Source: an uncultured Gammaproteobacteria bacterium (GTDB lineage: Bacteria > Pseudomonadota > Gammaproteobacteria > HyVt-429). From it: 64,000 bases of DNA. Within the stretch, counting starts at the first letter, position 1. The number at the start of each line of letters is the position of its first letter. The notes beneath the pieces were generated by a model, which was not told the DNA's origin, ran no database searches, and was given only the letters and a program-made list of their open reading frames with translations. Position numbers and translations under genes: made by a program. Below are positions 1 to 64,000 of this stretch, piece by piece. The stretch is from positions 51,926 to 115,925 of the forward strand of contig CAMYOD010000060.1 in assembly GCA_947259975.1 (NCBI GenBank), written 5' to 3'.

Positions 1-2
1 CG

Positions 3-1451
3 GACACGGTGCGCGCGGTTATCCGTGATGCCGGCTATGACGCGCCCGATGAGGTGCTGGCACGACTGGAAAACCTGCGCGGCGGCAGTGCCTATCGCAG
101 CTTTTCGACCCAGGGGCGCGAGCGCATGGATCGGTTGATGCCCTTGCTGCTGGCGGCGGCGGGGCTGGCGCAACCGTCGGTCGCAACGCTGCAGCGTGTT
201 TTGAATGTGGTGGAGGCCATTGGTCGCCGGTCGGTCTATCTGGCGTTGTTGGTGGAAAACCCCATGGCGTTGTCCCAGTTGGTCAAACTGTGTGCGGCGA
301 GTTCGTGGATCTCGACGTGGATCAGTCGGCACCCGGTGTTGCTCGATGATCTTCTGAATCCCTCACATCTGTATGCGCCGCCCACAGCCGAGGATCTCGA
401 GGACGAGTTACGCCAATGGTTGGCGCGTCTGCCGGCAGATGACCTCGAGGCGCAAATGGATGCACTGCGCGAGTTTCGCCACAGCCATGTGTTACGTGTC
501 GCCGCCGCGGACATCACTGGCGCCATGCAGGCCGAGGACACCGCCGGCCATTTGGTGGCCATCGCCGAGACCGTGTTGCGGCACGCACATTTGATTGCGC
601 ATGCGGGCCTGGTCGCGAAATACGGTGAACCGCAGGCGGCGGCCGAGGGGCAGCCGGGCTTTCTCATCGTCGGTTTCGGCAAGCTGGGCAGCAATGAGCT
701 GGGTTATACTTCTGACCTGGATGTGATTTTTCTCTTCGACGATGCCGCGCAAGGTGGCAGTACCGCAGGCGAGCGGCCGATCGCAAACGAAGTCTTCTTC
801 GCCCGCCTGGTCCAGCGCCTGTTACATATTCTCGGCGCCCACACGCCCGCCGGGCGCCTTTACGAGGTCGACATGCGCCTGCGCCCGAGCGGGGATTCCG
901 GCCCCCTGGTCAGTTCCCTGTCGGGCTTTGCCGGCTATCAGGACGAGCACGCCTGGACCTGGGAGCATCAGGCCCTGGTGCGCGCCCGCCCGGTGTGCGG
1001 TGATCCGGCCCTGGCGGCGGCGTTCGCCGAGGTGCGGGAGCGGATTCTCTGTCGCGCGCGGGACCCGGAGGAATTGCGCCGCGAGGTGGCGGAAATGCGG
1101 GCCAAGATGATCGCTTCCCAGGCGGCGCACGGCCCCGACGAATTCGATTTCAAGCATGATCGCGGCGGAATGGTTGACATCGAATTTATTGTCCAGTATT
1201 TCGTATTGCGCTGGGCAGCGGAGCATCCGCGGCTGATTCAGAATACGGATAATGTAGGGATCCTGAACGCACTGGCCGACATCGGTGCGCTGGAATATGA
1301 TTGGGCGGCCAAGCTGGTGGAAGCCTACCGCCACTACCTTTCCGCCGAGCATCATCTCAAGCTTGTCGAGCGTCCGCCGTTGGTCGCAACGACGGAACTC
1401 GTCGACGAGCGCGAGCAAGTCACCGCCATTTGGCAGTCGATTTTTGCGTAA
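3..1451 (+). CDS. glnE: Glutamine synthetase adenylyltransferase/adenylyl-removing enzyme, C-terminal part (5' truncated by window edge)
   Basis: Open to the left edge; motifs GFGKLGSNELGYTSDLDVIFLFD and DMRLRPSGDSGPLVSS typical of GlnE nucleotidyltransferase domains; C-terminus ...VTAIWQSIFA. Confidence 0.93.
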   Translation, partial: DTVRAVIRDAGYDAPDEVLARLENLRGGSAYRSFSTQGRERMDRLMPLLLAAAGLAQPSVATLQRVLNVVEAIGRRSVYLALLVENPMALSQLVKLCAASSWISTWISRHPVLLDDLLNPSHLYAPPTAEDLEDELRQWLARLPADDLEAQMDALREFRHSHVLRVAAADITGAMQAEDTAGHLVAIAETVLRHAHLIAHAGLVAKYGEPQAAAEGQPGFLIVGFGKLGSNELGYTSDLDVIFLFDDAAQGGSTAGERPIANEVFFARLVQRLLHILGAHTPAGRLYEVDMRLRPSGDSGPLVSSLSGFAGYQDEHAWTWEHQALVRARPVCGDPALAAAFAEVRERILCRARDPEELRREVAEMRAKMIASQAAHGPDEFDFKHDRGGMVDIEFIVQYFVLRWAAEHPRLIQNTDNVGILNALADIGALEYDWAAKLVEAYRHYLSAEHHLKLVERPPLVATTELVDEREQVTAIWQSIFA

Positions 1452-1531
1452 CGGGCAGTCAGAAGCCTGGTAAGCGTGCCCTCGATGGGTGCGGCGCGGA
1501 ATCGAAGCAGGCGTAGCTAGGAGATAGACAC

Positions 1532-2473
1532 ATGTCGATGGCCGACCGAGACGGGGTCATCTGGTTTGATGGCGAGCTCGTGCCCTGGCGCGAGGCCACG
1601 GTGCACGTGCTCACTCACACGCTCCATTACGGTATGGGCGCGTTTGAGGGTGTGCGCGCCTATCGAACGGACCGCGGTACCAGTATTTTCAGACTCCAGG
1701 ACCATACCGGGCGCTTGTTCCGATCCGCGCACATCCTGAATATGCAGATCCCTTTCGACCAGGATGTCATCAACGAGGCACAGCGCCTGGTGGTGCGCGA
1801 GAACAAGCTCGAGTCCGGTTACATTCGACCCATGTGTTTCTACGGCTCGGAGGGCATGGGTCTGCGGGCGGATAATCTCAGGGTGCACATGGTCGTTGCC
1901 GCCTGGGACTGGGGTGCGTATCTGGGCGATGACGGCTTGCAGAACGGCATACGTGTGAAAACATCCTCATTCTCGCGGCATCACGTTAATGTTGCCATGT
2001 GCAAGGCGAAAGCGAACGGGCACTATATTAATTCCATGTTGGCGCTGAACGAGGCGTTGACCGACGGTTATGATGAGGCCCTTTTGCTGGATACCGAGGG
2101 TTATGTTGCCGAGGGCAGTGGTGAGAATATCTTTATCGTTCGCAACGGCAAGGTGTACACACCCGAGCTGACATCCGCGCTTGAAGGAATCACGCGCGAT
2201 ACGATTGCCTGTTTCCTGCGCGAGCTTGACATGGAGCTTGTCGAGCGGCGCATTACACGTGACGAAGTGTACGCGTCTGATGAGGCGTTCTTTACCGGTA
2301 CGGCCGCGGAGGTCACGCCGATACGCGAACTCGATGGCCGCATGATAGGTGACGGTAAGCGTGGTCCGCTGACAGAACGCTTACAGACTTTGTACTTCGA
2401 CCAGGTGCATGGGCGCCGCGAAGAACATCCCGAGTGGCTCACCCTGGTGAGCGATATCGAAGCCGCGGCGTGA
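1532..2473 (+). CDS. ilvE: Branched-chain amino acid aminotransferase (class IV PLP)
   Basis: MADRDGVIWFDGELVPWREATVHVLTHTLHYGMGAFEGVRAY...; AEGSGENIFIVRNG; AGGAG-like RBS upstream. Confidence 0.95.
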   Translation: MSMADRDGVIWFDGELVPWREATVHVLTHTLHYGMGAFEGVRAYRTDRGTSIFRLQDHTGRLFRSAHILNMQIPFDQDVINEAQRLVVRENKLESGYIRPMCFYGSEGMGLRADNLRVHMVVAAWDWGAYLGDDGLQNGIRVKTSSFSRHHVNVAMCKAKANGHYINSMLALNEALTDGYDEALLLDTEGYVAEGSGENIFIVRNGKVYTPELTSALEGITRDTIACFLRELDMELVERRITRDEVYASDEAFFTGTAAEVTPIRELDGRMIGDGKRGPLTERLQTLYFDQVHGRREEHPEWLTLVSDIEAAA

Positions 2474-2510
2474 GCTGCGCGGGCGATAGATACTGAATCC
2501 GGAGATCGTC

Positions 2511-2723
2511 ATGGCCGAAGAGAGCGCTGCCACACGGCAGGGACAAGTTCAACCGAATGCGGAAAACCGTTACGAAGTCACGCGCGACGATTTGCCTCTG
2601 CACTGCCCCCTGGACGGCATGAGTCTGTGGAACTCACACCCGCGGGTCTATTTACCAATTGAGGACACCGGCCGCGCCAAGTGTCCCTATTGCGGTGCGG
2701 AATTCACATTACGGCGCGATTAG
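2511..2723 (+). CDS. Zinc-finger (CHCC-type) domain small protein
   Basis: LPLHCPLDGMSLWNSHPRVYLPIEDTGRAKCPYCGAEFTL: C..H..CPYC arrangement; follows ilvE on the same strand. Confidence 0.8.
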   Translation: MAEESAATRQGQVQPNAENRYEVTRDDLPLHCPLDGMSLWNSHPRVYLPIEDTGRAKCPYCGAEFTLRRD

Positions 2724-2807
2724 CATCGCGCATGCTTGTTGTATTAAGGTTGCAGCAGACGGAACTGTATCGGGTTTACTGAATACTAATGCTTTGAGGC
2801 CCGAATT

Positions 2808-3842
2808 CTGACGCCGCACACAAAAATACTTGTCGTCGGACCGAACTGGATCGGCGACACCGTCATGGCACAGAGCCTCGCCATGGTCCTGCGGCAGCAG
2901 ATGCCGCATTGTGAAATCCACGCCCTCGCGCCGGCACATTTGCATCCCTTATGGCGACGCATGCCTGAGGTAGACGATGTGCACGTCAACCCGCTGCGCG
3001 CCGGTCGCCTGCAGCTCGCAGAACGCTATCGCCTGGCGCGGCGTCTGGTGGCACACACTTTCACACACGCAATACTGTTGCCGAACACCTTCAAGTCCGC
3101 ATTGATTCCCTATTGGGCCCGCATACCGGTGCGCACGGGATTCGCCCGGGAATTGCGGGGCGGCCTGCTCAGTGATCCACGGCGTCTGGATCGTCACCGC
3201 TACCCGACGACTGTGAGTCGGTTCGTCGCGCTTGGCCTGCCGGCGGACGCGGCCACGCCGACACATCTGCCGGTACCCGCTTTGCGTGTCGACGCGGGCG
3301 GGCGGCGCGGTGTGCTTACGCGGCTGGGACTCGAGGCTGGCGTGCGGCCCATCATGGCATTATGTCCCGGTGCCGAGTATGGACCGGCGAAGCAGTGGCC
3401 GGCGGAACATTTCGCGCAGGTGGCGCGCGCAAAACTCGCGGCCGGCTGGGAGGTCTGGTTGTTCGGTTCCCGGCGCGAACAGGTGCTGTGCGAACGGATC
3501 AATGCGCTCGCCGGGGGCAGCTGCAGCAATCTGGCCGGGCGTACCCGCCTCGACGAGCTCGTCGATCTGTTCACGCGGGTGTCGGTGGCGGTCACCAACG
3601 ACAGCGGGCTGATGCACGTGGCGTCGGCGGTAGGCGTCGAGGTGGTGGCAGTCTTTGGCTCCTCCGACCCCGGATTCACGCCACCCTTGAGTGCGCGTGC
3701 GCGGGTCGTCTCGCTCGGCCTTGGATGCAGTCCCTGCTTCAAGCGTGAGTGCCCGCGCGGGCACTTTAACTGTCTGCGGGAGTTGACGCCGGCGGCGGTG
3801 CTCGCGGCGCTCGACGAGTGCAGCGCGGTGAGCGCGGCATGA
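2808..3842 (+). CDS. waaF: LPS heptosyltransferase II; likely non-ATG start (CTG 2808 or ATT 2805) upstream of the ORF-track ATG at 2865
   Basis: In-frame upstream codons encode LTPHTKILVVGPNWIGDTVMAQSLAM, the conserved GT9 N-terminus; VTNDSGLMHVASAVG motif; GAGG at 2796-2799. Confidence 0.88.
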   Translation: MTPHTKILVVGPNWIGDTVMAQSLAMVLRQQMPHCEIHALAPAHLHPLWRRMPEVDDVHVNPLRAGRLQLAERYRLARRLVAHTFTHAILLPNTFKSALIPYWARIPVRTGFARELRGGLLSDPRRLDRHRYPTTVSRFVALGLPADAATPTHLPVPALRVDAGGRRGVLTRLGLEAGVRPIMALCPGAEYGPAKQWPAEHFAQVARAKLAAGWEVWLFGSRREQVLCERINALAGGSCSNLAGRTRLDELVDLFTRVSVAVTNDSGLMHVASAVGVEVVAVFGSSDPGFTPPLSARARVVSLGLGCSPCFKRECPRGHFNCLRELTPAAVLAALDECSAVSAA

Positions 3843-4885
3843 GAGCGTTGGTCGTCAAAACGTCTTCCTTCGGCGATGTCTTGCACACGCTGCCGGCGAT
3901 CAATGACGCACACAGGTTGCTGGATGATGTGCGATTCGACTGGGTGGTGGAGGAGAGCCTGACCCCTATCGCGACCTGGCATCCCGCTGTCGATCGCGTC
4001 ATTCCGGTGGCGACACGCCGCTGGCGCGGCGCACCCTGGCGCGCGTTTCGCAGCGGCGAAGTACGCGGCTTCATGCACGATTTGAAAGCGCGTGACTACG
4101 ATCTGATTATCGATGCGCAAGGATTAATAAAGAGTGCGATCATCGCCCGTCTGGCGCGCGGCACGCGCTGGGGTTTCGGCCGCGCCTCGGCGCGGGAATC
4201 ACTGGCCGCTCTGGCCTATACGCGTCATTTCGACGCGGATCGTCGCATACACGCAGTGGCGCGGCTGCGGGCGCTGTTCGCCGCGTCTTTCGGTTATCTG
4301 CCGCCGACCGGTACGCCGGACTTCGGTGTTGTCCTGAGCGCGGCGGTCACCGCACGTGCGCCGGCGGGCCGTTACCTGTTATTCGCCCACGCTACGACCT
4401 GGGCCACCAAATTGTGGCCGGAGGCCCATTGGGTCCAGCTTACCGAGTTGGCCTGCGCGTCCGGCTACGAGGTATATCTGCCCTGGGGTAACATCGTCGA
4501 GCGGCGGCGTGCCGAGCGTATCGCCGCCTGCAGCGACAAGGCTCACTTGTTACCGCGCCGCGACCTCGATGCCCTGGCGGCCACGGTGGCGACGGCGCAA
4601 TTGGTGGTCGGTGTGGATACCGGTGTCGCGCATCTGGCTGCGGCACTGGGTACGCCGACGGTGACCCTGTACGGCGCCACCGACCCTGAGCGCACGGGTA
4701 CCTGCGGCGCGCTGGCCACCCGCCTGCAAGCCGACTTCAGCTGCGCGCCGTGTTTGCGACGCGACTGCGGCTATCGGGGACCGCAGGCGTTGCAGCCGGC
4801 ATGCATGGCAACGCTGGCGCCCGAGGCGGTCTGGGCAACGACGCGGTCGCATCTCCCACAAGTCTCACGCGCGGTCAACGAATAA
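3839..4885 (+). CDS. waaC: LPS heptosyltransferase I
   Basis: MRALVVKTSSFGDVLHTLPAINDA..., VVGVDTGVAHLAAALGTPTVTLYGATDP; ATGA overlap with waaF stop. Confidence 0.93.
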   Translation: MRALVVKTSSFGDVLHTLPAINDAHRLLDDVRFDWVVEESLTPIATWHPAVDRVIPVATRRWRGAPWRAFRSGEVRGFMHDLKARDYDLIIDAQGLIKSAIIARLARGTRWGFGRASARESLAALAYTRHFDADRRIHAVARLRALFAASFGYLPPTGTPDFGVVLSAAVTARAPAGRYLLFAHATTWATKLWPEAHWVQLTELACASGYEVYLPWGNIVERRRAERIAACSDKAHLLPRRDLDALAATVATAQLVVGVDTGVAHLAAALGTPTVTLYGATDPERTGTCGALATRLQADFSCAPCLRRDCGYRGPQALQPACMATLAPEAVWATTRSHLPQVSRAVNE

Positions 4886-5895
4886 TGACAAACACAGTTT
4901 TGGTCACCGGCGGCGCCGGTTACATCGGTTCGCACACTGTTCGGCAACTGGTCGACGCCGGCTACCCGGTGGTGGTGCTCGACAACTTCTATTCCGGTCA
5001 TCGTTGGGCGGTGCCGGACGCGGCCACACTGGTCGAAGGCGATGTGAGTGATCGTGCGCTGGTGGAGCAGGTGCTGCGGGAACATGACGTGCAGTCGGTG
5101 GTGCATTTTGCCGCGCATATCGTGGTGCCCGAATCCGTTGCCGATCCACTCAAGTACTACCGTAATAATACGGTCGCCTCCTGTCAGTTGCTTTCGGCCT
5201 GTGCCAGCGTCGGCGTGCAACAGTTTATTTTCTCCTCCACCGCGGCGGTCTACGGTACACCGGAACAGATTCCGGTCGACGAGTCGGCACCGACACTGCC
5301 CATGAGCCCCTACGGCAGCTCAAAGTTGGCCACCGAATGGATGTTGCGGGATCTCCTGTCGAGCCAGCAGGCGGTCGACGCGCCGACAGGGTCGGGTTTC
5401 CGCTACGTCGCGTTGCGCTACTTCAACGTGGCCGGTGCCAGTCTGGACGGGCGACTCGGTCAAGCGACGCCGGAGGCCACGCATCTTATCAAGGTCAGTT
5501 GCGAGGCCGCCTGCGGTAAGCGCGATCGGGTGATGGTGTTCGGTACCGACTATCCGACACCCGACGGCACCGGCATCCGGGACTACATTCATGTCGAGGA
5601 TCTGGCCAGTGCCCATGTTGCCGCGTTGCGTCATCTCGAGCAGGGGCGGCCGTCACAGATTCTGAATTGCGGTTACGGTCGTGGTTTCAGTGTGCGTGAG
5701 GTCATCGCCATGGTGAAGAAAGTGAGTGGCATCGATTTCGCGGTGGCCGACGCACCGCGCCGCGCCGGTGACGTGTCTGCACTGGTCGCCGATGTCACAC
5801 GTATCGGTCAGGTGCTTGATTGGGCGCCGCAGTACGACGATCTCGAGCTGATCTGTCGCACCGCCTATGAGTGGGAAAAAAAGGATCAGCCTTGA
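4885..5895 (+). CDS. galE: UDP-glucose 4-epimerase
   Basis: VLVTGGAGYIGSHTVRQLVDAGYPVVVLDNFYSGH; YGSSKLATEWMLRD; RYFNVAGA. TAATG overlap with waaC. Confidence 0.95.
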   Translation: MTNTVLVTGGAGYIGSHTVRQLVDAGYPVVVLDNFYSGHRWAVPDAATLVEGDVSDRALVEQVLREHDVQSVVHFAAHIVVPESVADPLKYYRNNTVASCQLLSACASVGVQQFIFSSTAAVYGTPEQIPVDESAPTLPMSPYGSSKLATEWMLRDLLSSQQAVDAPTGSGFRYVALRYFNVAGASLDGRLGQATPEATHLIKVSCEAACGKRDRVMVFGTDYPTPDGTGIRDYIHVEDLASAHVAALRHLEQGRPSQILNCGYGRGFSVREVIAMVKKVSGIDFAVADAPRRAGDVSALVADVTRIGQVLDWAPQYDDLELICRTAYEWEKKDQP

Positions 5896-7037
5896 AGCCG
5901 ATCGTCATCATCGGTACCGGGTTGGCGGGTTATAACCTGGCGCGCGAGCTACGCAAGGCCGACCCCACTACCCCGCTGCGAATCATCACCGCGGATGACG
6001 GGGCGTTTTATTCCAAGCCCATGCTGTCCAATGCCTTCGCCAGGTCAAAAGACGCGACATCGTTGGTGATGTCGCCGGCGGTAAAGATGGCCGCGGAGTT
6101 GGACGCGGAGATCACGACCCGAACCCGGGTGACTGCCGTCGATCCAGCGCAACATACGCTGACTACGACGGCCGCTACCATCGAATATTCGCGCCTGGTG
6201 CTCGCAGTCGGCGCCGAGCCGATCCTCCTGCCCCTGGGCGGGGATGCGGCGGATCAGGTCATGTCGGTGAATAATCTGGAAGATTACGCCGCGTTCCGTG
6301 AGGCCGTGGACGGGCTGCGGCGCATCGCCATCATCGGTCCCGGCCTGATTGGCTGTGAATTTGCGAACGATCTGGTGAATGCCGGCTTTGAAGTCGCCGT
6401 GATCGGTCCGGACGCGACCCCGATGGAACGTCTCTTGCCGCAGGCGGCCGGCGCGGCCCTGCAGGCCGCGTTGGCCGCGTCAGGTGTGGAATGGCATCTG
6501 GGCACCGTGGTGCACGACGTCACACGCGCCGGCGACGGCGTTGAGCTAACGCTTGCGAACGGCAGCATGGTCGCGGCGGATGCCGTGTTGTCGGCGGTGG
6601 GAATACGTCCGCATGTTGCGCTGGCCAAGGCCGCCGGACTCCAGGTCAATCGCGGCATCGTGGTGGATCGGATGTTTCAGAGCAGTGCCGCGGACGTCTA
6701 TGCCATCGGTGATTGTGTCGAAGTCGAGGAGCTGGTGCTGCCGTTCGTGATGCCCATCATGCACGCGGCACGGGCGCTGGCCAGGACGCTCGCCGGGCAG
6801 CCGACCGAAGTGGTCTATCCGGCGATGCCGGTGGTGGTGAAGACGCCCGCTCATCCGGTGGTGGTGGCGCCGCCGCATCCCGACGCCGCCGGCGACTGGC
6901 GGGTCGAGGTCAGTGAGACCGGCGTGCGCGCCTGTTATTTCGGTGCCGGTGACCGGTTACTGGGATTCGCGCTCACCGGCAGTGCCGTGGTGGAAAAACA
7001 GGCCCTGACGAAAGATCTACCAGGAACCCTTGACTGA
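5892..7037 (+). CDS. FAD-dependent rubredoxin-reductase-like NAD(P)H oxidoreductase
   Basis: VIIGTGLAGYNLARELRKADPTTPLRIITADDGAFYSKPMLSNAF; second Rossmann motif IAIIGPGLIGCEFANDL; YAIGDC motif. TTG start overlaps the galE stop. Confidence 0.82.
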   Translation: MKPIVIIGTGLAGYNLARELRKADPTTPLRIITADDGAFYSKPMLSNAFARSKDATSLVMSPAVKMAAELDAEITTRTRVTAVDPAQHTLTTTAATIEYSRLVLAVGAEPILLPLGGDAADQVMSVNNLEDYAAFREAVDGLRRIAIIGPGLIGCEFANDLVNAGFEVAVIGPDATPMERLLPQAAGAALQAALAASGVEWHLGTVVHDVTRAGDGVELTLANGSMVAADAVLSAVGIRPHVALAKAAGLQVNRGIVVDRMFQSSAADVYAIGDCVEVEELVLPFVMPIMHAARALARTLAGQPTEVVYPAMPVVVKTPAHPVVVAPPHPDAAGDWRVEVSETGVRACYFGAGDRLLGFALTGSAVVEKQALTKDLPGTLD

Positions 7038-7056
7038 CCCGGGAGGGGCGCTGTGT

Positions 7057-8010
7057 ATGGCCACTGAGCCGCGGCTATCGGTCATCATCCCCGCGTATAA
7101 CCACGCGACCTATCTGGTGCGCGCCATGGATTCTGTCGTTGCCCAGCTGCATGCTACGGATGAACTCCACGTCGTCGATGATGGCTCGACCGACACCACG
7201 GCCGACGTGGTCGTCGCCTACGCGCGCGGTGCTGCAGGCCAGGTTTTTTACACGCCGCAGGCGCACGCTGGTCCGGGGGCGGCGCGCAACCATGGTGTGC
7301 AGCAAGCGCATGGCGACGCGGTGATCTTTCTCGATGCGGATGACGCACTGTTGCCAGATGCTCTGCGCCGGTTTCGGCGTGAGTTGATGCGGCGGCCCGG
7401 GGTGAATGCTGTCATCGGTGGCTATATCTCCGTTGACAAAAGCGGTCGGCAGAAGATTCGCCACATGCCTTCATTGCGCGCGTCGGCGCGGCGAAATTTG
7501 CGTGCCTTGGTGGATGGACGACTCAAGATCGCCCACGGCAGCACCTGTATCCGGCGCCAGGTATTCGATCATTTGCGGTATCCAGAGACGATCTGGAACA
7601 ACGAAGACCTGGTGTTTAATGGCCACTTGCTGGCCTTATATGACTGCAGATCATTTGCCGCGCCGACGGTGCAGGTCTTCGCACATATGAATCGCCTGCG
7701 CGACAACATCGAAACCATCGACGCTGCCGGCGACCGGGTCGTGGAGCTGTTATTCGATGCGGACAGGCTGCCGCCGGACATGATGCGCTTGCGTGATCGC
7801 TTCCGCGCGCAGCATCTACTGTCCCGCATGCGCGCGAACTATCGGGCCGGCCGTTGGCGTGAGGCGCGGGCCCTGTACCGCGCCGCGCTGGCCCTGCGAC
7901 CCGCGAGCATCCTGCAAGGCACCTATCTGCGGAAGTACCTGCGCTGTGTGCTCGCCGGCGTACGCGCCGCCATGCGGAACTCCGCGCCGGTAGAGGGCGG
8001 GCCGCGATGA
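7057..8010 (+). CDS. Glycosyltransferase family 2
   Basis: LSVIIPAYNHATYLVRAMDSVVAQ...VVDDGSTDTTADVV...FLDADDALLPDAL. Confidence 0.9.
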   Translation: MATEPRLSVIIPAYNHATYLVRAMDSVVAQLHATDELHVVDDGSTDTTADVVVAYARGAAGQVFYTPQAHAGPGAARNHGVQQAHGDAVIFLDADDALLPDALRRFRRELMRRPGVNAVIGGYISVDKSGRQKIRHMPSLRASARRNLRALVDGRLKIAHGSTCIRRQVFDHLRYPETIWNNEDLVFNGHLLALYDCRSFAAPTVQVFAHMNRLRDNIETIDAAGDRVVELLFDADRLPPDMMRLRDRFRAQHLLSRMRANYRAGRWREARALYRAALALRPASILQGTYLRKYLRCVLAGVRAAMRNSAPVEGGPR

Positions 8011-9143
8011 GCGCGCCACGTCTGGCCTTCGTGGTCGCGGTGTATGCTGATTACGGCGGCATGCAGCGAAACCTGGCGCGAATCGCGGCGCACTGTCGTC
8101 GGCAGGGTGCGGTGGTGACCCTGATCACCGGCGCGGTTCGCGGTGGGACGCCCGACGGCATGCCGGTCATCGTGTTGCCGGTACGCGCCCTGACCAACCA
8201 TGGTCGTAACGCCGCCTTCGCTGCGGCAATGACGCGCCACCTGGCGGCGCATCGCTACGACTGTGTGGTGGGCTTCACGAAGTTACCGGGCCTGGACGTG
8301 TATTACGCTGCCGACCCCTGTCTTGCGGCACGCACGCGGCAGGGTTATCGACGGCTGCTGCAGTGGACCCCACGTATGCGCGGCTTGCTGACCCAGGAGC
8401 ACGCGGTGTTTGCGCCTGGCCAGGCAACTCGCATTCTGCTGCCGGCGCCGGGGCAGCGCGACGCGTACGTCGCCCACTACGGTACCGAGACACATCGTTT
8501 CACGCTGCTGCCGCCAGGGCTCGATACGGCCCGTCTGGCGCCGACTGCATCCGCTGTGCAGCTGCGCCGCCGTCTGCTGCGACCCCATGAGCATTACCTG
8601 CTGCTGACCGTGGCGACTGCGTTTCACACCAAGGGCGTAGACCGCAGTATTCGTGCCCTGGCCGCCCTGCCCGCCGTCTTGCGCGCACAGACGCGGTTGA
8701 TCGTGCTGGGGCCGGGGCGGGTGGGTCGTTATCGACGCCTGGCCGGCAGGCTCGGTGTCGCGCAGGCGGTTGACTTTGTCGGCCGCGAGGAGGACGTCGC
8801 CGCCTACTATCATGCGGCGGATTTGTTGAGCCATCCGGCGCGGGTCGAGAACACCGGGACACCGCTGCTCGAGGCTATGTACTGTGGTCTGCCGGTGCTG
8901 GCGAGCGCGGAGTGTGGTTACGCGCCCCATGTCATGGCGGCCCAGGCCGGTGGTATTACCGCGGTACCATTTCACCAGGCCACGTTCAATCGTCTGTGCG
9001 CGCAGTCCCTGGCGGCGGACCGGCGGCTGACGTGGGGCGGCAACGGCCGGCGCTACTGTAACGAAAACGAGCTGCAGGGTCTGGTCGCATGTGCGGCCGA
9101 CGCGATCCTGGCGCAGGCCAGCGAATGCCGGCACGCGGCATGA
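8007..9143 (+). CDS. Glycosyltransferase family 4 (WaaG-like LPS core glycosyltransferase)
   Basis: RIAAHCRRQGAVVTLITGAVRG, ENTGTPLLEAMYCGLPVLASAECGYAPHV; embedded in the LPS cluster. Confidence 0.85.
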   Translation: MSAPRLAFVVAVYADYGGMQRNLARIAAHCRRQGAVVTLITGAVRGGTPDGMPVIVLPVRALTNHGRNAAFAAAMTRHLAAHRYDCVVGFTKLPGLDVYYAADPCLAARTRQGYRRLLQWTPRMRGLLTQEHAVFAPGQATRILLPAPGQRDAYVAHYGTETHRFTLLPPGLDTARLAPTASAVQLRRRLLRPHEHYLLLTVATAFHTKGVDRSIRALAALPAVLRAQTRLIVLGPGRVGRYRRLAGRLGVAQAVDFVGREEDVAAYYHAADLLSHPARVENTGTPLLEAMYCGLPVLASAECGYAPHVMAAQAGGITAVPFHQATFNRLCAQSLAADRRLTWGGNGRRYCNENELQGLVACAADAILAQASECRHAA

Positions 9144-10687
9144 TCTATCGGCGCATGGATCGGGCGGCGCCATTTCGCGCGGAAACCAGCGTGGCCGATT
9201 TTCTCGCCCTTGATGGCACGCTCGTCAAACAGGCGGCTAACCGTCGCGTCGTGTGCTTCCGCCGCGCCGGTCAGGACTACTTTCTTAAATCGCATCGTCC
9301 GCTGGGTTGGCGGGAAATCATCAAGAGTCTGGTCAATCTGCGCCGTCCGACAGTCTCGGCACACAACGAATGGGTCGCAACCCAGGCCTGTGAACAGATC
9401 GGTATCGACACCATGCAAGTGGTGGCCTGCGGCGAACAGGGCCGAAATCCGGCGCGCCGAAATTCTTTTCTCCTGAGTCGCGCGCTCGAACATACAGAAA
9501 CCCTGGAAGCGTGGTGGCGGCGCGAACGGTCCGGAATTCGCGCACAGCGCGCCATTATCCGGCGTGTCGCCCATATCGCGCGCACGCTCCATGATCATGG
9601 TTGGAATCACCGGGATTTTTATCTGTGTCATTTCCGTATCCCGACACCGCCCGCGGATGCCGTGGACAGCCAGCCGCGACTCTATCTGATGGACCTGCAC
9701 CGCGCCCAGCACCGCCGCCGCCTGCCGCGCCGCTGGCGGGTCAAGGACCTCGCGGCCTTGTTGTTTTCCGCGCTGGCGGCGGCCGACGGGCGTGCACCCA
9801 CTCGACGTGACTGTCTGTGTTTCATGCGCGCGTATGGCGGCACTGATCGGCGCACGGTATGGTATGAACAGGCAGACCTCTGGCGCGCCGTGATGCGGCG
9901 CACACGACGGCTGTTGACCCGCTACCATCCCGATCGGTTGCCCGTCTTCGACCGGTTGCTGGCGGATGCACGCCCCGACAGGTCGCAACACTCGCCGTTT
10001 CCCCGCCACGATTGGCGTCGGCAGGTGCTCGGTGAGTCTGCCGTCGTGGCGGCGGCGGAACACTGTCTGCGCGCCCTGGCGCAACAACGCGCGAGCGCCG
10101 ACCAGACGATGCTCAAATGCGATCGTCGCGCGGTGGTCGCCAGTTTTATGCATGACGGTACGCGCTACGTCGCAAAATACTTTCCGATCGCGGGCCTGTG
10201 GGAGCGCGCCCGCCAGTTGCCACGCCGCACCCGGGCGGAAAGATCCTGGCATAACGCGCACTATCTGTTGCGGCACGACGTCGCCACACCGGCACCGATC
10301 GCCGCCGTTGTCTATGGTGGGGCGCCGTTGCGTCATGGATCCTTATATGTGAGTCGTTTCGCCGAGGGCCCGCGCTGCCGGGAATTCCTTAACGCAACCG
10401 ACGTCCGCAGCGAAGACGCGGCGGCATGTATCGACAGTCTGGTCGAGTTGTTTGCCCGCATGCGACACGCGCGCGTCAGCCATGGCGACATGAAAGATAC
10501 CAACCTGATACTGACCGACGACCGACCCACGTTACTCGATGTGGAGGGAGTGTGTGTACATCGTTCGGACCTGCGTCTTGCACGCGCCGTGGACCGGGAT
10601 CGACAACGCCTGTTGCGTAACTGGGTCGACAAACCCCACTTACGGCGCCGCTTTGTCGCGCGCAGCCGGGAGAGTGCGCCGACTTGA
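9140..10687 (+). CDS. Two-domain LPS core kinase: N-terminal WaaP-like domain plus C-terminal InaA/Kdo-kinase-like domain
   Basis: N-half: RRVVCFRRAGQDYFLKSHRPLGWREIIKSLVNLRRPTVSAHNEW...HGWNHRDFYLCHF (WaaP-like). C-half: HDGTRYVAKYFPI...MRHARVSHGDMKDTNLILTDDRPTLLDVEGV, a second kinase catalytic loop. Confidence 0.82.
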   Translation: MIYRRMDRAAPFRAETSVADFLALDGTLVKQAANRRVVCFRRAGQDYFLKSHRPLGWREIIKSLVNLRRPTVSAHNEWVATQACEQIGIDTMQVVACGEQGRNPARRNSFLLSRALEHTETLEAWWRRERSGIRAQRAIIRRVAHIARTLHDHGWNHRDFYLCHFRIPTPPADAVDSQPRLYLMDLHRAQHRRRLPRRWRVKDLAALLFSALAAADGRAPTRRDCLCFMRAYGGTDRRTVWYEQADLWRAVMRRTRRLLTRYHPDRLPVFDRLLADARPDRSQHSPFPRHDWRRQVLGESAVVAAAEHCLRALAQQRASADQTMLKCDRRAVVASFMHDGTRYVAKYFPIAGLWERARQLPRRTRAERSWHNAHYLLRHDVATPAPIAAVVYGGAPLRHGSLYVSRFAEGPRCREFLNATDVRSEDAAACIDSLVELFARMRHARVSHGDMKDTNLILTDDRPTLLDVEGVCVHRSDLRLARAVDRDRQRLLRNWVDKPHLRRRFVARSRESAPT

Positions 10688-10698
10688 GCGGCCGTTGC

Positions 10699-11391
10699 TC
10701 AGGCGTGCCGCACCCCGCTGATGATGGATTTCACGTGTTCGAGCCGGTGCCATTGCGGTGCGCTAAAGATCCGCTGCGCCGCTTCGGCCACGCCGGGCAG
10801 GCCGTAGCGCGGATGAGCATCATGGATTGCAAGTCGCGCCGTCGCCTTCAGGACGCCGGCCCAGTCCGAATAGTCCCGGTAAGTCTGGTCATGGTTACCG
10901 TCGATCCATAGGAAATCGACGGGCCGCGACCATTTAGCGACGACGTCCTCCGAAAAACCTTCGATCAGGGTCACATGCGCGGCGAGCCCGGCCTGGCGGA
11001 TGCGCTCTTCAACCTGCGCCCGCGTGGGCTTGGAATCGAGATCCACACAGCCGTCGCCGCGCTGACGCTGCAGCGCGAGATCGGATTGAAACGGGTCGAT
11101 CGCAATGACGTGAGCACCGCTTTGCCGCGCGCCCAGCGCCAGATAACAGGTCGATAACCCGCCATAACAACCGATCTCGACGATGGTGCCATTTTTCGGC
11201 AGCATGCTGGCCCAGCGATACAGCATTGCGCCCTCCGAGTGACGCAACATGCCGCCGAAGGCCTGCTTGTCGAATCGATGGCCATGGAGCAGACCCACAA
11301 GATTGTGATAAAAGGGTCGCGAAAATCCGTACCAGAACTTGGGACCCCGTGGTGCAAACGCGCGCGCGAAAAATTTGCTGTTGTTATTCAT
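10699..11391 (-). CDS. Class I SAM-dependent methyltransferase
   Basis: GTIVEIGCYGGLSTCYLALGARQSGAHVIAIDPF; FLWIDGNHDQTYRDYSDW. Confidence 0.75.
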   Translation of the reverse strand: MNNNSKFFARAFAPRGPKFWYGFSRPFYHNLVGLLHGHRFDKQAFGGMLRHSEGAMLYRWASMLPKNGTIVEIGCYGGLSTCYLALGARQSGAHVIAIDPFQSDLALQRQRGDGCVDLDSKPTRAQVEERIRQAGLAAHVTLIEGFSEDVVAKWSRPVDFLWIDGNHDQTYRDYSDWAGVLKATARLAIHDAHPRYGLPGVAEAAQRIFSAPQWHRLEHVKSIISGVRHA

Positions 11392-11503
11392 GAATTCATG
11401 ACTGGAAGTGGTACGTTACAGAATACTATAAAGTTGATAATGCAAAACGAATCCCACTCTGGATACCTTTGTCGATGAACCGAATTCAGATTGAAGAAAA
11501 CCC

Positions 11504-12781
11504 GTGCGACGGCTGTATTCACTAGCACTCTATCTCCTGGTTCCGTGGATCGTCCTGCGCCTGCTGCTGCGCGCATGGCGTAATCCGGCTTATCTACGCC
11601 GTTGGCCGGAACGTTTCGGCTTTATTGATCGTCTCGTCGCTGCGCCGCGCATCTGGCTGCATGCGGTATCGGTCGGTGAGACGCGTGCTGCGGTACCACT
11701 GGTCAGCGCCCTGCAGCAGGCCTACCCGGACCACCGGGTGCTCATTACAACCATGACGCCCACCGGCTCGGATCAGGTGCGGCAACAATTCGGTGAGCGT
11801 GTGGAGCACTGTTATGTGCCTTACGATCTGCCGGACGCGGTGTGGCGCTTTTTCGACCGCGCACATCCCCGGCTCGCCATTATCATGGAAACCGAATTCT
11901 GGCCGAACCTGTTTCACGCCTGTGCGCAACGAAACGTACCCGTGGTGGTCGCAAACATGCGCATGTCGGAAAAGTCCATGCGTGGTTACCTGCGATTACC
12001 GCGGTTTATGCGACAGACCCTGGCGAATGTGACCGCATTCGGCGCACAGTCACAAGCAGACGCGGAACGCCTGGCCCGTTTAGGTGCGCCGGATGACGCC
12101 GTTGCGGTCACCGGCAACGTCAAGTTCGATATGCAGCTGCCGGCGAGCGTGAGCGAGGCGGCGCAGACGCTGCGACGCGACTGGGGCCGCGAACGACCGG
12201 TGTTCATCGCCGCCAGCACCCGCGACGGCGAAGAAGAGAAGATTCTCGCGGCGTTGCCAGGACTCAAGCAGCGTCTGCCAGGGCTGTTGCTCGTCATCGT
12301 GCCGCGGCACCCGGAACGCTTCGCTGCGGTGGCCAAGCTGTGTCGTGCCGAGGGCTATACGCTGGCGCTACGCAGCGAAGGCGCCAACCGACCGCTGGAT
12401 CCCGCGGTCGATGTCTATCTGGGTGACAGCATGGGCGAGCTGTTGCTGATGTACGCGGCCGCTGACGTCGCCTTTGTCGGCGGCAGTCTGCTGCCGCTGG
12501 GTGGACAGAACCCACTCGAGGCCTGTGCCCTCGGTGTGCCGGTGGTGTTTGGTCCGCACATGTTCAACTTCGCCGAGGTGAGCCGCCTGATCCGCGAGCG
12601 CGGCGCGGGTCGCGAGGTGGCGAATCCGGCGGAACTCGAGGCGGCGGTCACGGCCTACCTTGCGGATCCGAACCTGCGCTTCGAGGACGGCGAACGTGGT
12701 CGCCGTCTGATCGCGGAGAACCGCGGCGCCGTCGATAAGACCCTGGCGCTGGTGGCGCGCATCTACCCGCGGCGCGCCTGA
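11504..12781 (+). CDS. waaA: 3-deoxy-D-manno-octulosonic acid transferase
   Basis: RRWPERFGFI...IWLHAVSVGETRAAVPLV...ITTMTPTGSDQVR...ETEFWPNLFHAC; GTG start. Confidence 0.95.
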   Translation: MRRLYSLALYLLVPWIVLRLLLRAWRNPAYLRRWPERFGFIDRLVAAPRIWLHAVSVGETRAAVPLVSALQQAYPDHRVLITTMTPTGSDQVRQQFGERVEHCYVPYDLPDAVWRFFDRAHPRLAIIMETEFWPNLFHACAQRNVPVVVANMRMSEKSMRGYLRLPRFMRQTLANVTAFGAQSQADAERLARLGAPDDAVAVTGNVKFDMQLPASVSEAAQTLRRDWGRERPVFIAASTRDGEEEKILAALPGLKQRLPGLLLVIVPRHPERFAAVAKLCRAEGYTLALRSEGANRPLDPAVDVYLGDSMGELLLMYAAADVAFVGGSLLPLGGQNPLEACALGVPVVFGPHMFNFAEVSRLIRERGAGREVANPAELEAAVTAYLADPNLRFEDGERGRRLIAENRGAVDKTLALVARIYPRRA

Positions 12782-12788
12782 AACCCGG

Positions 12789-13871
12789 TCAGGACTGGGG
12801 CGCGGGCGGCGCGAGTAACCCCGACCTGTTCGTGAGTGCGCGCCAGATCTGCTCGGCGGCGAGGCGATTTCCCCTAGCGTTCCAGTGCGTGTCAAACGTC
12901 TCGTACAGCGCCGTACCCTCGTGGGCACGAAACGCCGGCAGCAGATCGAGTACCTCGATGCCCACGGCGCGCAGCCGCGGTGTGATGATGTTTTGCGGGC
13001 GGTCAAAGTCGAAGTGCCGGGCGTCAAGTTGGTACCGGGCAATGACCGCGTCGCGCAGCGGCCCGTCGACCTGAATCTGGTCCGGCGCGAGAATCACCAT
13101 GAATTCCATGTTACTTGCCGCAGCCGCGGCGCGCATTGATTTGAGATGGTCAATTGCATGCGCATAGGCGCTGGCAAGCCGCGCATTATCGTCACGCGCA
13201 TAGACCGACATACGTTGACGCGCAATGGCGAGAAACGTGCGTTGCGAAAAAGCCGTGTCCTCGCTGCTGATGCGGTCGACCAGACGACGATACAGTGCGC
13301 GGCCGGCCAGATAGACATAAAAAGAATCAAGACGGGGTCGTAACAAATGCGGTTGCGCGAGCATTTCGTGGGGCAACCCCAGCCACAGCCGCGTATGTGT
13401 GTCGGGGTGCGACTGGGTGATGTCGTTGCCGACAAAAAGCACAACACAAGCCACATCCATGTTCAGGCGCGCCGCATCGCCGCGGATCAGGCCCAGATAG
13501 TTCACCGGGCCCGCGCCCGGAATCCCCAGATTCACGAACGCCAAGGGCCTGCCGGCCTGCGCCGCCATACCGTCGAGCACGGTGACAAAGTTGTCTGCGC
13601 GCGGCACCACGCCAAATACGAACGAGTCGCCGACGATACCGACACGCGTCACGCCGGACGGCTTTACGTCAGCGCGATCTTTGTCGTTGAAGCCGAGACG
13701 GTTGGTGGTATAGCCACTGCGCTCCAGGTTCGGGCGCATGCGGTAGCCGGTCTCCGGATCCGGCATAAAATTTTGCGAGCCGAACTCGAATGTCGACACA
13801 ACGCGTAGTGACACTTCCGCGAGCAATAATGATATGACCAGGACGAAAAAGAAGTGTTTCAACCACCGCAT
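12789..13871 (-). CDS. Membrane-anchored SGNH/GDSL-hydrolase-like protein
   Basis: N-terminal hydrophobic anchor MRWLKHFFFVLVISLLLAEVSLRV; GIVGDSFVFG (GDS); FDTHWNARGNRLAAEQIW (D-x-x-H). Confidence 0.8.
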   Translation of the reverse strand: MRWLKHFFFVLVISLLLAEVSLRVVSTFEFGSQNFMPDPETGYRMRPNLERSGYTTNRLGFNDKDRADVKPSGVTRVGIVGDSFVFGVVPRADNFVTVLDGMAAQAGRPLAFVNLGIPGAGPVNYLGLIRGDAARLNMDVACVVLFVGNDITQSHPDTHTRLWLGLPHEMLAQPHLLRPRLDSFYVYLAGRALYRRLVDRISSEDTAFSQRTFLAIARQRMSVYARDDNARLASAYAHAIDHLKSMRAAAAASNMEFMVILAPDQIQVDGPLRDAVIARYQLDARHFDFDRPQNIITPRLRAVGIEVLDLLPAFRAHEGTALYETFDTHWNARGNRLAAEQIWRALTNRSGLLAPPAPQS

Positions 13872-13957
13872 GACCGGCGCCCGTTACGCATCACAGACCA
13901 GCATAGGCTTGTTCTCAGCCGCCGTCCGGTCTTCGTGGTGTCGCCTGCGTGATGTAA

Positions 13958-14386
13958 TCAATGGACGATAGGTGCCGACGCGGCGCCGACATCCGGTGTC
14001 GGCGAGGCATGATGCAGCAGCATACGCCAGCCCGCTTCCGTGCGGCGATAGACGTTGGTTGCCACGACCGGTGGATGCGTCGTATCGCTGTCGCCGATAC
14101 GGATATTCTCATGCACGATATAGACTGCCAGGGTCTCGCATTGAGTGCGTTGCCGGTCGGTGACCTTGAATTTCATCGTGCGGGAGTTGCGAAACAGGGC
14201 CCGCCAGCTGTCCCGCACGGCTTCGCGGCCTTCGAGCCGCGGCCCGACCGGGTGCACACAGATAATATCTTCCTGCCGGTCCCAGACCGCCATCATCGCC
14301 TCGATGTCGGCCTGTTCAAACGCGCTGTAGAATGCGTCCTGCGCTTCTTCCGGAGTTGCAAAAACCGGTTCACTCACTCTAGCCAT
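13958..14386 (-). CDS. NTF2/SnoaL-like family protein
   Basis: EEAQDAFYSAFEQADIEAMMAVWDRQEDIICVHPVGPRLEGREAVRDSWRALF; short overlap with the tolC 3' end. Confidence 0.8.
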   Translation of the reverse strand: MARVSEPVFATPEEAQDAFYSAFEQADIEAMMAVWDRQEDIICVHPVGPRLEGREAVRDSWRALFRNSRTMKFKVTDRQRTQCETLAVYIVHENIRIGDSDTTHPPVVATNVYRRTEAGWRMLLHHASPTPDVGAASAPIVH

Positions 14387-15726
14387 TCGTTTACCCGTCG
14401 TAGAGATTCCTCGTTAAGGTTGCCGGCAGCCTTGTGCAGCCGCAACAGATTGAGCCAGTAATCGTTGCGGGCGGCGGTGACGTCACGCTTGGCGCGAAAC
14501 AAATCCCGTTGCGCATCGAGCACCTCGATGTTGCTGTTGATACCAGCCTGAAATCCCTCCGTCTTGCCTTCCAGCGCGCTCTGGCTGGCGGTGACCGCTT
14601 GTTCCAGGGCCACCAACTCGCTGGCCTTGCCGCTGACCCCCAGCAAGGCCGCCCGCGTCTCGCGATCCGTCGCCCGCCGCAGTTGTTCGCGCTCTTTGCG
14701 CGCCGCGTTAAGGCGGTGGCGGGCCTGCGCCACCTGGGCGCGCACCAGGCCGCCTTCGATCAAGGGTACGGACAATTCCAGGCCGACATCGGTGTTGTCA
14801 CGGATGAGGCCGGGACCCGAGATGCTGCCCTCGGCATCGTTGCGGCGTCGGCTCGCGACCAGATCCAGGGACGGCAGATGGCCGGCGCGTTGCGCTTTCA
14901 CCTCATCCTGCGCGATGGCGACAGTGCGGTTTTGCGCCAGCAGGTCGAGATTCTGCGTCATGGCCCGTTCAATCCAGGTCTGTACGGTATCAGTGGCCGG
15001 ATCCGGTTGTGGCGCATCGGGCCTGAGACGGGCAAGTTCGAGATCGGCCTGACCGGTCAGTTCGCGCAGGGCCTCACGGGCATCGCGCAGCGCATTGTCG
15101 GCCTGTATGGCACGCGCCTCGGCGAGGCTGTAGCGCGCTTGCGCATCATAAAGATCGGTGATGGTGCCGAGACCCACTTCAAGACGTGTACGCGCCAGTT
15201 CCAGTTGCTGATCTACTGCCGCCTTCTCGGCCCGGGAGACCGCCAGGGAATCCGCCGCGGTCAAAACGTTCAGGTAGGTTTCCGCCGTGCGCAGTATCAA
15301 GTCCTGTTTGGCCGCGGCAAACTCGAGCTCGGACCGCTGCACGGTAAGTTTTGCCTGCCGGTAACGCACCCATTCGCCATAGTCGAATACGGTCTGGGTC
15401 AGATTGATCGCGTACTCGTCGCTGTCGAAATCCGCCTCGCCCTGGCTGGTGAACGCCACATCCGGTGCGATGGTCCTGTCCTGATTTTGAGTGGTGCCGG
15501 CACTGGCACTAATGGTCGGCAACAGCGCGGCACGGGCCTTGGCCCGCTCCTGTTGGTCGGCGAGAAAGTTCGCCGCCGCCGCCTGGAATACCGGATCCTG
15601 TGCGGCGGCGAGCCGGTAGATGTCCATGAGATCGGCGCTGTGACCCGCGCACGGAAACAGTCCCCAGGTAAACCCGATGAGACAGACGAGCGACAGGCGC
15701 GGCCGCGCATGTAGCAACCTCGTCAT
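14374..15726 (-). CDS. tolC: TolC-family outer membrane efflux protein
   Basis: MTRLLHARPRLSLVCLIGFTWGLFPCAGHSADLMDIYRLAAAQDPVFQAAAANF: signal peptide plus OEP repeats; ORF-track start is too far upstream. Confidence 0.92.
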   Translation of the reverse strand: MTRLLHARPRLSLVCLIGFTWGLFPCAGHSADLMDIYRLAAAQDPVFQAAAANFLADQQERAKARAALLPTISASAGTTQNQDRTIAPDVAFTSQGEADFDSDEYAINLTQTVFDYGEWVRYRQAKLTVQRSELEFAAAKQDLILRTAETYLNVLTAADSLAVSRAEKAAVDQQLELARTRLEVGLGTITDLYDAQARYSLAEARAIQADNALRDAREALRELTGQADLELARLRPDAPQPDPATDTVQTWIERAMTQNLDLLAQNRTVAIAQDEVKAQRAGHLPSLDLVASRRRNDAEGSISGPGLIRDNTDVGLELSVPLIEGGLVRAQVAQARHRLNAARKEREQLRRATDRETRAALLGVSGKASELVALEQAVTASQSALEGKTEGFQAGINSNIEVLDAQRDLFRAKRDVTAARNDYWLNLLRLHKAAGNLNEESLRRVNEWLE

Positions 15727-15736
15727 CGGCTCGCGG

Positions 15737-16057
15737 TCAGTATTGCGCCATCCCGGGATCCACATCCTTGGCCCACGCCTCGATGCCCCCGAGCACGTTG
15801 TGGAGTTTGTTGAAGCCCGCGTGCTCAAGAAAATAGGCCACTTGTTGGCTGCGAATTCCATGATGACAAAGGACGACAATATCACTGTCCGGGTCGAGTT
15901 CGGCCGCACGCGCCGGGACTTCACGCATCGGGATCAGTAACGAATCATCGAGTTTACAGATGTCGTACTCCCATGGCTCGCGCACATCCAGGATCAATGG
16001 CTTGTCATGGGTCGAGTCCAGCCAGGCCTTGAGCTGGATAGCGCTGATATGCTGCAT
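15737..16057 (-). CDS. Rhodanese-like domain protein
   Basis: MQHISAIQLKAWLDSTHDKPLILDVREPWEYDICKLDDSLLIPMREV...VVLCHHGIRSQQVAYFL. Confidence 0.92.
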   Translation of the reverse strand: MQHISAIQLKAWLDSTHDKPLILDVREPWEYDICKLDDSLLIPMREVPARAAELDPDSDIVVLCHHGIRSQQVAYFLEHAGFNKLHNVLGGIEAWAKDVDPGMAQY

Positions 16058-16082
16058 GATGGAGCGCCTGGCGTTGCCGGGC

Positions 16083-16736
16083 TCAGAATACGAACGCGGG
16101 CGGGCGTGTCGCGTTGAGCAGCGGCGGCAGATCGGTTTCGAACACGGTACGCTCGGCCCAGCCGGATTCACCGGTGCGGCGCACGATCGTCGCCTCCATT
16201 GCCGGTGATTCACCGATGATTGCGGCTAACCGACCATTGATACTCAGGCTTTCCTTGAAACCGAGCGGCAGGGACGGCAGCGAGCCGGTAATCACAATGA
16301 CATCATAGGGCGCGTGCGCATCCCAGCCTTGCGCCGCATCACCCACCTCCAGATGAACATTGGTGATACCGTGCTCGGCAAGTTTGCCGCGCGCGGCGTC
16401 AATGAAATCGGGCACGATGTCCACGCTGTAGACTTCCTTGCCGAGACGCGCAAGCAGGGCGGTCAAATAACCGCTGCCGGTGCCGACCTCGAGAACCTTG
16501 TCATCGGCGCCGAGATCCAGTTCCTGCAGCAGGCGCGCCTCGACCTTGGGCATCATCATGAACTGGTCATGACCGAGCGGAATACGCATATCCGCGAACG
16601 CGAGATTACGAAAGTCCTGCGGCACAAAGTCCTCGCGCGGTACCCGCGCGAGTAGATCGAGGACACGCTGGTCCAGGACCTCCCAGGTCCGAATCTGTTG
16701 CTCAATCATGTTGTGGCGTGCGTGCTCGAAGTCCAT
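16083..16736 (-). CDS. Protein-L-isoaspartate O-methyltransferase family (cytoplasmic)
   Basis: MIEQQIRTWEVLDQRVLDLLARVPREDFVP...ADDKVLEVGTGSGYLTALLARL. Confidence 0.9.
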   Translation of the reverse strand: MDFEHARHNMIEQQIRTWEVLDQRVLDLLARVPREDFVPQDFRNLAFADMRIPLGHDQFMMMPKVEARLLQELDLGADDKVLEVGTGSGYLTALLARLGKEVYSVDIVPDFIDAARGKLAEHGITNVHLEVGDAAQGWDAHAPYDVIVITGSLPSLPLGFKESLSINGRLAAIIGESPAMEATIVRRTGESGWAERTVFETDLPPLLNATRPPAFVF

Positions 16737-16861
16737 GGGGTCCTCGGGGTGGTCCGGTCAGGTTTCGCGGGACGGCCAAATTTAAGGCCTTTGAGAGGGG
16801 GGTGCAAGGCCTCTCTGGCCACACATGGCTGTCGAATTTAGGGGGCAGCGGTACCAAGTCT

Positions 16862-16977
16862 GCCTCTCGCGTCGGCTGGGGGTCCGCCAAGCGTCGTCCG
16901 GCCTTGCGCGACGCAGGGAGAGCGAAGCGCAAGGCCGCGAGATTAAGCGCGGCGGGCCCCCAGGCGGCGCGAGATGA
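16862..16977. repeat. Long intergenic palindromic element, copy 1
   Basis: Arms CTCTCGCG.CGGCTGGGGGTCCGCC and GGCGGGCCCCCAGGCGGCGCGAGAT, inner arms CGGCCTTGCGC/GCGCAAGGCCG, loop about 16911-16926. Shares CAAGCGTCGTCCGGCCTTGC and GCGCAAGGCCGCGAGAT with 31642-31767. Confidence 0.8.
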
Positions 16978-17068
16978 ATGCGTAAGCTGAGCCACTACCG
17001 AAATCAAAGGGGGGTTCTTGCAATGCCCGGGGCAATCGATTAGTTTGCTTGTTGATCCTATCGTGATC

Positions 17069-17157
17069 CGCTAGGGGTGCCGGGTCGCTCGTTGGAGCCC
17101 GGCTGAGAGACACCCTTTGAACCTGATCCGGTTAATTCCGGCGTAGGGAAGCTGCGT
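17069..17157 (+). promoter_or_regulatory. TPP riboswitch (THI element) upstream of thiC
   Basis: AGGGGTGCCGGGT...CCCGGCTGAGAGACACCCTTTGAACCTGATCCGGTTAATTCCGGCGTAGGGAAGCTG: classical thi-box core (CTGAGA, ACCTGATC, GTAGGGA). Confidence 0.97.
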
Positions 17158-17196
17158 TTCGCCACTCCGGCTTTAGTTCACCTCCCCTGCGTCTGA

Positions 17197-19104
<1,908 letters not shown>

Positions 19105-19264
19105 CGCACGGCCAGTGGCGGGTCCCGCGGGCGGCCGACGAACGGTCATCCTGCGGCCTCCCGTCGGCCTGTCGGCGCCTAAACCTTTCTCGGCGCGCGC
19201 CGACAAGAATTATGTTGGGTATGCGCATCTCGCGCCCCCGCATGCTTCTTGTGAGGAGTCTATC

Positions 19265-20131
19265 GTGATCGCGAGTGTCCCCGGTTCTGTTGTGCCCCCC
19301 AATGCCACCGATCCCCTGGTGGCGGAAATCATCGAAGACATCCGTGGTAACCGGCTGAAACTGCCGATTCTGCCGCGGGTGGCCATGAAGGTCAGGCAAG
19401 TCGTGGACGACCAGTCCGCCGATGCGGTTGCGCTGGCGCAGATCATCGTCACCGATCCGGCGCTGAGCGCGCGCCTGTTGCAAGTCGTGAACTGCCCGCT
19501 GTACCGCGGTAACGCCCCCATCGACGATATCCAAATGGCGGTCACCCGGCTCGGCAATAACAAAATACGCACCCTGGTGACCAGTCTCGTGGTGCAGCAA
19601 CTTTTTGAGGTGAAGGATGCGGCGTCGCGCCGGTTGCTCACACGTTTGTGGTTGCACAGCATCGAAGTTGCGGCGATCTCCCATGTGCTTGCACGGCGTT
19701 ACACCAAACTAAACACCGACGAGGCGTTGCTCGCCGGGTTGATACACGACATTGGTTATCTGCCGATAATCGGAAAGCTCATCGATTACCCGGAACTGGC
19801 AAGCGATACGGCGCGCTTCAACGCCCTGGCGGCGCGCCTGCATCACGCCGTGGGCAAGTTGGTGCTGCAGGCCTGGCAGCTGCCGTCGCCACTGATCGAC
19901 GTCGCCGCGCAACACGAGAATTTCACTGAACGCAGTGGTGCGGTCGATTATGTCGATGTGGTCACGGTGGCCAATCTCCACAGCCGTGTCGGCAGCACGC
20001 ATCCGCTTGCCACGGTGAGTTGGGAGACAGTGCCGGCGTTTGCCAAGCTCGGTCTCGATCCCGAGCACAGCCTGCAGGCCCTGGAGGAGGCCCAGGAGGA
20101 AGTCGCGGAGGTCAAGCGCGTTTTCGCCTAG
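19265..20131 (+). CDS. HDOD domain protein (GTG start likely)
   Basis: LPILPRVAMKVRQVVDDQSADAVALAQIIVTDPALSARLLQVVNCPLYRG...LAGLIHDIGYLPI. Confidence 0.88.
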   Translation: MIASVPGSVVPPNATDPLVAEIIEDIRGNRLKLPILPRVAMKVRQVVDDQSADAVALAQIIVTDPALSARLLQVVNCPLYRGNAPIDDIQMAVTRLGNNKIRTLVTSLVVQQLFEVKDAASRRLLTRLWLHSIEVAAISHVLARRYTKLNTDEALLAGLIHDIGYLPIIGKLIDYPELASDTARFNALAARLHHAVGKLVLQAWQLPSPLIDVAAQHENFTERSGAVDYVDVVTVANLHSRVGSTHPLATVSWETVPAFAKLGLDPEHSLQALEEAQEEVAEVKRVFA

Positions 20132-20158
20132 CGGCGGGCAAGCGTGCTGCTAGCTGCG

Positions 20159-20863
20159 TCAGTGCGGACTTAAAAATTCGCCCGGTGACATTGGCAGCGG
20201 GTCAAAACAGATCTTGTAGGAATAACTATAAAGCACGCTACTCGGATCGCCCTCGAGCCGATAGAAGTCGTCCTCTTCCAGGTCGATATCGGCGGTCCGG
20301 CCTTGATAGTTGCCACGACAGCGTTCGTAGATGCGTATGCCATTGGCATCAAATGCCCGGTGGCTATGCAGTCCGTTGTTGTAGTGATGCAGGAACACCA
20401 GCGTCTGGATGGGGGCGTTCCTGAACTCGGGTAGATAGGCCGCCGAATAATCACGAATCACGCGTCCCGCCGCATCATAAAAATACACCGCGATGCTGTG
20501 GATACGGTCACGCGCGGCGGCGTGCGGGGTGTCGTCGAACCAGGACTTGATCGTGTCCGTGAAGCTCTTCTCCGGCCCGCGTTCCCATTGAATCATGCTC
20601 AGTAAGCGACCGCTTGCGGCATCCAGATAGCGAATTTCCTCATAAAATCCCGGCAGGCGGTGGTAACCGCCAATGCGTTTTTCCTCGCGAATGTCGTACT
20701 GCGCCTGCAAGTCGAGATGCGTCGCGTAGAGTTCATCGACAAACCGGTTCCAGCGCGCTACCTGGGTCTCATTAACGTCCACCTCCTCGATGCGCAGCTG
20801 GGCAACAGCCGCCACAGAAGTGAGCATTAACAGAAGTATCAACGGCCCGATGGTTTTCCGCAT
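20159..20863 (-). CDS. Hypothetical secreted protein
   Basis: Signal peptide MRKTIGPLILLLMLTSVAAVAQL; codon use looks coding. Confidence 0.65.
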   Translation of the reverse strand: MRKTIGPLILLLMLTSVAAVAQLRIEEVDVNETQVARWNRFVDELYATHLDLQAQYDIREEKRIGGYHRLPGFYEEIRYLDAASGRLLSMIQWERGPEKSFTDTIKSWFDDTPHAAARDRIHSIAVYFYDAAGRVIRDYSAAYLPEFRNAPIQTLVFLHHYNNGLHSHRAFDANGIRIYERCRGNYQGRTADIDLEEDDFYRLEGDPSSVLYSYSYKICFDPLPMSPGEFLSPH

Positions 20864-21102
20864 GCGGTCTCCCTGTGTATCATTTGATGCCGGTTTGTCG
20901 TTTTCACGCGCCGATCAATAATAAGACTCCCGACGCCATGGACATATTCCCAGCCATCGTTGCCGATGGCAAACTTCGCCGGGAGGCGCTGGCCTGGTCG
21001 CGGTCAATATTGAAATAATATGTATGCACTGAGCGTCTTTCTTAAGCGACCGTAACCACGAGACGCGCCGGCTCGTTTCGCACACGGACCCAGGTCAAGG
21101 CT

Positions 21103-21927
21103 ATGATCCGATCGAAGAAGACACATGTATTTATCTGCGGCATATTGTCGTTGGCCTGGTTTGGCGGGGCCACGGCGGAGGATGGGACCGCGCAGCGCGC
21201 CGCCGAGTGGCGCATGTTCGAGACCACCGAAGCCGTTGAGTCGGTGATCGGGCAGCGCACGCAGCAATTGCGTGTCAGGCCTACAGAGGCCCGCCTGTAT
21301 TTCGAGCGCGGCAACGCCTATTTCTTCGCGCGTGAAATGGCCAAGGCCGAGGCGGACTTCACCCAAGCACTCATGCTCGACGACAGCCTGGACGCGGCCT
21401 ATTTCGGCCGCGGCATGGCCCGTGGCCGCGCAAGCGACTTCGACGGTGCCGTCGCCGACTTGACGGTCTATATTTCCCGCCACCCCAAGAGCTCCCTGGC
21501 CTACACCAAGCGCGGCGTGCGCCGTATCTGGCAGGGTGATCTGGAAAACGCCGAGCAGGACCTCAAGCAGGCGATATTGCTCGATCAGTACAACTCCGAG
21601 GCGCATGACGATCTGGGCGTCATCTATGCGCAGCGGGGCGATTACCCGGAGGCCATAGAAGCGTTTCTGGCAGCGATCAGGTTCGACCCGTCCTATCAGA
21701 AGGCGCACCACAATCTGGCCATGGCCTACTATATCGCGTCGGATAACGCGCGCGCCCTGACGGCCGTCGAGCATGCGCTGGCGCTGAGTGCGGAAAACCG
21801 CAACTCACTGTTGCTCAAGGGTGCAATTCTCGAGGCCCTGGGTCGCCTCGATGAGGCGCAGCAGGTGCGCGAGGAGGCGGAGTTTTTGCCCGACGGGAAT
21901 TGGTCGGAACGGATGTCGGTACAGTGA
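21103..21927 (+). CDS. TPR-repeat periplasmic protein
   Basis: Repeated TPR helices (ARLYFERGNAYFFAREMAKAEADFTQALMLDDS; HDDLGVIYAQRGDYPEAIEAFLAAIRFDPSYQKAHHNLAMAYY); N-terminal hydrophobic segment. Confidence 0.85.
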   Translation: MIRSKKTHVFICGILSLAWFGGATAEDGTAQRAAEWRMFETTEAVESVIGQRTQQLRVRPTEARLYFERGNAYFFAREMAKAEADFTQALMLDDSLDAAYFGRGMARGRASDFDGAVADLTVYISRHPKSSLAYTKRGVRRIWQGDLENAEQDLKQAILLDQYNSEAHDDLGVIYAQRGDYPEAIEAFLAAIRFDPSYQKAHHNLAMAYYIASDNARALTAVEHALALSAENRNSLLLKGAILEALGRLDEAQQVREEAEFLPDGNWSERMSVQ

Positions 21928-21954
21928 ATATCCGCTCGGCCTCGCGTTGAGACT

Positions 21955-22575
21955 TCAGCCAGAACTGCCCCATAGCTCCTCGAGGCGTTTATCCCGCCCG
22001 CAGCCGTAACGGTAGAATTTGTAACGTACCGGATTCTTCCGGTAGTAATCCTGGTGATAGTCCTCGGCGGGATAGAACGTATCCGCCGCCACGATCTCCG
22101 TCACGATCGGTTGCTTGAAACGTTGTGAGGCGGCCAGTTTCTGGCGCGACGCCTCCGCAAGCCGTTTCTGTTCTTCATCGTGATAGAAGATCGCCGCACG
22201 ATACTGATTGCCCGCATCGCAGAACTGGCGGTTCGCGGTGAGCGGATCGATGTTACGCCAGAAGACGTCGAGCAACTCGGCATAGTCTATGCGTCGTGGA
22301 TCGTAGGTAATCTGCACCGCCTCGGCGTGGCCGCTGGCGCCGGCCACAACCTCCTGGTACGTCGGATTTCGGGTGTGGCCGCCGATGTATCCCGACGTGG
22401 TCGAGAGCACGCCATCCAGCCGGTCGAAGGGCGGCTCCATGCACCAGAAACAACCGCCGGCAAAAGTGGCCACCACCGCGCCCGCGGGCGCCGTCGTCTC
22501 CGCGCCGGTCGCGGCCAAAGGTGACGAAGCCGTAAAGACACCCAACAGCAAAAGCGCAGCACGCAAAGATTTCAT
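21955..22575 (-). CDS. msrA: Peptide methionine sulfoxide reductase A with signal peptide
   Basis: ATFAGGCFWCMEPPFDRLDGVLSTTSGYIGGHTRNPTYQEV; YHQDYYRKNP; N-terminal MKSLRAALLLLGVFTASSPLAA. Confidence 0.95.
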   Translation of the reverse strand: MKSLRAALLLLGVFTASSPLAATGAETTAPAGAVVATFAGGCFWCMEPPFDRLDGVLSTTSGYIGGHTRNPTYQEVVAGASGHAEAVQITYDPRRIDYAELLDVFWRNIDPLTANRQFCDAGNQYRAAIFYHDEEQKRLAEASRQKLAASQRFKQPIVTEIVAADTFYPAEDYHQDYYRKNPVRYKFYRYGCGRDKRLEELWGSSG

Positions 22576-22741
22576 CTGCAGACCTCGATAAGGTATGTGC
22601 CAGGTAGGACCGCGCGGGGGAGCATTGGTTTCCTGTAATCGCGGCCAAAGCCGAAGGACCGATGTATTCCGGTCGCCGGGATGCCCGGTACAGAGCACTT
22701 AGGTCGTGATGTGCAGCTTTCCGGTCCGCGCGAGAGGTCGC

Positions 22742-22942
22742 TTATATATGGAGCAGTTCGACCATGATGGTCTTGGCGATGAAGCCGAACAGCCCCAGCC
22801 CTAAGGCGCCGAACAGCACGACGTAGCCGTATCTGCCCGCCCCGGACTCGACGCCGAGCCGATAAATGATAAACAGCATGTACGCGATCAAGCCACCAAT
22901 GCCCAGAGTGAGGGAGAGGGACTCGAAGGTTTCGATGGTCAT
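22742..22942 (-). CDS. DUF2788-like small membrane protein
   Basis: MTIETFESLSLTLGIGGLIAYMLFIIYRLGVESGAGRYGYVVLFGALGLGLFGFIAKTIMVELL: two TM segments. Confidence 0.75.
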   Translation of the reverse strand: MTIETFESLSLTLGIGGLIAYMLFIIYRLGVESGAGRYGYVVLFGALGLGLFGFIAKTIMVELLHI

Positions 22943-23057
22943 GGCCGCGCCCGGGCCGGGTGGGCCCATGGATAGAATATTAGGGAATACTAATATACTA
23001 CAGACAAGGGCCCGTGGGCCAGGCTCTGACGGCCCCGCTGGCTACAGGTGGCTGGGC

Positions 23058-23300
23058 TCAAGCCTCGGCCTTGAGCAGGGCGTAGAGCTTGTCTTTCAGC
23101 ATGACACGCTTTTTCTTGAGGTCTTCCGTATAGGTGTCCGAGGGGGTGTCGATCTGTTCCTCGATGCGCCAGACTTCCTCATCGGCCGCCTGATATTGCT
23201 GATAGAGATGTGCGAACTCCGGATCGTTCTGCACCAGTTGCGCGATCCTTTCCTTGTATTCCGGAAATTCGTTTTCCAGGTCGTGATGTTCGCCAAACAT
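23058..23300 (-). CDS. DUF465 / YdcH-family small coiled-coil protein
   Basis: MFGEHHDLENEFPEYKERIAQLVQNDPEFAHLYQQYQAADEEVWRIEEQIDTPSDTYTEDLKKKRVMLKDKLYALL. Confidence 0.88.
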   Translation of the reverse strand: MFGEHHDLENEFPEYKERIAQLVQNDPEFAHLYQQYQAADEEVWRIEEQIDTPSDTYTEDLKKKRVMLKDKLYALLKAEA

Positions 23301-23346
23301 TAAACTGCCCTCTAACGCCTTGAATCGCACAATTTTAGCACGGGCG

Positions 23347-23613
23347 TCAACCGGCGGTTGAGTCCACCAGCTCATCCAGCTCCCCATCCATATGCAGTTC
23401 GGTGAGTTCCGAAAAACCGCCGACCCATTTGCCGTCGATGGCGATCTGCGGCACGGTGCGCGCGTTGTCACTGATGGCAAGCATTTCACGCAGGGCTGCA
23501 CGGTCCTCGTCGACGCGCACGTCATCGTAGGGGATGCCCCATTTCGTGAGACATTGCTTCGTTTTGTCGCAGATCGGACACACGCCCGTGCTGTAGACCT
23601 TGACTCGCGCCAT
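23347..23613 (-). CDS. Glutaredoxin-family protein
   Basis: MARVKVYSTGVCPICDKTKQCLTKWGIPYDDVRVDED...TVPQIAIDGKWVGGFSELTEL; CPIC active site. Confidence 0.85.
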   Translation of the reverse strand: MARVKVYSTGVCPICDKTKQCLTKWGIPYDDVRVDEDRAALREMLAISDNARTVPQIAIDGKWVGGFSELTELHMDGELDELVDSTAG

Positions 23614-23754
23614 GGTGCCGCCTTGTGCCTGGATCAATGGTGGCCAAATTATGCCGGATCATGGAGAAATGATCCGTACGCCGCAATCATAGGGTGCGCC
23701 GTACAGAGATGCCAGGCTTCCGCGGTCTGATCGGGTACCGCGCGGGGATAGCGT

Positions 23755-24129
23755 CTAGGAGTTTTCGGCCTTGAATTTTTCGATGATCGCGTGCACCCGC
23801 TGCATCGAGTAGGGCTTTACTACGAAGCCCTTGGCGCCTTTTCTTAGCGCGGTGGTAACATTTTCCATCTTGCTATGGCCACTGACCATGACCGTAAAGA
23901 CATCCACATTTTCGGCGCGAAGCTGGTCCAGCACGTCCAGGCCGGTCTTGCCGGGCATTTCGATATCGAGGAACGCGATATCCGGTTTGAACAGGGCGAT
24001 CTTCTCCAACGCCTCCTCGCCATCGCGGGCCATGAGGGTGCGGGTGCAGCCGCATTGCTCCAGGGCCATGGCAAGCACATCGCGCATCTTGCGCACGTCA
24101 TCGGCAACCAGGGCGGTGAAATTTGACAT
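23755..24129 (-). CDS. Single-domain CheY-like response regulator
   Basis: TALVADDVRKMRDVLAMALEQCG...PDIAFLDIEMPGKTGLDVL...GAKGFVVKPYS. Confidence 0.92.
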   Translation of the reverse strand: MSNFTALVADDVRKMRDVLAMALEQCGCTRTLMARDGEEALEKIALFKPDIAFLDIEMPGKTGLDVLDQLRAENVDVFTVMVSGHSKMENVTTALRKGAKGFVVKPYSMQRVHAIIEKFKAENS

Positions 24130-24139
24130 GATCAGGTCC

Positions 24140-26311
24140 TCACATGGATGCCGCGTCGGCAAGTTCAACAGGTTCGAGATTGGCCACCGCGTCGCGACAG
24201 ACGTGCACTAACTTCTCGGCCAACTCGGGCACCGTTGCGTATTCTTCGGCCGCCACTTGCGCATCCAACGCCGCCGCCGCGTCGGTGATCTGCGGATAGC
24301 CGAAACCCCCGCCCATGCCCTTGAGCTTGTGTGCCAGCCCCTTCAGCTCGATCCAATCCCGTTGTCCCAGGGCGCCGCGCACGGCGTCGATCATCTCCGG
24401 CAGTCCGGCGACAAAATCCCGCACCAGGGCCTGGAACTTCGGATCCGCGGCGAGCGGATCGTCGGCCTCGTTTGCCGTGTCGCCGGCGTCGGCCAGATGC
24501 CTGGTCAGTTCCGGATAGAACTTTTCCGGTTCAATCGGTTTGGCGAGCACGGCATTCATGCCGAGGCCCAGATACTCCTCGATGTCCTCGCGCATGACAT
24601 TGGCAGTGAGCGCGACGATAGGGCTGGCGTAGCCGGCGTTACGCAGCAAGCTGGCGGCGGCCTTGCCGTCCAGCACCGGCATCTGGATGTCCATCAGAAT
24701 CAAATCGAAGTCCGTCACCAGTGCGTGCTCCACCGCCTCCTGACCGTTGGTGGCCAGGGTCACGGTGGCGCCTGCGCGCTCGAGGTGCATGGTGATGAGC
24801 CGCTGGTTATCGGGGCTGTCCTCGGCGAGCAAGACCTGGCCGCGCAGCCGCGGCACCGTCGTCGCGGCATTCACCGCGTCGGCGGACTTGATCCGGGCCT
24901 GCGCCGCATCGATCAGCCGCATGTCCACGTCGGATTCGGCGGGCAGTTCCAGCGCAAATTCGCTGCCGTGACCCTTTTCGCTCACACAGGAGATCTCGCC
25001 ACCCATGTTTTCCGCGAGCTCCTTGACGATGGTCAAGCCGAGGCCGGTGCGGCCGAACTTCCGCGTCGTGGAGGCGTCGGCCTGGGAGAAGGGATTAAAA
25101 ATGCGCGCAATTTCCTTTTCGGTCAGGCCGATGCCGGTGTCGCGCACGCGAAACACGATGCGCTGCGTCTTTCGGTCGTAGGCGGCCGTGATAGTCACTT
25201 CGCCCTGCTTGGTAAATTTGATCGCATTGCCGCACAGGTTGAGAAGAATCTGCTTGAGTCGCGTCGGATCAGCCTGAAAGCTCTCGGGCACCGGGGTCTC
25301 GTAGCGCACCCTGAAACGCAGATCCTTCTCCGCCGCCTTCACCGCCATGAGAGATTCGACCCCGGCGAGCACTTCCGGCGGCGAGACCGGGATCTGTTCC
25401 AGCTTCATCTCGCCGGCCTCGATCTTGGATAAGTCGAGGATGTCGTTGATGACTCTGAGCAGGTGCTTGCCGCTGCGCTCGATGGGCTGGACGAGATTGG
25501 TCTGGGATTTCTTCAGTTCTCCCGATTCCAGCAGCACGTCCGCGTAGCCGATGATGGCGGTGAGCGGCGTGCGAATCTCGTGGCTCATATTGGCGAGGAA
25601 CTGGGATTTGAGTTGATTCGCCGCCTGTGCCGATTCGCGGGCCTCCACCAGTGCCCGGGTCGAGCGGCCCGTGGATCGAATGACCGATACGGCAATGGCG
25701 GCACCGAGGGAGACCGCAATGATGCCAAGTGTGATAACAATCGCGTAACTCAGGTTGTTTCGGTGGGTCGCCGCGGCAATTTCCGCCCGGGTCGAATCGC
25801 GCTTCACATCGAGCATCCTGGTGAGCTCCGTCATGACGGTATTTTGCGTCGGAATCACGGACTCGAGCAGTAGCCGGCTGGCCGCCTCGGTCTCCCAGTC
25901 GAGCAGGAGCTGCGCCGCCTCCGCCTGAACCGTTGAACCATTGGCGATGAACGGGCGCACGTTGTCCCAAAGCGTGCGCTCGGCGTTCGTGAGGTCCATT
26001 TCCAAAAGTTCATCGCGGGCGGCGATGAAACCGGAGGCCTTGCGACTCATTTCCATGTAGGCGTCATCGCGCTCGAAGATGTCTTCGGTGATCGCCATGC
26101 GATGCAGCACCAGCGCGCGCTGCATGGCCGCATCACGCATGGCGAAAACCAGTTCGCTTTTGCGCAGATCGTTGGCCATGTCCTGCAACCGTGCGCTGTT
26201 GTCACGGACGTTAAACAACCAGACCCCCATCAGGATCAGGAGAATCACCAGCATGGCGGAAAAGCCGGCGGTGATGGCGAATTTTGTACTGACTCTTTTC
26301 ATGGTTTTCAT
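24140..26311 (-). CDS. Hybrid sensor histidine kinase (HisKA-HATPase-receiver-HPt)
   Basis: [59 protein letters not shown]...[14 protein letters not shown]; HPt [16 protein letters not shown]; two N-terminal TM segments. Confidence 0.95.
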
Positions 26312-26663
26312 GGGCCTGCGGGTTAGCCGAGCGCACTAGCGCACCGCGCAGTGAGGGGATCGGCCATTCGGGCGGAAACCTTAGGCCCGGTGGGGTCCGG
26401 CGGCGGGGTGACCGGAAATTGTCTTCGCCACGACATAAAAGCGTCATGAACCCCGGTTAGGCTTGCCGGAATTGGGCCGCAATCGGGAACTTCCTGCCCG
26501 CGATGCAGGCCTAATAGATAGCAGGGAGCAGGAATTTAAGGGTCCAGCAGGCGGATTCGGGTTCCGGCACGTAATTTGCTGCATGCAGAGTGAAGCCATA
26601 CCGAGTCCATCATCCCCGGTTTCGGGCCATGCCGGCCGCCAGACCGGGCGAGGAGGTAGACCG

Positions 26664-26924
26664 ATGCTAAGTCAGATCATGCGACAGGTGCAGGCGTTCG
26701 AGCGGCGCCACGGAATCCGTCCGAACGTCGTCTATATCAATTCCCGCTATTACGATGTGCTGCGGAAACACTATCCGGAGTTGTTTCGCGACGATCCGAT
26801 CGTCGAGTTAGGATTTCGCCTTCTGGTAGTGTCCGAGGACATCAGTCTGCACCCGGAGGTGGCGTGGTTGCCCGAAAAGGGTGCGCGGCACCATTCTGTC
26901 CAGGGTCGCGCCAACGCCGCCTGA
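26664..26924 (+). CDS. Conserved-looking hypothetical small protein
   Basis: MLSQIMRQVQAFERRHGIRPNVVYINSRYYDVLRKHYPELFRDDPIVELGFRLLVVSEDISLHPEVAWLP; GAGGAGG RBS immediately upstream. Confidence 0.7.
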   Translation: MLSQIMRQVQAFERRHGIRPNVVYINSRYYDVLRKHYPELFRDDPIVELGFRLLVVSEDISLHPEVAWLPEKGARHHSVQGRANAA

Positions 26925-26951
26925 GTGCAATGTCCTAAGCAGGCCGCACTT

Positions 26952-27362
26952 TTAGCGGCGTCGCCGGCGCAGTGAGTAGCCGGTGATGTCATTGGCAAGC
27001 GACTGACAGGGAATCCTGCCGATCTCGCCGTAGTGGTCGATGGCCGCCGCGATCAGCGAGTCGATATCGGCGACCTCGGTCGCTGCAGTATCGGTCTCTA
27101 ACAGCCGCTGTAATCCGAATAAGCCCCCGAACTGAATCTTGATCATCGCACTGTGTGGCGTGGCCGCCGGGTCATCCGGCATCGCAAACGCCGCCAGGCC
27201 CACCGTCTTCATCGCCGCGTGCAGTTCGGCGCAGCGCCGATGGGAGGCCTCCACGGTGCAGGCAATATCCGGCCCGCTCCGGCGGGTGACCTCGATCGCA
27301 TGGCGACAGCCGAATTCGCCCCGAATCAGAGTCGCGCTAAAGGCACATTTGTAATCATCCAT
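26952..27362 (-). CDS. Hypothetical protein
   Basis: 136-aa ORF MDDYKCAFSATLIRGEFGCRHAIEVTRRSGPDIACTVEASHRRCAELHAAMKTVG. Confidence 0.65.
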   Translation of the reverse strand: MDDYKCAFSATLIRGEFGCRHAIEVTRRSGPDIACTVEASHRRCAELHAAMKTVGLAAFAMPDDPAATPHSAMIKIQFGGLFGLQRLLETDTAATEVADIDSLIAAAIDHYGEIGRIPCQSLANDITGYSLRRRRR

Positions 27363-27384
27363 GCTGGCAATCCACCGGCGTGAT

Positions 27385-27789
27385 TCAGTACATTTTCAGC
27401 AGGCCGTGCAGGACCAGGTCGGTGAGACTGACGATGCCCCGCAGCTCGTCATTATGGACCACCGGTGCACGGGACAGTTCGAAGCGGGTAAACAAACGCG
27501 CGCAGTAACGTATGTCCATGTCCGGGTCCACGGTGATCACCGGTTTAGCCATGATTTCGTAAACATTGACTCGCTCCGGGGTGCTGTCCTTGGCAAGGAT
27601 ATGGCGCGCAATATCGGAGATCAGCAACAGCCCGTATTCATCGTCTTCGTGGCGCTTTTGTACGATCAAACATTTGGTCTCCTGGTGCTTCATCTGATGC
27701 AAGGCCTGTTCGATGGTGGCCATGCCGTCGACCACATCGAATTGGGTCTTCATGACATCGCGCACGCGAATCAGTTTTCGTGTGTTCAT
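27385..27789 (-). CDS. CBS-domain-pair protein
   Basis: IRVRDVMKTQFDVVDGMATIEQALHQMKHQETKCLIVQKRHEDDEYGLLLISDIARHIL...VNVYEIMAKPVITVDPDMDIRYCARLFTRFELSRAPVVHNDELRGIVSLTDLVLHGL. Confidence 0.92.
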   Translation of the reverse strand: MNTRKLIRVRDVMKTQFDVVDGMATIEQALHQMKHQETKCLIVQKRHEDDEYGLLLISDIARHILAKDSTPERVNVYEIMAKPVITVDPDMDIRYCARLFTRFELSRAPVVHNDELRGIVSLTDLVLHGLLKMY

Positions 27790-28136
27790 ATTTCTTCCTC
27801 CACAACTTCGGCAAGCTGACGGATCTGATGGGCAACGCCGACAGCATCATCCACGTCAATTTGAAACGCGATTCCGGTGCCCGGCCGTTTGTCGAATTCA
27901 CCGATATTGGCGATAGTTTCCAGAATTGTACGACTTAAATGTTCCTCGACCAGAAACAGCAACATGTCCCGCTGGGTCTCCAGCTCCAGGCCGAAGAAGG
28001 TCTTGGCCGGCTCGAGACCTTCGCCGCGTGCCTGACTGATCACGGTGGCGCCGGTGGCCCCGGACTCCCGGGCCGCGTCGAGCACGGCATTCGTCTTGTG
28101 GTCCTCCACAAGGGCAATCAGTAATTTGAAGTGCAT
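27786..28136 (-). CDS. PII-like nitrogen-regulatory-family protein
   Basis: MHFKLLIALVEDHKTNAVLDAARESGATGATVISQARGEGLEPAKTFFGLELETQRDMLLFLVEEHLSRTILETIANIGEFDKRPGTGIAFQIDVDDAVGV; 4-bp overlap with the CBS gene. Confidence 0.85.
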   Translation of the reverse strand: MHFKLLIALVEDHKTNAVLDAARESGATGATVISQARGEGLEPAKTFFGLELETQRDMLLFLVEEHLSRTILETIANIGEFDKRPGTGIAFQIDVDDAVGVAHQIRQLAEVVEEEI

Positions 28137-28175
28137 GGTGAGTCTCCCTTACGCGAGAAGTCGAGTCATTTGGGT

Positions 28176-29000
28176 TCAGTCAGTATCGTGGTCGGTTCGG
28201 CGCCGTGACACGGGTTCCGGCCCGTTCGCGATATACGTCCGCCGGCGCTGACGCCATTCGCCGATCTGGGCATAGGCCATCACCGCGATGATTGGAAACA
28301 GGCTGGCGAAGGCAATCAGGCCGAAGCCGTCGAGAATCGGGCTGCGACCCGGCACCGTGCTGGCCAGACCCAGCCCGAGGGCCGCCACCAGCGGCACCGT
28401 GACGGTGGATGTGGTGACGCCGCCGGAGTCGTAGGCCAGGGCGATAATCAGGCGCGGCGCAAATACCGTCTGAATGATGACGACCACATAGCCGGCGATG
28501 ATGTAATACTCGAGCGGCGTCCCGGTAATGATACGGAATGTGCCCACGGCAATGCCGATGGCGACACCGATGGCCACCGCGATGCGTAACCCCCAGACGC
28601 CGATGGCGCCACCCGAAACCTGGTGCGCCTTGATCGCGACCGCAATCAGCGCTGGTTCCGCGATGGTAGTGGCGAAGCCGATGGCGGCGGCGAAGATATA
28701 CACCCAGAGATAATCGGACCACAGCAGAGTGCCGATGGTGTCCGCGGTTCCGGAAATGAATACCGGGTCGGTCAGTTGCTCGGCCATCAGCCGGCCGAGG
28801 GGGAACAGCGCCTGTTCGAGACCCTCGAGGAACAGGGTCATGCCGACGATTACGTATACAAAGCCGATGAGGATGCGTTTGATATTGGGGATTGAGCGAC
28901 GCAGCACCAGCAACTGGAAGCCGAAGATGATCGCGGCGATAGGCAGCACGTCCCGCAAGGTGGCGCCTAATGCCTGGACTGAGGTTACGACAAACTCCAT
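28176..29000 (-). CDS. DUF1538 family multi-pass membrane protein (second of pair)
   Basis: [73 protein letters not shown]; multiple TM segments. Confidence 0.85.
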   Translation of the reverse strand: MEFVVTSVQALGATLRDVLPIAAIIFGFQLLVLRRSIPNIKRILIGFVYVIVGMTLFLEGLEQALFPLGRLMAEQLTDPVFISGTADTIGTLLWSDYLWVYIFAAAIGFATTIAEPALIAVAIKAHQVSGGAIGVWGLRIAVAIGVAIGIAVGTFRIITGTPLEYYIIAGYVVVIIQTVFAPRLIIALAYDSGGVTTSTVTVPLVAALGLGLASTVPGRSPILDGFGLIAFASLFPIIAVMAYAQIGEWRQRRRTYIANGPEPVSRRRTDHDTD

Positions 29001-29734
29001 CAGATCAGCATTCCGTAGCCGAGCACGAAGATCATGGGTGTCAGAGAGGCGAAGGCGATCAGACCGAAGCCGTCGATCATGGGGTTGCGGCCGCGGATGC
29101 TCGAAGCCAGGCCGACGCCCAGCGCGGTGACCAGTGGCACGGTGATGGTGGAGGTGGTGACGCCGCCGGCGTCATAGGCGATACCGATAATTTCCCGGGG
29201 CGCGAAAAATGTCATCACCACGACACCCAGATAGCCGCCGATGATCAGGTAGTGCACAGGCCAGCCGCGAATGATGCGAATGACACCGAGCAGGATGGCC
29301 AGTCCCACGGCCAGTCCCACCGACATGCGCAGGCCGAAGGCGTAGCTCGCCTTTGCGGCCTCGTCGGTGGCGATCATGCCACCCTCCGCGGCCACCGCCG
29401 CCGCCTCTGCCGCAACCGCGATCAAGGCCGGTTCGGCAACGGTGGTGCCGAAACCAAGCGCAAACGCGAAAATCAGCAACCACCAGAGACTGCCTTTGCG
29501 GGCAAAGCCATTGGCCATGGTTTCGCCGATGGGGAACAGACCCATCTCCAGGCCGCGCACGAAAAAGGTGAGCCCCAGCACCACCAGCAGCGTACCGCCA
29601 AGCACCGCGCCCAGATTCGGTAGCGGCTGCTGTAAGACTACAATCTGAAAGAACGCGATGACGACAATGATGGCGGCGAGATCGCGCACACTGTCGAGCA
29701 ACGATTTCAGAAAGGCGACGACTGGAGCACGCAT
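29000..29734 (-). CDS. DUF1538 family multi-pass membrane protein (first of pair)
   Basis: [75 protein letters not shown]; clear paralogue of the adjacent ORF. Confidence 0.85.
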
Positions 29735-30004
29735 CAGTTACGATCCCCGGGGTGTACTTCGTCGGCTGGCATGACAGAAATGATCATTGATTGTCGCGGG
29801 GCTGCGGCTACGCCGTTGTTTGGTAGTCATCAGCGCAGAATACCGAAAATTTAGACCACCCCTCATCGGTAGTTTCTTTTATAACGTGAGTGCGGGGCCG
29901 CTGTATACTCGTCGCAAGGCCAACAATTTTTGCGCGCCGCCGATCGTATTGACGGCCACCGGATTCTGGTACACTCCGCAACCACGTTTCCATAAGTCGT
30001 GCCC

Positions 30005-30436
30005 ATGACCAAGCAAATCCCCATTGACGTCAAGATCACGCCCGAGAACAAGTGCGATTTTTGTACCGGTTCCTGGTGTTGTACTTATATTACGCATCAA
30101 ATCGATACGCCCCGCGCCATGTCGGACTTCGACACCCTCTTGTGGCAGGTCTCGCATGAGAATGTCGAACTCTACAAGGATGACGACGGCTGGTTCCTGA
30201 TGGTGATAACGCCCTGCACACATCTGGAAAAGGATGGTCGTTGCGGGATCTATGAGCAGCGCCCGCAGATCTGTCGCGACCATACCAACGACGGTTGTGA
30301 ATTCGATGGCTTGTGTGGCGAGGACGACTTCGATCTCTATTTCAAGACTCACGAGTCGCTGGACAAATACTGCCGCAAGCGTTTCAAGAAGTGGGACATC
30401 CGCTTCAAGAAATGGGCCAAGGAAAAGGCTGACTAG
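30005..30436 (+). CDS. YkgJ-family cysteine-cluster protein
   Basis: KCDFCTGSWCCTYITHQID...CTHLEKDGRCGIYEQRPQICRDH: CxxC...C..C metal-binding pattern. Confidence 0.85.
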   Translation: MTKQIPIDVKITPENKCDFCTGSWCCTYITHQIDTPRAMSDFDTLLWQVSHENVELYKDDDGWFLMVITPCTHLEKDGRCGIYEQRPQICRDHTNDGCEFDGLCGEDDFDLYFKTHESLDKYCRKRFKKWDIRFKKWAKEKAD

Positions 30437-30437
30437 A

Positions 30438-31100
30438 TCACGGCATAATCTCGCGGAAACCATGAATTCCCGCGAATTCCTCCACGTCCCTGGGCGGGCT
30501 CTTAGAGTCCGGCCGATACACGGCGCGCAGGTAAGCAATGCCGTAGCCCTGGGCCGAGCGTAACACCGGCAGGCTGTCATCGATCAACAGGGTGCGCCGT
30601 GGATCGAAGGGTTCCACCGCCTGACTCTTGCCCCAGAACTCCGGGTGTTCCTTGGGTACACCGATGTCATGCGAGCACACGACGGTGTCGAAGTGGCCAC
30701 CGAGTTGGGTGCGATTCATCTTCAAGTCCAGGCTCTTGCCGTGTGCGTTGGTCACCAGGGCGATACGCTTGTTTTGGTTGCGAATGGCATCGAGGAATTC
30801 CACCACGTCCGGGTGCACGGCAATGAGGTGGTCGACCTCTTGTTTGAGCAGTGCGATGTCCAGACCCAACTGGTCGCTCCAGTAATCCACACAGTACCAG
30901 TCGAGCGTCCCTTCGGCGGCGCGAAAGCGGGGAAAGAGTTCGTGCTTCGCTGCCTCCAGCGACAGGTGATGTTTTTCCGCATAGCGCCGCGGCACATGTT
31001 CGCGCCAGAAATGGTTGTCGAAATGCAGATCCAGCAGCGTGCCGTCCATATCGAGGAAGACGCTGTCGACATGGTTCCAGCTGAGGGTGGTCGCGGTCAT
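30438..31100 (-). CDS. HAD-family hydrolase, GMP/IMP nucleotidase-like (YrfG-like)
   Basis: VFLDMDGTLLDLHFDNHFWREHVPRRYAEKH; ALVTNAHGKSLDLKMNRTQL; RTLLIDDSLPVL. Confidence 0.88.
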   Translation of the reverse strand: MTATTLSWNHVDSVFLDMDGTLLDLHFDNHFWREHVPRRYAEKHHLSLEAAKHELFPRFRAAEGTLDWYCVDYWSDQLGLDIALLKQEVDHLIAVHPDVVEFLDAIRNQNKRIALVTNAHGKSLDLKMNRTQLGGHFDTVVCSHDIGVPKEHPEFWGKSQAVEPFDPRRTLLIDDSLPVLRSAQGYGIAYLRAVYRPDSKSPPRDVEEFAGIHGFREIMP

Positions 31101-31183
31101 GGGAGTGCCGGAATATTCGATAATGGGATCAGCCCGCCGGTCAGCGGAAATTAGTGCGTGCTGCCGCGGGGCGGAATTACGGG

Positions 31184-31528
31184 TCAGGGCGCCAACCAGT
31201 TGCGGGCGCTCTCGAGGTCGGGAAAGGTCTGCACGTCGGTGTCGGTGAACACGCCCGAGAGCCAGCTGAGCCATGAGACCCATTGCTGCCTCGTGACCAC
31301 CGCGATGCGGCGAAAGTCGCGGCGATGTTGGCGCGCGAACTGAATGTCCTCCCAGGCCACGTCGACGGTGAAACCGGTCATGTTGCTCAGGTCAAACAGA
31401 ACATCGAACTGTGGATAGTCCTTCAGTTCGTCACTGACCGCGCTCTCGAATTCCTCGAAGTCGGCCAGCGTGAGCTCGCCGTAGACGGTCATCTTCAAAA
31501 GGTCATTTACTTCTTCGACTACGATCAT
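31184..31528 (-). CDS. SpoIIAA/STAS-like domain protein
   Basis: LLKMTVYGELTLADFEEFESAVSDELKDYPQFDVLFDLSNMTGFTVDVAWEDIQFARQHRRDFRRIAVVTRQQWVSWLSWLSGVF. Confidence 0.75.
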   Translation of the reverse strand: MIVVEEVNDLLKMTVYGELTLADFEEFESAVSDELKDYPQFDVLFDLSNMTGFTVDVAWEDIQFARQHRRDFRRIAVVTRQQWVSWLSWLSGVFTDTDVQTFPDLESARNWLAP

Positions 31529-31619
31529 TGTGTGATCCCATGGAATTAAGACTAATAATGCCACAAGCGCCGCGCCCCGGTCAGTAGGGGCGCGGCCAGG
31601 ATATCGGCCCAAGACATCG

Positions 31620-31797
31620 CTCGTGTCGGCCAGACACCCGTCAAGCGTCGTCCGGCCTTGCAAAAATGGGGTCGGAGTGAAGTTTTCCAGAAAACCTGTG
31701 CATTTGTTGTGTACTTCAGCTGGAAAATTCACTCCGACCCCATTTTTGTAGCGCAAGGCCGCGAGATCAAGCAGGGCGGGTGTCTGGCCGACACGAG
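31620..31797. repeat. Nested palindromic intergenic element, copy 2 (outer arms plus inner GGGGTCGGAGTGAA palindrome)
   Basis: Outer arms CTCGTGTCGGCCAGACACCCGtC (31620-31642) and GGCGGGTGTCTGGCCGACACGAG (31775-31797); inner palindrome AAAAATGGGGTCGGAGTGAAgTTTTCCAG (31662-31690) / CTGGAAAATTCACTCCGACCCCATTTTT (31720-31747). Confidence 0.88.
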
Positions 31798-31895
31798 ACT
31801 CAAACGCAGACCAAGCCGGTGCTGGGGGCATCACGCGGACGCCGCGCGCCGCTGTGTCATAATCGGCCGCGTCGGCGAAAGCGCGTCCTGGAAAA

Positions 31896-32456
31896 ATGCC
31901 ACATAAACCCATCATTCACACTGTAAACACGGTCGGTGCATCGCGACTGTTTCGCATCGAGCAGGTCGAGCTGGAATTCGCTAATGGCGCCCGGACCACC
32001 TACGAGCGCATTTGCGGCAGCGGGTGCGGTGCCGTCCTGATCGTGCCGCTGCTGGATGACGAGACGGTGCTGCTGATCCGGGAGTATGCGGTGGGGACCG
32101 ACCGTTACGAGCTGGCGTTGCCCAAGGGACGTATCGAGACCGCGGAGACGCCTGAATCCGCGGCCTTGCGCGAGATCCGCGAAGAGGTCGGCTATGGCGC
32201 ACGGCGCATCACCTACCTGAAAGGCGTGACACTGGCGCCGGGCTACTTCGGCGACATTACGCATATGCTTCTGGCACAGGACCTCTATGTCAGCCCCTTG
32301 CCCGGTGACGAGCCGGAGCCCATCGAGGTGGTGCCCTGGCCGTTGGCTAAACTCGACGCGCTGTTCGCGCATGAGGAGTTCACCGAGGCACGCAGTCTGC
32401 TGGCGCTTTACCTGTTGCGCGCGCACCTCGACGTCGCCGCGGGTGTGGCTTCATGA
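31896..32456 (+). CDS. nudE: ADP-compounds hydrolase (Nudix), NudE-like
   Basis: ELALPKGRIETAETPESAALREIREEVGYGARRI: Nudix box. Confidence 0.9.
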   Translation: MPHKPIIHTVNTVGASRLFRIEQVELEFANGARTTYERICGSGCGAVLIVPLLDDETVLLIREYAVGTDRYELALPKGRIETAETPESAALREIREEVGYGARRITYLKGVTLAPGYFGDITHMLLAQDLYVSPLPGDEPEPIEVVPWPLAKLDALFAHEEFTEARSLLALYLLRAHLDVAAGVAS

Positions 32457-33292
32457 AGCAGGACGCGACTGCATCGCGATGCGGGCATCTGCGGGCAGTA
32501 CGGGAACTTGCCGTGCGTGCCGGCGAGCGGATTCTTGAGATTTACGAGCAGGATTTCGATGTCGTCGCCAAGGCCGATGGTTCGCCACTGACCCAGGCCG
32601 ATCAGGCCGCCCACCGGGTCATCGTGGAAGATCTCAGCAGGCTGACGCCGGACATTCCAATTCTCTCGGAGGAATCGGTGACGGTGGCCTACGCCGAGCG
32701 TGCCGCATGGACACGTTTCTGGCTCGTTGATCCGCTCGACGGCACCAAGGAATTCGTCAACCGCAACGGCGAATTCACCGTCAACATCGCCCTGATCGAC
32801 GCCGGCCGACCGGTGCTGGGCGTGGTGCATGTGCCCGTGAGCGGCGTGACGTATTCTGCCTGTGACGGCGCCGGCGCGTTTCGTCAGTCTGCGGGTGAAT
32901 CGCCGCAAACGATACGGGTCGCCGATTATGCCGGCGGCCGCGCACGGGTCGTCGCCAGCCGGTCCCACGCCGGCGCGGAGCTCGAGCATTTCCTGGCGCA
33001 ACTCGCGGCCCGGGAAGGGGACTATGCTACGGTCGCCATGGGCAGCTCCCTGAAGCTGTGCCTGGTCGCGGACGGCAGCGCGGACGTCTATCCGCGGCTG
33101 GGTCCGACCTCGGAGTGGGATACCGCCGCCGCCCAGTGCGTCGTCGAGGTCGCCGGCGGCCGCGTCGTCGACATGAAAAACCGGCCCCTGGTCTATAACA
33201 AGGAATCCATCCTCAACCCCTGGTTCATGGCTTGTGGCGGCGGCGACTACAACTGGACCACGCTGGTTCCGTTCATGCCCGTCGCGCCCTGA
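32453..33292 (+). CDS. cysQ: 3'(2'),5'-bisphosphate nucleotidase
   Basis: KADGSPLTQADQAAHRVI; LSEES; FWLVDPLDGTKEFVNRNGEFTVNIALI; GPTSEWDTAAAQCVVEVAGG. Confidence 0.95.
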   Translation: MKQDATASRCGHLRAVRELAVRAGERILEIYEQDFDVVAKADGSPLTQADQAAHRVIVEDLSRLTPDIPILSEESVTVAYAERAAWTRFWLVDPLDGTKEFVNRNGEFTVNIALIDAGRPVLGVVHVPVSGVTYSACDGAGAFRQSAGESPQTIRVADYAGGRARVVASRSHAGAELEHFLAQLAAREGDYATVAMGSSLKLCLVADGSADVYPRLGPTSEWDTAAAQCVVEVAGGRVVDMKNRPLVYNKESILNPWFMACGGGDYNWTTLVPFMPVAP

Positions 33293-33302
33293 CGCTATGG
33301 CG

Positions 33303-33665
33303 CTAGCGGCGCGTGCGCTTGTGCCAGTTACCCGAGTAGATGCGCTTTGAACGTAACGGTGGCCGTTGCATTAGGTACATCCAGGCGGGACCGAAGGGCG
33401 TGCCGATGAGCGCGCGCGTATACAGTCGCGGAAAGTCTTCGAGCCGATCGAGGCGGGCAAGAATGCGCGGACTGACGGCGTAGATCTCGCCGACGATCGC
33501 GGTTATGCCGTCGGTGACCACGCCGGGATAGCCGCCAAGATCCAGCATGGTGTAAACGGGGGCCGTGCGGTGCCGGCCCAGGCAGCGTGCACCCTTGAGC
33601 AGGCTGTGATGCACCTGGCCGCGACGCAGGCTGCCATAGACGAAAACGAACTCAGGGCATGCCAT
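33303..33665 (-). CDS. Gamma-glutamylcyclotransferase (AIG2-like) family protein
   Basis: FVFVYGSLRRGQVHHSLLKGARCLGRHRTAPVYTMLDLGGYPGVV...ILARLDRLEDFPRLYTR. Confidence 0.88.
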   Translation of the reverse strand: MACPEFVFVYGSLRRGQVHHSLLKGARCLGRHRTAPVYTMLDLGGYPGVVTDGITAIVGEIYAVSPRILARLDRLEDFPRLYTRALIGTPFGPAWMYLMQRPPLRSKRIYSGNWHKRTRR

Positions 33666-33727
33666 ACGACATGCCCTGAGTGGGTACCGCAAGGCACGGC
33701 CCAAGGGCTGTGCCGTGATGTGACGGG

Positions 33728-34642
33728 CTACTGGAGGGCGAGCCCGCCGTCAAGCGCGCGTTGCTGCTGTTCGATGTAGGTGAGCCACAGACGAATGGCA
33801 TCCTCGTAGGGCACCGTGCCCTGACCGCGAATGACCTCTTTGCCTTCCTCGCTGTAGGCAAAGTCCACGAACTCCTGCACGGCCGCATCCTGACCCTCCA
33901 GGTGGGTGACAAGATAAAGCGGCCGGTACAGCAGATAGTCACCATTCTTAATGTTCTCGAAGCTCGGATCTTTGCCCTCGAGTTTAAGGAGTTTGACGTC
34001 CCGCTTACGAGCGCTGCTGATGCCGCTGACGCCGATGCCGTTGATGTTTTTGACGATACCCTTCTCGAGCGGGCCGGAGGATTTCACGACATTTTTGGCG
34101 ACGAAATCCTGATCGTAGTTCGCGAATACCAGTTCCCGCAGCGTGCGCCCGACACCGGAAATCTTGCCGCGGCGTGCATACAACTCCACCGGCGCGTCGC
34201 TGCCGCCCAGCTGTTTCCAGTTCGTGATATTACCCAAATATAATTGACGCACCTGCTCCATGGTGATGTTGTCTACCGGATTGTCTTTGTGCACGAGGAC
34301 CACGAGCGCGTCCCAGGCCACCGGGTTCATCACCACGCGCCGTTCTTCGCTCACCGGCGAGATGGTGCCGGGATTTTCGATGGTGTGCCGGCAGGCGCCG
34401 CCGATGTCCATGGACTTCGCGGCGACATTGCGAATGCCCTTGGTGGCGCCGCCGCCCTGCAATTTGATCTGGACGCCGGTCTTCTTTTCGTAGGCCGCCG
34501 CCAGTTCCGACATGAACGCCTTCTTGGAAATACCGCAGCCCGACCACGTCAGGGTCTTCTGCGGTGCGGCGATGGCCAGGTTTGTGGCGGCAAACGCCAA
34601 TGTGATCGCGGACACGACGAAGAAACGGTTGAATACAGTCAT
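33728..34642 (-). CDS. PstS-like phosphate-type substrate-binding protein (orphan, away from the pst operon)
   Basis: Signal peptide MTVFNRFFVVSAITLAFAATNLAIA; LQGGGATKGIRNVAAKSMDIGGACR; ALVVLVHKDNPVDNITMEQVRQLYLGNITNWKQLGG. Confidence 0.82.
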   Translation of the reverse strand: MTVFNRFFVVSAITLAFAATNLAIAAPQKTLTWSGCGISKKAFMSELAAAYEKKTGVQIKLQGGGATKGIRNVAAKSMDIGGACRHTIENPGTISPVSEERRVVMNPVAWDALVVLVHKDNPVDNITMEQVRQLYLGNITNWKQLGGSDAPVELYARRGKISGVGRTLRELVFANYDQDFVAKNVVKSSGPLEKGIVKNINGIGVSGISSARKRDVKLLKLEGKDPSFENIKNGDYLLYRPLYLVTHLEGQDAAVQEFVDFAYSEEGKEVIRGQGTVPYEDAIRLWLTYIEQQQRALDGGLALQ

Positions 34643-34897
34643 TTTTCTCACCTCAATCGCCGCGCGAACGCGGCTCATCCCCCAAACAAGGCCCCATTGG
34701 CCCTAGTAAGTATATGAAAATATTGAAAAAGTGTTGGCAGCGGCGATACCGCGGCATTCCCCCATACAGCTCACAGTATAGTCCCAAATCCCGTGCCTGC
34801 CAGGCAATTGACGGCCAATCGGCGCCCCGGAGCGGCGGCGCGGATCGGGTATCATCCCGCGGACCGCGGGCGGTACCGCAACCACTGGAGTGAGCGG

Positions 34898-35584
34898 ATG
34901 CAACGGATCCCGGAACCGGAACTCATGAATGACCGCGAGCAGGCCGAGGCCTATGCGGCGGCGGACTTCACCGAACCCAACCAGCTCTTTCTCGAACTGT
35001 TCGCGCGCTGTTTCCCGGCCTTCGCCGGTCGCCAGGCGGTCGATCTGGGTTGCGGGCCGGGCGCGATCCCGGTGGCCTTCGCCCGGGCTTATCCAGGCTG
35101 TCGGGTCCTGGCCATCGACGGCGCCGAGACCATGCTCGAACTGGCGCGCAGCGTGATCGCGCAGGCGGGCCTGACTGCCCGTGTGCAGCTACAACGAATG
35201 CGCATCGGGGCGCCGCCGACCGGGGCCGGCGCGGCGGCAGCAATGGCGGATGCGGTAATCAGTAACAGCTTGTTGCATCACCTGGACGATCCCGACGCCT
35301 TGTGGGCCACGGTTCGCGAATTCGCCCGGCCCGGCGCGGCGATCCTGGTCATGGACCTGGTGCGCCCGGCCTCGCGGGACGCGGCGCGCGCGTTGGTCGC
35401 CGAGTACGCCAGCGATGAGGCGCCGATCCTGCAGCGGGATTTTTTCAATTCCCTGCTCGCCGCCTATCGGCTGGACGAGGTCCGGGATCAACTCAAGCAT
35501 GCCGGCCTCGACCACCTTTCAGTCGAGACCGTCAGCGATCGCCATCTGGCCGTGCATGGGACGTTGGGTTCAGCGGCGGCCTAA
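34898..35584 (+). CDS. Class I SAM-dependent methyltransferase
   Basis: [58 protein letters not shown]. Confidence 0.85.
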
Positions 35585-35622
35585 GGGAGGATCGTTCTCA
35601 GCAGTATTCTCGACGTTCGCTG

Positions 35623-35728
35623 AAGGTTGCAGGAGGCTTTCGCGAAGACCGTCGGCCGCAGGGACGTGGCCGTCGAGCCTACAGGGATGTATTCACGGCG
35701 TGTCTTCGCGAAAGCCTCCTGGAACCTT
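35623..35728. repeat. Intergenic palindromic repeat element (106 bp)
   Basis: AAGGTTGCAGGAGGCTTTCGCGAAGAC (35623-35649) vs GTCTTCGCGAAAGCCTCCTGGAACCTT (35702-35728): 26 of 27 complementary; spacer carries GCCGCAGGGACGTGGC...ACAGGGATGTATTCACGGC. Confidence 0.88.
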
Positions 35729-35820
35729 TGTACTCCTGGACCGTGTGTCGTCGACGTTCACGATTAGGGTGTAACGGCGACTGGAAAATCGACTGCTTCT
35801 CATGCATGGTTGTCGCGCCC

Positions 35821-36660
35821 ATGAAAATCGATTTCACAAAAATGCAGGCGCTCGGCAACGACTTCGTCGTGATCGACGCGGTGCGCCAGCGCGTAAATCT
35901 GACGCCGGAGCTGGTGCGCAAGATCGCCGACCGCCATTTCGGCGTCGGCTGCGATCAGCTATTGCTGGTCGAGGCGCCCACATCGTCCGATGTCGATTTC
36001 CGTTATCGTATCTTTAACGCGGATGGTGGCGAGGTTGAACAATGTGGCAACGGAGCGCGCTGTTTCGTGCACTTCGTGCGCCGGGTGGGCCTGACCGACA
36101 AGAGTGAGATTATCGTGGAAACGCACGGAGGAATCATTCGTCCGCATATCGGTGCAGATGGCAACGTCGTTGTCGATATGGGGACACCGCGTTTCGCGCC
36201 GGCAGACCTGCCGTTTGTGGCTGATTCGGTGCAAGACAGGTATGATCTCGATCTGGGTACCGAGACAATTACAATATCGGTGGTATCGATGGGGAATCCG
36301 CATGCCGTGCAAATCGTCGACGATGTGGAAGCAGCGCCGGTGCCCGAGCAGGGCCCGCTTATCGAGTCCCATACGCGCTTTCCGCAGCGAGTCAACGCGG
36401 TTTATATGAGCATCCGCGACCCGCAACATATCGACGTTCGCGTTTACGAGCGTGGCGCGGGTGAAACCCTCGCCTGTGGCAGCGGCGCGTGCGCCGCTGT
36501 AGCGGTCGGGCACAAACTGGGTTTACTTGCCGCTGAAGTGACGGCGCGCATGCACGGCGGCGAATTGCAGATCACATGGGCGGGTGACGCCGAGCCGTTA
36601 TTTATGTCGGGACCCGCACACACCGTTTTTGATGGCACGATCGATCCGGAAGAACTATGA
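35821..36660 (+). CDS. dapF: Diaminopimelate epimerase
   Basis: [54 protein letters not shown]. Confidence 0.97.
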
Positions 36661-37355
36661 CCGAAGAGCAATCACAGACGCATAACGAAGTCTCCTGGGA
36701 AGAGGCCGTCGCCAAGTATCTGGAGGAGGATCCGGAATTCTTCGCGCGGCACCCGACGCTTCTGGCGGAGCTGAACATTCCCCATGTGGATCGTGGTGAG
36801 GCGGAGTCACTGATCGAGCGGCAGGTTTCGATCCTGCGCGACAAGAATCGCAAGACCCAACAGCAGCTCCAGGATCTGGTTAAAGTCGCGCGCGAGAACG
36901 ATGCCCTCGGTGAGCGTCTGCACCGGGTGACGGTCGCACTTTGTGATGCCGCGAGTCTGGATGATGTCATGGGCTCCGTGCAGGATATGTTGCGCCAGGA
37001 CTTTTCGCTGGACGCCACGTGTTTGCGAATCAAGACCTCGGCGGAGGTGATGCAGAATCGGCCCGAAGCGGTCCCTGCCGGTGATAACGCATTCGGCGCG
37101 CTGATCAAGGAGATCGGTAGCGGCAGTATTGCGTGTAAGGATGATTTGCCGGCCGAGCTAGCCGGCTATTTATTCGGTGATGATGCCGATGTGATTCGCT
37201 CGACTGCCTTACTGGCGCTCGGTGGTACCGCACCATGGGGTCTGCTGGCGCTGGGTTCGCGGGATGTCAAACGTTTTCATCCTGAGCTGGGTACTGTGTA
37301 CCTGATTCGTTTGGGCGAAATTGTCACCAGCACGCTGCAACGATTTTTGAGGTAG
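36657..37355 (+). CDS. DUF484 family protein
   Basis: [49 protein letters not shown]; located between dapF and xerC. Confidence 0.92.
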
Positions 37356-37385
37356 CGCACTGCCGGCAGCTATAGGTACATACTG

Positions 37386-38294
37386 TTGATCAAAGCCGCA
37401 CGACACCAGATTGAACAGTTCCTGGCCCATCTGAAGACCGAGCGGCGCCTTTCGCCGCATACCATTTCAAACTACCGTCGCGACCTGGGAAAGCTCAGTG
37501 CGTATTGCGAGCGGGAAGGAATTACCGCCTGGGAGCAGTTGAAATCGCACCATGCGCGCGCCTATGTTGCGCAACTTCATCATCGCGGGCTCTCCGGTCG
37601 CAGCATTCAACGTGCCTTGTCGGCCGCACGTTCACTTTATCGATTTCTCTTACGCGAAGGTGTGGCGAAACAGAATCCCGTCGCCGGGATCGCCGCGCCG
37701 CGCGTACCCAAGGTGTTACCCAAGGCCCTCGAGATAGAACAGGTCAACCGGCTTGTCGAGATCGCCGGTAATGACCCACTCGCCATCCGCGATCGCGCAA
37801 TCATGGAGCTGTTATATTCATCCGGCCTACGTTTGAGCGAGCTGGTGATGCTCGACACGGACGCCATTGATCTGCGGGACAACACCGTGCGTGTGACCGG
37901 CAAGGGCTCAAAGACGCGCGTCGTGCCGGTGGGACGTCACGCCCGCGAGGCAGTTGGGGCATGGCTTAAGATACGTCTCGAGATTGCGCGCGCGGGCGAG
38001 ACTGCCTTGTTCGTGAATCGTCGCGGTGAGCGTCTCAGCGGCCGCGGCGTACAACAACGCATACGAAAATGGGGGCTACGGCAGGGCGTCGACGTTCCGA
38101 TTCATCCGCATATGTTACGACACTCGTTTGCCAGCCATTTGCTGCAATCCAGCGGTGACCTGCGCGCGGTGCAGGAGCTCCTCGGTCACGCCGATATCGC
38201 CACCACCCAGGTCTATACCCATCTCGACTTTCAGCACCTGGCCAAGGTCTATGATCAGGCGCATCCTCGCGCCCGGCGCCGAAACGAGGACTAG
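37386..38294 (+). CDS. xerC: Site-specific tyrosine recombinase XerC
   Basis: LLYSSGLRLSELVMLDTDAIDL; HPHMLRHSFASHLLQSSGDLRAVQELLGHADIATTQVYTHLDFQHLAKVYDQAHPRA. Confidence 0.96.
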   Translation: MIKAARHQIEQFLAHLKTERRLSPHTISNYRRDLGKLSAYCEREGITAWEQLKSHHARAYVAQLHHRGLSGRSIQRALSAARSLYRFLLREGVAKQNPVAGIAAPRVPKVLPKALEIEQVNRLVEIAGNDPLAIRDRAIMELLYSSGLRLSELVMLDTDAIDLRDNTVRVTGKGSKTRVVPVGRHAREAVGAWLKIRLEIARAGETALFVNRRGERLSGRGVQQRIRKWGLRQGVDVPIHPHMLRHSFASHLLQSSGDLRAVQELLGHADIATTQVYTHLDFQHLAKVYDQAHPRARRRNED

Positions 38295-38716
38295 CGCGTA
38301 CCGCCGTCCGTTTCTGGAACCAGCTTCCAGGCGCACTCCGCCGACTGATTGCCGTATTCGAATTGCACGCGGAACTTCGCCGGCGCCTGGCAGCTCCACG
38401 CGCCCGCGGGGTCGATGAATCCGGCGGTGCCGGTATCGGTCGCGGTCTCGACCACTTCGGAATTCAGTAGCTCGTCATCGCAATAAATCGACCGGGCCAT
38501 GCCGGTCGGCGTCGGCGGCGCCGGCGACAGTGTCGCCGAGGCATTGAGCAGGTCCCACTCGGCCACCTTGGTGCCGACCGGTGGAATCCCGGCGCAGGTC
38601 AGGGTGACGGTTTCATGATGCGTGGCCCACAGCGGGCTCGTCGCCAGGAGCAAACCAAGGCTGAGTGTGCGGGTCAGGTTGCGACCGCGGCAGTAGGAGT
38701 TCGAATGCGCTGTCAT
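38291..38716 (-). CDS. Hypothetical secreted protein
   Basis: Hydrophobic N-terminal segment RNLTRTLSLGLLLATSPLWA; convergent 4-bp overlap with xerC. Confidence 0.6.
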   Translation of the reverse strand: MTAHSNSYCRGRNLTRTLSLGLLLATSPLWATHHETVTLTCAGIPPVGTKVAEWDLLNASATLSPAPPTPTGMARSIYCDDELLNSEVVETATDTGTAGFIDPAGAWSCQAPAKFRVQFEYGNQSAECAWKLVPETDGGTR

Positions 38717-38779
38717 GGCACGGGAGATACGTCGGATCGTCGCTCGTCGGTATTTGCCATGGTAAGCAAACGACGCGGC

Positions 38780-41233
38780 TCACGCCAGCTCCGCGCCGCT
38801 GCCGGCCGCTGCGGCGCGAAAAGACACGGCGGCACCGATATAGAGCAGCAGCGCCGCCAGCAAAACCATACTAAACCCCAGGTGAATCGCGAGCAGGGTG
38901 GCGAGGACCGCGCTGAGCACCGAGGCACAGCCGTTCACGCCCCAGACCCAGGGAATCAGACCCGGTGCTGTTTCCCCCAGCCGCGCGAGCCCGAGCGGGA
39001 ACGGCATGCCCATCACGCAGGCCAGGGGCGCGATAACGAAAATGGCCGTGCTGAGCTTGAAAGCCAGCGGCCAGGCAGCGGCGATGTCAAACAGGGGTCT
39101 GAGCAGGAGCAGGTCGGCGAGCCCAAACAGTACAATCGCCACCACGGCCGCGCGCAGCACCCGTGTGTAGCCATGGGCGGCGGCAAGGCGCCTCGATAGC
39201 GCGCTACCGATACCGGCAAACACCAGGAACGTGCTGATTGTCGTGGTCGCGGCGAATACCGGATGGTGCAGGAACAGGCTGAGTCGTTGTATGAATGCGA
39301 TCTCGACAAACAGAAACGCGATACCCAGAGCGGCGAAATAGAATAGCCAGGGCCAGCGTGTCGCCCGACTGCCCAGTCGGCCGCGGTCGCCACGCAGGAT
39401 CGCGATCGGCAGCAGTATCAATACCAGGCTCGCAACCAGGGCCTGTAGCAGCGTCGCAATCACGATCAGATAGCCGGACTCCAGTAACGGCATGCCGCCT
39501 TGACCGCGCAGGCGCAGGATTTCCGGCAGAGTCCGCCATTCATAGAAACGAAAGAAGTGCGGCCGCTCATCGGTTGCCGGCGCGATATGGAACTTGTAGT
39601 CGCGAATGAAGCGCTCGGGATGCGCGCCCAGCAAGGCGGTGGCCGCGGTATAAAATGCGGGCTGCGCGAGGACGTTATAGCGGTTTGCCTGTGCTGCCGG
39701 CATGCCGGGGTACCAGGCCACGTCAAACGCGCGTTGCGCACAGAATTTCCGTAGCGCCGAAATCTCGGCGTTGCTGAATGCCCCGTTCTTCACCAGCAGC
39801 GTGCTGGTTTGCAGGCTACGCAGCAGCGCGAGTCGCGACGCGGGATCTTCGATCCCGTGCCGCCGCAGTGCCTCCACCGCAGTGGCGAATAATTTCACGC
39901 TGGCACGGGGTGGCAGTTGCAGCCATGTGCTCACCGACAGCATACCGCCTGGTGCGAGGTGGGCGAGGTACTCACCAAACGCTTCCGCGGTGTAGAGATA
40001 GCCCTCCGCGAGCGCGGACAGACCGGTACCCGCGGACTGCGAGAGTGTGAGTTGAATCAGGTCGTAGCGATGCACTTGTTTGGCAAGATGGCCGCGCGCC
40101 TCGGCGATATGAACCTGTACATCGGAACCCGTGTAGACGTTACCGGCAAAGTCCGCGAACTCATTTGCCACCAGGTCCACGACCTGGGGGTTGAGCTCCA
40201 CCGCATCGATCTCCCGCGCGCCATGCAGACGTGCCTGCCAGACCGGGCTGCCCCCGCCGGCACCCAGTAGCAAGACCGACGGCCGCGGTGCGAGATGGTA
40301 GGCCGCGGCCGAGGTGAGCTGATCCAGATACGCCAGACTGTCTTTGCCGGCCCGCGGCGAGACCACCGCGGTCATGCCACCGGCATCGCTGAAGATGCCG
40401 AGTTGTGCCGCAGGCTCACGTGCCGCGCGCAGACTCAGGCCCGGGGCATGGCGTAGCGGTATCAGCGTGCTCTCGAGCACATCGAGCCGCGCGAGCGGGC
40501 TCGAGCGCGTCGCGACAATGTGGGTGCCGTCGACCCGCAGATGCTGGCGTAGCGATTTGTAGGGCGAGACGAGCAGGTCCGGTGTCAGCCGGGGCGACGC
40601 GAGCAGGATCAGGGCAACCGCGACGATCAGTACCGGCCAACGTCGCTGCAGCCCCAGTTCCCAGCACGCGACCGCCGCCGCGGTCAGGCCCGCTGCCACC
40701 ACGATCATGAGGCTGCGCGCCGGGGTCGCCAGGTACAACAGCACCATGAGCAGGAGACCGCCGAGACCGGCGCCGACCAGGTCGGCGGCATAGACGCGCG
40801 CGATTTGCTTGCGCAGGTGGGTCAGCACGAGGCCAATGCCATTGGCGGCGAAAAAGAACGGCAGCGCCAGCAGCAGGTAGACCCCCAACAGACGTGCGAA
40901 TTGGGGCGGGTCCCAGAGCAGTTCTTCCGGGTTAAAGGAAAGCCGTTGCGCGATCAGAAAACAGGTGACGGTTGCAATCGCAAACAGCAGCAGGTTTGCC
41001 AGATAGGCGATCTTGAAATGGCGACTCAGGCACGGGTAGGCGAGGGTCAGAAACGTGCCGCTCACGCCGTAGCCGAGCAACGCGAGGCTGATCACCATGT
41101 AGGCGAAGTGGTGCCACTGGATGATGGAAAACAGTCGCATGAGCAACAGCTCAAAGGCGAGCGCGGCGCCGGACAGCAGGGCGACCGAGATGATCGGCGC
41201 ACGGCGCACGGCGGCGTAAGGTGGTGACGACAC
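38780..41233 (-). CDS. Large polytopic membrane protein with spermidine-synthase-like Rossmann domain
   Basis: N-terminal TM helices, central LLLGAGGGSPVWQARLHGAREIDAVELNPQVVDLV (SpeE-like), C-terminal TM helices. Confidence 0.85.
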   Translation of the reverse strand: MSSPPYAAVRRAPIISVALLSGAALAFELLLMRLFSIIQWHHFAYMVISLALLGYGVSGTFLTLAYPCLSRHFKIAYLANLLLFAIATVTCFLIAQRLSFNPEELLWDPPQFARLLGVYLLLALPFFFAANGIGLVLTHLRKQIARVYAADLVGAGLGGLLLMVLLYLATPARSLMIVVAAGLTAAAVACWELGLQRRWPVLIVAVALILLASPRLTPDLLVSPYKSLRQHLRVDGTHIVATRSSPLARLDVLESTLIPLRHAPGLSLRAAREPAAQLGIFSDAGGMTAVVSPRAGKDSLAYLDQLTSAAAYHLAPRPSVLLLGAGGGSPVWQARLHGAREIDAVELNPQVVDLVANEFADFAGNVYTGSDVQVHIAEARGHLAKQVHRYDLIQLTLSQSAGTGLSALAEGYLYTAEAFGEYLAHLAPGGMLSVSTWLQLPPRASVKLFATAVEALRRHGIEDPASRLALLRSLQTSTLLVKNGAFSNAEISALRKFCAQRAFDVAWYPGMPAAQANRYNVLAQPAFYTAATALLGAHPERFIRDYKFHIAPATDERPHFFRFYEWRTLPEILRLRGQGGMPLLESGYLIVIATLLQALVASLVLILLPIAILRGDRGRLGSRATRWPWLFYFAALGIAFLFVEIAFIQRLSLFLHHPVFAATTTISTFLVFAGIGSALSRRLAAAHGYTRVLRAAVVAIVLFGLADLLLLRPLFDIAAAWPLAFKLSTAIFVIAPLACVMGMPFPLGLARLGETAPGLIPWVWGVNGCASVLSAVLATLLAIHLGFSMVLLAALLLYIGAAVSFRAAAAGSGAELA

Positions 41234-41251
41234 GGCGTAGTACTGCCCGCG

Positions 41252-41995
41252 TCAGTGGCCGCCGGTCAGCGGGACAAAGCGGACCGGGAGTATCTGGCGC
41301 GTGGTCGTGTCGCCACTGGCGTCCTTTTCGATCAGCACCAGCTGTTGCACCATGAAGCGACTGCCGACGGGGATCACCATGCGCCCCCCCGGTTTGAGTT
41401 GCGCTATCAGGGGCGGCGGAATATGGCTGGCCGCGGCGGTCACGACGATGCCGTCGAAGGGCGCGTGCTCCGGCCAACCGTAGTAGCCGTCGCCGTGACG
41501 TACCGTGACGTTATTGTAGGCGAGTCTCTGCAATCGCTCGCGCGCGGTATCCGCCAACGGCCGAATGATCTCCATGCTATAGACCTCCCGCGCGAGGCCG
41601 CCGAGCACGGCGGCCTGGTAACCGGAGCCGGTGCCGATCTCCAGGACGCGGGCGTCTGTGCCGATGCCCAACAAGTCGGTCATTAGGGCGACGATATAGG
41701 GCTGCGAGATGGTTTGTCCGTGCCCGATGGGCAGGGGCCGATTGTCGTACGCCGCCTTGCGCAGGTCGGCGGGCACGAAGCGGTGGCGCGGCACGGTCGC
41801 CATGGCGGACATGACATCCGCGGCGAGGGCCGCCTTGTCGATGGCAAGCCGGGTCGCCCGTACATCATCCTCGATCAAACGCACCATGCGGGCACGCTCC
41901 GGAGCGGCGCTGTCATCCGCGACCAGCGGCGGCAGCAAAATCAAAAGCCCGGTGGCTACGGCAGTAATACGTTGCAGGCAGCGGATGAGGGTCAT
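41252..41995 (-). CDS. Protein-L-isoaspartate O-methyltransferase with predicted N-terminal signal peptide
   Basis: MTLIRCLQRITAVATGLLILLPPLVADDSAAPERARM precedes the PCMT core VPADLRKAAYDNRPLPIGHGQTISQPYIVALMTDLLG...VLEIGTGSGYQAAVLGGLAREVYSMEI. Confidence 0.88.
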   Translation of the reverse strand: MTLIRCLQRITAVATGLLILLPPLVADDSAAPERARMVRLIEDDVRATRLAIDKAALAADVMSAMATVPRHRFVPADLRKAAYDNRPLPIGHGQTISQPYIVALMTDLLGIGTDARVLEIGTGSGYQAAVLGGLAREVYSMEIIRPLADTARERLQRLAYNNVTVRHGDGYYGWPEHAPFDGIVVTAAASHIPPPLIAQLKPGGRMVIPVGSRFMVQQLVLIEKDASGDTTTRQILPVRFVPLTGGH

Positions 41996-42229
41996 GGTCT
42001 CAGGCAGCTCATATTCATAGGCGGTCCCCGACATGGTAGCGGGCCGGGTCCATTGGCGACAATGTGTCGGCGTGGAGTCACACTCCGGGGCGGCAGAAAT
42101 TGACCCACATCAAGGTGCGCGAGCCGCGGGTTGGCTAGGCTGAGGGCGGATAGAGGGTCGTCGCGCGACCGTGGGGCGGCGATCGTTCACCGGATCGAAA
42201 ACGACTCACGACGGGAAGGAGGCGTCATC

Positions 42230-42700
42230 ATGGCAATTGCTCTGACCTTGCTTGAATATCTCGAGTATAAGGGTGTGGACTATGAAGTCGTCCCGCATCC
42301 ACACTCCGCGTCCAGCTCCGAAAGCGCTGAGGCGGCCCACGTCCCCGGCGATCAACTCGCGAAAGGTGTCATCCTCGCGGAAGATGGCAAATACCTCATG
42401 GCGGTGGTGCCGGCGACCTATACCGTTGAACTCGACAGCCTGGGTAAGCAGCTCAACCGATCTGTCGGCTTGGCGACGGAAGAAGAGATTGCACCGTTGT
42501 TCAAGGACTGCGAAGTCGGCGCCGTACCGCCGGTGGGCCAGGCTTATGGAGTCGACGTCATTTTGGATGAACGTTTGACGCAATGTGCCGATGTCTATTT
42601 CGAGGCCGGCAACCATACCGATCTGGTGCGTGTCAGTGGTGACGACTTCAATGTTCTGATGGCCGGCGTCGAGCACGGCCACTTCAGCCAACACCGATAG
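42230..42700 (+). CDS. YbaK/aminoacyl-tRNA deacylase-like domain protein
   Basis: LLEYLEYKGVDYEVVPHPHSASSSESAEAAHVPGDQLAKGVILAEDGKYLMAVVPATYTV; GGAAGGAGG RBS. Confidence 0.85.
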   Translation: MAIALTLLEYLEYKGVDYEVVPHPHSASSSESAEAAHVPGDQLAKGVILAEDGKYLMAVVPATYTVELDSLGKQLNRSVGLATEEEIAPLFKDCEVGAVPPVGQAYGVDVILDERLTQCADVYFEAGNHTDLVRVSGDDFNVLMAGVEHGHFSQHR

Positions 42701-42711
42701 ACGGTCTGCCA

Positions 42712-43113
42712 ATGAGCGAAACGGAAGTGACGTCGGAGTCGCACGAGCATCACACCGTGCGGGAGCAGATCATCGCTCTGCTGACCTATCCGCAGACACT
42801 GCTGCAGGCGAAATTACATCTGGAGGAGTGCACCCATGGCGGACTCTATGCCCGCGGTGACCGTTTATGCCACGAATGTGAGGACAAACCGGAGTGCGAG
42901 TGGCTGTTCCACTTCGGGGAATATGCGTCGCTGGCGGACAAATCGGAAACGGAACTACTGCAAGCCATCGAATTCGCCCTCGATTATGTCAATGCGGATG
43001 TGGTCAGGCGTGAGCACGACAGCACGCATTGTGACTGTGAAAGCTGTAACTGGCTACGGCGCGGTCAACAGCTGTTCGATGCCGCCGCCGCGGATTCTTC
43101 GATCGGGTGTTGA
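42712..43113 (+). CDS. Hypothetical Cys/His-rich protein
   Basis: CTHGGLYARGDRLCHECEDKPECEWLFHFGEY...HCDCESCNW; follows the YbaK-like gene by 11 nt. Confidence 0.65.
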   Translation: MSETEVTSESHEHHTVREQIIALLTYPQTLLQAKLHLEECTHGGLYARGDRLCHECEDKPECEWLFHFGEYASLADKSETELLQAIEFALDYVNADVVRREHDSTHCDCESCNWLRRGQQLFDAAAADSSIGC

Positions 43114-43114
43114 A

Positions 43115-43303
43115 TTGAACCCGCGCGCCGCTCTGTTGTTCGCGTCGGCCGGCGACCCCGAGACGCCGCCCGAGTTGCCGCCGGACACACCCCCCGAGAG
43201 CCCGCCGGCGCCCGGCGAGGTACCAACCCCACCGAACGAGATCCCCGCCGCACCGCCGTCGGAGTTTCCGGATCCACCCCCTATCGAGATTCCACAGGAA
43301 TAA
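43115..43303 (+). CDS. Possible short proline/glutamate-rich ORF (TTG start)
   Basis: In-frame LNPRAALLFASAGDPETPPELPPDTPPESPPAPGEVPTPPNEIPAAPPSEFPDPPPIEIPQE*; no clear RBS. Confidence 0.3.
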   Translation: MNPRAALLFASAGDPETPPELPPDTPPESPPAPGEVPTPPNEIPAAPPSEFPDPPPIEIPQE

Positions 43304-43343
43304 GACGAGGGGCTGTTCAGAGTTCGTGCCCGCCGCGAGGGGT

Positions 43344-43426
43344 AAGTTTCAAGATACAAGATACAAGATACAAGAAAAAGCGAGCCCGCTGTTTTACTTG
43401 TATCTTGAAACTTGTATCTGTCTTTT
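43344..43426. repeat. Palindromic ATACAAG heptad repeat, copy A
   Basis: AAGTTTCAAGATACAAGATACAAGATACAAG ... CTTGTATCTTGAAACTTGTATCT. Confidence 0.9.
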
Positions 43427-43637
43427 AAACGTCGTCTTCGTGTAACTCGTCGATGTATTCGACATCGAAGGCGATGGTGTGTGTGCGGTCGTCGTTTTCC
43501 ACCACCGCGGTAGGACCCATGCCGTGTTTCTGCGGCTCCAGGTCCAGATGCATCAACGTCCCCTCGTGTTCGGTCTCGTCGTTGCGTGTGATGACCTTTA
43601 CTTCCTTGCCTACCATGTAGTCGATCCACTTCTTCAT
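43425..43637 (-). CDS. Hypothetical small protein (70 aa)
   Basis: MKKWIDYMVGKEVKVITRNDETEHEGTLMHLDLEPQKHGMGPTAVVENDDRTHTIAFDVEYIDELHEDDV. Confidence 0.6.
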   Translation of the reverse strand: MKKWIDYMVGKEVKVITRNDETEHEGTLMHLDLEPQKHGMGPTAVVENDDRTHTIAFDVEYIDELHEDDV

Positions 43638-43660
43638 ACCATTCGCCCCCGCCGTTCAAA

Positions 43661-43682
43661 GAAAGGGGCCCGAGCCCCTTAT
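43661..43682 (-). terminator. Probable rho-independent terminator
   Basis: + strand GAAAGGGGCCCGAGCCCCTT; on the minus strand AAGGGGC-TCGG-GCCCCTTTCTTT hairpin with a T-rich tail. Confidence 0.5.
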
Positions 43683-43687
43683 TGGTT

Positions 43688-43767
43688 CAGATACAAGTTA
43701 CAAGATACAAGTTACAAGTGAAAGGCCAGCCCTCAATTTCTTGTATCTTGTATCTAGCACCTTGTTA
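43688..43767. repeat. Palindromic ATACAAG heptad repeat, copy B
   Basis: CAGATACAAGTTACAAGATACAAGTTACAAG ... CTTGTATCTTGTATCTAGCACCTTGTTA. Confidence 0.9.
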
Positions 43768-43842
43768 CTCGAGCCGAATCGAGGTTCGGCTCCAATGACT
43801 ATTCGGGCCTCGGCGTTGGTTGGTCGCGGTTCCGAGGTTGAT

Positions 43843-44391
43843 CTAGAAGGCGGGTTTCACCGGTGCCGTCTTGAACAGCTCGACGCTGGCCAGGATCTCG
43901 GCCTTGGCGGCGTCGGCATCACGCCAACCCTCTACCCGCACCCATTTACCTTCGTCAAGATCCTTGTAGTGTTCGAAGAAGTGGGCGATCTGATCGGTCA
44001 GCCCCGGGGGCATGTCAGCGGGACCGTTTGCGTCGCGGAACAGGCGGCATAGTTTATCGATGGGCACGGCGAGGATCTTTGCATCATCGCCGGACTCGTC
44101 GGTCATCGCCAGCAGGCCGATGGGGCGGCACTGAATCACCGAGCCGGAGATGAGAGGTACCGGGGTAATCACCAGCACGTCGGCCGGATCGCCGTCCGCC
44201 GACAGGGTGTGGGGGATATAGCCGTAGTTGCAGGGGTAGTGCATGGCCGTGCCCATGAACCGATCCACAAACATGGCCCCCGATTCCTTATCAACCTCGT
44301 ATTTTACCGGGTCACTGTGCGCCGGGATCTCGATGATGACGTTGATTTCGTTCGGGACATCGCGACCCGATTTCACACGGTCCAGATTCAT
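43843..44391 (-). CDS. ppa: Soluble inorganic pyrophosphatase (family I)
   Basis: [58 protein letters not shown]. Confidence 0.96.
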
Positions 44392-44397
44392 AAGTTC

Positions 44398-44469
44398 AGT
44401 TTCAAGTTGCAAGTTCCAAGATACAAGAATCCTTCATTACTTGTATCTTGCATCTTGATCCTTGCATCT
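44398..44469. repeat. Palindromic ATACAAG heptad repeat, copy C
   Basis: AGTTTCAAGTTGCAAGTTCCAAGATACAAG ... CTTGTATCTTGCATCTTGATCCTTGCATCT. Confidence 0.88.
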
Positions 44470-44474
44470 ATCAG

Positions 44475-46490
44475 TTAAATTAACGGCACGATTAAAAGCG
44501 CGACAATATTTATGATCTTAATAAGCGGATTGATCGCCGGCCCGGCGGTATCCTTATAGGGATCACCCACGGTATCGCCGGTCACCGCCGCCTTGTGGGC
44601 GTCGCTACCCTTGCCGCCGAACGCGCCGTCCTCGATGTATTTCTTGGCATTGTCCCAGGCACCGCCCCCCGTCGTCATGGAGATGGCCACGAACAGGCCG
44701 GTGACAATGGTGCCGATCAGCAGACCGCCCAGGGCCTCTTTGCCGAGCACCAGACCCACTACCACCGGCACCAGCACCGGCAGCAGGGACGGAATCACCA
44801 TCTCCTTGATGGCGGCCTTGGTGAGCATGTCCACCGCCGTCGAATAGTCCGGCTTCTGGCTATGGTCCATGATGCCGGGCATCTCCTTGAACTGGCGGCG
44901 CACCTCGTTGACGATGCCGCCGGCGGCGCGGCCGACCGCCTCCATCGCCATGGCGCCGAACAGGTACGGCACCAGGCCGCCGATAAACAGACCAATCAGA
45001 ACCATGTGGTTATCCAGCGAGAAGTTCAGCGCCGTACCGCCGTGGTCGCCGAGGGAATGGGTGTAGTCGGCGAACAGCACCAATGCCGCGAGCCCCGCGG
45101 AGCCGATGGCATAGCCCTTGGTTACCGCCTTGGTGGTGTTGCCCACCGCATCCAAGGGGTCGGTGATGCTGCGGATCTTCTCGTCCAGCTCCGCCATCTC
45201 GGCGATGCCGCCGGCGTTGTCGGTGATTGGTCCGTAGGCGTCGAGCGCGACGATGATGCCGGTCATGGACAGCATGGCGGTGGCGGCGATGGCGATGCCG
45301 TAGAGGCCGGCCAGCTCATAGGCGCCCCAGATGCTGGCGCATACCGCCAGCACCGGCAGGGCGGTGGCCTTCATGGACACGCCGAGCCCGGCGATCACGT
45401 TGGTGCCGTCACCGGTGGTGGAGGCCTCGGCGATATGGCGCACCGGCTTGAACTCGGTGCCGGTGTAATACTCGGTGATCCACACCATGGCCGCGGTCAG
45501 CGCCAGGCCGATCAGGGAGCAAAAGTAGAGCGCCTCGGTGGAATGTACGCCGTTGTCCGCCATCATCCAGTCGGTGACGAACCAGAAGGCCGCCGCGGCC
45601 AGCACGCCGGCGACGATCAAGCCGCGGTAGAGGGCGTTCATGATTTTGCCGCCTTCCCGGGTCTTGACGAAAAACGAGCCAATGATGGAGGCGACGATGG
45701 ATGCGCCGCCCAGCACCAGGGGATAGATCGCCGCGGCGCTGCCGGCATCCTTTAACAGCAGCCCGCCGAGCAGCATGGTGGCGATGACGGTGACCGCATA
45801 GGTCTCGAACAGGTCCGCGGCCATGCCGGCGCAATCGCCCACGTTATCGCCCACGTTATCGGCGATCACCGCCGGGTTGCGCGGATCGTCCTCGGGAATG
45901 CCAGCCTCGACCTTGCCGACGATGTCGGCGCCCACGTCCGCGCCCTTGGTGAAGATGCCGCCGCCGAGTCGCGCGAAAATGGAAATCAGCGAGCCGCCGA
46001 AGGCCAGACCCACCAGCGCCTGCACCGGGTTTTCATTACCCATGGCGACCAGCAGCGCGTAATAGCCGGCTACCCCGAGCAGACCCAGGCCGACCACCAG
46101 CAGGCCAGTGATGGCGCCGCCGCGGAAGGCGATCTGCATGGCCGCGTTCAAACCCTGATGCGCCGCCTCGGCGGTGCGCACGTTGGCGCGTACCGAGATG
46201 GTCATACCGATATATCCCGCCAGGCCTGAGAACACGGCGCCGATGGCGAAGCCGATGGCGGTGGCGGTATCCAGGGCGAACAAGAGTACGAAAAATATCG
46301 CCACGCCGACGATGGCGACGGTGGTGTACTGCCGGTTGAGATAGGCGGAAGCGCCTTCCTGGATCGCGGCGGCAATCTCGCGCATGCGCTCGTTGCCGGT
46401 CGGTTGCTTGAGAATCCACGACACCGACACGCCGCCGTAAACCAGCGCGAGAATCGCGCACACCAGTGCAATCATCAAACCTGCAGACAT
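44475..46490 (-). CDS. hppA: Membrane-bound proton-translocating pyrophosphatase, probably K+-independent
   Basis: [60 protein letters not shown] at the K+-dependence site; multi-TM. Confidence 0.97.
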
Positions 46491-46597
46491 ATTCTCCTCC
46501 CCTTGATGCGTAATCTATTGTGCGAAACCGATGTTACACTTGCGTGGATCGCAACAATCGGGTTTCCCCTATTGATCTTTGGGTACTCTGAAAATCG

Positions 46598-46708
46598 TTA
46601 CCCGGAAAACTTGTCCTTCACAGTCAGCCCGCCGCCGAAAGTCGTGCCGGGCTCGAAACCGAAAATCTCATCCAGCGTCAAATCGCGAATGAGTTGATCC
46701 ACCACCAT
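46598..46708 (-). CDS. Possible 36-aa small ORF or gene remnant between pfp and hppA
   Basis: Minus strand ATG...TAA: MVVDQLIRDLTLDEIFGFEPGTTFGGGLTVKDKFSG; absent from the ORF track because of length. Confidence 0.4.
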   Translation of the reverse strand: MVVDQLIRDLTLDEIFGFEPGTTFGGGLTVKDKFSG

Positions 46709-46786
46709 CTGACCATGCGCACGTCTTATCCAGTGTCATGACGTGAGCCTCAATCGATACTTGAGCGGCGGTGGCCGTCGGGCCGC

Positions 46787-48118
46787 CTAGAGCTTGAAGG
46801 CTTTCTTGGTCTTCTTCTTTACGGCGACGTTCTTCAGGCGCACGTACTGGGGCATGCCGTTCTTGTACGGCGGGTAGTCCTCGCCTCTGATCAACGGCTC
46901 CAGATAGGTGCGGCACTTTTGCGTGATGCCGAAGCCGTCCTTGGTGATGAAGTTTTTCGGCATCATCTTTTCCACGTTCGCCACCTTGGACAGGTCCGCC
47001 ATGCCGACCTTCCACTTGAACGGCTTGTCGGAGATCCGGTCCACGGTGGGCATGATGGCGTTATGGCCCTTGAGGGCGAATTCCACCGCCGCCTTACCCA
47101 TGGCGTAGGCCATGTTCACGTCGGTCTTCGAGGCGATATGGCGCGCGGCCCGTTGCAGGTAATCCGCCACCGCCCAGTGATATTTCAGACCCAGTTCCTG
47201 CTGCACCATGTTGGCCACCACCGGTGCGGCGCCGCCCAGCTGGGCATGACCGAAGGCGTCCGTCAGGCCGCTCTCGGCGAGGAACTTGCCGTTAGGCCAG
47301 TGCACGCCTTCGGAGACCACCACGGTGCAGTAGCCGTGCTTCTTCACCATGCCGTCGACCTTCTTGATAAAGGCCTTCTGATCGAACTCCACCTCCGGGA
47401 ACAGGATCACAATCGGGATCGGTGTGTCCTCGCTGGAGGCCAGCCCGCCGGCGGCGGCAATCCAGCCGGCGTGCCGGCCCATGACCTCGATGATGAACAC
47501 CTTGGTCGAGGTCTTCGCCATGCTCGCTACGTCGAAGCTCGCCTCACGGGTGGACACGGCGATGTACTTGGCCACCGAGCCGAAGCCCGGGCAGTTGTCG
47601 GTGATCGGCAGGTCGTTGTCCACGGTCTTGGGCACGTGAATCGCTTGCAACGGATAGCCCATCGTCTCGGACAGCTGCGAGATCTTGTGACAGGTGTCGG
47701 CGGAGTCGCCGCCGCCGTTGTAGAAGAAGTAACCGATGTTATGGGCCTCGAACACCTCGATGAGACGTTCGTACTCGCGGCGGTTCTTTTCCAGGCTCTT
47801 CAATTTGTAGCGGCAGGAACCGAACGCACCCGACGGCGTATGACGCAGTGCCTTGATCGCGGCGACCGACTCCTTGCTGGTGTCGATCAGATCCTCGGTG
47901 AGTGCACCGATGATGCCGTTGCGTCCCGCGTAGACCTTGCCGATCTTGTTCTTGTGCTTGCGCGCGGTCTCGATCACGCCACAGGCGCTGGCGTTGATGA
48001 CCGCGGTGACACCGCCGGATTGAGCATAAAAGGCGTTACGCACCGGGGTCTTGGCGGCAGTGCGACGACGCGCGGTCGTCTTTGCTTTGGTCTTCGTCTT
48101 GGTCTTTCGGGTAGCCAT
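46787..48118 (-). CDS. pfp: Pyrophosphate-dependent 6-phosphofructokinase
   Basis: NAFYAQSGGVTAVINASACGVIE; YFFYNGGGDSADTCHKIS; PKTVDNDLPITDNCPGFGSVAKYIAVS; VFIIEVMGRHAGWIAAAGGL. Confidence 0.95.
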   Translation of the reverse strand: MATRKTKTKTKAKTTARRRTAAKTPVRNAFYAQSGGVTAVINASACGVIETARKHKNKIGKVYAGRNGIIGALTEDLIDTSKESVAAIKALRHTPSGAFGSCRYKLKSLEKNRREYERLIEVFEAHNIGYFFYNGGGDSADTCHKISQLSETMGYPLQAIHVPKTVDNDLPITDNCPGFGSVAKYIAVSTREASFDVASMAKTSTKVFIIEVMGRHAGWIAAAGGLASSEDTPIPIVILFPEVEFDQKAFIKKVDGMVKKHGYCTVVVSEGVHWPNGKFLAESGLTDAFGHAQLGGAAPVVANMVQQELGLKYHWAVADYLQRAARHIASKTDVNMAYAMGKAAVEFALKGHNAIMPTVDRISDKPFKWKVGMADLSKVANVEKMMPKNFITKDGFGITQKCRTYLEPLIRGEDYPPYKNGMPQYVRLKNVAVKKKTKKAFKL

Positions 48119-48180
48119 CTGTACGGAGTTCCTCTTTTGAATACCTTAAATATGTAGAATTGATTGAAAGCGAAAATATC

Positions 48181-48564
48181 TTACCTGCGGTCGATGTCGT
48201 CCGCGGTGTCGCCGGCGTGAACGCCAGCGCGTTCTTTTTCGTCGTGCGCCTGCACCTGTAGCGGGGTGGCGACACACTCGGCCGGCTCGTCGTATTCATC
48301 CCGGCCGGTGCCGAATTGTTCGGTCGGATCATAGAAGATTCGGGTGCGGTAGCGATCTTCGCCGACGTTGATGACAACGAAACCGGCGCCACGCTCGGTC
48401 CAGGACAGCGCCGGGCACTCGCTTAACACTTCGCTGCCGGGTGTGAGTTTCGGCCCCACATCCGCCCTATGGGCCTCTATATCGCCGCCATAGCGCTGCT
48501 TGAGTGCGCTGCGCACGACCCACATCTCGGTGTCGTTGAGGTCTGGAATGGCTGGGTTCGTCAT
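48181..48564 (-). CDS. Hypothetical protein
   Basis: MTNPAIPDLNDTEMWVVRSALKQRYGGDIEAHRADVGPKLTPGSEVLSECPALSWTERGAGFVVINVGEDRYRTRIFYDPTEQFGTG. Confidence 0.7.
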   Translation of the reverse strand: MTNPAIPDLNDTEMWVVRSALKQRYGGDIEAHRADVGPKLTPGSEVLSECPALSWTERGAGFVVINVGEDRYRTRIFYDPTEQFGTGRDEYDEPAECVATPLQVQAHDEKERAGVHAGDTADDIDRR

Positions 48565-48766
48565 GCTCTACCGGTTCTACGCTGGATCTTGGCGCCGCCG
48601 TGGCGCGGTGCCGGCCCGGCGGGGCCGTATTGTGACACGATTGCCGGTCAATCGGGAGGGGTGGAGCCCGCCATTGACGCGGGCGCGGGCCGCATGTAGT
48701 TTAGCCGGGCATTTTTGCCCCCAGGGGGCGTTTGACCGCAACCAGAAACTGAAGCGAGAACAAATT

Positions 48767-50059
48767 ATGAGAGTCGTACTGTTGGGCGCCCCCGGGTCGG
48801 GCAAGGGAACTCAGGCAAAGCTGCTGGTCGAGAGATACGGCATTCCGCAGGTCTCCACCGGCGATCTGCTGCGCGCCGCGGTCAAGGCGGGCACGGCACT
48901 GGGCAAGAAGGCCAAGGCCGCGATGGACGCCGGCGAACTGGTCTCCGACGAGATCGTCCTGCAGATGATCGAGGAACGTCTCGCGCAACCCGACGCCAAG
49001 GGTGGGTTCATCCTCGACGGTTTCCCGCGCAACATTCCCCAGGCACAGGAGCTGGATTCGAAGCTGGCCTGGTTGCGCCAGCCGTTGCAGGTCGCATTAC
49101 TGGTGTCGGTGGATTTCGACGTCCTTATGAAGCGGCTTACGGGTCGCCGTACCTGTGGCGATTGCGGCCAGATGTACAACATTCACTTCGCCGCGCCGAA
49201 GAAGTCTGGTAAATGCGACAAGTGCGGCGGTTCGCTCCAACATCGTTCGGATGACAACGAGTCGACCATCCGCAACCGCCTCGAGACCTACGAGAAGGAA
49301 ACCCAGCCACTGGTGACCTACTACAAGGCCCAGGGCAAGCTGCGCACCGTGCAGGGTGTCGGGAAAATCGACGAGATCTTCGGCAACATATCCGACATTG
49401 TCGACGCCGAGATCCGGCCGTTGGATGTGTCGGGCGGAACAGCGGCGGGCGCCGGCGGGGTCGCGGTAGCGGCCAAGTCGGGAGCGAAGAAAAAGCCTGC
49501 GGCAGCGAAGAAGACGACGAAGAAAACACCCAAGAAGGCGCCGAAAAAGGCCGCCAAGAAAGTGGCCAAGAAGGCCGCCAAAAAAGTAGCGAAGAAAGCG
49601 GTCAAGAAAAAGGCCGCCAAGAAGGTCGCGAAGAAGAAAACGGCGAAGAAGACCGTGAAGAAAAAGGCCACCAAAAAGAAGGTTGCCAAGAAGGCCACGA
49701 AGAAAAAAGCGGCCAAGAAGACCACCCGCAAAAAGGCCGTCAAGAAGGCGAGCAAGAAAAAAGCCACTAAGAAAAAGGCCGCCAAGAAGACGACACGTAA
49801 GAAGGCCGTGAAGAAAAAGGCCGCTAAGAAGACTACCCGCAAAAAGGCCACCAAAAAGAAGGCCACCAAGAAAAAGGCCACCAAGAAAAAGGCCACTAAG
49901 AAGAAGGCCACGCGTAAGAAGGCCACTAAGAAAAAGGCCACTAAGAAAAAAGCGACCAAGAAAAAGGCCACGCGTAAGAAGGCCGCTACGAAAAAGGCGA
50001 CCAAGAAAAAGACCACCAGGAAAAAGGCGACAAAGAAGAAGACCAAGAAGCGTCGTTGA
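48767..50059 (+). CDS. adk: Adenylate kinase (Cys4 zinc-lid type) with about 190-residue Lys/Ala/Thr-rich histone H1/AlgP-like C-terminal extension
   Basis: MRVVLLGAPGSGKGTQAKLLVERYGIPQVSTGDLLRAAV...FILDGFPRNIPQA...RRTCGDCG...GKCDKCGG...; after about residue 240 KKKPAAAKKTTKKTPKKAPKKAAKKVAKK...KKATKKKATKKKATRKK...KKRR; one continuous frame. Confidence 0.95.
   Translation: MRVVLLGAPGSGKGTQAKLLVERYGIPQVSTGDLLRAAVKAGTALGKKAKAAMDAGELVSDEIVLQMIEERLAQPDAKGGFILDGFPRNIPQAQELDSKLAWLRQPLQVALLVSVDFDVLMKRLTGRRTCGDCGQMYNIHFAAPKKSGKCDKCGGSLQHRSDDNESTIRNRLETYEKETQPLVTYYKAQGKLRTVQGVGKIDEIFGNISDIVDAEIRPLDVSGGTAAGAGGVAVAAKSGAKKKPAAAKKTTKKTPKKAPKKAAKKVAKKAAKKVAKKAVKKKAAKKVAKKKTAKKTVKKKATKKKVAKKATKKKAAKKTTRKKAVKKASKKKATKKKAAKKTTRKKAVKKKAAKKTTRKKATKKKATKKKATKKKATKKKATRKKATKKKATKKKATKKKATRKKAATKKATKKKTTRKKATKKKTKKRR
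49484..50056 (+). repeat. Low-complexity coding tandem repeat (15-bp/5-aa KATKK-type units, clearest about 49846-49980)
   Basis: Reiterated aagaaaaaggccaccaag-type units encoding KKATK / RKKAT. Confidence 0.9.
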
Positions 50060-50068
50060 GACGAATGA

Positions 50069-50098
50069 GAAAAGGGCCCTTACGGGCCCTTTTCTTTC
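50069..50098 (+). terminator. Rho-independent terminator downstream of adk
   Basis: GAAAAGGGCCC-TTAC-GGGCCCTTTTC followed by TTTC: perfect 11-bp stem. Confidence 0.9.
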
Positions 50099-50151
50099 GC
50101 CGGCGCGGGGGTTTGGTGTACGCTGTGCCGCTCCCTGTGAGTACGGAGTGA

Positions 50152-51177
<1,026 letters not shown>

Positions 51178-51191
51178 CGGCCCGGGCGACG

Positions 51192-51932
51192 TCAGTGGGT
51201 GCCGCTGGTCTTGCTGCGCGCCTCCAGTTCCATCTGTTCCAGGCTCACATGGCGTACATCCTTGCCGCGCACCAGGTAGATCACATACTCGCAGATGTTG
51301 CATGAGCGGTCGCCGATGCGCTCGAGTGCGCGTGCCGACCACATGATATCCAGCGCGTAGGGAATCGAGCGCGGGTCTTCCATCATGAAAGTGATCAGCT
51401 GACGCATGAGACCCTCGTATTCCTGGTCCACCTTGCGGTCCTCGTGGGCGACGTTCACCGCCAGATCCACGTCGAGGCGGGCGAAGGAGTCCAGCGCGTT
51501 GTGCAGCATGCGTCGTACGTGTTCGCCCAAATGTTCGATATCTGCCAGCGGTGACTTGTGCTTGCGGCTGGTGGGCCGTTCGGCGAGATGTACCGCCATG
51601 CGGCCGATGCGTTCCGCCTCGTCGCCGATGCGCTCCAGGTCGGTGATGGTCTTGATCGCCGCGATCACCAGCCGCAGGTCGCTCGCCGCCGGCTGGCGGC
51701 GTGCGAGGATCTGTACGCATTCCTCGTCGATACCCACTTCCATGGCGTTGACCTTGTAGTCGCTGCTGACCACGAGCTCGGCCAGCTCGCTGTCATTTTC
51801 GGCCAGGGAGTGAATGGCGTTGCTGAGCTGCTGTTCGACGAAACCGCCCATCTCCAGAACCCGGCTGCGAATGTCATTCAGCTCCGCGTCGAACTGTTGC
51901 GAGATATGACTGTGTAATTCGTTTTGGTCCAT
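51192..51932 (-). CDS. phoU: Phosphate signalling protein PhoU
   Basis: HISQQFDAELNDIRSRVLEMGGFVEQQLSNAIHSL...ERIGDEAERIGRMAVHLA...ALERIGDRSCNICEYVIYLV. Confidence 0.97.
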   Translation of the reverse strand: MDQNELHSHISQQFDAELNDIRSRVLEMGGFVEQQLSNAIHSLAENDSELAELVVSSDYKVNAMEVGIDEECVQILARRQPAASDLRLVIAAIKTITDLERIGDEAERIGRMAVHLAERPTSRKHKSPLADIEHLGEHVRRMLHNALDSFARLDVDLAVNVAHEDRKVDQEYEGLMRQLITFMMEDPRSIPYALDIMWSARALERIGDRSCNICEYVIYLVRGKDVRHVSLEQMELEARSKTSGTH

Positions 51933-51979
51933 CTGCTTTATCCTGGTCTCGGCAATCTGTCGGTCAGCGTGATAGTCGC

Positions 51980-52876
51980 CTAACCGTAACGCCCGGTGAT
52001 GTAGTCTTCCGTCTGTTTATTGCTGGGGTTCGTGAACAAGGTATTCGTGTTTTTGTATTCGATGAGCTCACCCAGATACATAAATGCAGTGTAGTCGGAA
52101 ACCCGCGCCGCCTGCTGCATATTATGGGTCACGATCACGATCGTAAAGTTTTCCTTGAGCTCGTAGATCAGCTCTTCGATCTTCAGCGTCGAAATCGGGT
52201 CCAGCGCGGAGGCGGGTTCGTCCAGCAGCAGGACCTCGGGTTCGATGGCCACTGCACGGGCGATGACCAGACGCTGCTGCTGCCCGCCGGACATGCCGAG
52301 CGCGTTCTCGTTCAACCGGTCCTTGACCTCGTCCCACAGCGCCGACCGCTTGAGGGCCATTTCTACCGCCTCATCGAGCACCCGGCGATCGTTGATACCC
52401 TGCAGCCGGAGGCCGTAGGCGACATTCTCGTAAATCGATTTCGGGAACGGATTCGGTTTCTGGAACACCATGCCGATGCGCCGCCGCAGCTCCGCCACGT
52501 CCACCCGGCGCCGGAAGATATCCTCGCCGTGTAGCGCGATCGAACCCTCGGTGCGCACGATATCGATCAGATCGTTCATGCGATTGAAGCAGCGCAGCAG
52601 GGTGGACTTGCCGCAGCCGCTGGGGCCGATGAAGGCGGTGACCCGTTTCTCCGGGATCACCATGTTGATGTTGGCCAGCGCCTGCTTCTCGCCGTAATAC
52701 AGATTCAGGTCCTTGACCTCGAGACAGATGCGCTCGTTATCCAGAGCACGTTCTTCGGTGCGGCCGAGGGCGGAGCTCATGTCGAAGCCGTGGGTTGGGG
52801 GTTGTGATTGATCCATTGGCGCGGCCTTCGTCTGATTCAACGTGTGTACACGCGGTGGCAGGGATGTGTTTTCCAT
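51980..52876 (-). CDS. pstB: Phosphate ABC transporter ATP-binding protein (start may be 52816)
   Basis: [60 protein letters not shown]-type signature ([33 protein letters not shown]). Confidence 0.97.
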
Positions 52877-52911
52877 CGTGGTTTCCAGTCTCGATTCAAA
52901 ATCATATGCTC

Positions 52912-54579
52912 TCAGCCGCCCTCAAGCGCCCGGTACTTTTCCCGCAGGTGGTTGCGGATTCCGATCGCGGCCAGGTTGAGGACCACGATCACCAGCACCA
53001 GGAGCAGGGAGGTAGCATATACCAAGGGTCGCGCGGCTTCGACGTTGGGGCTCTGGAAGCCCACGTCGTAGATATGGAAGCCCAGGTGCATGAATTTGCG
53101 CTCCAAGTGAATAAAGGGCGCATTGCCGTCCAGCGGCAGCGACGGTGCCAGTTTCACCACACCCACCAGCATCAGCGGCGCGACCTCGCCGGCGGCGCGG
53201 GCGATCGCCAGGATGAGGCCGGTCATCATCGCCGGGCTGGCCATGGGCAGCACGGTGCGCCACAGGGTCTCCACCTTGGTGGCGCCTAGCGCCAGGCTGC
53301 CCTCGCGAATGGAGCTGGGAATGCGCGCCAGACCCTCCTCGGTGGCCACGATCACCACCGGCATGGTGAGCAGGGCCAGGGTCAACGCGGCCCAGAAGAT
53401 GCCGGGCGTACCGAAGGTCGGCGCCGGCAGCGCTTCCGGAAAGAACAGCTGGTCGAGATTGCCGCCGAGGAAGTAGACAAAAAATCCCAGTCCGAACACG
53501 CCGTAGACGATGGAGGGCACGCCGGCGAGGTTGTTCACCGCGATGCGCACCAGGCGGGTGATGGGACCCTGCTTGGCGTATTCACGCAGGTAGACGGCGG
53601 CTATCACCCCGGCGGGAGTGACGAAGATCGACATCACGATCACCATCATCACGGTGCCGAAGATCGCCGGGAAGATGCCGCCCTCGGTGTTTGCCTCGCG
53701 CGGCTCGTCGGCCACGAACTCCCAGGTCTTTTCCAGAAAGAAGCCGACCCGTTGCGGCCAGGACAAAGCGTTGGGCCAATAGACGCGCACCGCCTTGGCC
53801 AGCGGCACTTCCAATTCGCGGCCGTCCATGATCTCGGCGGTGAGCGAATCCCGGTTGATCTGTTCGTACAATTCGCTCAGGCGCACGCGCAGTTTCTCGT
53901 AGCGCTTATCCTGTGCCGCACGATCCCGGGCGATGACGTCCTTCCGTGCCGGCGTCAACGCGTCTTTCAATTCTAGCTTGCGCTCCTGCAGTCGCAGGCG
54001 CTCGAGGGCGTAATTGACGCTGCCGATGTCGTCCTTCTCGATTTCGCGAATCTGCGCGAACAACTCCAGCGCCCGCTTCAGACGCTTCTCGAGTTCCGGC
54101 ACCGCCGCCTCGCCGGTGGCCACGATGCGATCCTGTTGCTTGACGTTTTTCAGATAACCGATGAGGTCGCCCCATTCGCGGCGTTCCAGGGCCATCAGAT
54201 TTTCGGGATAGCGGCGGTCCCGGATGTTGGAATCCAGGAACCAGCCAAAATCGAAACCCTGGGCATCGCGGTTACCGATCTTGAGCAGATGCCGGGTGAC
54301 ACGCTCCTCTTCACTGTCAACGAACAGTCCGGATTCCTCGATGCGCGAGCGGGGCACTTCCTCGGATTCCCTGACCATGCCGAAAACCCGGATCACTTCG
54401 CCGGGGGCCTTGAGATAGTCCACTTCCATGATCGGCTTGGGCCAGAAGTGGTTGAGGCCGTTGACGGATATGAGCAGCAACAGCCCCGCGACCATGATCA
54501 CGCTGGTGCTGACCGCCGCAGCGGTCAGCCACACCCAGGGCGAGCCGCTTTCGAACCACTTCTTGATTCCGGTTGTCAT
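52912..54579 (-). CDS. pstA: Phosphate ABC transporter permease PstA with long N-terminal extension
   Basis: [76 protein letters not shown]. Confidence 0.95.
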
Positions 54580-54591
54580 CTTGTTGCCTTC

Positions 54592-56874
54592 TTATAGCGA
54601 GCTGTATTTCTTGCGCAGCCGTTGGCGCACGATCTCGGCCGCGGTATTGAATACGAAGGTGGCGAGAAACAGCACCATCGCCGCCAGGAACAGCACCCGG
54701 TAATGGCTGCTGTTGACTTCGGACTCCGGCATTTCCACCGCGATGTTCGCCGACAGGGTGCGCATGCCCTGGAAGATGCTCCAGTCCATTACTGGCGTGT
54801 TACCGGTGGCCATGAGCACGATCATGGTCTCGCCCACAGCGCGGCCGAGGCCGATCATGATGGCGGAAAAGATGCCCGGGCTGGCGGTCAGGATGACCAC
54901 CCGCGTCAGGGTCTGCCAGGGGGTCGCGCCGAGCGCCAGCGAACCCTGGGTCAGATGCCGCGGGACCCCGAAAATGGCGTCCTCGGCGATGGAGAAAATG
55001 GTCGGGATCACCGCGAAGCCCATGGCCAGGCCGACGACAATGGAATTACGCTGATCGAAACCGATGCCCAGCTGGGTGGACATCCAGATGCGCACGTCGC
55101 CGCCAAAAAAGCTTTCCTCGATGGGTTGGCTGACGGCGATGGCCGCCCAGCCGATGAGACACACCACCGGGATCAGCAAGGCCGCCTCCCAACCCTCCGG
55201 CACCCACAGACGGATGTTGCGCGGCAGCCGATGCCACAAATACGCGAACAGAACCACGCCGATAGGCAGAATCAGAAGCAGGCTGAATACACCGGGCAGA
55301 TGCTTTTCGATGAACGGCGCCAGCCACAGGCCGGCGAGGAAGCCGAGAATCACCGTGGGCAGGGCTTCCATGATTTCGATCACCGGTTTGACCGCCTGGC
55401 GCATGGCCGGCGCCATGAAATAGGCGGTGAATACCGCGCCCATAATGGCCAGCGGCACCGCGAACAGCATGGCGTAGAAAGCCGCCTTGAGGGTACCGAA
55501 GGTGATGGGCACCAGGCTGTACTTGGGTTCGAAGTCGTCGGTGGCGGCGGAGGACTGCCAGATGTAATCCGGCTCCGGATAACTCTCGTACCAGACCTTG
55601 CCCCACAGCCCCGACCAGGACACGTCCGGGTGCTCGTTGTGCACGCGCCAGAAGATCACCTCGCCGGCAGCGTCCTGGGCGAGCAGGGCGTTGGCCCGCG
55701 GTGACACCGCCAGTTGCGTGACCGGCGTTTCGGCCAGCGAGGTAGTCAACACCGTGCGATGGGCGGTGGTGTGATAGATGCCTAGCCCACCCTTTTGGTC
55801 CGCGGCGAGGAAGCCCTTGCGCGCAAACTCCGGCGCGATCCTGCTGACCGCGGCGCCGAGCGCGTCGAATTCGCGGACCTTGTGCAGCGAGTAGTTGTTC
55901 TGTTCGTCGCGCACCGGAAACCATTGCGCGAGCGAGCCGGAGGAGCCGCCGACCAGCAGCGAAATGCCGCCGGTGAGAAATTCCAGCGATGTGAGCGTTT
56001 CGTCGGGCGCCAGCACCGAGACTGTTTCGATCAGCCGCGGTGTAGATTTATTGGCCAGGTCGTAATACGCCAGGCTGCCGGCGCGGTCGGCAAGATAGAG
56101 TTCCTGCTGATCGAAGTCGACAATCACTCGCTGCACGGCGTTTTCCGGCGGTGTCAGGTCGGCACGCGTCTGCTCCCATTCGCCGCCACCGAGCAAAGAT
56201 TCCTCCTTGGTCAGGGTCAGCATGATGGCGCGGCCGTCGTCGGTAACACCGGCCAGCGTTGCCTCCTCTTCGGCGACTTGTGCGGCAAGATGGACCAGCG
56301 GTCGACCCTGGGTGTCGAGGCTCACCGGATCGGGGCCTAACGGGTATTCGATCTCGGGATCGATGCGGCGTATGTCATTGGGAAACGTGACCCGGTAGTT
56401 GTGCTTGACCACCAAGGCACGGCCGTCGTCGAGACCCAGCGCGAACACCGCGCTGCGGGAGTCACCCGCGGCGAAGGCGGTCACCTTGGCGCCGGCGGGA
56501 ACCGCCAGTTCTTCGTCCAGCATGACCTTGCCGGTATCGGTGGCGAAAAACACCGCGCGGCCGCTCTGCGTGACCCGCAGCCCCACCTCGGTTTGTTCTT
56601 CGAGAGCCAGATGCAAGGTGGGATCGTTGCTGCCGCCGGGCAGTGCGTAACTTGCCACCGGCTCGGTATCCGCGGGCTTGAACAGGGGTATCACGACCCA
56701 CAACAAATAGAAAAAGATAAGTATGATCGCGAGAATGGCGCCGACGCCGCCCACGCTGATGCCGTGGCGCGCGATCCGGTCCTTGATGCCGCGCCAGTGG
56801 CGCAAGCGCCGGTTGGCCAGGGCCCTGCTCAGGGCGCGGGTGCTAAGGCTGTTGTTGGTCTCGGTGTCGCTCAT
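54592..56874 (-). CDS. pstC: Phosphate ABC transporter permease PstC with large N-terminal soluble domain
   Basis: [77 protein letters not shown]; about 400 non-TM residues between the first TM and the permease core. Confidence 0.95.
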   Translation of the reverse strand: MSDTETNNSLSTRALSRALANRRLRHWRGIKDRIARHGISVGGVGAILAIILIFFYLLWVVIPLFKPADTEPVASYALPGGSNDPTLHLALEEQTEVGLRVTQSGRAVFFATDTGKVMLDEELAVPAGAKVTAFAAGDSRSAVFALGLDDGRALVVKHNYRVTFPNDIRRIDPEIEYPLGPDPVSLDTQGRPLVHLAAQVAEEEATLAGVTDDGRAIMLTLTKEESLLGGGEWEQTRADLTPPENAVQRVIVDFDQQELYLADRAGSLAYYDLANKSTPRLIETVSVLAPDETLTSLEFLTGGISLLVGGSSGSLAQWFPVRDEQNNYSLHKVREFDALGAAVSRIAPEFARKGFLAADQKGGLGIYHTTAHRTVLTTSLAETPVTQLAVSPRANALLAQDAAGEVIFWRVHNEHPDVSWSGLWGKVWYESYPEPDYIWQSSAATDDFEPKYSLVPITFGTLKAAFYAMLFAVPLAIMGAVFTAYFMAPAMRQAVKPVIEIMEALPTVILGFLAGLWLAPFIEKHLPGVFSLLLILPIGVVLFAYLWHRLPRNIRLWVPEGWEAALLIPVVCLIGWAAIAVSQPIEESFFGGDVRIWMSTQLGIGFDQRNSIVVGLAMGFAVIPTIFSIAEDAIFGVPRHLTQGSLALGATPWQTLTRVVILTASPGIFSAIMIGLGRAVGETMIVLMATGNTPVMDWSIFQGMRTLSANIAVEMPESEVNSSHYRVLFLAAMVLFLATFVFNTAAEIVRQRLRKKYSSL

Positions 56875-57013
56875 GTCGTGATCATGTTAGGGGTGATCGG
56901 TAACCAAGCCGTGGCCGTCCGGACCGATCGCGCCGGAGCGGCGTTTGTATCCCATTCCCGGCCCCCGGGCAATGGCGGCTCGTAAGCGCCCGAAAATCCA
57001 TGCCGTACAGATA

Positions 57014-57039
57014 GAAACGCCCCCATCTGGGGGCGTTTC
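57014..57039 (-). terminator. Hairpin in the pstS-pstC intergenic region (terminator/attenuator)
   Basis: GAAACGCCCCC-ATCT-GGGGGCGTTTC, perfect 11-bp stem; followed by TCTATCT on the minus strand. Confidence 0.75.
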
Positions 57040-57075
57040 GTGCTCTGTGCGCGGTCCCTCGCGGGCACTGCCTCG

Positions 57076-58047
57076 CTACATTTTCGCGAGCTCTTCCTCG
57101 ACCAATTTCGCTGTCAGCGGAATGTAGCCGTCCTTGATCACCACTTCCTGGCCGGCCTTGGACAGCACCATCTTCACGAACTCCTTCTCAAGCGGCGCCA
57201 GCGGCTTGTTCGGGTTCTTGTTCACATAGACGTACAGGAAGCGGGCCAGCGGATACTCGCCGCTGATGGCGGTTTCCGGAGTGGCGTCGATGAACGGCTT
57301 GCCGTCCTTCTTGGTCAGCGGCACCGCCTTCACGCCGGAAGTCTTGTAACCGATGCCGGAGTAGCCGATGCCGTTGATAGAAGTGGCGACACCCTGCACC
57401 ACCGAGGCGGAACCCGGCTGTTCGTTCACGGTTGCCTTGTAGTCACCTTTACACAGTGCCTTCTTCTTGAAGTAGCCGTAGGTGCCGGAGACCGAGTTGC
57501 GGCCGAACAGCTGCACGCTGCGGTTGGTCCACTCGCCGCTCATGCCCAGGTCACCCCAGGTGGCGATGTCTTTGCCGAGACCGCACTTGCGGGTGGAGGA
57601 GAACACCGCGTCCACCTGCGGAATGGTCATACCCTTGATAGGGTTGTCCTTGTGGACGTACACGGCCAGGGCATCGATGGCGACCCGGATCGGGGTCGGC
57701 TTGTAGCCATGCTTCTTCTCGAAGGATTCGATCTCTTTGTCCTTCATCTTGCGGCTCATGGGGCCCAGGTTCGAGGTGGCCTCGGTCAGCGCCGGCGGCG
57801 CGGTGGAGGAACCGGCGGCCTGGATCTGGATGTTCACATTCGGGTACAGGCGCTTGAACTCCTCGGCCCACAGGGTCATGAGGTTGGCCAGGGTGTCGGA
57901 ACCGACGCTGGACAGGTTGCCCGAGACGCCGCTGGTCTTGGCGTAGGTCGGTACGCCTGCATCGACGGACGGGCCGGCCAGCACCGGGCCGCTGACCAGA
58001 GCGGTGGCGGCGACCGCAACACCGGCAACAAAACTACGATTATTCAT
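57076..58047 (-). CDS. pstS: Phosphate-binding periplasmic protein
   Basis: [107 protein letters not shown]. Confidence 0.95.
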
Positions 58048-58077
58048 ACGCTTAGGTCTCCTGTAAGGTGTAAAAGC

Positions 58078-58161
58078 GTGACATATGTATGACATAGGTG
58101 GCGCAAGTATGGTCCGGCCCCGTGACCGTTATATGAAAAAAATATGACGCTTTTGTGACAG
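58078..58161 (-). promoter_or_regulatory. Cluster of three Pho-box-like PhoB sites upstream of pstS
   Basis: Minus strand CTGTCACAAAAGCGTCAT (58161-58144), TTTTCATATAACGGTCAC (58139-58122), ATGTCATACATATGTCAC (58095-58078); each 7-4-7, starts offset by 22 and 44 bp. Confidence 0.75.
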
Positions 58162-58198
58162 CATCGGGCCCGGCTGAACGCCAGGCCGGGGGCGGGTT

Positions 58199-59518
58199 TC
58201 AGGCGGCACTCGCCTCGCGTTGGAAGACGATATGGCGGGGAAACACGCAACTGAAGGTGCTGCCCTTGTCCAATTCGCTCTCTATCTCGAGGGTGGCGTC
58301 GTGGCGATTCAGAACATGTTTGACGATGGCCAGGCCGAGACCGGTGCCGCCGGTCTCGCGGGAGCGGCCCACGTCGACCCGGTAGAAGCGCTCGGTCAGG
58401 CGCGGGATGTGCTGGGGCGCAATGCCGATGCCGTTGTCGACCACCTCGAGCCGGGCACCGCCCGCGTCGCCCAGCCAATGCACTTCGATGCGCCCGCCGG
58501 CGGGCGTGTAGCGAATGGCATTGAAGACCAGGTTGGAAAGGGCGCTGCGCAGCTGTTGTTCGTTGCCATGCAGCCACAGGGAGTCGTCCACCTGGGTCGT
58601 CAGGGTCTGGTCTTTTTCCGCGAGCAGGGGTCGCGCGTCCTCGGCGACGCCGGCAATCAGTGACGGCACGGAGACCGGGTCGCGGGGTGGCGATGAGGTG
58701 CTTGCTTCCAGTTTGGCCAACAGCAGCAGATCTTCGACGATGGACTGCATGCGGCGGGATTGCTCCTGCATCAGCCCCAGCGACTCACCCCATTGCTTCA
58801 TCAGGGCGTCGTCCACCTGGGCCTCGTCGCCCAGGGTCTCGAGAAATCCGCTTATGACAGTCAGCGGTGTGCGCAGTTCATGGGAGACGTTGGCCACGAA
58901 GTCCCGGCGCATCTGTTCCAGCTTGTGCAGCCGGGTCACGTCGCGCGCCACCAGCAACAGCCGACCTTTACCGTAGGGCACGATATGTACCTGTAGATAC
59001 AGCGCCTCGTTGGCAGGGGAGGGAAACTCCGCCGGCTCGGTGAAATCCGCCCTCGCCAGGTAGGTCACGAATGTCGAGTGACGGATCAGATTGGTGATTT
59101 TCTGGCCCACATCCTCATCGGGCTTGAGGCCCAGCAGACGCTCGGCGGAATTGTTCAGCCACTCGATCTCGCCGCCGGTGCGCATGACGACCGTTGCGTC
59201 CGGCATGGCGCTGGCGGCTTCCTGAAACCGGTCCAGCATGGTGGCGAGTTTGCGCCGGCCCTCGCGCTGCTTCTTCAGCAGCAGGTAGAAGTGATGGTAG
59301 ATCTCGCCCCAGATGCCGGTGGCCTGGGGCGGTTCCGCGTCGCTGCGGGTGCGCAGCCAGTTTTCGAACCGGTACAGGTTGAGCAGATGCCAGCCGAGAT
59401 AAATGAGGGCACCGCCGAGCAGGAAGGCGGCGATCTGCCCGGCGGCAGCGCCCAGCAGCAGGCTCAGCAGGGCGACGCCCAGCGCCCGCCAGATCTCGTC
59501 GACCCAGGGGTTACCCAA
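58199..59518 (-). CDS. phoR: Phosphate regulon sensor histidine kinase
   Basis: FVANVSHELRTPLTVISGFLETLGDEA; VDNGIGIAPQHIPRLTERFYRVDVGRSRETGGTGLGLAIVKHVLNRHDATLEIES; PAS plus N-terminal TM. Confidence 0.96.
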   Translation of the reverse strand: MGNPWVDEIWRALGVALLSLLLGAAAGQIAAFLLGGALIYLGWHLLNLYRFENWLRTRSDAEPPQATGIWGEIYHHFYLLLKKQREGRRKLATMLDRFQEAASAMPDATVVMRTGGEIEWLNNSAERLLGLKPDEDVGQKITNLIRHSTFVTYLARADFTEPAEFPSPANEALYLQVHIVPYGKGRLLLVARDVTRLHKLEQMRRDFVANVSHELRTPLTVISGFLETLGDEAQVDDALMKQWGESLGLMQEQSRRMQSIVEDLLLLAKLEASTSSPPRDPVSVPSLIAGVAEDARPLLAEKDQTLTTQVDDSLWLHGNEQQLRSALSNLVFNAIRYTPAGGRIEVHWLGDAGGARLEVVDNGIGIAPQHIPRLTERFYRVDVGRSRETGGTGLGLAIVKHVLNRHDATLEIESELDKGSTFSCVFPRHIVFQREASAA

Positions 59519-59520
59519 GT

Positions 59521-60210
59521 CTAGTCACCTGCGGAAAATCGATACCCGGCACCGCGCACCGTCTGGATGAAGCGATCATAGCCATGAGGTGCGAGACATT
59601 TTCGCAGGCGGCGGATGTGCACGTCCACCGTGCGTTCCTCGACGTAGACATTGCGGCCCCAGACCCGGTCCAGCAGGCGTGCGCGACTGTGGACCCGCTC
59701 CGGATGGCCCATGAAATATTGCAGCAGGCGGAATTCGGTGGGGCCCATGTGCAGGGCCTCGCCGTTGGAGGTGACCCGGTGGCTTTCCGGGTCCAGGCGC
59801 AGACCGTTGGCCTCCAGGGGTTCACCCTCGGGAATCGGGGAGACCCGGCGCAACACGGCGTTGATGCGGGCCACCAGTTCCCGGGGCGAGAACGGCTTGG
59901 TGACGTAGTCGTCGGCGCCGCTGTCGAGCCCGCGGATCTTGTCAGTTTCCTGGCCGCGGGCCGTGAGCATGATGATGGGGAGGTCACGGGTGGCATCGTC
60001 CTTTTTCAGACGGCGCGCCAGCTCCACCCCGCTCAGGTCAGGCAGCATCCAGTCGAGCAGCACCAGGTTGGGGTTGTCGTCGGCGATCGCCGTCTGTGCT
60101 GTCTGGGCATCCGCCGCCTCCACGGTATCGAAGTCCGCGCGTTCGAGGGCGAAGCGCAGCATGTCCCTAATCGGGCGTTCGTCGTCAACAATCAGTATCT
60201 TGGGACCCAT
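59521..60210 (-). CDS. phoB: Phosphate regulon response regulator
   Basis: [29 protein letters not shown]...[19 protein letters not shown]...[52 protein letters not shown]. Confidence 0.97.
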
Positions 60211-60253
60211 TGCATCGGCTCATGTCACGAAAACGCCATTTCACACCATACAG

Positions 60254-60271
60254 ATTACAGTTCAATGACGG
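60254..60271 (-). promoter_or_regulatory. Pho-box-like site upstream of phoB
   Basis: Minus strand CCGTCATTGAACTGTAAT; 7-4-7 layout with one mismatch per half to CTGTCAT. Confidence 0.5.
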
Positions 60272-60354
60272 TAGGGGCCGCGATGGGAAAATCGGTATAC
60301 TTGCGCCCTTTCGGACCGTTGGGGCCAATCCCCCCCAATGCAACAGGTGGAATA

Positions 60355-60726
60355 ATGCCAGAGCGTAAACCCAAACCGACGGATATCAAACTGCACCAGA
60401 AATCCCGGGTCCTGGAGATCAAGTTCGACGATGGGTCGGAATTCAGTCTGCCCTGCGAGTACCTGCGGGTGTATTCACCCTCGGCGGAAGTGCAGGGCCA
60501 CGGCCCGGGCCAGGAAGTGCTGCAGGTGGGCAAGGAAAACGTCAATATCGAGCAGATCGAGCCGGTCGGGACCTACGCAGTGTGTTTGCATTTCGACGAC
60601 GGCCATAACACCGGCATCTACTCCTGGGATACCTTATATAGATTAGGCAAGAATCAGGCGAGCGAATGGCAGCGTTACCTGGATCGGCTCAAGGAAGCCG
60701 GCCGCGAGCGCAAAACCCAGGCGTGA
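60355..60726 (+). CDS. DUF971 family protein
   Basis: TDIKLHQKSRVLEIKFDDGSEFSLPCEYLRVYSPSAEVQGHGPGQEVLQVGKENVNIEQIEPVGTYAVCLHFDDGHNTGIYSWDTLYRLG. Confidence 0.92.
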   Translation: MPERKPKPTDIKLHQKSRVLEIKFDDGSEFSLPCEYLRVYSPSAEVQGHGPGQEVLQVGKENVNIEQIEPVGTYAVCLHFDDGHNTGIYSWDTLYRLGKNQASEWQRYLDRLKEAGRERKTQA

Positions 60727-60747
60727 GGTTCTGATTAAGAACGCATG

Positions 60748-61503
60748 ATGGACAAAGATAACCCCAAAACCACCCACTTCGGTTACGAAGAGGTGCCCGA
60801 AGCGGAGAAGGCCGGGCGCGTCGGCGACGTGTTTCGTTCCGTGGCGAACAAATACGACGTCATGAACGACGCCATGTCCTTCGGTGTGCACCGCGTGTGG
60901 AAGCGCTTCGCCATCGAGCAGGCCGGCGTGCGCCGCGGGCAACGTATTCTGGATGTGGCCGGCGGCACCGGTGATCTGGCCGCGAAGCTGGCCACCCGGG
61001 TCGGTGACACCGGCAAGGTGGTGTTGGCGGACATCAACGAGGCCATGCTCGCCCGCGGCCGCGAGCGGCTGGTGGAAAAGGGTCTCGTCGGCAACGTGGA
61101 ATACGTGCAGGCGGATGCGGAAAACCTGCCGTTCCCGGACGATCACTTCGATTGCATCACCATCGCCTTCGGCCTGCGCAACGTCACCCGCATTCCCGCG
61201 GCACTGGCCTCCATGTTCCGGGTGCTGGCGCCGGGAGGCAAACTGTTGGTGCTGGAATTCTCCAAGCCGGTCGTGCCCGGCCTGGGTTCCCTGTACGACG
61301 CTTATTCATTCAGCGTGCTGCCGGTCATGGGTAAGGTGATTGCCAAGGACGAGGCGAGTTATCGTTATCTCGCCGAATCCATCCGCAAACACCCGGACCA
61401 GGAAACCCTCAAGGGTATGATGCAGGACGTGGGCTTCGAGCGGGTGGGTTACTTTAACCTGTCCGGCGGCATCGTCGCATTGCACAAGGGTTATAAGTTT
61501 TAA
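60748..61503 (+). CDS. ubiE: Ubiquinone/menaquinone biosynthesis C-methyltransferase
   Basis: [63 protein letters not shown]. Confidence 0.97.
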
Positions 61504-61539
61504 AAAGATCTTTGCGCCTTTGCGGCTAACAAACCTCCG

Positions 61540-62154
61540 ATGAAACTCCCGCACCTAATTGCTACGCTGTCCGATGAAATCGCCAACCGCATTCTGCGGT
61601 TGGACCCGGACACCCTCGAACGTCTGGGGACACTGGAAGACAAGATCATCGCGCTGCGTCTGGGCGAGATCGACCTGATTATTTATCTACAGCCGTCGTC
61701 CACCGGGTTTCGCGTGCTGAGCGAAAGCGAACGCGAACCCGACGTCACGCTCACCGGCACTCCGTTCGCGTTCGCGCGCCTGGCCAGTCAGCGCGAATCC
61801 GATCCCAGCCAGTTCACCTCCGGCGAACTCAAGATCGACGGCGACACGGAGTTGGGACAACGCTTCAAGCGCATCCTCGGCCAACTCGATATCGATTGGG
61901 AAGAGGTCGCCTCCCGTTACGTCGGTGACGTGGTGGCACATCAACTCGGCAACATGGCCCGCGGTCTGCGGCAGTGGGGCCGCGAATCCAGTGAGGTGCT
62001 CGGCCAGGATGTGGCGGACTATCTGCAGGAAGAAAAGCAGACCCTGGCCAGGAACGAGACGGTGGCGCAGTTCATCCACGACGTGGACGTACTGCGCGGC
62101 GACGCCGACCGGCTCGAGGCGCGCATCCGCCGGCTGCAGGAACAGGACACATGA
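61540..62154 (+). CDS. ubiJ: Ubiquinone biosynthesis accessory factor (SCP2 domain)
   Basis: NRILRLDPDTLERLGTLEDKIIALRLGEIDLIIYLQPSSTGFRVLSESEREPDVTLTGTPFAFARLA; position between ubiE and ubiB. Confidence 0.93.
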   Translation: MKLPHLIATLSDEIANRILRLDPDTLERLGTLEDKIIALRLGEIDLIIYLQPSSTGFRVLSESEREPDVTLTGTPFAFARLASQRESDPSQFTSGELKIDGDTELGQRFKRILGQLDIDWEEVASRYVGDVVAHQLGNMARGLRQWGRESSEVLGQDVADYLQEEKQTLARNETVAQFIHDVDVLRGDADRLEARIRRLQEQDT

Positions 62155-63803
62155 TTCGCCTCGGCCAGATCCGCCGTCTGGCGCGCATCACCCAGGTCTT
62201 CGTCAAACACGGCCTGGACGATTTCGTCGTCGCCATCCATTTGTTCCGCCCCTATCGTTTCGTCCTGCACCTGATGCCCTGGCGCTGGCGCAAGTGGGTG
62301 CGCCAGCCCCGCGCGGTGCGCCTGCGCGAGGCGCTGGAAGAGTTGGGCCCGATCTTCGTCAAGTTCGGCCAGATGCTCTCGACCCGCCCGGACCTGTTGC
62401 CCGAGGACATCGCCTTCGAGCTCGCCAAGCTGCAGGATCAGGTGCCGCCGTTTCCCGGCAAGCAGGCCGTTGCCGTGATCGAGGCGGCCTACGAGGAGCC
62501 CCTGGAAAATCATTTCAAGGAGTTCGACAGCGAACCCATCGCCTCGGCGTCCGTCGCCCAGGTGCATTTCGCCCGGCTGCACGACGACACCGAGGTCGCG
62601 GTCAAGGTGTTACGCCCCGGCATCAGCAAAATCATCGAGCGGGATCTGGCGCTGTTGTACACGCTGGCCGGGCTCGCCATGCGCTACGCGCCGGATGCGC
62701 GGCGTCTGCGGCCGCGGGAAATCGTCGACGAGTTCCGCAAGACCCTGGGCGACGAACTCGATCTCATGCGCGAGTCCGCCAACGCCAGCCAACTACGCAA
62801 CAATTTCACCGGTTCCGAGCTGCTGTACGTTCCCAAGGTGTTCTGGGACCACACCCGCTCCGAGGTGATGGTGATGGAACGCATCAGCGGCATCCCCATC
62901 GCCAACGTCGATGAGTTGATCGCCAGCGGCATCGATATGCGGCGCCTGGCACACAACGGCGTGGAGATCTTTTTCACCCAGGCGTTCCGCGACGGCTTCT
63001 TTCATGCCGACATGCACCCGGGCAATATTTTCGTCAGCGCCGACGGCCAGTACCGGGCGGTGGACTTCGGCATCATGGGCACCCTGGGCGAGGCGGACAA
63101 ACGCTACCTGGCGGAAAACTTCATCGCCTTCTTCAATCGCGACTACCGCGCGGTGGCGGACGCCCATCTGCGCGCCGGCTGGGTGCCGGCGGACACGCGG
63201 CCGGAGGAATTCGAGGCCGCGATCCGTACCGTGTGCGAACCCATCTTCGCCAAACCCATCAAGGACATCTCCTTCGGCCGCCTGTTGATTCGCCTGTTCC
63301 AGACCGCACGCCGTTTCAACATGGAGATCCAGCCGCAGCTGGTGATGCTGCAAAAGACCTTGCTCAACATCGAAGGCCTGGGGCGGCGGTTGTATCCGGA
63401 TCTCGATCTGTGGGTGACCGCCAAACCCTACCTGGAACGCTGGGCCAGTGAACAACTCGGCCCGCGCGCCTTCGTGCGCACGTTGCGCAAGCAGCTGCCG
63501 CACTGGTGGCAAATGCACCCGGAGATGCCGGGCCTGGTGCACGGCTTCCTCACCAAGGTAAGAGACGACGAACTCAATGTAAGCTGGCAGTCGGAACAAA
63601 TCGAGGACCTGCGCCGGCAGGTGACCGCCAATCAGAAGCGTTTGTTCTTCGGCATCACCGGCGCGGCGCTGATCATCTCCGGCGCGATCACCGCCACCCT
63701 CGGTGAACTCACACCGCAGTTTTTAGGCGTGCCCGTCATCAGTTGGGCCCTCGCCGCCGCCGGCGCCATCGTGCTGCTCAGTGCCTGGCCGCGTTCACAG
63801 TAG
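62151..63803 (+). CDS. ubiB: Ubiquinone biosynthesis ADCK/UbiB-family protein
   Basis: LEELGPIFVKFGQMLSTRPDLLPEDIAFELAKLQDQVPPFPGKQAVAVIE; FFHADMHPGNIFVSADGQYRAVDFGIMG; C-terminal TM pair. Confidence 0.97.
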   Translation: MIRLGQIRRLARITQVFVKHGLDDFVVAIHLFRPYRFVLHLMPWRWRKWVRQPRAVRLREALEELGPIFVKFGQMLSTRPDLLPEDIAFELAKLQDQVPPFPGKQAVAVIEAAYEEPLENHFKEFDSEPIASASVAQVHFARLHDDTEVAVKVLRPGISKIIERDLALLYTLAGLAMRYAPDARRLRPREIVDEFRKTLGDELDLMRESANASQLRNNFTGSELLYVPKVFWDHTRSEVMVMERISGIPIANVDELIASGIDMRRLAHNGVEIFFTQAFRDGFFHADMHPGNIFVSADGQYRAVDFGIMGTLGEADKRYLAENFIAFFNRDYRAVADAHLRAGWVPADTRPEEFEAAIRTVCEPIFAKPIKDISFGRLLIRLFQTARRFNMEIQPQLVMLQKTLLNIEGLGRRLYPDLDLWVTAKPYLERWASEQLGPRAFVRTLRKQLPHWWQMHPEMPGLVHGFLTKVRDDELNVSWQSEQIEDLRRQVTANQKRLFFGITGAALIISGAITATLGELTPQFLGVPVISWALAAAGAIVLLSAWPRSQ

Positions 63804-64000
63804 ATCCTCTACTCCTGTCGACCACGCGCGCCAGATGAGGCGAGGGCTTTCCATGCCGGGTCATCGTTCCGTTACCTTGAATCCGTGGGCGTTTTAAAGT
63901 AAACAAGGTATCAACGTCACCCGAATCCGCCTTTGCGCGGTGGCAGGATCGCCAACCACAGGAGGCCGGCATGCATAAGCCGTTGTCTTTAGGGAAGAAG

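Follow-up and report, generated by a model that had tools for sequence, protein, structure and literature searches.

The window, the 64,000-nucleotide stretch of DNA from an uncultured Gammaproteobacteria bacterium analyzed here, carries one palindromic element within another between two divergent genes. This nested hairpin pair is real, and elements of both kinds are already known. Across the 3.22-Mb assembly, about 32 of about 42 copies of the outer element are uninterrupted, and in eight the P2 loop is filled by a shared 86-bp palindrome. We think it probable that these are two unrelated small mobile elements and that the inner one entered the apex of the P2 hairpin in repeated, independent events, in either orientation, and took the place of the loop. 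The outer element would be a YPAL-like dispersed element of ∼140 to 220 bp, one strand of which folds into a three-way junction. The inner one, a nonautonomous relic moved in trans, would be 86 bp long and consist of two copies of the GGGGTC terminal repeat that belongs to a Y1/RAYT-type ("TIRtron") transposase, joined as a palindrome. The original prediction had proposed an insertion of this kind, and neither a set of outer copies that are all filled nor a solitary copy was what we found.

An interrupted three-way-junction element

We identified about 42 distinct copies of the outer element, family A, by DNA search and a covariance model; the model gave 44 matches, two of which were the reverse strand of others. 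An alignment of 20 copies with both P2 and P3 intact showed a three-way junction made of a locus-variable P1 stem and the hairpins P2 and P3, in the order P1, AAGC, P2 (loop GCAGGGACAGC), GATTCGAG, P3 (loop ACANGGANGT), and GATTAAGC. Compensatory changes on both sides occurred at 26 of the 44 pairs of this fold, and none of 500 shuffles reached any observed measure. When the partners were slid by 1 to 3 columns, paired cells in the alignment fell from 94% to 28 to 44%. Many copies have an extra outermost inverted repeat, TGGCTCAGTTTGCC/GGGCAAACTGAGCCA. Direct repeats, which would mark target duplication, were not enriched beside the family A copies. There was no U-tract of an intrinsic terminator in the copies read, no Rfam match above threshold at family A loci (subthreshold matches only), and no occurrence of the exact family A pattern in the genome_contigs and viral_contigs collections.

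The nested palindromes in the window lie where they were predicted, flanked by STAS-type and NUDIX genes (Table 1). Read as one strand, the locus runs from the outer stem through the P2 stem to the inner palindrome. It folds as DNA with a z score of −14.1 (0 of 200 shuffles were equally stable), it matches the family covariance model (R1) with an E value of 1.4e-12 over model positions 1 to 139, and it is the sole occurrence of the GGGGTCRGAGTGAA pattern in the window. The outer arms had been put at 23 bp; they are present and perfect, with a length of 21 bp. Inside them, CGGCCTTGC (31653 to 31661) pairs with GCAAGGCCG (31753 to 31761) to form the P2 stem, and the arms of the inner palindrome are 25 nt long, 96% complementary, and 38 nt apart. 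The inner element was also said to sit where a second copy has a short loop, and that copy (copy 1) does belong to the same family and has an intact P2 loop. P3, which is kept in the 20 aligned copies, is missing from both family A copies of the window; comparison with P3-bearing sequences places the deletion between CGCGA direct repeats. Downstream of copy 1, at about 17060 to 17150, there is a TPP riboswitch-like sequence (CTGAGAGACACCCTTTGAACCTGATCCGG).

Table 1. Positions of the nested elements, related copies, and neighboring genes in the window
Feature	Position	Strand	Evidence
Outer element (family A copy), interrupted, without P3	31617..31798	+	R1 covariance model, 59.1 bits
P1 left arm, locus specific	31620..31640	+	21/21 complementary with 31777-31797
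P1 right arm	31777..31797	+	Pairs with 31620-31640
Conserved AAGCGTCGTC and P2 stem 5' strand	31643..31661	+	Identical to 16889-16907; conserved in family alignment
Inner GGGGTCGGAGTGAA palindrome (TIR dimer) in P2 loop, forward orientation	31662..31747	+	∼13 close genomic copies
P2 stem 3' strand and fused junction GCGAGATCAAGC	31753..31772	+	Compared with P3-bearing copies
Second family A copy (copy 1), P2 loop uninterrupted, P3 deleted	16863..16974	+	R1, 101.4 bits
Family B (YPAL-core) copy	35623..35728	+	25-nt arms, P2 loop GCAGGGACGT, P3 loop ACAGGGATGT
SpoIIAA-like (STAS-type) gene, left neighbor	31184..31528	−	PF11964, E 1.4e-26
NUDIX hydrolase (nudE-like), right neighbor	31896..32456	+	PF00293, E 7e-15

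Recurrent occupation of the P2 loop

The inner palindrome has 13 close copies in the genome, 8 of them in P2 loops, and its asymmetric center makes the orientation readable: four of these eight are forward and four are reverse. With two remnants (C15:41705 and C48:6205) added to the eight complete insertions, 10 of the ∼42 outer copies have interrupted P2 loops. P2 loops cover ∼0.03% of the genome, so that eight of 13 inner copies there corresponds to a binomial P value of ∼3e-26, assuming random and independent placement. Since most genomic copies, and distant model matches in other genera, have the loop without an insertion, we take the interruption to be the derived state.

The eight insertions could instead descend from one ancestral composite, with a single entry of the inner element followed by spread or gene conversion and with the inner part flipped by recombination between its arms. 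The junctions lend this some weight: six to seven of ten resemble each other (TTTTTG-N-A-GCGCAAGG), as one early insertion with later spread or gene conversion could produce, most of those on the right are alike, and those on the left almost always come after CCTTGC. However, a tree of the outer copies, built without the loop columns and weakly supported (one starred branch), needs eight changes and rejects a single clade of interrupted copies (p-AU = 0.007), and the closest relatives of seven of the eight interrupted copies are intact ones. Inner and outer distances are also uncorrelated (Mantel r = 0.06, P = 0.44), and the junction in C56 differs from the rest in keeping GGGGACAGCG. We therefore regard a single composite as improbable and favor repeated, independent entry. 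Copy number, fold, insertion site, and recurrence are shown by the data. The target would be the single-stranded apex of the hairpin, and a Y1 transposase would be the agent of movement.

Related nestings occur in family B, a second family described below. At C78:68423, a TGGA-type GGGGTC palindrome lies in the third GGA hairpin of a composite family B element that has extra GGA hairpins in P2, and an unfilled version of this composite is present in C74 (L357). In another genus (G250), the P2 loops of family B copies (L302 and L306) are occupied by different inserted hairpins, which carry GCCATCC(A/T)TGGC-type motifs.

Y1 transposase genes and GGGGTC ends

The GGGGTC motif had been tentatively linked to RAYT genes, and a search for such a gene was suggested. 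The genome has two Y1_Tnp genes over the Pfam cutoff, 44% identical to each other and with NHVHLL and YRYIELNP motifs; the RAYT protein had no sequence match among solved structures, so its family assignment relies on Pfam Y1_Tnp. One of them (C77:11003-11713) lies between inverted GGGGTC-type ends, GAGGTCAGAGTGATTTATTTTT and AAAAATAGATCACTCCGACCCC, which are the same as the ends of the TGAT-type dimers. Near RAYT relatives elsewhere, GGGGTC[AG]GAGT was found at 8 of 80 loci and a control motif at 1 of 80, which bears out the suggested link. The inner element is of the TGAA type and shares with the TGAT-type ends just GGGGTC(G/A)GAGTGA, and we found no transposase with exact TGAA-type ends in the assembly. 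We infer that the C77 gene may have moved the inner element. Membership among the CGTC-REPs was rejected, since in the published set these start with CGTC, have AT at stem positions 1 and 2, and carry CCA tails (PMC3733652), unlike the repeats seen here. A HigB/HigA toxin-antitoxin pair adjoins the RAYT gene of C77 (L130:1160-2740), with a G(G/A)GGTC(G/A)GAGTGATTTATTTTTAAGCA-like repeat before each unit, and it is possible that this region is a transposon with an addiction module.

The outer element, the YPAL superfamily, and CsrA-like loops

The affinities of the outer element and the nature of its loops go beyond the original prediction. Family B, present in the same genome and window, has the core GACCGTCGGCCGCAGGGACGCGGCCGTCGAGCCTACAGGGATGTATTYACGGCGTGTC. 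This core is contained in the published sequence of RU-2/YPAL (...AAGGATGGCGCGGCTCGAGCCTACATGGATGTATTTACGGCGTC...), a 168-bp repeat of Yersinia (De Gregorio 2006, Delihas 2007; PMC2759123), and is present in the family B copy of the window. Rfam Ysr224 (RF02770) is the reverse complement of RU-2/YPAL and scored 47 bits, under its threshold of 70. Allowing at most one mismatch, CGAGCCTACAGGGATGTA occurs in 31 of 369 genomes of the class, in up to 45 copies, and the control gave zero matches; the RAYT relatives and YPAL suggest that this class is the Gammaproteobacteria. The core was not found in plasmids, phages, or E. coli; one viral contig, from IMG/VR, has it in a YPAL copy (L405:6100-6400) with a terminator-like hairpin, GGCCACCTGTGTGGCC, on each side, apparently a target duplication.

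Families A and B share the three-way junction and a TCGAGC(G)CTACAGGGA stretch. The family A model matches several family B loci weakly (22 to 29 bits) and Yersinia YPAL at 8.9 bits, so we call family A YPAL-like rather than YPAL; its sequence suggests membership in a wider superfamily whose core is the published YPAL/RU-2 repeat. The arms of family B are locus specific, with a mean anchored arm score of 18 versus 1.8 when arms were swapped between loci, and the longest perfect arm is 46 bp (L312). Long, near-perfect inverted arms that are unrelated from locus to locus surround a constant 52-bp core at four loci of G240 (L312, L310, L317, and L318) and in the window copy, an arrangement that constrains origin models for such repeats. 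In the congener G369, the element is absent from the syntenic intergenic regions, whose flanks (72 to 80% identical) are too distant to see whether the arms preexisted.

Two readings of the conserved loops concern the outer element; both are compatible with the nesting and are judged separately from it. The P2 and P3 loops may be recognized by a transposase that works on a single folded DNA strand rather than by an RNA-binding protein, and we give this slightly less than an even chance. The elements are dispersed, their presence differs between congeners, YPAL is mobile (PMC2229807), and the GGA strand has no sense bias relative to neighboring genes (8 sense and 12 antisense by crude gene calls that mislabeled the window copy as codirectional). 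Set against this, a transposase with matching ends was not found here, and none is known for YPAL. The loop, moreover, agrees in all its fixed positions with an established RNA-protein consensus.

That consensus is the CsrA SELEX sequence RUACARGGAUGU, with a six-nucleotide loop closed by AC/GU pairs; CsrA bridges sites 10 to 63 nt apart (PMC7652899). The P3 loop ACANGGANGT (A-C-A-N-G-G-A-N-G-T) agrees with it, including the closing pairs and the free positions, and the P2 loop is similar. At its fixed positions, 18 to 20 of the 20 P3 rows match, except at the third base, which is A in 15 rows, and the stem columns immediately outside covary fully. The outer element could be a mobile CsrA-binding module, in which one CsrA dimer would bridge the ANGGAN hexaloops of P2 and P3 on RNA. 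The copies would serve as dispersed decoys or local regulators, and the inner insertion would break the P2 site. We hold this reading tentatively and lean against it. In its favor, the P2 loop of family B is CANGGANG, a distance of 20 nt separates the two GGAs in the family B copy of the window, and a csrA gene is present in this genome. Among core carriers, csrA occurs in 30 of 31 versus 283 of 338 other genomes, a weak association (P = 0.034) confounded by genome completeness. The GGA strand has 67 G-U versus 37 A-C mismatches, an excess that includes related copies and is seen in seven of eight genomes (sign test P = 0.07). However, the sense bias is absent, the stems exceed the length that CsrA prefers, and G343 (85% complete) has 31 copies with no csrA found. 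A regulator embedded in mRNA was rejected because the orientation bias is absent.

Judged from these sequences, relevant CsrA binding by the outer element is rather doubtful. The broader proposal, that YPAL-like repeats across the Gammaproteobacteria are mobile two-hairpin CsrA ligands whose copies are switched off when hairpin transposons invade P2, seems unlikely; if true, a transposable repeat family has spread tens of CsrA sites per genome. The idea is new and testable: our literature search found no paper that treats CsrA and YPAL together, and the consensus match gives the YPAL/RU-2/Ysr224 repeats a partner to test.

Each component resembles a known system. CsrA/RsmA decoy RNAs (CsrB and RsmY/Z) come from one multihairpin sRNA gene; they and the outer element have in common hairpins with a GGA hexaloop that fits the SELEX consensus, whereas here there are tens of dispersed two-hairpin copies. 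YPAL is likewise dispersed and targets sites with dyad symmetry. Family A resembles it in architecture and in the TCGAGC-CTACAGGGA-GTA stretch but does not share its ends, and the elements here differ in their locus-specific arms (up to 46 bp perfect) and in having a P2 into which another element inserts. In TIRtrons, GGGGWSAS inverted ends flank a Y1 transposase gene (Di Nocera 2013; PMC3733652). GGGGWSAS-type inverted ends lie on either side of a Y1 gene here too, with repeats as palindromic dimers, but the TGAA-type inner dimer is without an identically ended transposase in the assembly. REP dimers inside palindromes, also palindromes within palindromes, have been described for A. variabilis GTAG-15, H. 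neapolitanus CGTC-1, and T. roseum GTAG-23 (PMC3733652). In those cases, the host palindrome serves simply as a target and in most instances was not seen unoccupied, whereas here it is a dispersed structured element with ∼32 empty copies, which together with the eight filled ones make one genome a clean natural record of target choice at a hairpin tip.
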